Of a stretch of 25,642 bases of DNA, positions 1 to 25,642 are shown piece by piece; positions within the stretch are counted from its first letter, which is position 1; every line of letters begins with the position of its first letter. The DNA is from a virus, in the IMG/VR virus record IMGVR_UViG_3300031598_000022, positions 1 through 25,642 of that record. One strand, written 5' to 3'. The notes beneath the pieces are model-generated. The model saw nothing but the letters and a program-made list of their open reading frames with translations, was not told the DNA's origin and ran no database searches. The position numbers were made by a program, and so were the translations under genes.

Positions 1-734
1 ACTGTGGCTGCCTTTTTATTACATAGTACCATGTCTGGTGTGGGAAATTTTGATCCGGATTTCTCTATTTGATCGTTGCTTTTCTCTGCTGCATAATACT
101 CACCAATACTTCCGTGAATAATGTGTTCAAATGTTCCACCTATCGCTTTCACAAAAGTAGTCATTCCACTAGCAAGTAAACAAGTTTGTGCTAAGTCATA
201 AGGATTTCTTAATTTGGGATCACTAAGAACTGAAACTATTCCTGTAACTCCTGCTGATTCGTAATCATGGTTCTCATTCAATCCTTTAATAATTTCATCT
301 ATCACCTTTATGTCATCTCCAGGCGCAGCATCTGCATTCGATACTCTTGCTAATAAATCTTCACCATCTACAAATACTCCTAAACATTGGGCAGTTTCAA
401 TAGTTTTTGCATTCCAATTAATTCCACCACCATCAGTTCTTTTGATAAATTTTGTTGATACTCCATCTCTTGATCCAGTAACATGATAAACTGTATTATC
501 TAATTCTACCCATGCTTCGACTGATGCTGCACCACCTAACTCAACCTCTATTGCCCCATCAGTTGCTGCTACCTTAGTCAATAAACTATTAGCCTTAACA
601 GGCATTCCTTTATCATTGAGTGTATCTATATGGCTACCAGAAGGTGAAAATTGTGTACCTACAGGATACTTTGTATCATAGATACTCATTTCATTAAGAA
701 TCCCTTCTATTAAATAATCTCTAAAATCAAGCAT
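1..734 (-). CDS. Unrecognised protein, possible internal head protein (3' end cut by window edge)
   Basis: The frame is open from an ATG at 734 to the left edge, giving 244 residues without a stop, so the C-terminus is missing. The start is supported by an AGGG Shine-Dalgarno 5 nt upstream. I do not recognise the family. The N-terminus MLDFRDYLIE-G resembles the T4 capsid-targeting sequence MKTYQEFIAE: ten residues, aromatic at 4 and 7, acidic at 6, Glu at 10, followed by a small residue. T4 prohead protease gp21 cuts after (I/L)-x-E, so cleavage at LIE|G is plausible. That would make it a protein packaged in the head and possibly ejected with the DNA. The rest is soluble-looking, with no membrane segment or signal peptide. 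It lies next to the 81-residue gene at 787-1032, whose 5' leader shares a sequence element with this one. The gene is certain; the head role is inference. Confidence 0.75.
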   Translation of the reverse strand, partial: MLDFRDYLIEGILNEMSIYDTKYPVGTQFSPSGSHIDTLNDKGMPVKANSLLTKVAATDGAIEVELGGAASVEAWVELDNTVYHVTGSRDGVSTKFIKRTDGGGINWNAKTIETAQCLGVFVDGEDLLARVSNADAAPGDDIKVIDEIIKGLNENHDYESAGVTGIVSVLSDPKLRNPYDLAQTCLLASGMTTFVKAIGGTFEHIIHGSIGEYYAAEKSNDQIEKSGSKFPTPDMVLCNKKAAT

Positions 735-760
735 ATTTTCCCTACGTTGGTTAAACCGAG

Positions 761-772
761 TTTACTGATATA
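761..772 (-). repeat. Copy 1 of a 12-bp leader element (TATATCAGTAAA)
   Basis: On the minus strand this reads TATATCAGTAAA and ends 27 nt before the ATG at 734. The same 12 bases occur at 1059-1070, also 27 nt before the ATG of the next gene (1032). Equal spacing before two neighbouring genes suggests a shared promoter or 5'-UTR element. This copy has TTATATCA rather than a full TATAAATA late box. Confidence 0.45.
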
Positions 773-786
773 ACTGACTAATGTTT

Positions 787-1032
787 TCATGTTATTTTCC
801 AATTAGAGGGGTGTTTTTCCCAATCCCACTTAGGATCACCTGACATATACGATAGTTCACTTTTTAATTTATTCCAATCATCTTCATCTACTTCAAAAGA
901 ATTTCCATCCCATTCCACATCTGCATCCCAAACGGATAAATACTCTTTTGCTCGGTCAATATCGGCCTTTGGTGGTGATATTGTTATAGTATCTGAAAAT
1001 ATTCCTTCATAAAATTTTTGAAATGATATCAT
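787..1032 (-). CDS. Hypothetical acidic protein, 81 aa
   Basis: I do not recognise this protein. It is small, acidic and rich in tryptophan and aspartate (WDADVEWDG, EDDW, WDWEKH), with no membrane segment. The middle may form a compact alpha/beta fold. The N-terminus, MISFQKFYEG, has aromatics at 4 and 7 and Glu-Gly at 9-10. It weakly echoes the capsid-targeting-like N-terminus of the neighbouring gene at 1-734. The ATG at 1032 has an AGGGGA Shine-Dalgarno just upstream, and a T4-type late promoter candidate lies about 37 bp upstream. Late expression and virion association are therefore possible but unproven. Confidence 0.65.
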   Translation of the reverse strand: MISFQKFYEGIFSDTITISPPKADIDRAKEYLSVWDADVEWDGNSFEVDEDDWNKLKSELSYMSGDPKWDWEKHPSNWKIT

Positions 1033-1058
1033 TTTGATTCCCCTTAGATTAAATACAC

Positions 1059-1070
1059 TTTACTGATATA
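1059..1070 (-). repeat. Copy 2 of the 12-bp leader element (TATATCAGTAAA)
   Basis: This is identical to 761-772 and again lies 27 nt before a start codon (1032). Here it overlaps and follows the TATAAATA late-promoter-like box at 1069-1076, so the repeat may be the downstream part of a late promoter or an initially transcribed sequence. Confidence 0.45.
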
Positions 1071-1076
1071 TTTATA
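1069..1076 (-). promoter_or_regulatory. T4-type late promoter candidate (TATAAATA)
   Basis: The minus strand reads TATAAATA, the T4 late-promoter core recognised by RNA polymerase with gp55. It lies upstream of the start at 1032. I saw no other exact match in an intergenic region of the window. An AT-rich octamer can occur by chance, but the position and the late-looking genes downstream support it. Confidence 0.5.
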
Positions 1077-1089
1077 ATAACAAGCAAGT

Positions 1090-1461
1090 TTACTTTTCGG
1101 GGGCGGGCTCTGGGTCTGGAAATGGTGGTAATTCACCTTCATATCTCTTTTTTAGAACTTCGTGTGCAAAAACATCTCCACTAAGTTCATGCCATCCTTT
1201 ACAGGTATCTTCATCTACTGTAGCACAATAAAATGTTCCAGATGGATCTTCCATAACGTAGATCATTTCTCTGTCGAAAATGTCGCTTTTATCCGTAATG
1301 AATAAGACATGGATCATCGTTCCCTTTTCAGGGTTGATGTAATAGCAATCAGGCGCAAATGCCTTGAGGGTGGGAACAGATAGGTTTTTATAAAATTCTT
1401 CCCTATCTTCTTTTCTTTGTTTTTTGTATTCTTCTAAATTGATTATATTGTCATTCTCCAA
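1090..1461 (-). CDS. Hypothetical 123-aa protein, TTG start
   Basis: I do not recognise this protein. It is a soluble, acidic protein with a charged helical N-terminus, a mixed middle (APDCYYINPEKGT, YVMEDPSGTFYC) and a proline-rich acidic tail (PPFPDPEPAPEK). An ATG at 1548 would overlap the helicase gene by 98 nt, which is implausible here. A TTG at 1461 follows a strong GGGGAG Shine-Dalgarno (1474-1469) with 7-nt spacing and overlaps the helicase end by only 11 nt, so I chose it. The gene is the last in the uvsX-gp41 run and is probably translationally coupled to the helicase. The Gly-Thr-Phe-Tyr-Cys core could suggest a small beta sheet, but no function can be assigned. Confidence 0.65.
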   Translation of the reverse strand: MENDNIINLEEYKKQRKEDREEFYKNLSVPTLKAFAPDCYYINPEKGTMIHVLFITDKSDIFDREMIYVMEDPSGTFYCATVDEDTCKGWHELSGDVFAHEVLKKRYEGELPPFPDPEPAPEK

Positions 1462-2860
1462 ATTTAAACTCCCCAAAATCTTTTTTAGTCTTTTTTGAGG
1501 ATGTATCGAATACCGGAGTATCTTTTTTTTCTTCTCTACCAGTATCAACCAATCCAGACTGTGATTCTTCTCCCAAATCGGAAAGTCTCATTTTCGCTCT
1601 ATCAACTCCTACTAAAAATTTCTTATTTGAGGTAATATCACTATATCGATTTTTTAGCTGTTTAATTAATATTTGTCCGGCTTCTTCTAAGTTTTCATTA
1701 CTAATAATTGCAAACATAAAATCTGCAGTTGCGGGAAGTCCAAAACTCTCACTAGTATCTTCAAGACCAACATCTGTATTTTGAAAACCTTGCCTATTCG
1801 TTTGGGTGGCTGACAAAATAGGAACATCAAATTCTACTGCTAATCCCCTAAGTTCTTCTGCTATCGATTTAATATAACTGTAAGAATTTACATATTGTCC
1901 TGGTTTAATTCTTGAAGAAGAACATATATTAATATAATCAACAAGGATCATATCTGGTTTAAAATTTCTCTTAAGATTTAGTTCATTTAATAATGCTCTA
2001 AAATGATTTGTACTAGCCGCGGCTGTAGGATATTCCTTGATAATTAATCTACCTTTAACCGTATCCTTGAGGGCCTCCATTTTCTTTTCATACATCTTTT
2101 TAGATAAACCTACTAAATCATCTAATTTAATATTTAATAAATTTGCATCTATTCTTTCTGCGATTCGTTCTTCTGACATTTCTAATGTAATATACAAAAC
2201 ATTATTTCCCTGTGATAGAGCACTAGCACTAACATGACACATAAACAATGATTTACCAACACCTGTTCCTGCGAGGGCAATATTCAAGGTCTTAGAAGAC
2301 AGACCACCTCCTGTTATTTTATTGAAGAAGTCGAGATCAAATGGAATTTTCTTTTCCACTCTATGATAGAATGCATACCGATCATCAGAATCCAGAAGGT
2401 AATCATGACCCACGTGAGGATCAAAACTAACAGAAAGAGCATCGGTAAGCAACTCAGGAATAGCACCTTTGTCCTCGTTAGATTTTTCGGGCTCATCCAA
2501 TATTTTAATTGAACTGACAACGGCATTGTATATTGCCTTATCTTGACAGAATTTTTCTGTTGTTTCCAAGAGCCATGAAAGATCCGATTGTTCATCGTTT
2601 TGTCCTTCCAGATAAGTTAAAAGTTCTGTTACACTTTCAAATTCTTCATTTTTCAATGATGTGCCATCTAATTCAATAACTAATGCTTCTTTAGTAGGTA
2701 AATTATTATATTTATTGATAAAAGAATTTATTTGTTCATACAATAATTTATCTGTATGTTCTATAAAATATTCTTTGCTGAGAAAAGGTAAAACTTTTCT
2801 AGAATATTCTTCGTTATGTATTAGATTTTTAAGTATTAGTGTTTCTATCCGCTGCTGCAT
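1451..2860 (-). CDS. 41: Replicative DNA helicase, DnaB/gp41 family
   Basis: This 469-residue protein is the hexameric 5'-3' helicase that unwinds DNA at the phage fork with primase and polymerase. The N-terminal domain (about 1-110) is helical, as in DnaB. The RecA-like domain follows, with Walker A GTGVGKS at 198-204 and the YITLEMSEE motif (H1a) at about 223-231. Next come a Walker B-like hydrophobic stretch ending in MILVDYI and the H4-type motif SATQTNRQG. The length matches T4 gp41 (475 aa). The C-terminus is charged, as expected for a primase or loader contact. The gene follows uvsX and a 106-residue gene, whose end it overlaps by 32 nt, as in the T4 order uvsX-40-41. The family call is firm. 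Confidence 0.95.
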   Translation of the reverse strand: MQQRIETLILKNLIHNEEYSRKVLPFLSKEYFIEHTDKLLYEQINSFINKYNNLPTKEALVIELDGTSLKNEEFESVTELLTYLEGQNDEQSDLSWLLETTEKFCQDKAIYNAVVSSIKILDEPEKSNEDKGAIPELLTDALSVSFDPHVGHDYLLDSDDRYAFYHRVEKKIPFDLDFFNKITGGGLSSKTLNIALAGTGVGKSLFMCHVSASALSQGNNVLYITLEMSEERIAERIDANLLNIKLDDLVGLSKKMYEKKMEALKDTVKGRLIIKEYPTAAASTNHFRALLNELNLKRNFKPDMILVDYINICSSSRIKPGQYVNSYSYIKSIAEELRGLAVEFDVPILSATQTNRQGFQNTDVGLEDTSESFGLPATADFMFAIISNENLEEAGQILIKQLKNRYSDITSNKKFLVGVDRAKMRLSDLGEESQSGLVDTGREEKKDTPVFDTSSKKTKKDFGEFKFGE

Positions 2861-3149
2861 GTTTATCCATTTGTGTTTGTATAATTTCTATTACCCATTT
2901 GCCTAATTGTTGCTCAAATGCTTTACCTTCTTCATCAGAAATTTTATGACTTATATTACGTGGAGGCACTTCAATTTCATATTCATATTGACAGGCTATA
3001 TCATCTCCCGTCAATTCTTGTTCTACTAATTTAAATGTTGTATATCTAATTATTGCGCCATCAAATGATGAATTATCTTGCACTATTATACATAATGATT
3101 TATCTTCTGGATCATTTGGATTTGAACACACCTTATATAGATCACTCAT
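2829..3149 (-). CDS. Hypothetical 106-aa protein between uvsX and the helicase gene
   Basis: This soluble protein has a beta-rich first two thirds ([20 protein letters not shown]) and a helical C-terminus. I do not recognise a family. It overlaps uvsX by 8 nt and the helicase gene by 32 nt, so it is embedded in the recombination/replication operon and probably co-translated. T4 has gene 40 (head-assembly associated) at this place, but this protein shows no visible likeness to it, so position alone is not used for naming. Many T4-like phages have a small uncharacterised ORF here. Confidence 0.75.
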
Positions 3150-4194
3150 CGGTCGCCTCCACTTCAGCTGTCTCTACCTCATCAAATCCACCATAGAGAA
3201 AAACTTTCTTAGCATGAACATTTAATTTATCAAGAATTTCTGGTGTAAAATACTTTTCAGGATCATTTAAAATTGCCTTACCAAATACTTTAGAACCATC
3301 TGGCATTTCATATCTTGTAGATATTTTAGTAAAGATTCCTGCGTCCTCTGCCAATTCAATGAGACCGTAATATCTATTCAAACCTCTATCATACCGCAAG
3401 AGAACATCAACTATTTTGTTCTCCTTAGTTAATCTAGATTTGAAATTTTTACAATGAATTACATTTCCTACAACATCAGTTCCTTCTTTTTCTTTTCTCT
3501 TTGAAAGGAATATAATAGTTGAAGCAGCATATTGTAAACCACTACCACCACCCATTACAGAAGTTGGAAACATTGTACCCATTTGTTTATATGTGTGATT
3601 AGTAACTAATAATGGAATTCCCGCCTTACCAAGTTTCAATGTCAATACTCTGAAAGCACCTTTGACTAATTGTGCTCGCGTCATATCTTTGGTTTCTTTA
3701 CCTTCGGAAATATCAGTTACTTCTTTAGTAGTAGATAGCATACCAAGAGAATCTAAGCACATCAACAATGGACGATCTTCTTGACCCTCACCATGACTTT
3801 CTACTACTTTTAATGCTTGATGTGTAAATTCTTGAATCGTGGTGACAGGAAGAATTATCATCCGTGAAGAATCAATTCCTCTGTCTTCTATCATCTGTTT
3901 AGTTAGAGCAGACTCAGACTCAAAATACAGAACACCGCCGCTAGGATTATCTGCAAGAAACTGTTTGACAATGCCCAAGACAAAAAAGGTTTTTCCTGTT
4001 GCTGTCTCGCCCGCCAAAGCTGTAATCTTATTAGAAGGGATTCCTCCATAAATATCTCCTGAAACTAATGCGTTTAAAATATAACTACCAGTATCTACAT
4101 ATGTAGACACATCGCCCGCTTCGATTCCATCCGAAACTTTTGTACCAAATTCATTACCGGTTGCTTTTAACAAACCATCAAAATAATCACTCAT
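3142..4194 (-). CDS. uvsX: UvsX, RecA-like recombinase
   Basis: This 350-residue protein is the strand-exchange ATPase of T4-like recombination-dependent replication and repair. Walker A is GETATGKT at 62-69. It is followed by the YFESESALT region and a Walker B segment, [11 protein letters not shown]. The DNA-binding loop region NHTYKQMGT...[12 protein letters not shown] is typical of UvsX. The length is near that of T4 UvsX (391 aa), somewhat shorter at the C-terminus. The acidic tail ([12 protein letters not shown]) resembles the acidic C-terminus of RecA-family proteins. The start codon shares one base with the stop of the 77-residue gene upstream (TAATG). A strong promoter at 4453-4480 serves the pair. 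The identification is firm. Confidence 0.95.
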
Positions 4195-4427
4195 TATTTT
4201 CCTTTTATTGTTTTATAATCATCTATTATTTCTATAACATGAAACCCGTCATCTCTTATGGATGATGCAAACTTACTTGCCTCTTTTCGAGTTTCAAAAG
4301 TCATAATAGACATTGATTCTGGAATAATATCCACAGAATGATTTAACTCTTTGAAGTCTTCTACAGAATCCACTTTTTGTTGTTTGTATGTCTTTCGTGC
4401 ATACCTCACCATTATACTTCCTGCCAT
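4194..4427 (-). CDS. Hypothetical 77-aa protein upstream of uvsX
   Basis: This is a small basic protein (many Lys and Arg) beginning [18 protein letters not shown], followed by a predicted beta-alpha-beta-like pattern ([22 protein letters not shown]). I do not recognise it. Its stop and the uvsX start overlap by one base, so the two are translationally coupled. It is the first gene after the promoter at 4453-4480. The Phe-Glu-Thr-Arg-Lys-Glu-Ala pattern recalls small proteins that adjust amino-acid stretches in a ferredoxin-like fold, but that is only an impression. A role with uvsX (for example as an accessory factor) is possible from position alone. Confidence 0.7.
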
Positions 4428-4452
4428 ATTACCTTTTACATATACTACTTCT

Positions 4453-4480
4453 ATTATACACTAAATAAAGAAATTGTCAA
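4453..4480 (-). promoter_or_regulatory. Sigma70-type promoter for the uvsX-gp41 run
   Basis: The minus strand has TTGACA (4480-4475), a 16-bp spacer and TATAAT (4458-4453). The -35 lies inside the last codons of the polymerase gene (Leu-Asp-Asn), and the -10 lies just after its stop. It would drive 77aa-uvsX-106aa-gp41-123aa. Confidence 0.85.
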
Positions 4481-6935
4481 GACTAGACCGCCGTTCCGTG
4501 TCCCAGCCAATTACATCTAATACACCTTTCAATGGTTCAACAAAGGCCTTATTAAATTGTGTATTATAATCTATATATTTTTCCAATTCAAATTCTTTAG
4601 GTAAATTATTTAATATAGAAATTACCTTATCTCCCGCTGGATTAGGATCTTTAAGATAAGCGAACTTAACTTTTTCTCCTTCTTGAATTATAGGGTATTT
4701 TTTTGTAAGTTTCTTTGATCTAAGCATGTGATTATAAATCAACGAACCCTTTACATGAATTGGAGTACCCTTTGTGTAAATGCTGGCGGGATCTTTATAT
4801 TTTTTTAGTCCATTAACCGATCTTGGAAATGCAATCTTTTCCATATCTAAACTAAAAAACTCTTCTTTAAACTTTTCAATATAACTAATCACCTCATCTT
4901 CTGTACCTGAAATAATAATATTGAAAATCGCTCTCAATGATTCTCTACAAGCTTGTGGTGTAGAACTTTTAATTGCTTCAATACCTACAATCTTTAGTTT
5001 AGGTTCTTCATATCGTACACCTTCAGAATCATGAACGTTCAGAATATAATGTTTCTTTGCTGTCCAGATACCTGTATCAGCAATGACCTCACGTTTCATG
5101 ACCATCTTTTGTTGATAAGCATTTACATACTCAGCCAATTCTTTATATGATTTTTCAATAACTCCTTCGATTCTTCCACATGCTTTGTCTAAGAAGTTAA
5201 CAATTTTTTCATCACCAGTAATGCCGACTTTAGAGACAAGATCCTCAAGACAAACATATAAAGAATCTGTATCCATAGCAACAATATAATCCTTATTCAC
5301 AGCAGATAATGTAGTGTTTAAGTACTTATTCACAGCATTTTCTGCCCATTGAACAGACAATTGACCAGCAACAGAAACGGCTTCAGCATTTCGTTCATCA
5401 TAATAACGAAACCATTGATTACCCATAGCTCCATAAGCAGAGTTGAGTGCGATCTTTAAGTTCTGTTGATAATTGTAATATTGTGACAATTTATTGGGAT
5501 CGGCGTTTCTTCCTTTTTTCTGTTCTTCTATCATCAACTTCTTATATGTAACTCTATCATTATACATACTTTCCATTAACTTAGGAAGAAACCCCTGTTT
5601 ATCTTTACGATAAACTGACCCATTCGGAGTAACTGTTACATTCTTTTCTTTCCAAATACTTGTATCAAACTCTTTATTCAATAATCCATCTACACCAATA
5701 TCATCTTGCCATGTACCAAGAATAGTTTCCGGAGAAATGTTGTATTGCATAATCAAATGGGGATACAAACTATTCAAGTCAAAACTAACTATCCACTTAT
5801 GTCTACCTTTTTGTGGTGCCTTCACATAAGCACCTTCATACGCATCCCCTTTACGTTGTTTACTCTTTTGGGGAATCACAACTTTCTCTTTCAAAAGATG
5901 ATTGTAAATAATACAATCCCACATTCTTGTCTGCGCAAATACATCTGTATAATTACACTTTGACAAATATGCTAGAGAAATGATCATCTCTAAAAGCTTC
6001 ATCTTATTTTCAAGACGGTCTACTAGTAATACATCTTGAATATTGTATTCAATAAACTTTTGATAATCTGTTCTGTATAATTCATGTAATGTGTTTACTT
6101 CAGAATAATCTAGTTTATTTTCATCCAATTCAACATGCGCAATATGATCTAATCTATAAGATTCTTGATTGGTATAAGTAAATTTCTTATAAGCATCCAT
6201 GTAATCAATTTCAGACACACCGTATATCTCATAAGTCTGAACTTCTTTACCACCCATACCAAAGATTTTTTGTTCTCTGACAAATCCCCATGGCGATAAT
6301 TTCTTGACCCATGTTTCATTTAAGATTTTACGAATTCGATTAACCAAATATGGAGTATCAAACGTTTTAGTATTCCAGCCTGTAATTACATGAGGACAAT
6401 TCTGTTGCCAATACATCACAAATTGCTCAAGTAATTGTCGTTCATCTCCACATTTATTATATGTAATATTTTCTTGAGTATTATTAAAGTCAGAACAACC
6501 CCAAACTTGAATATCATCATTTATCTTAATTGTGATTGCTGTTACTTCTTCTTGAGCATTTTCGGGATTTGGAAAACCATGTTCTGAACCTACTTCAATA
6601 TCAAGAAACATTATTTTGAGATGTTCAAAATTATAATCTACTTGTTCAGGATATGTTTCAGCAATATAAGAATAATTGTAATTAGTATGGCCGTAGATTT
6701 TCATATTTTCTACGCCTTCATACTTCTTCATTGCTTCGCGAGTTTCTTTGATAGTTCCCCATTGAACAGGACCTACTGGCTCGTCCTCAAGAGTATGCCA
6801 ATCAGTTTTAGTTTTGGTAGGAATGTATAAGGTGGGTTTGAATTCGTGCTTGTCATCAAAGGGGAGTCCGTCTTCAATTCCCCTCTCAAAAATGTAATTT
6901 CCGAGACATACTACATTAGTATAAAATTTGGACAT
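4461..6935 (-). CDS. 43: DNA polymerase, family B (gp43)
   Basis: This 824-residue protein is the replicative polymerase with 3'-5' proofreading. The exonuclease motifs are present: Exo I LDIE (Asp112, Glu114), Exo II GWNTKTFD (Asn188, Asp193) and Exo III YNIQD (Asp301). The polymerase motifs follow: motif A SFDLNSLYP (Asp386), motif B KIALNSAYG (about 494-502) and motif C MDTDS (Asp555, Asp557). The length is a little below T4 gp43 (898 aa), and all catalytic residues are intact, with no intein visible. Translation starts at ATG 6935 in a very A-rich leader without a clear Shine-Dalgarno, so it may be translationally controlled. The gene has its own consensus promoter at 7003-7031. The C-terminus ends NFFI; a sliding-clamp-binding peptide is expected there. 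Confidence 0.97.
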   Translation of the reverse strand: MSKFYTNVVCLGNYIFERGIEDGLPFDDKHEFKPTLYIPTKTKTDWHTLEDEPVGPVQWGTIKETREAMKKYEGVENMKIYGHTNYNYSYIAETYPEQVDYNFEHLKIMFLDIEVGSEHGFPNPENAQEEVTAITIKINDDIQVWGCSDFNNTQENITYNKCGDERQLLEQFVMYWQQNCPHVITGWNTKTFDTPYLVNRIRKILNETWVKKLSPWGFVREQKIFGMGGKEVQTYEIYGVSEIDYMDAYKKFTYTNQESYRLDHIAHVELDENKLDYSEVNTLHELYRTDYQKFIEYNIQDVLLVDRLENKMKLLEMIISLAYLSKCNYTDVFAQTRMWDCIIYNHLLKEKVVIPQKSKQRKGDAYEGAYVKAPQKGRHKWIVSFDLNSLYPHLIMQYNISPETILGTWQDDIGVDGLLNKEFDTSIWKEKNVTVTPNGSVYRKDKQGFLPKLMESMYNDRVTYKKLMIEEQKKGRNADPNKLSQYYNYQQNLKIALNSAYGAMGNQWFRYYDERNAEAVSVAGQLSVQWAENAVNKYLNTTLSAVNKDYIVAMDTDSLYVCLEDLVSKVGITGDEKIVNFLDKACGRIEGVIEKSYKELAEYVNAYQQKMVMKREVIADTGIWTAKKHYILNVHDSEGVRYEEPKLKIVGIEAIKSSTPQACRESLRAIFNIIISGTEDEVISYIEKFKEEFFSLDMEKIAFPRSVNGLKKYKDPASIYTKGTPIHVKGSLIYNHMLRSKKLTKKYPIIQEGEKVKFAYLKDPNPAGDKVISILNNLPKEFELEKYIDYNTQFNKAFVEPLKGVLDVIGWDTERRSSLDNFFI

Positions 6936-7002
6936 TTATTTTTTTAGAATATCAGAGGTGGCGAGTTGATTTATCATAATCACTATTAATTTTATCTAAT
7001 CT

Positions 7003-7031
7003 ATTATAACACACTTTTATGTGTTTGTCAA
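7003..7031 (-). promoter_or_regulatory. Perfect-consensus sigma70 promoter of the polymerase gene
   Basis: The minus strand reads TTGACA (7031-7026), a 17-bp spacer and TATAAT (7008-7003), an exact consensus. The spacer holds an inverted repeat, ACACA...TGTGT, around a 6-nt centre, which could be an operator or chance. The leader from here to the ATG at 6935 is about 60 nt and AT-rich. Confidence 0.9.
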
Positions 7032-7066
7032 CCCATGTTGGTTTTGACAAAAAAGCGCCAATAGTA

Positions 7067-7105
7067 AATAGCACTTGAAGATAACATTTAATTCCAAGTG
7101 CTATT
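7067..7105 (-). terminator. Hairpin after the endolysin gene, possible terminator
   Basis: A perfect 11-bp stem, AATAGCACTTG/CAAGTGCTATT, with a 17-nt loop begins 3 nt beyond the endolysin stop at 7109-7111. On the minus strand no T-run follows directly; a T6 comes about 12 nt later (7054-7049). It could be a weak terminator, an RNA-stability hairpin, or a factor-dependent stop separating the lysis genes from gp43. Confidence 0.5.
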
Positions 7106-7108
7106 ATT

Positions 7109-7585
7109 TTATTTAGATACGAATCCACTTTTATATACCACGCCACTTTTTGTTTTAAGTGCAGTGAGTATTTTCTTACGGTTCCCCATAAGATTATAAC
7201 TACAATGAACCCAACCGCTGTTAGGGTCTTTACCATCATAAAACTCTAAAATAATTTGATCAAAATCTAAATTCTTAGTAATCCATAACGCAAGGTCAGG
7301 ATTAGGTGTCGAAAAAGATTCAAAGTCTGCCGCTTGGCCATTACAATGTTGACTCGTTTTAGAGCCGCCCACTTTTGCATTTAGTGTAGGACTTCTGTAA
7401 CCAGAGTTGATAGTGATCACTCCAAACTGTTCTCTAACTGGTTGCAAAATGTTAATGCAAAGATGTGTTAGATTCACTAGATGAATATCACTAGGTGAAT
7501 TGTCCACACGCAATCTTTCAGCGGTTGAACTTTTTACCATTTCAGATAACGAAAAGTTTTTAGATAATCTTATTCTTTCAGCCAT
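7109..7585 (-). CDS. Endolysin, peptidase M15A family (zinc D-Ala-D-Ala-type peptidase)
   Basis: This 158-residue protein is a zinc peptidase predicted to cut peptide cross-links of peptidoglycan for lysis. The motifs of the M15A fold are clear: INSGYRSPTLN, then SQHCNGQAADF giving zinc ligands His80 and Asp87, then GWVHCS giving His127. There is no signal peptide, so release would depend on a holin. The start at 7585 has GGGAG 7 nt upstream and shares one base with the stop of the 109-residue gene. Two genes upstream lies the three-TM holin (7957-8472), which completes a lysis group. M15A proteins also occur as tail-associated lysins, but the neighbourhood favours endolysin. Confidence 0.85.
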   Translation of the reverse strand: MAERIRLSKNFSLSEMVKSSTAERLRVDNSPSDIHLVNLTHLCINILQPVREQFGVITINSGYRSPTLNAKVGGSKTSQHCNGQAADFESFSTPNPDLALWITKNLDFDQIILEFYDGKDPNSGWVHCSYNLMGNRKKILTALKTKSGVVYKSGFVSK

Positions 7586-7914
7586 TATAATACTCCCACA
7601 TCATTTTTTTTCTGTATATCAACTGATCCAGTAGTAGGATCAAATTTAAGGGTAAGTTGTATTTCTACTGGTTTAAGTGTTCCGTCTGCTTTGATGATAG
7701 GTAACTTGCCTTCAGCCGCCGCCAACAATGCATCTTTAGCATTTGAAAATTCATGTGTTGAATCATCCTTTATAGCTTTATCTAATTCTTTTTTTGCACT
7801 CTCTGGAATTAGATCATCTATCATCTCTTCCACTTTGTCAGATGCAAAATCCGCTTGTTTTGCCATATCTACAACAAGACTAGAAATGACATTAAATAAT
7901 ATTACTGGTAACAT
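7585..7914 (-). CDS. Small lysis-cluster protein, 109 aa, hydrophobic N-terminus
   Basis: This protein lies between holin and endolysin genes. The N-terminal ~15 residues (MLPVILFNVISSLVV) are hydrophobic and could anchor or export the protein. An acidic helical stretch follows (VEEMIDDLIPESAKKELDKAI), then a short beta-rich end (VEIQLTLKFDPTTGSVDIQ). I chose ATG 7914 because GGAG lies 8 nt upstream; the longer ATG at 7950 lacks this and would run through the 3' neighbour's spacer. The position and topology would suit a spanin-like or antiholin role, but there is no lipobox cysteine and no family recognition. Function is therefore left open. Confidence 0.65.
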   Translation of the reverse strand: MLPVILFNVISSLVVDMAKQADFASDKVEEMIDDLIPESAKKELDKAIKDDSTHEFSNAKDALLAAAEGKLPIIKADGTLKPVEIQLTLKFDPTTGSVDIQKKNDVGVL

Positions 7915-7956
7915 AATAAGTTCTCCATAATTAATAACTGGCTGGAACAATCAGTT

Positions 7957-8472
7957 TCACTTCGATTCTGCTACGGTTCCAGGCATATTTGATTGTCTAT
8001 TTGAATGATGATATCGGTCAGATTTTATTGCTGGCATTGCACGTGAACCAAACCAGAAACTGACAACTGCGGCGAACAATCCTTCAGTCTCAGGATCCCA
8101 CACCACATCCATAACAGCGTTTAAGTTTTCGCCATGTTGTACTGCTGAATAAACTAATACCACTTTAACACCTATAAATGTTATGAAAAATGTATAGGTT
8201 ATAAAAGGTCTTACGAATGCTCGTAATGAATTTATAAATCCTGTTTGATGTCCTAGGGAGGTGTCATGATCTAAAAGTACTTTGTGTTCTTCTAACTCTT
8301 TCTTCGCATCAAATAACTTAATATCTAAATCTATGCCCTGTTTTTTCGCCTCAATCTGGAGCTTAAACTCATCCATTTTGTTTGATTGGATTTGTTTATC
8401 TTTGAAAAAATCTATTATACTTGGAACAGTTGAAGTTGCAAAACCTAGTACACTTCCCAATATTGTAAGCAT
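7957..8472 (-). CDS. Holin of the three-TM (GTA holin) type
   Basis: This 171-residue membrane protein probably permeabilises the inner membrane for endolysin release. A hydrophobic N-terminal segment (1-23) is followed by a charged amphipathic helix (24-75), as in the gene-transfer-agent three-TM holin family. The hallmark LRAFVRPFITYTF begins a TM segment at about 86-111, and VVSFWFGSRAM forms a third segment at about 131-147. The family usually shows this R-P-x-x-T-Y and W-F-G-S-R-A pattern. The tail is short, polar and histidine-rich. It is followed by a 109-residue gene and the M15 endolysin. The start lacks a good Shine-Dalgarno. Confidence 0.8.
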   Translation of the reverse strand: MLTILGSVLGFATSTVPSIIDFFKDKQIQSNKMDEFKLQIEAKKQGIDLDIKLFDAKKELEEHKVLLDHDTSLGHQTGFINSLRAFVRPFITYTFFITFIGVKVVLVYSAVQHGENLNAVMDVVWDPETEGLFAAVVSFWFGSRAMPAIKSDRYHHSNRQSNMPGTVAESK

Positions 8473-8498
8473 TTTAATTCACTTTCTGAATACTTTAA

Positions 8499-8585
8499 TT
8501 ATTCACATCCACATTGATCTTCTGCGGTACATGTACAAGGTTCACAAGTACAATTTTCGCATTTACATTCTTCGTTATTACACAT
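8499..8585 (-). CDS. Cysteine-rich mini-protein, metallothionein-like, 28 aa
   Basis: This is a short but convincing ORF with ATG at 8585 and TAA at 8499-8501. AGGAG lies 7 nt before the ATG. Nine of 28 residues are cysteine (2, 7, 9, 12, 14, 17, 19, 25, 27). They are arranged as CxC and CxxC pairs (CKCENCTC, CTC, CGC) with acidic and small residues between. This is the pattern of metallothioneins and other Zn/Cu/Cd-thiolate clusters, so metal binding is the natural inference. The rest has no hydrophobic core, signal or TM segment. It lies between the Hsp20 terminator and the holin gene. The GGAG could pair with CTCC just upstream (8592-8604), a possible translational switch. Confidence 0.7.
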   Translation of the reverse strand: MCNNEECKCENCTCEPCTCTAEDQCGCE

Positions 8586-8633
8586 TTTTTTCTCCTAATG
8601 GGAGGTTTATATTTCTGTAATATTTAGTGAACT

Positions 8634-8664
8634 AAAAGCCCACCAGTATAAAATACTGATGGGC
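8634..8664 (-). terminator. Rho-independent terminator of the Hsp20 gene
   Basis: The minus strand has a stem GCCCAtCAGTAT / ATACTGgTGGGC around a 3-nt loop (8664-8638), with one G-T wobble, followed at once by TTTT. It begins 8 nt after the Hsp20 stop codon. This is a classic intrinsic terminator. Confidence 0.9.
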
Positions 8665-8672
8665 GCATCGAA

Positions 8673-9167
8673 TTAGTTAATCGACTTGAGTTTCTTATCT
8701 CCAATAGGAATTAAACGTGCTCGTTTCTCCTCTGGAATTTGTTTCTCAAGTTCAACGGTTAACATTCCGTTAGTAAGGTTACAACCCTTTACAACAATGT
8801 CATCAGAAAGAGTAAATTTTCTTTCAAATGCTCTACAGGCAATTCCCTTATGAACATAAGATGAGTCTGAAAGTATTTCTGTAGCCATCTCTACACCGGA
8901 ATTGATTTTAGTACGAATTGTAAGGGTTTGTTCTTTCAATTCTACTTCCAAATCATCCTCATTAAAACCAGCAATCGCCATTTCAATGAAAAAGAATTCT
9001 TCTCCAGTTTTTCGGATGTTGTAGGGGGGATATCCTTGATTGTTTGTAACGTGTTGCGTAGAATCTCCAAGCAAACGATCAAACATTGAATCGAACCCTA
9101 TTGAAAATCCTAGAGCTCTTTCGAAATCCCCAAAATTTGCAGGGACATGTGATGCGCGTAGTACCAT
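8673..9167 (-). CDS. hsp20: Small heat-shock protein, Hsp20/IbpA family
   Basis: This 164-residue protein is an ATP-independent holdase that binds partly unfolded proteins. The alpha-crystallin domain covers roughly residues 45-150. It shows PPYNIRKTGEEFFFIEMAIAGF at the start and the IbpA-type segment GIACRAFERKFTLSDDI. The conserved C-terminal beta strand is NLTNGMLTVELEKQIPEE. The length is slightly above IbpA (about 140 aa) because of N- and C-terminal extensions. The start has a perfect GGAGG. Hsp20 genes are common in marine T4-like phages, where a role in virion assembly or host stress has been proposed. It stands alone between two terminators, with no clear promoter in the 25-nt gap upstream. 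Confidence 0.92.
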   Translation of the reverse strand: MVLRASHVPANFGDFERALGFSIGFDSMFDRLLGDSTQHVTNNQGYPPYNIRKTGEEFFFIEMAIAGFNEDDLEVELKEQTLTIRTKINSGVEMATEILSDSSYVHKGIACRAFERKFTLSDDIVVKGCNLTNGMLTVELEKQIPEEKRARLIPIGDKKLKSIN

Positions 9168-9192
9168 TATTCCTCCTTATATAAGCGAGGTT

Positions 9193-9227
9193 AAAAAAAT
9201 TCACCCCTCATACGCAAGAGCGGGTGA
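9193..9227 (-). terminator. Rho-independent terminator between the 54-aa ORF and Hsp20
   Basis: The minus strand has TCACCC + CTC paired with GAG + GGGTGA (9227-9201, one bulged base, 8-nt loop), followed by a T7 run at 9199-9193. It ends transcription from upstream just before the Hsp20 ribosome binding site. A second bulged hairpin lies just upstream (9257-9235). Confidence 0.8.
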
Positions 9228-9256
9228 TAATTACGAGGTTTCCACAATGGACAACC

Positions 9257-9421
9257 TCAGTCGATGAAACCTTCTCCTTTGAAGAAGTGTCCACAACGAT
9301 GCTTAAAAACAATCCAAATTAACTCTAAAAAAGAATCGGCAGTATAATTACCTGAATTTTTTACAACTAATTTAAATTTTGTTTCCATTTCAATTTCTTC
9401 GATTTGCCAATTTGATTTCAT
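9257..9421 (-). CDS. Small hypothetical ORF, 54 aa
   Basis: This ORF runs from ATG 9421 to TGA 9257-9259. The product starts MKSNWQIEEIEMETKFK and contains a helical stretch, SFLELIWIVFKHRCGHFF, that is amphipathic and aromatic-rich. I do not recognise it. The codon choice is like the neighbours (AT-rich), and the translation looks protein-like, so I think it is real. There is no normal Shine-Dalgarno: the ATG follows the 9429-9450 GC-rich hairpin by 7 nt, and that hairpin is itself terminator-like. Expression may therefore depend on readthrough. It is followed by a good terminator at 9193-9227. Confidence 0.5.
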   Translation of the reverse strand: MKSNWQIEEIEMETKFKLVVKNSGNYTADSFLELIWIVFKHRCGHFFKGEGFID

Positions 9422-9424
9422 AAT

Positions 9425-9450
9425 AAAAGAAGGGGGTGAAAACCCCCTTC
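9425..9450 (-). terminator. Strong GC hairpin with T-tract, terminator or attenuator
   Basis: The minus strand has an 8-bp stem GAAGGGGG/CCCCCTTC closed by a 6-nt loop (9450-9429), followed by TTTT-A-TT. It lies only about 30 nt downstream of the predicted start of the 9486-9513 promoter and 7 nt before the 54-aa ORF. It is either an attenuator or the end of transcripts from the upstream gene. Confidence 0.8.
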
Positions 9451-9485
9451 AGTTGTACTTCCATAATATAAAAATCACTTAGTAT

Positions 9486-9513
9486 ATTATAACATACTTT
9501 TTGAAATTGTCAA
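9486..9513 (-). promoter_or_regulatory. Sigma70-type promoter upstream of the 54-aa ORF
   Basis: The minus strand has TTGACA (9513-9508), a 16-bp spacer and TATAAT (9491-9486). It begins 5 bp after the stop of the 72-aa membrane protein gene. Transcription would start near 9479 and meet the hairpin at 9450 almost at once. Confidence 0.85.
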
Positions 9514-9517
9514 GTGA

Positions 9518-9736
9518 CTACTTCTGGTAAATTCCCCAAAGTACCCATATTGCGACTAACCCAACTAAACCTTCACTTCCGAGTGATTTAACTAAGCTGG
9601 TAACTGAACCAACTACATCAAGTCCTAAGAAAGGAACAGCTGCTCCAAAAAGAATTTGCAGTACTACACCAAGTGCTATTAGTGCAAGACCTGCTTCTGT
9701 TAGGCTTTTAATCCAGCCTGTTGCTTTTTCTAACAT
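9518..9736 (-). CDS. Small membrane protein, 72 aa, two TM segments
   Basis: The product starts MLEKATGWIKSLTEAG and has two hydrophobic stretches. One is at about 16-38 (LALIALGVVLQILFGAAVPFL) and the other at about 54-69 (GLVGLVAIWVLWGIY). They are joined by a small polar loop (LDVVGSVTSLVKSLGSEG). It is glycine-rich and strongly hydrophobic, with a lysine C-terminus. It could be a small holin-like, superinfection-exclusion or virion membrane-associated protein; the sequence cannot decide. CGGAG lies 8 nt before the ATG. It is the last gene of the gp62-regA-dut run and is followed by its own promoter/terminator pair. Confidence 0.75.
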   Translation of the reverse strand: MLEKATGWIKSLTEAGLALIALGVVLQILFGAAVPFLGLDVVGSVTSLVKSLGSEGLVGLVAIWVLWGIYQK

Positions 9737-9777
9737 TTTTACTCCGTTATAAATTTAAAGACATTGGTATGTAAAAA

Positions 9778-10389
9778 TTACGTACCAGTTGAACCAAATC
9801 CACCATCTCTATCTGTTTTTTGAGATGGGGCTTCATCAGACTCATCCAATGTATATTTTTCACACCGAACCAGTTCTCCTTGGCATATTCTGTCTCCATT
9901 ATAAATTCTCACGGGTACGTTACTGATATTCGTAACCATTGCAAAAATGGGATCGACATAATCGCTGTCAATAATTCCCTCACAATTTGCGAGATAAACT
10001 CCCTGTTTAAATGCCAGACCAGACCTTGAATGTAATCGAACTGAAAACCCTACTGGAATATCTGCGATAAGTCCGGTAGGAATCAACATTCTTTCCATAT
10101 TATTGAGCTGTATAAAAGTATTACTATTATTTATATCAAAAGCAATTCGCCGTGGTACTGATTTAGTAGAAATTGCTTGATAATATTGTATTTCTCCACC
10201 TTCAATTAAATTTGCATAGAAATCGAAACATGCAGATTCTCTTGTAGCAAATGTTGGTAATTGTACTTTATCGTTTAATTTGAAGAATTTTAATTTTTCT
10301 TCATTCATTGGTGATTTAGATAATGAAGTTTTATTACCTGTTGGTGGCTTAAGAATTTCCACCGGCTTCTCTGTTTTCGCTTTTTTCAT
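9778..10389 (-). CDS. dut: dUTP diphosphatase (dUTPase), trimeric type
   Basis: This enzyme hydrolyses dUTP to dUMP and pyrophosphate, keeping uracil out of phage DNA. All five motifs of trimeric dUTPase are visible in the 203-residue protein: motif 1 ACFDFYA (53-59), motif 2 RSGLAF (122-127), motif 3 EGIIDSDYVDPI (about 137-148, catalytic Asp141 region), motif 4 NGDRICQ and the glycine-rich arm motif 5 RDGGFGSTG near the C-terminus. It is longer than the usual ~150 aa because of a 45-residue basic N-terminal extension and an insert after motif 1 (about 62-100). The ATG at 10389 overlaps regA by 41 nt; an internal ATG at 10308 lacks a Shine-Dalgarno. Confidence 0.93.
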   Translation of the reverse strand: MKKAKTEKPVEILKPPTGNKTSLSKSPMNEEKLKFFKLNDKVQLPTFATRESACFDFYANLIEGGEIQYYQAISTKSVPRRIAFDINNSNTFIQLNNMERMLIPTGLIADIPVGFSVRLHSRSGLAFKQGVYLANCEGIIDSDYVDPIFAMVTNISNVPVRIYNGDRICQGELVRCEKYTLDESDEAPSQKTDRDGGFGSTGT

Positions 10390-10789
10390 AATTTACTTTT
10401 TTATTTCCTATATTATATTTTGCTGTTAATGTCCATTCATCTTTTTCTTTATATGAAAGAATTTTTAATTGATTTAATGGAACAACTAATGTAGCTGTTT
10501 GATCAGAATTTACTAATTTTATAAGACTCCATTCAACTAATAAATTTGATATTGTATTTCTTCTCGCTTGATCATTTTCTGAAAAATCTGTAGGTTTACC
10601 ATCTAATATAAACAATTCTTTAAAATGAACGATAAAATATCGCCCCTGTTTATGTAATATATGACAAGATTGAAATAATGTCTTGTCCTTTCTTGATGCA
10701 ACCCCAATTCTTGTAAGTGTTTCTCTAATCTTTAAAAAGTCATCTGGTTCTGCTAGAGTACATTCTACCATCTCATCGATGTTTGCCAT
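10349..10789 (-). CDS. regA: RegA translational repressor
   Basis: This homologue of T4 RegA binds early mRNAs around start codons and blocks ribosome binding. The core from residue ~8 matches the family closely: PDDFLKIRETLTRIG, SCHILHKQGRYFIVHFKE and ILSYKEKDEW, ending near KYNIGN. T4 RegA has 122 residues and this has 146; the extra part is a charged C-terminal tail (KKVNYEKSENREAGGNS) that overlaps dut. I chose ATG 10789 because GGAGA lies 6 nt upstream; an ATG at 10846 would reach deep into gp62. It overlaps gp62 by 17 nt, so the T4 order 62-regA is kept. It probably regulates clamp, clamp-loader and other early genes here. Confidence 0.93.
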   Translation of the reverse strand: MANIDEMVECTLAEPDDFLKIRETLTRIGVASRKDKTLFQSCHILHKQGRYFIVHFKELFILDGKPTDFSENDQARRNTISNLLVEWSLIKLVNSDQTATLVVPLNQLKILSYKEKDEWTLTAKYNIGNKKVNYEKSENREAGGNS

Positions 10790-11186
10790 TATTATTCTCC
10801 ATTCCACCTTTTGCAAGTTTATTCGAAATCTCTTTGATATCCTCACTAGTAAGGATTTCTAGAGCATTCTTTGCTTTTTCATTACCGAAACCAAAATACT
10901 CTTTGACTAGTTCTAGATTATCAATTTTGTCTGGTTTCAACCATTTAGACCATCTTTTTCGTGGTCTAATGTTATTTAGTAAATAGTCGAATTGGAGTTT
11001 ATTATCAAGAAAATGTAACCTATTCATTTCATTGACTTGTATGACTGTATCTTGAAAAAAGCTGAACCCACGATTGATAAGAAAAGGAATATAATCCTTT
11101 TCCGTCATAGGATCACCATCATTCATGATATTTTTATGATCATTAATGGACTTTATAAATTCAAATGGACCTATTTTATTTTTCAT
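10773..11186 (-). CDS. 62: Clamp-loader small subunit, gp62-like
   Basis: This 137-residue protein is the non-ATPase subunit of the T4-type clamp loader, which with gp44 opens the gp45 ring. The assignment rests on the sequence pattern common to small clamp-loader subunits of T4-like marine phages: EKDYIPFLINRGFSFFQDTV, a LDNKLQFDYLLNNIRPRKRWSKW segment (seen in shorter pieces), and a C-terminal acidic helix (LTSEDIKEI). It also rests on its place before regA. It is shorter than T4 gp62 (187 aa). In T4 it directly follows gp44; here about 6.4 kb of other genes lie between. It has its own promoter at 11193-11220. Confidence 0.85.
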   Translation of the reverse strand: MKNKIGPFEFIKSINDHKNIMNDGDPMTEKDYIPFLINRGFSFFQDTVIQVNEMNRLHFLDNKLQFDYLLNNIRPRKRWSKWLKPDKIDNLELVKEYFGFGNEKAKNALEILTSEDIKEISNKLAKGGMENNNGKHR

Positions 11187-11192
11187 ATCTCT

Positions 11193-11220
11193 ATAATATC
11201 ATACTTTTTGTATTTGTCAA
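11193..11220 (-). promoter_or_regulatory. Sigma70-type promoter for gp62-regA-dut
   Basis: The minus strand has TTGACA (11220-11215), a 16-bp spacer and TATTAT (11198-11193), 9 bp after the stop of the DUF262-HNH gene. It lets gp62 be expressed independently of the gp45-gp44 operon, from which it has been separated. Confidence 0.8.
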
Positions 11221-11229
11221 GATGTATGC

Positions 11230-12921
11230 TTAACCCAATGATCTATTATGCTCTTTGAGTGTGGGAGTTAAATTTGATAATTCTGTTTCTCCACCATATT
11301 CTACTTTTTTCATGTGGTGTGTTTCTGTATCTGAAGAAAAGGCTTGCCGTGGAGTTAGTTTTTCACCTCCGATACCATCTATAAAATCTGATGTAACTAG
11401 TGCGTCTCTTTTTTGATTTTTAGAAACTGCTCCACTATCCACCTTTAAAACAATAATATTTCTATCTAAGTAATCCTGTAATCTTTCATCCAATTTTGCT
11501 TTTAGATATCTTATTCTTGTTTTCATATAAGAGATTTTGTTATTTCTGTATGTAGCAGAATAGCTATCATCATTTTTTGTATATTCATGTACCCCATAAT
11601 CATCTATACTATATTTTCTTCCCGCAAAGTTCCCTGACAGCTTCTTCATTTTCTTTTGTGTACACTTTGAAGATTGAAAGTTTGAAACTGGTCCAAAATA
11701 GGCATCTTCAAAATTAGACATCCTTGCTGCTTCATCTTCAATAAAATCATTAATCCAAATTCTTTTATCTAAAATTTTATACTTATCGAATTGATTCTCT
11801 CTTGAAAGTTTATTCCCATAAGTAATACATTTCATAAGAAGACAATAACTCTTAAGAACATTAAGACCTGAAAGAGTATTTAAATTATCCAAAGGTTTTT
11901 TATTAGTGAATCCATAACCTAATATTTTAGCAAAATCAGAGAGCCATTTTTTTACATTAACAAAATGACTTTTAGGTGGTATTCTTTCTTTGTTAAACTC
12001 TCCTGAATATGTTTCTAAATCTTTATCCTCAGGCCACTCTTTGTGATCAGGCGCAGTAAATAAACACAATTCCATTAAAAATCTACGATCTCCATATATT
12101 TCAATACCGTATGTGTTTCCAGTAAACAGTTTAGGATTAAAACGAAACATCGCCTTTATAGCAGGATCATTTAATATTGTCATCATTCTCGCTTTTAATA
12201 AAGAAGGACCTAAATAAACCTTTTGAAAAAAACTCCACGGATCAGTAGAATTTACACCAATTACCATTTGCTTATAAATTTCAAATGTGCCTTCATTTGA
12301 GATGGCACAGCAAACTTTAACGTTTTTAATATCTTGTTTAACGAGCTCCGGTAAATCTTTAAACAAATAATTTTTCCCCGCTTCCATTCTGAAAAATTCT
12401 AAATCTGTCTCTTTATCGTTCCATTTTCTAACTTCTTTCATGTTTAATGGAAATTTATTTTCAAAAAATTTCGTTATTGGTTGATCAATTCTTGATTGTC
12501 CATCAAGATTTAGATAAGCAACTTTTCCTTGTTCTTCGGCTTCATCCTTAATTTTTTGAAATTCTTCTTTGACTTCTTGAAATCCTTGTGCACGTTCTGG
12601 TTCACTTTCCTTACAGTTTTCAATTTCATTATTACAATGGTTAATAAGACTATCAACCTTAACAACAATATAATGATGTAGCGTATGACCACCACAAAGT
12701 AAGGTTTCCCATGTTGATTGATTTCGTGGAATTGTCCATTTACTTATTTGAATTAATCTTTGTAAATTTTCACTACTAGATACCAATGTATGCTTTGAAT
12801 GTTTTCCTGTCCACATTGTATACAGATCCCAAAGGGTAGCAAACTCAAGTTCAAAATTTACATCAAGTTTACGTACTATTGCTTCAACTTCACGTTTTTC
12901 TTTGCGTTTTTCACTTTGCAT
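11230..12921 (-). CDS. DUF262-HNH nuclease-like protein (GmrSD/SspE-like architecture)
   Basis: In this 563-residue protein the N-terminal half contains YLNLDGQSRID (136-146), the (D)GQ-x-R signature of DUF262 (ParB-like NTPase/GmrS domain). The C-terminus ends in an HNH-type nuclease motif: HH at 535-536, Asn550 (GGETELSNL) and Asn559 (EHNRSLG). DUF262 plus HNH/DUF1524 is the layout of type IV GmrSD enzymes, which cut modified DNA, and of SspE, which acts with DNA phosphorothioation. The central part is novel to me. It has its own strong promoter (12961-12989) and a GAGAG ribosome site. It may attack rival phage or host DNA, with self-DNA spared by modification, or act as a mobile-type nuclease. 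The fold call is good; the role is open. Confidence 0.75.
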   Translation of the reverse strand: MQSEKRKEKREVEAIVRKLDVNFELEFATLWDLYTMWTGKHSKHTLVSSSENLQRLIQISKWTIPRNQSTWETLLCGGHTLHHYIVVKVDSLINHCNNEIENCKESEPERAQGFQEVKEEFQKIKDEAEEQGKVAYLNLDGQSRIDQPITKFFENKFPLNMKEVRKWNDKETDLEFFRMEAGKNYLFKDLPELVKQDIKNVKVCCAISNEGTFEIYKQMVIGVNSTDPWSFFQKVYLGPSLLKARMMTILNDPAIKAMFRFNPKLFTGNTYGIEIYGDRRFLMELCLFTAPDHKEWPEDKDLETYSGEFNKERIPPKSHFVNVKKWLSDFAKILGYGFTNKKPLDNLNTLSGLNVLKSYCLLMKCITYGNKLSRENQFDKYKILDKRIWINDFIEDEAARMSNFEDAYFGPVSNFQSSKCTQKKMKKLSGNFAGRKYSIDDYGVHEYTKNDDSYSATYRNNKISYMKTRIRYLKAKLDERLQDYLDRNIIVLKVDSGAVSKNQKRDALVTSDFIDGIGGEKLTPRQAFSSDTETHHMKKVEYGGETELSNLTPTLKEHNRSLG

Positions 12922-12960
12922 AATTTCTCTCGTTAGTTAATTTCTCATTGTTACAGTACC

Positions 12961-12989
12961 ATTATAACACAACTGGGTCAGGAAGTCAA
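12961..12989 (-). promoter_or_regulatory. Sigma70-type promoter of the DUF262-HNH gene
   Basis: The minus strand has TTGACT (12989-12984), a 17-bp spacer and TATAAT (12966-12961). Its -35 and spacer are nearly all within a 28-bp block repeated exactly at 25485-25512. Confidence 0.85.
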
Positions 12990-12995
12990 GTGTTT
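12968..12995 (-). repeat. 28-bp direct repeat, copy 1 (promoter block)
   Basis: Positions 12968-12995 and 25485-25512 are identical over 28 bases and in the same orientation. The block carries the -35 element TTGACT and almost the whole spacer, including GACCCAGTTGTG. Such identity outside genes suggests a copied or recombining promoter cassette. Confidence 0.9.
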
Positions 12996-13017
12996 TTTGC
13001 ATTTTGAGAGCGTGCCG

Positions 13018-13034
13018 CCGGAACGACACTCCGG
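13018..13034. other. GC-rich hairpin in the asnB-DUF262 gap
   Basis: CCGGA/TCCGG with a 7-nt loop lies in an unusually GC-rich stretch (13006-13040) of an AT-rich genome. It lies between the asparagine-synthase stop and the promoter of the next gene. No T-run follows on the minus strand, so it is at best a factor-dependent terminator or RNA end-protection structure. Confidence 0.4.
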
Positions 13035-13046
13035 GCTCCCAAATTT

Positions 13047-14480
13047 TCATCCGAAAAAACTCTCTAATGGATTTCTTTGTCCATAATGTGACAAATAAGA
13101 TTCTTTGATTCGTTCTTTATGATTCTTGAGGTAGATAGTATGACAACCATCTTGAAAAGTTTTCTTTGGTCTGAATAAAAGTTCATCTGAAACTTTACCC
13201 GAAAAGGCTTTTCTCAACATTGGTTTCCACATCGGACCATCTTCTTTGTATTTTGGTGGTATTCTCAAACAAAACTCAACCAAATCTTTGTGTAGAAATG
13301 GTGTTCTTAATTCAACTGTTCCACCATACATCATTGCTTTATTGGTACGTATTAAATTATTCTTATGAAGATTCATTACTAATTTATATCTTTCTTTAAT
13401 GTAATCTTTGTCCTTATAGTTCCACGCAAATACATGACCATAAGATGCAAACAATTCATCACTACCCTCTCCACCAAAAACGACCTTAAATCCTTCTTCA
13501 CGAATTCTCTTAGCAAGTGCTAATTGAGCAACTGCCGGTGAAACTTGTGTCCAATTATAATCTTCGACTGCATAGACTGCTTCACTCATATTTTGTTCAA
13601 CCCATTCTTCATCAATAATTACTTCATGAAGTGGAACACCTATTTCTTTACTTGCCATTCGGGCATAATACAAATCATCTTTCTTACCAGTATCACCGAC
13701 ACTCACTACAAAAGCCTGTAGGTCTGGAATTTTTTGTTTAAGTAGATACGTGATGATTGTGGAATCTACACCACCAGATAAAATTGTACATACTGGTACA
13801 TCGCTTATCAATTCATTCGATACACCTTCAGTTAACAAATCTCTAATGCCATCTATTACTTCTCTTTCTTCCATTTCTTCAATATCAGTTATGGCAGGAA
13901 ACTCGTAAAATTTTGTTTTTTCTAAATTTCCTGTTTCATAATCAAATATGTAATAACAGCCTGGGTCTGCTAACATAACATCAGAGGCGTTGATATTTAA
14001 TGATTTTGTAATTGTCTTTAGTTCACTTGCAACCACAATTTCTTTACCCTTCTTAAAAAAATACAAAGGGATTCTACCTATAAAATCTCTGGCAAAAGTA
14101 AGTTTCTTCTTTTCTTCATCCAAGACCGCAAATCCAAACATGCCATCAAGAGTTTTAATACAATCTTCTTGATCTAAATGAAACATATTCAGTAGTAATT
14201 CAGTATCACTTCCTGTATGTAGATCAAATTTAGATTTGTGTGAATCCATACTTCGCCATAGTTCACCATTGTAAACTAATGTGTATGGTTTTTTAAACAT
14301 TGGTTGCTTTGATTCTTCATTTAACCCCTGAATCGAAAGTCTATTATGACCCAACCAAAAATTAGTTTTTTCATTATATTCAATACCCTTACTATCTGTA
14401 CCACGATGATCTATAAGTTTTAGAGCATCGACAAACTGTTTTTCAGATGTAAAAATATTTCCAGTAATAAACCCACACAT
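13047..14480 (-). CDS. Asparagine-synthase-type glutamine amidotransferase
   Basis: This 477-residue protein has the AsnB fold: an N-terminal class II glutaminase domain joined to an ATP-PPi synthetase domain that turns a carboxylate into an amide. The catalytic Cys2 follows Met1 directly. Supporting glutaminase residues are present: Arg26 in DHRG, NGELW at 71-75 and GSDTE at 90-94. The synthetase P-loop is SGGVDS (235-240), and GGEGSDELF (336-344) and VELRTPF follow. It is shorter than E. coli AsnB (554 aa) but intact. GGAG lies 7 nt before the ATG. The start shares one base with the stop of the dehydrogenase-like gene. Family members amidate aspartate but also other small molecules, so the substrate here is unknown; the location favours DNA or nucleotide chemistry. 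Confidence 0.93.
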   Translation of the reverse strand: MCGFITGNIFTSEKQFVDALKLIDHRGTDSKGIEYNEKTNFWLGHNRLSIQGLNEESKQPMFKKPYTLVYNGELWRSMDSHKSKFDLHTGSDTELLLNMFHLDQEDCIKTLDGMFGFAVLDEEKKKLTFARDFIGRIPLYFFKKGKEIVVASELKTITKSLNINASDVMLADPGCYYIFDYETGNLEKTKFYEFPAITDIEEMEEREVIDGIRDLLTEGVSNELISDVPVCTILSGGVDSTIITYLLKQKIPDLQAFVVSVGDTGKKDDLYYARMASKEIGVPLHEVIIDEEWVEQNMSEAVYAVEDYNWTQVSPAVAQLALAKRIREEGFKVVFGGEGSDELFASYGHVFAWNYKDKDYIKERYKLVMNLHKNNLIRTNKAMMYGGTVELRTPFLHKDLVEFCLRIPPKYKEDGPMWKPMLRKAFSGKVSDELLFRPKKTFQDGCHTIYLKNHKERIKESYLSHYGQRNPLESFFG

Positions 14481-15346
14481 TAATCATCTCCAAATAACGA
14501 ATTTGACCTTCGTTCCAAAACTACTCTACTATTTCTGTGAGGTGGCTCATACTTAGGATTATCAATCAATAGCCATTGAACTTCACCAAACACCATACTA
14601 AAGTATCGTTCATCATATTGTGTCACACCATTTGCTTCCCATGCTTTATGCCCATGATAATCTACTTTTCCTGTTGCTATCAGCTCATCTCTTCCTTTGG
14701 AATCTAACATATCCATTTGAGCATTTTCTACTCTACCATCATTAACAGCTTCAAGTAATGCTTCATTATCTATGCAGACGGGTCTAGATATTGAGATAAT
14801 ATTTCCATGAAAGTTTTTTAACAATTCTTTATTCACGATTGGTCTGTCTGTAGGTGTAGAAGAAACTACTATTGTATTAAAATTCTTCATATCAGGAATT
14901 AAATCTCGCGAGGTAATTTTTGTTACATCACTTTCAAACTCCCACGGAACAGCATTACCAATTTTCCCTGCTCCTAATATTAAAATATTTTTACCCTTCT
15001 TGAATCTACCAATCCAATTTGCTACATTGTATGTATCTGGATCTAGACAAACAACTCCTACTCTATGATTCTCTGCTAATTTTAAATTAATATTATCTGA
15101 TCCATGTGCTCTACATTGAATCCATTTTAGATTTGGATATGCCTCAAATGTTTTTTGTCCTATCTTGGAAAACTTTACACTCAATACTTCTGTTTCAAGA
15201 TCACGTTCAATTTCATCTTGAGAACCCATGATCTTATAATCTTCCCACTCAAGTTCATTATCTGTTATTTCATCCCAGTTTTCATACCCCTCAAACTGAA
15301 ATAAATGATTCATATCTTTCTTATCTTTTAATACAACTCTACTCAC
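14480..15346 (-). CDS. D-2-hydroxyacid-dehydrogenase-like protein (NAD-binding)
   Basis: This 288-residue protein matches the D-isomer-specific 2-hydroxyacid dehydrogenase family. The substrate-domain motif is NLKWIQCRAHGSDNI (about 72-86), and the Rossmann GxGxxG is GAGKIG (125-130). A typical segment, VVSSTPTDRPIVNKELL, follows, then ISISRPVCIDNEALLEAV, with Arg188 at the family's catalytic Arg position. The usual catalytic Glu and His near the C-terminus are not obvious, and the protein is shorter than the common 310-330 aa. Redox chemistry may therefore be altered. The start is GTG 15346 with a perfect AGGAGG and a GTGA overlap with the upstream PLP gene. It should act in the same pathway as its coupled neighbours. 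Confidence 0.82.
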   Translation of the reverse strand: MSRVVLKDKKDMNHLFQFEGYENWDEITDNELEWEDYKIMGSQDEIERDLETEVLSVKFSKIGQKTFEAYPNLKWIQCRAHGSDNINLKLAENHRVGVVCLDPDTYNVANWIGRFKKGKNILILGAGKIGNAVPWEFESDVTKITSRDLIPDMKNFNTIVVSSTPTDRPIVNKELLKNFHGNIISISRPVCIDNEALLEAVNDGRVENAQMDMLDSKGRDELIATGKVDYHGHKAWEANGVTQYDERYFSMVFGEVQWLLIDNPKYEPPHRNSRVVLERRSNSLFGDD

Positions 15347-16149
15347 CAGTTACCTCCTAAATTCCAAAATAAAATTCTTCCTTCAAATTTTTGTATATTT
15401 TCTTCTAACCAATACCATGCCTTCTTGTCCCAAAATTCATTACATGGAAATGGTGTTTCATATGATTCCATCATATCGTCAAATTCAAATTCACTCTTGA
15501 CTATTTCAATTTGTTCTGATGGCTGTATTTTATGTTTCTCAAATTTCTTTTTGATAGTATTCTCACCAGACACACAAACAGTATGAAATGTTCTATTGTT
15601 TCTAGGATCTAATAGAGAAGACCATGGCTCATGTTCTAACATCAAACCTAAACAAGTAACACCAGAACCAGAAGAAACAACCAAATGATCAAAGTCTAAT
15701 TCTTTCTTAACTTCTTTTAGTCTTTGTCTTTGCGTTGCTATATAGACATCATGATCAAACGCATATGGAAGTCTAATGTAATTCTTTTCCCTTGCTATCT
15801 GACCAACCTTATTATACATTATATTCATCATATTAGGTTTAATAGGAAGAATATTTTCAGATTTTTCTAAGATACGTTGTGGGAATTTCTTGGACTCCGG
15901 ATAGGCCATAATAAATTCATAATCTAATTCTTTTGACACTTCAGCGAGTGCCCACCCAGACCAAGAACCATAAACAGAAAGATGTATTAAAGGTTTTGAT
16001 GGTTTAATAGTAGTCAGTACATTCTTGAGAGCGGTCAATTTGCCCCACGGCGGATGTACTGTGCCGTCACCCATTAAATCATCACGTTTCACATGAACTT
16101 GTTTACCTTTTACAGTATAAGTTTCAATTGGTGTAATTTCATTAATCAA
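15343..16149 (-). CDS. PLP-dependent fold-type II enzyme (ACC deaminase/D-cysteine desulfhydrase-like)
   Basis: This 268-residue protein has VHVKRDDLMG (18-27) followed by PPWGKLTALKNVL, resembling the KRDDL...GGNKxRKL signature of the ACC-deaminase/D-cysteine-desulfhydrase family. Lys37 is the likely PLP lysine. HLSVYGSWSGWALA corresponds to the cofactor-phosphate and substrate SNH region. SSGSGVTCLGLM and the C-terminal LFWNLGGNW match the Ser/Gly-rich and final TGG regions. It is shorter than usual (about 330 aa), so substrate range is uncertain. The only reasonable start is TTG 16149, with GGGG 5 nt upstream and an 8-nt overlap with the methyltransferase-like gene. Reactions of this family include deamination and beta-elimination or replacement. 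Confidence 0.8.
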   Translation of the reverse strand: MINEITPIETYTVKGKQVHVKRDDLMGDGTVHPPWGKLTALKNVLTTIKPSKPLIHLSVYGSWSGWALAEVSKELDYEFIMAYPESKKFPQRILEKSENILPIKPNMMNIMYNKVGQIAREKNYIRLPYAFDHDVYIATQRQRLKEVKKELDFDHLVVSSGSGVTCLGLMLEHEPWSSLLDPRNNRTFHTVCVSGENTIKKKFEKHKIQPSEQIEIVKSEFEFDDMMESYETPFPCNEFWDKKAWYWLEENIQKFEGRILFWNLGGNW

Positions 16150-17584
16150 AGAACCCCGCTAATGATGATTTTTCTTTAGATGTTTCTGAGAACTTTTTCT
16201 TTTTGATTGGTTCTTGAACCACGGCCGGTCCCATACCCCCCAAAGTAGAATCTTTAAAAGGAGCAAATAAATCAGCATCTTCTCCGCCAGGCTTTTGAAA
16301 ACACCAAACAGATTCGATAAACCACTTTGCTTGCCATTCATCGTATTTTGCTTTTTTTTCTTCATGTGTATTTCCCTCAAAAGATTTTATGCTTTTCGGG
16401 CGTGCCATGATTCTCATTCCGATTTGACCTTTGAAATATTCTTTAAGATCATTTACTAAATCATCACAAGACTTATGGCGTTTACCTTTGACTTTAGGAT
16501 CCATAATATTAACCATTAGCCATCCACCTGGACTCAATTTATCAAATGCTTTTTTCATTACAGGAAGATAGAATCCATCTCTCCATTCTTCATAAGAATT
16601 ATATCTACTCCAAGATTGTTCACCCTCAAACTTACTACCTTCTGCATATCGTTCAGTAGCAAAGTATGGTGGAGAACTAAACATAATATCTATGTCATTA
16701 GGAATTTCATCCCACGGCAAATCTTCAGCAGGGTATCTATAAATTTTTACTTTCTTTTTACCTTCAACTGAAAACCATTTATCACCAAACTCAGATTTTG
16801 GAGATTCTTCACCTAACCAATTTTCATATTGGACTGCCATCTTGTGATAATTTTCATGGAGATCACCATTCGGATCCATTCCATAATATTCATCGGCATT
16901 AGAAGCAAAAAATCCTGCCATTCTATCACCCCAACCTGAACTGGTATCAAGTACTTTTTTTGATTTAGTAAAGTCATAAAATGCTTTTGCTACCGATGGT
17001 TTGAATTGACCTGCAAAATAAGCACCGACTCGAATACCCTCGATATACATATTATTCTTAAGAGGCATTCCACAATCCGGATGAAGTCTCCATATCGGTG
17101 AAAGTATTTGTTTTAAATTTGTTTGCTCCTCCCACATTTCAATCGGACTTGGTGAACGATCATAACCACATTTCATTCGTTCACGATTCATGAACGCGTC
17201 AGCCATAGTATTATGAGTTGCACTAAAATTTAAAATTCCTATTCCCCATTCTGGAAAATTACCCACGTAATCATCGTATTTTTCGTGAACGGTTTTACAT
17301 TTTTCTTTTGGGAAAATATTATCTTTTAAACTAAGCTCACACAAGTCATGAAAATTCTGTCTAACTTCGTGCATATCAAATTCCCGGAATGGAAATTTAG
17401 GGTGGTGTTTTTCAAAGAAATGAATCATAGTATCGATCATGACTTTCGCCCGCTTAGACATAGGCAAAGACATATCTGTATCGACATACTTTGTATTTAG
17501 ATTCTGCCAAGTAAATAAATCGAATACTGGCAATCCATATTCATTAGTATTATCTTCGTAAATTTTTAATAATTCTTCGTTCAT
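16142..17584 (-). CDS. DNA methyltransferase-like protein with SPPY motif
   Basis: This 480-residue protein has an AdoMet-type fold. Motif I is VLDTSSGWGDRMAGFF (about residues 211-226), followed by an acidic strand end YYGMDPN. The catalytic motif IV is SSPPYFATERY (about 303-313), the form of N4-cytosine and some N6-adenine DNA methyltransferases. A final Rossmann strand, SPGGWLMVNIMDP, follows. The N-terminal ~200 residues are unusual for such enzymes and may bind DNA or another partner. I chose ATG 17584, overlapping the gp44 stop (ATGA), rather than TTG 17596. It is the first accessory gene after gp44. It could methylate bases or, with its neighbours, install a larger group. Confidence 0.82.
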   Translation of the reverse strand: MNEELLKIYEDNTNEYGLPVFDLFTWQNLNTKYVDTDMSLPMSKRAKVMIDTMIHFFEKHHPKFPFREFDMHEVRQNFHDLCELSLKDNIFPKEKCKTVHEKYDDYVGNFPEWGIGILNFSATHNTMADAFMNRERMKCGYDRSPSPIEMWEEQTNLKQILSPIWRLHPDCGMPLKNNMYIEGIRVGAYFAGQFKPSVAKAFYDFTKSKKVLDTSSGWGDRMAGFFASNADEYYGMDPNGDLHENYHKMAVQYENWLGEESPKSEFGDKWFSVEGKKKVKIYRYPAEDLPWDEIPNDIDIMFSSPPYFATERYAEGSKFEGEQSWSRYNSYEEWRDGFYLPVMKKAFDKLSPGGWLMVNIMDPKVKGKRHKSCDDLVNDLKEYFKGQIGMRIMARPKSIKSFEGNTHEEKKAKYDEWQAKWFIESVWCFQKPGGEDADLFAPFKDSTLGGMGPAVVQEPIKKKKFSETSKEKSSLAGFFD

Positions 17585-18519
17585 TTGAATTCGCAATCCA
17601 CCATCATCTCTGTGAGACAGGCGACTAGGTTAATTTCTTGGTCTGCAACAAACGCAGACTTATATTGATATTCTGCAATGATAAGAATAGCTTGAGGAAT
17701 TGAAGTATCTTTGAGATGTTCATGTATTCCGTCATAAATCTTTCGGAAAATTCTTACTGGATCATTATCGACATTTTGAGTAACCCATTTCCGTACTTCA
17801 GAAAAATGTTTACCCTTCAAGGCTTTCATTAATTCAAGAAGATTGATTTCACCAATCTGTGCCAAGATACCAGCATCAATAACTCCGCCAGCAGCGTATC
17901 TTTGAAGTTCGTTTATCACTCTCCTCATATCTGGAAAGTGTTTCAAAACCAATTCAACAAGAACTTTTTCATCAAACTTGATCTCTTTCAATGTCAAGAT
18001 TTCTTTAACTCTTTCCAGACATTCTTGACCCAGTTTAGGTTTCTCTGATCTTGGAATTACAAATTCTATTACAGAGCAACGGCTATGGATAGGATCAATG
18101 ATCCGATTACGAAAATTACAAGTAAAGATAAAACTAACATTGGCGCTAAATTTTTCAATGAACCCCCTAAGTGCCGGTTGAACCGATTCAGCATTCATGT
18201 AATCTGCCTCATCGACTATAACAACTTTTCTTCCACCAGTCATTGAGACTGAACTACAATATTGCTGTAGAAGTGTTCTGACAGTATCTATGTTCCTGCC
18301 TTCATTTGAACCATTTATCATTAAATAGTCCAAACCTATTTCATCACACATAGCACGAGCTATTGTGGTTTTACCTACACCTGCTCCACCCGATAAAAGT
18401 AAATTGGGGATTTTGCCATCATCAACGAAACCTTGAAAGACTTCTTTAACGGGTTCTAATAGAACGCAGTCCGCCACTCTTTTAGGGCGGAACTCTTCTA
18501 CCCATAAAAAGTTTTCCAT
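17581..18519 (-). CDS. 44: Clamp-loader large subunit (AAA+ ATPase), gp44
   Basis: This 312-residue AAA+ ATPase opens and loads the gp45 clamp. It begins with WVEEFRPKRVADCV, typical of clamp loaders. Walker A is GGAGVGKT (44-51) and Walker B is VIVDEADYMN (Asp103, Glu104). Sensor I is IFTCNFRNR, and the SRC arginine finger is in HSRCSVIEF. The length equals T4 gp44 (319 aa) within a few residues. It starts 2 nt after gp45 and its stop overlaps the start of the methyltransferase-like gene, so the accessory cassette is translationally linked to it. The matching subunit gp62 is now 6.4 kb downstream, behind another promoter. Confidence 0.96.
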   Translation of the reverse strand: MENFLWVEEFRPKRVADCVLLEPVKEVFQGFVDDGKIPNLLLSGGAGVGKTTIARAMCDEIGLDYLMINGSNEGRNIDTVRTLLQQYCSSVSMTGGRKVVIVDEADYMNAESVQPALRGFIEKFSANVSFIFTCNFRNRIIDPIHSRCSVIEFVIPRSEKPKLGQECLERVKEILTLKEIKFDEKVLVELVLKHFPDMRRVINELQRYAAGGVIDAGILAQIGEINLLELMKALKGKHFSEVRKWVTQNVDNDPVRIFRKIYDGIHEHLKDTSIPQAILIIAEYQYKSAFVADQEINLVACLTEMMVDCEFK

Positions 18520-18521
18520 GT

Positions 18522-19190
18522 TTATCCGTTATAGTTTGAATTTTGTTCTGTTGCAATCCAATATTGTAATTTGGAATGTTCGTGTGCGAAATGTGCAATT
18601 CCTTTGGAAGAAATTCCGACTTGATAACCACCACTCAAAAGTTTCATGTTCTCGATTTTGAAAACCATTTGAAAATCTTTATCCGTTTCACCAACTTCTT
18701 TTCGAAATTCATCAGAAGAATTATTATTGGTATCAGTTGCTACCAAAAATATTTTACTTTTATCACCTTGTACAACTAATTCTGGTAATGATAAAACTTG
18801 TGCCGCTTTTAGACAGGCATCGTATGCGTCCTTCGGCATTTTGAAATTGATTTCTGGATCAGGAAAGTCAAGTTTTTTCTCTGGAGGTAAGACTAACATA
18901 GCTGGATCTCCATAAACATAATCTAGTTCATAGTCACCATTACTAATATTCAATTTATTTTCTCCTAGATTTAATTCTGGCGCTTTTTCAAAAAGACTGA
19001 GTGCACCCAACAATTTATTAAGATCATAGACAGCAAATGTGCTGGGAATATCTTCACTAATTTCTGCACTAGTTAGGATGTTTTTTTGGGGTGAGATTGT
19101 TGAGAGTGTTTTACCTTGTTTGAATTGTATATTTTGATTTATTGTCGCGTAGTTTTTAAGTATCGCAGTTGTTTCAGCCGTTAATTTCAT
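18522..19190 (-). CDS. 45: DNA polymerase sliding clamp, gp45
   Basis: This 222-residue subunit of the trimeric ring holds gp43 on DNA and, in T4, also activates late transcription. The start region, MKLTAETTAILKNYATINQNI, and FAVYDLNKLLGALSLF closely match T4-type clamps. The length matches T4 gp45 (228 aa). The second of two tandem ATGs (19190) is preferred because AAGGA lies 5 nt upstream; the first is too close. It opens the operon from the promoter at 19228-19255. Since T4 gp45 couples replication to late transcription, its presence with a TATAAATA box suggests the same circuit here. Confidence 0.95.
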   Translation of the reverse strand: MKLTAETTAILKNYATINQNIQFKQGKTLSTISPQKNILTSAEISEDIPSTFAVYDLNKLLGALSLFEKAPELNLGENKLNISNGDYELDYVYGDPAMLVLPPEKKLDFPDPEINFKMPKDAYDACLKAAQVLSLPELVVQGDKSKIFLVATDTNNNSSDEFRKEVGETDKDFQMVFKIENMKLLSGGYQVGISSKGIAHFAHEHSKLQYWIATEQNSNYNG

Positions 19191-19227
19191 CATATTCCTT
19201 GTATGTTTAGTATTAATTGTATATCTT

Positions 19228-19255
19228 ATTATATCATGTATTGTTGATTTGTCAA
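19228..19255 (-). promoter_or_regulatory. Sigma70-type promoter of the gp45-gp44-cassette operon
   Basis: The minus strand has TTGACA (19255-19250), a 16-bp spacer and TATAAT (19233-19228), 5 bp beyond the stop of the glycosyltransferase gene. The transcript would run through gp45, gp44 and the four coupled cassette genes. Confidence 0.88.
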
Positions 19256-19259
19256 GTTA

Positions 19260-20219
19260 TTATTTTGTAGGTGTGGTAAGAGCGACTTTCTTTTCTTTCT
19301 TTTTGTCTGCTCGTTCTGCTGACCTCCTTTCTTTTCTTGATGTTTGTCTTTCTTCTTTTTGGGGTCTATTGTCTATATCTACTCCATGAGATGCATATTC
19401 TAATTTACCCAAATCTTTTAATGTACCATTGAACACATAAGTACCGACATGGTTCACTTCCATCCAAGGACACAACCAAGTTGTAAATCCTATCTTTCTA
19501 GCAAATTGACAAAACATATAATCTTCAGACAAATATCTATCTGAACCACTTGCACCTTTTCCTGCATATAATTCATTGTCAATTACCGTATCAAAGAAGG
19601 CGTGAATGTATCGTTTTCCATCGAAATGTTCTGAACGATTATGGTCTGGTTTGTAGGAAAATTGTGGATATTCTTCTCTGAATTTTTCAAAGACTTCACG
19701 TGCAATCATAACAAAACCTGTACCAACTTCTAATACTTCAGTAGGCTCATTTACTTTAATTTGAGTAGTGCCTTCTGTTGGATTAAATACAAAATCACCT
19801 GTAAATTTTTCTAACACATTGGGATCTTCATCTGCTAATCCTGCATCTACTGCGTTTCGTACTTTTTCCCAGGCAATACATTTTTTAGGATAAGGTCCAC
19901 CAATGATTGGCATATCATCATTAATCATAGAAGCAAGTGCCAATACATCTTGAGGATTGAAGTTAATGTCCGAATCAATGAACATCAGATGGGTATAAGG
20001 GGAACGTAGAAATTCATCTACTAGGTAATTTCGTGCTCGTGTAATTAGACTCTCATTGAACAGATAAAAGAATTTAATATCCATTCCATATTTTGTAGCA
20101 GTAGTTGCCAAATCACAAGATGCTTTGGTATACATTCCATGACATTGCCCGCCATACATAGGCGTACCGACAAATATTTTCTTTTTTCTCAACTCATTAA
20201 TATCTATTGAAATTTTCAT
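19260..20219 (-). CDS. Glycosyltransferase-like protein, GT-A fold
   Basis: This 319-residue protein has an N-terminal nucleotide-sugar-binding fold: FVGTPMYGGQC at the first strand, SLITRARNYLVDEFL, then FIDSDINF with a D-x-D pair (Asp82, Asp84) that would bind metal and sugar nucleotide. VLEVGTGFVMIAREVFEKF and SEDYMFCQFARKIG follow as in family-2-like transferases. The last ~35 residues are very basic (RKERRSAERADKKKEKK), which could hold DNA or anionic substrate. There is no signal or TM segment. It lies directly upstream of the clamp operon. Phage relatives may glycosylate modified DNA bases, virion proteins or host surface; which one applies here is unknown. Confidence 0.8.
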   Translation of the reverse strand: MKISIDINELRKKKIFVGTPMYGGQCHGMYTKASCDLATTATKYGMDIKFFYLFNESLITRARNYLVDEFLRSPYTHLMFIDSDINFNPQDVLALASMINDDMPIIGGPYPKKCIAWEKVRNAVDAGLADEDPNVLEKFTGDFVFNPTEGTTQIKVNEPTEVLEVGTGFVMIAREVFEKFREEYPQFSYKPDHNRSEHFDGKRYIHAFFDTVIDNELYAGKGASGSDRYLSEDYMFCQFARKIGFTTWLCPWMEVNHVGTYVFNGTLKDLGKLEYASHGVDIDNRPQKEERQTSRKERRSAERADKKKEKKVALTTPTK

Positions 20220-20275
20220 TCACTATCCTATTATAAAATTATTATAAAAATTGTTAATGTTGGGTAGAGCTTAGA

Positions 20276-20402
20276 CTATCCTATACTCACCCATGGCACG
20301 TACCGTTGGTCTTGTTGTATAGGCTCTTTAGCTTCATCTAAGTAGGTCACGTATTCACATTCAGGTATAGAGTTCGTCCCTCTGACCTGGCTTTAGTGTC
20401 AT
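20276..20402 (-). pseudogene. Small gene in two frames, broken or +1 frameshifted (41 aa if joined)
   Basis: An ATG at 20402 overlaps the stop of the 113-aa gene (ATGA) and encodes MTLKPGQRDELYT before a TGA. One base forward, the frame continues ECEYVTYLDEAKEPI...YVPWVSIG to a TAG at 20276-20278, clearly protein-like and with no start of its own. Joining the two by one +1 step after ACC (ACC-TGA) gives 41 residues. This could be a mutation, a sequencing error, or programmed +1 frameshifting like RF2 (CUU-UGA). Function unknown. The rest of this 180-bp gap holds nothing else I can name. Confidence 0.5.
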
Positions 20403-20740
20403 TTACCCAACAAATCTATTTTAGATTCATCTATTCCACCATGTTTCTCAAGTACTTTATCAATAACTGAACATGGTACATATCCATAAACAGTACCACA
20501 AAGATTTTCTCCATCTTCTGCATAGTTTGTAAGCAATGATTCTTCTGTAGAAGGATAACCAACTTCCGCTTCTTCATAATTATCTGCTACATCTTTTGGA
20601 GTACTGTACAAACTTTGTCCTGCTTGAACAGACATTTCAAATCCATCTTTACAAATTACATGAGGAGTAATAGAACTGGTCATACCTGGTACAAGTGTTT
20701 TAACTATTCTATACTTCTGTATAAATTCATTGATTTTCAT
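20399..20740 (-). CDS. Conserved phage hypothetical protein, 113 aa
   Basis: This protein looks like a family common in phages. It has GFEMSVQAGQSLYSTPKDVADNYEEAEVGYPS (seen in short pieces), then ESLLTNYAEDGEN and a final VYGYVPCSVIDKVLEKHGGI. The function of that family is not known to me. It is soluble and acidic, with a mixed alpha/beta pattern. The gene stop overlaps the start of the small frameshifted gene, and it is part of the small-gene run between the CobS-like gene and the glycosyltransferase. It starts at ATG 20740 with no strong Shine-Dalgarno. Confidence 0.75.
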   Translation of the reverse strand: MKINEFIQKYRIVKTLVPGMTSSITPHVICKDGFEMSVQAGQSLYSTPKDVADNYEEAEVGYPSTEESLLTNYAEDGENLCGTVYGYVPCSVIDKVLEKHGGIDESKIDLLGK

Positions 20741-20756
20741 ATCATTAATATATATA

Positions 20757-20963
20757 TTATCTTAATCCACTCCAATTCATAACTGGATCATTGAACATTT
20801 CCAATTGAGCTTGTTCTTTTCTCCATTGTCTAATCGCATCTCCACGTTCTTCATCTATAACATGTTGAGGACGTTCATCAACAACCTCCATAGGTTCGTC
20901 TGCAACCTTTTTTGCTATACTGTCTATCATTCCATCACTCCAAAGATAGGTTAAATTACTCAT
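20757..20963 (-). CDS. Hypothetical 68-aa acidic protein
   Basis: The product starts MSNLTYLWSDGMIDSIAKKV and is followed by an acidic helical middle (PMEVVDERPQHVIDEERGD), then a basic/aromatic end (IRQWRKEQAQLEMFNDPV). I do not recognise it. Its ATG (20963-20961) overlaps the stop of the 57-aa ORF upstream in an ATGA arrangement, so the two are probably co-translated. No Shine-Dalgarno is visible. Confidence 0.65.
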   Translation of the reverse strand: MSNLTYLWSDGMIDSIAKKVADEPMEVVDERPQHVIDEERGDAIRQWRKEQAQLEMFNDPVMNWSGLR

Positions 20964-21133
20964 ATTAATTTTGTATTTTTAATAGTTGTTTGAGCTCTTT
21001 CTATTTTTTTCTCTAATAGTTTTTTCTCGGTATCATCTTCACAAGATTTTAGCTTCTCTTCATATACAAGAATAGATGCTTTTGTGCGTTCAATTGCGCC
21101 TTCTTGGCGCTCTCGTTTTCCATGCTGTTTCAT
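20960..21133 (-). CDS. Small coiled-coil ORF, 57 aa
   Basis: It starts at ATG 21133 and ends in a TGA at 20960-20962 that overlaps the next ATG. The product is highly charged and almost wholly helical (KQHGKRERQEGAIERTKA, EKKLLEKKIERAQTTIKN), with heptad-like spacing that suggests a coiled coil. It is not recognised. The ATGA coupling and AT-rich codons support it being real, although there is no strong Shine-Dalgarno. Confidence 0.6.
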   Translation of the reverse strand: MKQHGKRERQEGAIERTKASILVYEEKLKSCEDDTEKKLLEKKIERAQTTIKNTKLI

Positions 21134-21138
21134 GTTTT

Positions 21139-21225
21139 TTATAAGCTAAACATTATTACTATTGTAAGGTATAACATCCCCATCATCAATACGAATGTTG
21201 TAATTTCTTCAAGCCACATTTTCAT
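21139..21225 (-). CDS. Single-TM micropeptide, 28 aa
   Basis: It starts at ATG 21225 and ends at TAA 21139-21141. A short polar start (MKMWLEEIT) is followed by one hydrophobic segment (TFVLMMGMLYLTIVIMF). It would be a tiny membrane protein. It lies 5 nt upstream of the 57-aa ORF. It has no Shine-Dalgarno and no family match, so confidence is modest. Confidence 0.4.
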   Translation of the reverse strand: MKMWLEEITTFVLMMGMLYLTIVIMFSL

Positions 21226-21250
21226 AATTTAATTTCATTTAAATTGTTTA

Positions 21251-21397
21251 TTAAAAAGAATCCTCTAATTCAATTTTTTTATTCTCTAAAACTTTAACAC
21301 ATATTTTAAGATGTTGGAGTTCTGTATTTACTCTATTAAGTTCAAAAATATTTTGGGTAATCTTCACCGCTCTCAATGTATGTCTTTCCATACTCAT
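21251..21397 (-). CDS. Small helical ORF, 48 aa
   Basis: It starts at ATG 21397 (a second ATG lies two codons in) and ends at TAA 21251-21253. The product begins MSMERHTLRAVKITQNIFEL and continues as one amphipathic helix with leucine/isoleucine/valine heptads (NTELQHLKICVKVLENKKIEL), a likely coiled coil. It is not recognised. It belongs to the same small-gene run. Confidence 0.55.
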   Translation of the reverse strand: MSMERHTLRAVKITQNIFELNRVNTELQHLKICVKVLENKKIELEDSF

Positions 21398-21407
21398 ACG
21401 CAATTCT

Positions 21408-21482
21408 CTATTTTTTGTTTGATTTGGTTTTTAATGATTCTAAAAACTTTTTATAATGTTTTCGTTGTTCCCACATTTTCAT
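21408..21482 (-). CDS. Basic micropeptide, 24 aa
   Basis: Its ATG (21482-21480) overlaps the stop of the 85-aa gene in an ATGA arrangement, and it ends at TAG 21408-21410. The product is very basic (MKMWEQRKHYKKFLESLK, then KSNKK). Its first four residues, MKMW, match those of the 28-aa micropeptide at 21225. Nothing is known about it, and it may be a relic of a longer gene. Confidence 0.4.
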   Translation of the reverse strand: MKMWEQRKHYKKFLESLKTKSNKK

Positions 21483-21736
21483 AATACATTCTCATTTATT
21501 TGAATTAAAGATTCTCTCCAATCACCCAACTCAGCATCAAGCAATTCAGATGATGTTTGGTGAGTAAGTGATGAAGTAATTTCTAGTACTTTACCAGTTT
21601 TAGTGTCCCACGTATCACAAGCAATATCGATTGCAAGACTCGGTTCATCTTCAAATGCGTAAAGAGAACCATTCAAATCTCTCGCCACATAGTTGTAACT
21701 TGCTGGTACTAGGGTTTCAACATTTATTTTTTTCAT
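21479..21736 (-). CDS. Hypothetical 85-aa protein
   Basis: The product is soluble, acidic and mixed alpha/beta. The first part (NVETLVPASYNYVARDLNGSLYAF) reads like two beta strands; the C-terminal part is helical (HQTSSELLDAELGDWRESL). I do not recognise a family. ATG 21736 has AGGAT about 5 nt upstream. It follows the CobS-like gene by 17 nt and so is probably in the same transcript. It is the first of the run of small genes. Confidence 0.65.
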   Translation of the reverse strand: MKKINVETLVPASYNYVARDLNGSLYAFEDEPSLAIDIACDTWDTKTGKVLEITSSLTHQTSSELLDAELGDWRESLIQINENVL

Positions 21737-21753
21737 AATTTATCCTATTAAGA

Positions 21754-23013
21754 TTAATATTTGTCTTCTTCATCCAAAAGTCTGTGAGCTTCTTCAGCTT
21801 CAGTTTCTTCAGTTTCTTCAACATCAACTCCTGCATCAATCTTGGAATACAAATCCAAGAAAGAAGTTTTCGTATCTTCATCAAAACGATTCACACACAT
21901 TTCGATTGATTTCATTCTATCACCGAAAATAGCAAATGCATTTGATATATGAACTAACCGGCGAGTTGCGATTACTTCATCGATTCCGCCATCGAAAAAA
22001 GTCTTACGAATGGCGTTTGCCCAATTCACTAACTTCTCTGCGAAATCAGGATCAGGAACTCCAAGAGAATCAAGAACTTTGTTCACGATTTTCTTTTCAG
22101 TTTGTGCTGAAGGATAACCGACTTCCATTGTGATAGGAAATCTTTCAAGGAATGCTTCGTTCAGAATATTAGTAAAAACAAATCTACCATCTTCAGAACC
22201 TTTTCCTTTAGTATTGGCGGTTGCGACAACTGAAAAACCTTCAGTCGGTGTAACCATTCTGTTTATCTTTTTCAGATAAACACCTTTACCTTCAAGTATA
22301 GGTTGTAGGCACATCACTTTGTTTGATGCCAAATCAATCTCATCTAGAAGAAGAACTGCACCACGTTCCATTGCGATCACCACAGGACCGTCCTGCCATA
22401 CTGTATTACCATCAATCAACGCATAATGTCCCAAAAGATCATCTTCATCAGTTTCAACAGTAATGTTCACTCTGATAAATTCTCTCTTGAGTTTGGCACA
22501 TGCTTGTTCGGTCATGTAAGTTTTACCAGTTCCAGATTCACCAGTTTCAAATACTGGATAAAACTTTCTAGAACTTAAAACCTTAATCAAATCACTAAAA
22601 TGTCCGTGAGCCACAAACAACGGATCTTTTTTAGGAATCAATTCCGCTGGATTGAAATATGTACTCATATCTAAAGTACTTTCTGTTTGTGTTATTGGAG
22701 TCAAATCACTTTTAGTAAGTAATTCTTCTGGCGCTTGACTCAAATTGCCAATCTTACTAGTTCTTGAATGCCATTCATCAAATGCATCTGCTTCAGTCGC
22801 GCCTTCGCCACCATTAAGTGCGGGAAGACGATAAGTATCTTTACTAACCTTAGTAAAGGCACCCATTCGCCTTGTATCAGTCATCCAAAATGGGAATTTC
22901 ATCCCATTTTCTTCCGCTATTTCAGTAATAGTTTTCTTTGCTAATGTTGCGCCTTCGCCATATTTGACGATTGCCGCTGAAAGAAACTTTAACTGTTTTT
23001 CCGTATATGTCAT
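21754..23013 (-). CDS. CobS/MoxR-like AAA+ ATPase
   Basis: This 419-residue AAA+ ATPase is of the type annotated as cobaltochelatase subunit CobS in marine phages. Walker A is GESGTGKT (158-165 of this start) and Walker B is LLLDEID. Sensor ATANTKGKG and an arginine finger region, NEAFLERFPI, follow. The N-terminal ~120 residues form a small helical domain, and the C-terminus is very acidic (VEETEETEAEEAHRLLDEE). I preferred ATG 23013 to ATG 23028 because GAGAG lies 8 nt upstream. Its partner is the VWA protein at 23112-25436. MoxR-type ATPases work with VWA proteins in remodelling or metal insertion; cobalamin synthesis is not implied, as no other Cob gene is present. Confidence 0.88.
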   Translation of the reverse strand: MTYTEKQLKFLSAAIVKYGEGATLAKKTITEIAEENGMKFPFWMTDTRRMGAFTKVSKDTYRLPALNGGEGATEADAFDEWHSRTSKIGNLSQAPEELLTKSDLTPITQTESTLDMSTYFNPAELIPKKDPLFVAHGHFSDLIKVLSSRKFYPVFETGESGTGKTYMTEQACAKLKREFIRVNITVETDEDDLLGHYALIDGNTVWQDGPVVIAMERGAVLLLDEIDLASNKVMCLQPILEGKGVYLKKINRMVTPTEGFSVVATANTKGKGSEDGRFVFTNILNEAFLERFPITMEVGYPSAQTEKKIVNKVLDSLGVPDPDFAEKLVNWANAIRKTFFDGGIDEVIATRRLVHISNAFAIFGDRMKSIEMCVNRFDEDTKTSFLDLYSKIDAGVDVEETEETEAEEAHRLLDEEDKY

Positions 23014-23063
23014 TTTCACATCTCTCATAATGTTATGGGATTATTCCCTCATCTTCAGGTACC

Positions 23064-23092
23064 ATTATACAGTAAATACGCCGGAAAGTCAA
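23064..23092 (-). promoter_or_regulatory. Sigma70-type promoter of the CobS-like gene
   Basis: The minus strand has TTGACT (23092-23087), a 17-bp spacer and TATAAT (23069-23064). It is similar to the 12961 and 25478 promoters around the -35 (ACACTTGACTT) but has a different spacer. It would drive the CobS-like gene, the small genes and possibly the glycosyltransferase. Confidence 0.85.
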
Positions 23093-23111
23093 GTGTTTAT
23101 ACAAACTTTTT

Positions 23112-25436
23112 TCACACCGCTACCATATCAATGAATCGTGACAATAGCCTTCTCTGTTGTAATTTTCCAGCTGAAAACTTTTTAAATGCTCTCGCCATTT
23201 GAGATACAGTTGCATCTTCTGCAACTTCTAAAGTTGTTTCTTCAACTTCCAAATTCCGTCCTCCTTGAATCAAATATTGTTCGTTAAATCCCATCATTTC
23301 AGGGGCGATCATATATTTGTCTTTACGGTACTTTCTCAATGAAGTTTCAATTTCTTCAAAGTCAGGTGATGGCTCTCCTACAGCTTGTCTTGATTTATTT
23401 AGATAGTCTGCCATATCATATTTTCTCATTGTTTGAGACAAGAAAAAATTGACGATATTAATATCAAAAACTTCTCTCTGGAATTTAACTAAAGCTTCAG
23501 TAGTTGATTCTGCTCCACGAAAATTACCACTCTTGATTTTTATTTCTTTTTTGGAAACAGAATCCCGAATAATTACATTTTCACTTGTAGGATCATAACG
23601 ACATGTTTCATCTTCTCCTACCCAATATTGATTGGAACTATGTGAAGAACCATCAGTAAGAAAAATACTATTAATAACATCAACTTGATTCTTTTTTTGA
23701 AATTCTCTCATTACTGAAAATGATACAAACAAAGTTGAATTTAAAGGAGTTCCTCCCAAATGCATTTTCTCAGGAATATCAAAACGTAAATCTTGAGCAT
23801 AACTATATGATCTGGAATAATAACTTGCTGTTGCTGTCATGTAAATATATGCCTCATGAATTTGCTTTGCTTTCATTCTTGAAGAAAATAGGTTCAAGAG
23901 ATTGAAACGATGTAGTGCTACTGTTCCATACTTTCGGATTTTCTCTCCTAACATATATCCGTTTGAATCAATCCAAGTTTTTTGTAGTTCTTGATCTTCA
24001 TATCTTGTGTATGAATCACTAAAGGCATAAACCTCAAACGGAATATTCACTCTCTTACAAAACATAACCAACGTTAACATTTGTTCAATAGTCCCTTTCA
24101 TGTTTCTTGACATTGAACCAGACCAATCGACAAACATCACTAAACCATGATTCTTTCCATCAGGAGTAATTGTCAGCTTCTTAAAAATATGTTCATTATA
24201 TTTGTAAGTATAAAGTCTTTCAGAATCAAGAATTCCAGAATTGGCAGTAGCCGCTCTTGAATGTGACTTTGCTGCTTTCTTCATCTCAAATTCTTTTGCA
24301 AGATATTCAACAACTTTCTTATTCTTATTACGAAAATCATTAAACTTTTCTGTAGCCAACACCATCATTTCATCTCCAGTTCGTTGATCATAACGACCTG
24401 GCCTATCTCCTGAATAAAGTGTTTTATAATCTTCATACAATTCAGAATAATTAACAATAATATGTTTCAAGTTAACATTATTTGGAAGATTTATATACCG
24501 ATAAGGCTTTGCCTCTTCTGATACCAATTCAATTTCATTGTTTCGAAAATTACGATCAGTTTTTGACTCAGGCTCAAACTTTCCATTCATACCGCCTTCA
24601 GCGCCAGAGGAACGTCCTCCTGTATTTTCTTCAGATTCATCTCCTTCAGATTCATTTTCTTCATTAGAATCTCCTGAACTCGAACTAGATTCATTTTTTT
24701 CGTTCTCATTATCGTTCTCGGGACCAGAACCTTCTTCATTTTTTTCTTCATTTTTCTCTTCAGAATCATCACTATAATCACTAGGATCATAATCTTCATT
24801 CCAATCTGTATCTTCATCATCATCCGCCATCATTTCTTCCCAATCATGATCAGACATATCAGTTTCAGATTCATTTTCTTTTGCATACTCATAAAGGTCT
24901 TCACAAATCTTTACTACATCAGCCCAAGTTTGAGCTTTATCAATTCTATCAAGAAAAACACTTTCTTCATCAGAAAAAGTAAGATTCATATAATCACCTA
25001 CTTTATAGTGAAGATTAATTCTATCAATCAATCCCAGTTTAGTTAAATCTTCATTTTTAACACCAAAAAAATCACGCTTCATCAAATCAGAATATCCGTC
25101 AACAAAGGAACGGCGGCCACCAGGAAATTTTATTTTAATTTTTCTTTCGATTCGTGCATCTTCAACTACATTAAGAAACGATTTAAAACCTTTTCCGTGA
25201 CTTTCTACATCATGAAAACCTTCAGCCGGAGTAAACAAGGCATGACCAACTTCGTGTAGCACAAGTAAATCGTAAAGATTTCCGCTCATCTCTTTCCAAA
25301 TTGGAAGGCGAAGAACTCGATTCTTTACATCAAATGATGCTGTATTAAATTTTCCATGTTCAACAGTCAAATTTTCTGAAGCGAGAAGTTTCGCTAGAAT
25401 TGACTTTGATTCTTTATTGGCTAATTTCATTTCCAT
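23112..25436 (-). CDS. CobT-like VWA protein with zinc-metalloprotease motif
   Basis: This 774-residue protein combines three regions. The N-terminal part has HEVGHAL (61-67), an HExxH zincin motif, followed by NVVEDARIERK (about 88-98), where a third metal ligand often lies. A very acidic low-complexity linker covers about 186-275. A VWA domain follows with MIDAS residues FVDWSGSMS (Asp437, Ser439, Ser441) and a later FLTDGSSHSS. CobT and other MoxR-partner VWA proteins share the acidic linker plus VWA. Its partner AAA+ gene is next downstream. It may process or remodel a host or phage protein; the target is unknown. The promoter is at 25478-25506. Confidence 0.85.
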   Translation of the reverse strand: MEMKLANKESKSILAKLLASENLTVEHGKFNTASFDVKNRVLRLPIWKEMSGNLYDLLVLHEVGHALFTPAEGFHDVESHGKGFKSFLNVVEDARIERKIKIKFPGGRRSFVDGYSDLMKRDFFGVKNEDLTKLGLIDRINLHYKVGDYMNLTFSDEESVFLDRIDKAQTWADVVKICEDLYEYAKENESETDMSDHDWEEMMADDDEDTDWNEDYDPSDYSDDSEEKNEEKNEEGSGPENDNENEKNESSSSSGDSNEENESEGDESEENTGGRSSGAEGGMNGKFEPESKTDRNFRNNEIELVSEEAKPYRYINLPNNVNLKHIIVNYSELYEDYKTLYSGDRPGRYDQRTGDEMMVLATEKFNDFRNKNKKVVEYLAKEFEMKKAAKSHSRAATANSGILDSERLYTYKYNEHIFKKLTITPDGKNHGLVMFVDWSGSMSRNMKGTIEQMLTLVMFCKRVNIPFEVYAFSDSYTRYEDQELQKTWIDSNGYMLGEKIRKYGTVALHRFNLLNLFSSRMKAKQIHEAYIYMTATASYYSRSYSYAQDLRFDIPEKMHLGGTPLNSTLFVSFSVMREFQKKNQVDVINSIFLTDGSSHSSNQYWVGEDETCRYDPTSENVIIRDSVSKKEIKIKSGNFRGAESTTEALVKFQREVFDINIVNFFLSQTMRKYDMADYLNKSRQAVGEPSPDFEEIETSLRKYRKDKYMIAPEMMGFNEQYLIQGGRNLEVEETTLEVAEDATVSQMARAFKKFSAGKLQQRRLLSRFIDMVAV

Positions 25437-25477
25437 GTTTGTTCTCTAAAAAAGTTTTTCTCTCATTCTCTACTTAT

Positions 25478-25506
25478 ATTCTATCACAACTGGGTCAGGA
25501 AGTCAA
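25478..25506 (-). promoter_or_regulatory. Sigma70-type promoter of the VWA/zincin gene
   Basis: The minus strand has TTGACT (25506-25501), a 17-bp spacer and TAGAAT (25483-25478). The -35 overlaps the stop codon of the upstream small gene. Most of it lies in the 28-bp repeat shared with 12968-12995. Confidence 0.8.
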
Positions 25507-25512
25507 GTGTTT
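25485..25512 (-). repeat. 28-bp direct repeat, copy 2 (promoter block)
   Basis: This is identical to 12968-12995 over 28 bases. It differs just outside: the -10 here is TAGAAT, while the other copy has TATAAT, so the two promoters would differ in strength. Confidence 0.9.
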
Positions 25513-25628
25513 ATATAAATTATTTCATCATCGAGATTATATCTTCCATCCCAATCCATTTCAATCGAATCACTACGATCACATACCGAATTGGCCCAAC
25601 CGGGATACAATTCCTTTTCTTCGGACAT
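25503..25628 (-). CDS. Small acidic protein at the right edge (start uncertain)
   Basis: From ATG 25628 to TGA 25503-25505 the frame encodes 41 acidic, aromatic-rich residues (starting MSEEKELYPGWANSV and continuing with DWDGRYNLDDE). The frame remains open to the window edge and no Shine-Dalgarno precedes this ATG. The gene therefore may start beyond the window. It is not recognised. Its stop overlaps the promoter -35 at 25501-25506. Confidence 0.5.
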   Translation of the reverse strand: MSEEKELYPGWANSVCDRSDSIEMDWDGRYNLDDEIIYINT

Positions 25629-25642
25629 ATCGGAAAGGATCA

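What the first reader, a model, noticed from the sequence alone, without database searches (positions are those of the whole stretch)
13047..17584. Four-gene enzyme cassette inserted in the clamp-loader operon: candidate DNA hypermodification pathway
In T4, gp44 and gp62 are adjacent. Here they are about 6.4 kb apart, and gp44 is followed by four tightly overlapping genes: SPPY-type DNA methyltransferase-like (ATGA overlap with gp44), PLP fold-type II enzyme, 2-hydroxyacid-dehydrogenase-like protein and asparagine-synthase-type amidotransferase. Overlaps of 1 to 8 nt and good ribosome sites show they are made together with the replication clamp. Only the first enzyme has an obvious DNA-acting fold; the others would make or amidate a small amino-acid-like molecule. 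Phages are known to build complex bases by multi-enzyme routes (for example Mu Mom acetamido-adenine and the hypermodified thymidines). I infer a modification of cytosine or adenine that carries an amino-acid or amide group, made at or just after the fork. Alternatives are metabolite supply to the host or modification of a protein or glycan.
Basis: partly seen in the sequence, partly recalled or inferred. Interest (0 to 1): 0.85.

Follow-up and report, generated by a model that had tools for sequence, protein, structure and literature searches.

The report
Swappable phage DNA-base decoration enzyme cassette
A marine virus of bacteria carries, among its DNA-copying genes, four enzymes that most likely build an unusual amide- or amino-acid-bearing DNA base, and across many related viruses two of the four are swapped together for a different pair, which suggests a modular way to make new DNA letters.

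Summary
Four same-strand genes (methyltransferase-like MT, PLP enzyme, 2-hydroxyacid-dehydrogenase-like HADH, asparagine-synthase-like ASN) overlap by 4, 8, 4 and 1 nt behind gp44, in the gp45-gp44 unit, and separate gp44 from gp62 by 6.4 kb.

It is not local. In 43 unique IMG/VR loci with enough flank, the PLP enzyme is always accompanied by exactly one of two partners: HADH (29) or a short thymidylate-synthase-like protein (14), never both or neither. MT is present in 39 and ASN in 29. ASN and partner are replaced together about five times on the PLP tree, while ASN itself splits once.

DNA is the best-supported target. The PLP enzyme belongs to the phage family that sits in the M6 thymidine-hypermodification cassette. 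ASN keeps its catalytic residues but lacks the arginine of true asparagine synthetases. In some loci its slot holds a protein closest to CmoY, shown elsewhere to form an amide on phage DNA. M6's ADDT and kinase and S-B43's CmoA were not found in 19 records of up to 288 kb.

Verdict: a probable new variant of phage DNA hypermodification. Base, order of steps and product are unknown; no chemistry has been shown.

The parts
16142..17584 (-). MT: class I SAM-methyltransferase-like protein with SAM motif (DTSSGWGDR) and SPPYF motif IV, plus N-terminal extension; 480 aa
   Evidence: PF01555 24 bits, below cut-off 26.7; SPPY and SAM motif invariant in 30 homologues; AlphaFold pLDDT 86.6; Rossmann MTase fold, Z up to 15
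15343..16149 (-). PLP fold-type II enzyme, relative of Pseudomonas phage M6 gp52; 268 aa, TTG start
   Evidence: PHROG_7093 6.5e-24; 27% to M6 over full length, shared PFPCN..D.KAW and FWN.G motifs; Lys37 invariant; pLDDT 95; D-cysteine desulfhydrase/ACC deaminase fold, Z 23.8
14480..15346 (-). HADH: D-2-hydroxyacid-dehydrogenase-like protein closest to glyoxylate reductases; 288 aa, GTG start
   Evidence: PF00389, PF02826 over cut-off; glyoxylate reductase 4e-13; Arg, His and GxG motifs kept in all 59 relatives
13047..14480 (-). ASN: glutamine-dependent asparagine-synthase-type amide ligase lacking the aspartate-binding Arg; 477 aa
   Evidence: Cys1, PP-loop, GEGSDE and Lys449 kept; TTIR changed to TQVS
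17581..18519 (-). gp44 clamp-loader large subunit, overlaps MT by ATGA
   Evidence: PHROG_168 4e-115
18522..19193 (-). gp45 sliding clamp, first gene of the unit
   Evidence: PHROG_223 3e-67
19228..19255 (-). promoter-like site TTGACA-16-TATAAT in front of gp45
   Evidence: 12 of 12 matches
10773..11186 (-). gp62 clamp-loader small subunit, 6.4 kb from gp44
   Evidence: PHROG_225 1e-39

Best explanation
The four genes are a phage DNA-base hypermodification cassette made together with the replication clamp. Shown here by sequence: tight linkage, family membership, kept catalytic residues, and replacement of the ligase plus its partner as a pair. Inferred: (1) the MT-like protein acts on bases of phage DNA, installing the first group or adding methylation; (2) the PLP enzyme works on an amino-acid-like group destined for, or already on, the base; (3) the NAD(P)-dependent HADH, or in other phages the short thymidylate-synthase-like protein, makes the acid-bearing intermediate; (4) ASN activates that carboxylate with ATP and joins it to ammonia from glutamine, giving a carboxamide. 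Some relatives use a glutaminase-less, CmoY-like ligase instead, which would join an amine. The result would be DNA carrying an amide or amino-acid side chain, presumably against restriction nucleases. The order of steps and the target base are not determined.
For: PLP belongs to the phage family of M6; M6-like phages carry it in the thymidine-hypermodification cassette (PMC9476957), next to ADDT in M6. A GTDB scan found only 3 relatives outside viral collections. In 43 unique loci PLP always has exactly one of HADH or TS-like; MT in 39, ASN in 29. Conversely all 31 TS-like loci with enough flank have PLP (HADH is absent in every one listed). ASN and partner switch together: 5 changes on the PLP tree, 1 on the ASN tree; forcing the TS-type PLPs into one clade is rejected, p-AU 5e-55. 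ASN lacks the Arg of the AsnB TTIR motif but keeps catalytic residues. Cultured phages place ASN relatives in DNA-modification clusters: TurkishDelight (C5-MTase, ASN, SAM-MTase, ParB) and Motura (7-deazaguanine genes). In L189, L191, L197 and L227 the ASN slot holds a 308-aa ligase whose best match is S-B43 CmoY, shown to form 5-glycyl-carboxymethylcytosine (PMC12783734).
Against: No nucleoside analysis exists, and the phages are uncultured contigs. ADDT, 5-hmdU kinase and CmoA are absent from 19 records, so the installing enzyme is unidentified; those records may be incomplete. The MT assignment to DNA is weak: below the Pfam cut-off, with tRNA and small-molecule MTases as nearest structures. 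Similarity of PLP to M6 is only 27% and M6 gp52's exact reaction could not be read in the held papers. ASN is missing from 14 of the 43 loci.
Confidence: 0.68

Rival explanations
1. The cassette makes or recycles a free amino acid or other small metabolite for the host during infection (auxiliary metabolism); MT is an unrelated DNA methyltransferase placed next to it.
For: PLP, HADH and ASN all belong to families of ordinary amino-acid metabolism; no DNA product has been shown; HADH is nearest to glyoxylate and hydroxypyruvate reductases.
Against: ASN has lost the aspartate-binding Arg in all relatives tested. The PLP family is almost confined to phages and is shared with a DNA-modification cassette. 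The block is embedded in replication genes in many phages and its ligase can be a CmoY-like enzyme.
Confidence: 0.15
2. The enzymes modify RNA (tRNA or phage mRNA) rather than DNA.
For: The MT model is as close to tRNA m2G and m1A methyltransferases as to others; CmoA/CmoB-type and amide chemistry also occurs in tRNA modification.
Against: Linkage is to clamp, clamp loader, polymerase and nucleotide-reductase genes, not to tRNA genes; the related PLP enzyme, CmoY and 7-deazaguanine contexts are DNA modification.
Confidence: 0.08
3. The enzymes make a modified sugar, glycan or peptide, for instance for virion or host-surface decoration.
For: Cluster c19 in one marine clade is weakly glycosyltransferase-like, and one cyanophage asparagine synthase sits in a glycan cluster.
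Against: No sugar-nucleotide or glycan genes accompany the window cassette; that cyanophage ASN is very remote; the mutually exclusive partner is a thymidylate-synthase-like protein.
Confidence: 0.06

Closest known systems
Thymidine hypermodification cassette of Pseudomonas phage M6 and relatives (5-aminoethyl-dU)
   Same: Homologous PLP enzyme of PHROG_7093 with shared C-terminal motifs; placement near replication genes; in the TS-like variant also a thymidylate-synthase-fold protein whose best match of five tested is M6's own.
   Different: No ADDT or 5-hmdU kinase in 19 records, no M6-type radical SAM protein in the held loci; adds ASN and HADH, which M6's annotated cassette region does not show.
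CmoA-CmoX-CmoY 5-carboxymethylcytosine system of Synechococcus phage S-B43
   Same: Asparagine-synthetase-type ATP-dependent amide ligase in a phage cassette next to a methyltransferase; a CmoY-like ligase fills the ASN slot in four relatives. The paper also reports CmoY relatives with a glutaminase domain, untested.
   Different: No CmoA. The cassette MT has SPPY rather than the C5-MTase SPPC motif. PLP plus HADH or TS-like are additional.
Achromobacter phage Motura 7-deazaguanine cluster
   Same: An asparagine-synthase-type protein inside a DNA-modification gene cluster.
   Different: 7-deazaguanine genes (QueC, QueE, TGT-like) are not in the window; that ASN is remote from the window's.
Phage Mu Mom (N6-carbamoylmethyl-adenine)
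   Same: A carboxamide-bearing base is one possible product type (from memory).
   Different: Mom is a single acetyltransferase-fold enzyme; no homologue was found or sought here.

Membership tests
M6-type thymidine hypermodification | PLP enzyme of PHROG_7093 | tested here: met
M6-type thymidine hypermodification | Amino acid:DNA transferase ADDT (PF18724) | tested here: not met
   absent from 19 records up to 288 kb, found in M6 control; the window fragment itself was not in that search, and records may be incomplete
M6-type thymidine hypermodification | 5-hmdU DNA kinase (PF18723) | tested here: not met
   same scope and control
M6-type thymidine hypermodification | Thymidylate-synthase-fold pyrimidine hydroxymethylase | tested here: inconclusive
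   none in the 134-kb relative of the window; TS-like c12 present in the other variant
CmoA-CmoX-CmoY 5cxmC system | Asparagine-synthetase-type amide ligase | tested here: met
CmoA-CmoX-CmoY 5cxmC system | Phage-encoded CmoA (TIGR00740) | tested here: not met
   none in 19 records; control rings in E. coli; host Cx-SAM not excluded
CmoA-CmoX-CmoY 5cxmC system | C5-cytosine MTase (PF00145) with SPPC motif in the cassette | tested here: not met
   window MT matches only PF01555; motif is SPPY
Asparagine synthetase (AsnB) | Catalytic Cys1, PP-loop, GEGSDE, Lys449 | tested here: met
Asparagine synthetase (AsnB) | Arg of the TTIR motif that binds aspartate (role from memory) | tested here: not met
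   Ser in HADH-type, Met/Glu-type sequence in TS-type phage ASN
PLP fold-type II enzymes | Fold and Schiff-base lysine | tested here: met
D-2-hydroxyacid dehydrogenases | NAD(P) GxGxxG motif, catalytic Arg and His | tested here: met
D-2-hydroxyacid dehydrogenases | Catalytic Glu of the LDVFE motif | tested here: inconclusive
   Asp in the window clade, Gly or Ser in others
DNA N4-C/N6-A methyltransferases | SAM motif and [DNS]PP[YFW] motif with family score over cut-off | tested here: inconclusive
   motifs invariant, Pfam score below cut-off
Any DNA hypermodification system | A modified nucleoside in virion DNA | not testable with these tools
   no DNA available; contigs from metagenomes

The most novel reading that the evidence does not exclude
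A modular phage pathway in which a constant core (SPPY MT plus M6-type PLP enzyme) is combined with interchangeable ligase-partner pairs (glutaminase-ASN + HADH; glutaminase-ASN + short TS-like; CmoY-like ligase + TS-like), each giving a different, so far unknown, amide- or amino-acid-bearing DNA base by a route that uses neither 5-hmdU kinase/ADDT nor CmoA.
Probability: 0.42. Interest if true: 0.87.

Novelty: new variant of a known kind. Interest (0 to 1): 0.72.

Why it matters
Two known logics for complex phage bases, the amino-acid decoration of M6-like phages and the amide ligation of S-B43, appear here in one cassette with a third element that is swapped between a dehydrogenase-like and a thymidylate-synthase-like protein. 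If it works as proposed, marine and freshwater phages hold a family of unknown bases, and the natural swaps supply matched gene sets for finding out what each partner contributes.

Tried and rejected
Homology of the window HADH to M6 gp51 (the gene next to M6's PLP) was tested and rejected: no similarity, and gp51 is ADDT. A plain reading as asparagine synthetase was rejected on the lost aspartate-binding Arg. The M6 pathway as a whole and the CmoA/CmoX pathway as a whole were rejected for missing genes. Placing phage ASN rows in one DNA-ligase clade with TurkishDelight, Motura and CmoY was tried; those branches are too long to decide. A ligase was sought in the marine loci without ASN; none was found. 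Fold searches gave no DNA-specific match for MT among the rows shown. MetaGPA (PMC8670742) was searched for these enzyme names without result. Lee et al. 2018 and 2022, Wen et al. 2024 and Iyer et al. 2013 are not held, so the reaction of M6 gp52 (a decarboxylase, from memory) could not be checked. Literature searches found no description of this four-gene block, within an open-access library only.
Full report
OBSERVATION. The window is a 25.6-kb IMG/VR phage fragment. On the minus strand, gp45 (19193-18522) and gp44 (18519-17581) are followed by MT (17584-16142), PLP (16149-15343), HADH (15346-14480) and ASN (14480-13047), with overlaps of 4, 8, 4 and 1 nt. gp62 lies at 11186-10773, 6.4 kb from gp44, and regA follows it. 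A perfect promoter-like site precedes gp45. Ribosome sites are good for HADH and ASN, fair for PLP and weak for MT. The description is right; only 'good ribosome sites' is slightly generous.

WHAT THE PROTEINS ARE. PLP: PHROG_7093 6.5e-24, and 62 cultured phage records match over at least 80% of its length, nearly all Pseudomonas M6-like and Bordetella phages. It aligns with M6 gp52 over the full length at 27%, sharing PFPCN..D.KAW and FWN.G motifs. An AlphaFold model (pLDDT 95) has the D-cysteine desulfhydrase/ACC deaminase fold, Z 23.8, and Lys37 is invariant in 33 relatives. HADH: passes Pfam cut-offs and is closest to glyoxylate reductases; Arg, His and GxG motifs are kept in all 59 relatives, the acidic residue is not. 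ASN: full-length AsnB type. MT: a class I SAM enzyme with SAM motif and SPPYF invariant or nearly so in 30 homologues but below the DNA-MTase cut-off; its fold does not tell DNA from RNA or small-molecule substrates.

DISTRIBUTION. Searches with PLP and HADH returned well over a hundred viral loci, several of them overlapping stretches of the same contigs. Clustering of their genes shows MT, PLP, HADH and ASN together in T4-like marine phages and in large contigs of other phages, in changing order, near clamp, clamp-loader, polymerase, ribonucleotide-reductase or thyX genes. The same PLP profile found only three relatives in 84,980 bacterial and archaeal species genomes, a pattern-limited search.

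PARTNER EXCHANGE. Cluster c12 is a short thymidylate-synthase-like protein (Pfam 24.9 bits against a cut-off of 24.3; TIGR03283 1.3e-22 over its length, though below that model's cut-off) that keeps the Pro-Cys and Arg-Ser motifs and, of five thymidylate synthases tested, resembles M6's most. In 43 unique PLP loci with at least 3 kb on each side, 29 have HADH and 14 have c12; none has both or neither. MT is in 39, ASN in 29, a 2OG-type Asp/Asn-hydroxylase-like protein (c5) in 15. Conversely, all 31 c12 loci with enough flank have PLP. In 38 loci with PLP, ASN and one partner, the partner changes five times on the PLP tree, and a tree with the c12-type PLPs as one clade is rejected (p-AU 5e-55); on the ASN tree there is one change, c12-type ASNs being one clade with support 100. 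ASN and partner therefore travel together, whereas PLP stays. The trees are quick ones and the loci are related, so the count of five is approximate.

THE LIGASE. All cassette ASNs keep Cys1, the PP-loop, GEGSDE and Lys449 (E. coli numbering). The TTIR motif, whose Arg binds aspartate in AsnB (from memory), reads TQVS-like with HADH and TVQME-like with c12; the Parabacteroides and Lactiplantibacillus AsnBs keep the Arg. ASN probably amidates another acid. In cultured phages, the best relative (TurkishDelight, 34%) lies between a C5-cytosine MTase and a small SAM-MTase with ParB-like genes upstream, the arrangement of the published CmoX/CmoY/CmoA system; a remote one in Motura lies among 7-deazaguanine genes. 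In L189, L191, L197 and L227 the ASN slot between c12 and PLP holds a 308-aa ligase without glutaminase domain; among ten ligases compared, S-B43 CmoY scores best (BLASTP 24% over 252 aa, 3e-13 for the pair). CmoY was shown by others to join glycine to 5-carboxymethylcytosine in DNA (PMC12783734). This is the strongest single link to DNA.

WHAT IS MISSING. ADDT, 5-hmdU kinase and CmoA give no match in 19 records from 43 to 288 kb, with M6 as positive control for the first two and E. coli for CmoA. No thymidylate-synthase-fold protein is in the 134-kb relative of the window, which has ThyX. So neither published installation route is present as such, unless records are incomplete or the host supplies Cx-SAM.

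MECHANISM. Best reading (0.68): a DNA-base hypermodification cassette giving an amide- or amino-acid-bearing base. Shown: linkage, families, residues, co-replacement. Inferred: DNA as substrate, MT as base-targeting enzyme, PLP on an amino-acid group, HADH or c12 making the acid, ASN forming the amide. Rivals are free-metabolite synthesis (0.15), RNA modification (0.08) and glycan or peptide chemistry (0.06).

STATUS. It shares one or two components with each of two known systems but fails a defining feature of both, so it is filed as a new variant of phage DNA hypermodification. No held paper describes the block; Lee et al. 2018 and 2022 (thymidine hypermodification) are not in the library and may touch on it.

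Noticed in passing
window 11230-12921 (-): A 563-aa ORF between ASN and gp62 with its own 11/12 promoter match (12989-12961). By eye it has a DGQSR motif and a C-terminal HH..GG.T..N stretch like DUF262/HNH nucleases, but Pfam, NCBIfam and PADLOC give no hit and no relative was found in the first loci.
   Followed up: partly
L004 16754-17854, L015 18143-19243 and other loci: A 2OG-Fe(II) Asp/Asn beta-hydroxylase-like protein (c5) recurs next to PLP or before gp62 in 15 of 43 loci; the window lacks it. It may add a further hydroxylation.
   Followed up: partly
L021 6144-6959: A divergent PLP allele (43% to the window) inside an otherwise window-like cassette, i.e. an exchange of PLP alone.
   Followed up: no
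L054 8810-9796 and relatives (c19): A weakly glycosyltransferase-like protein regularly beside PLP and HADH in marine phages that lack ASN at the locus.
   Followed up: no
L015 12954-14000, L013 7471-8517 (c57): A DGQHT-motif protein (PHROG_2558, weak DUF6551) inserted between MT2 and ASN; the published CmoX loci also often carry ParB-type proteins.
   Followed up: no
L227 9462-11081: A GroEL-like chaperonin gene directly behind PLP in a cassette with the CmoY-like ligase.
   Followed up: no
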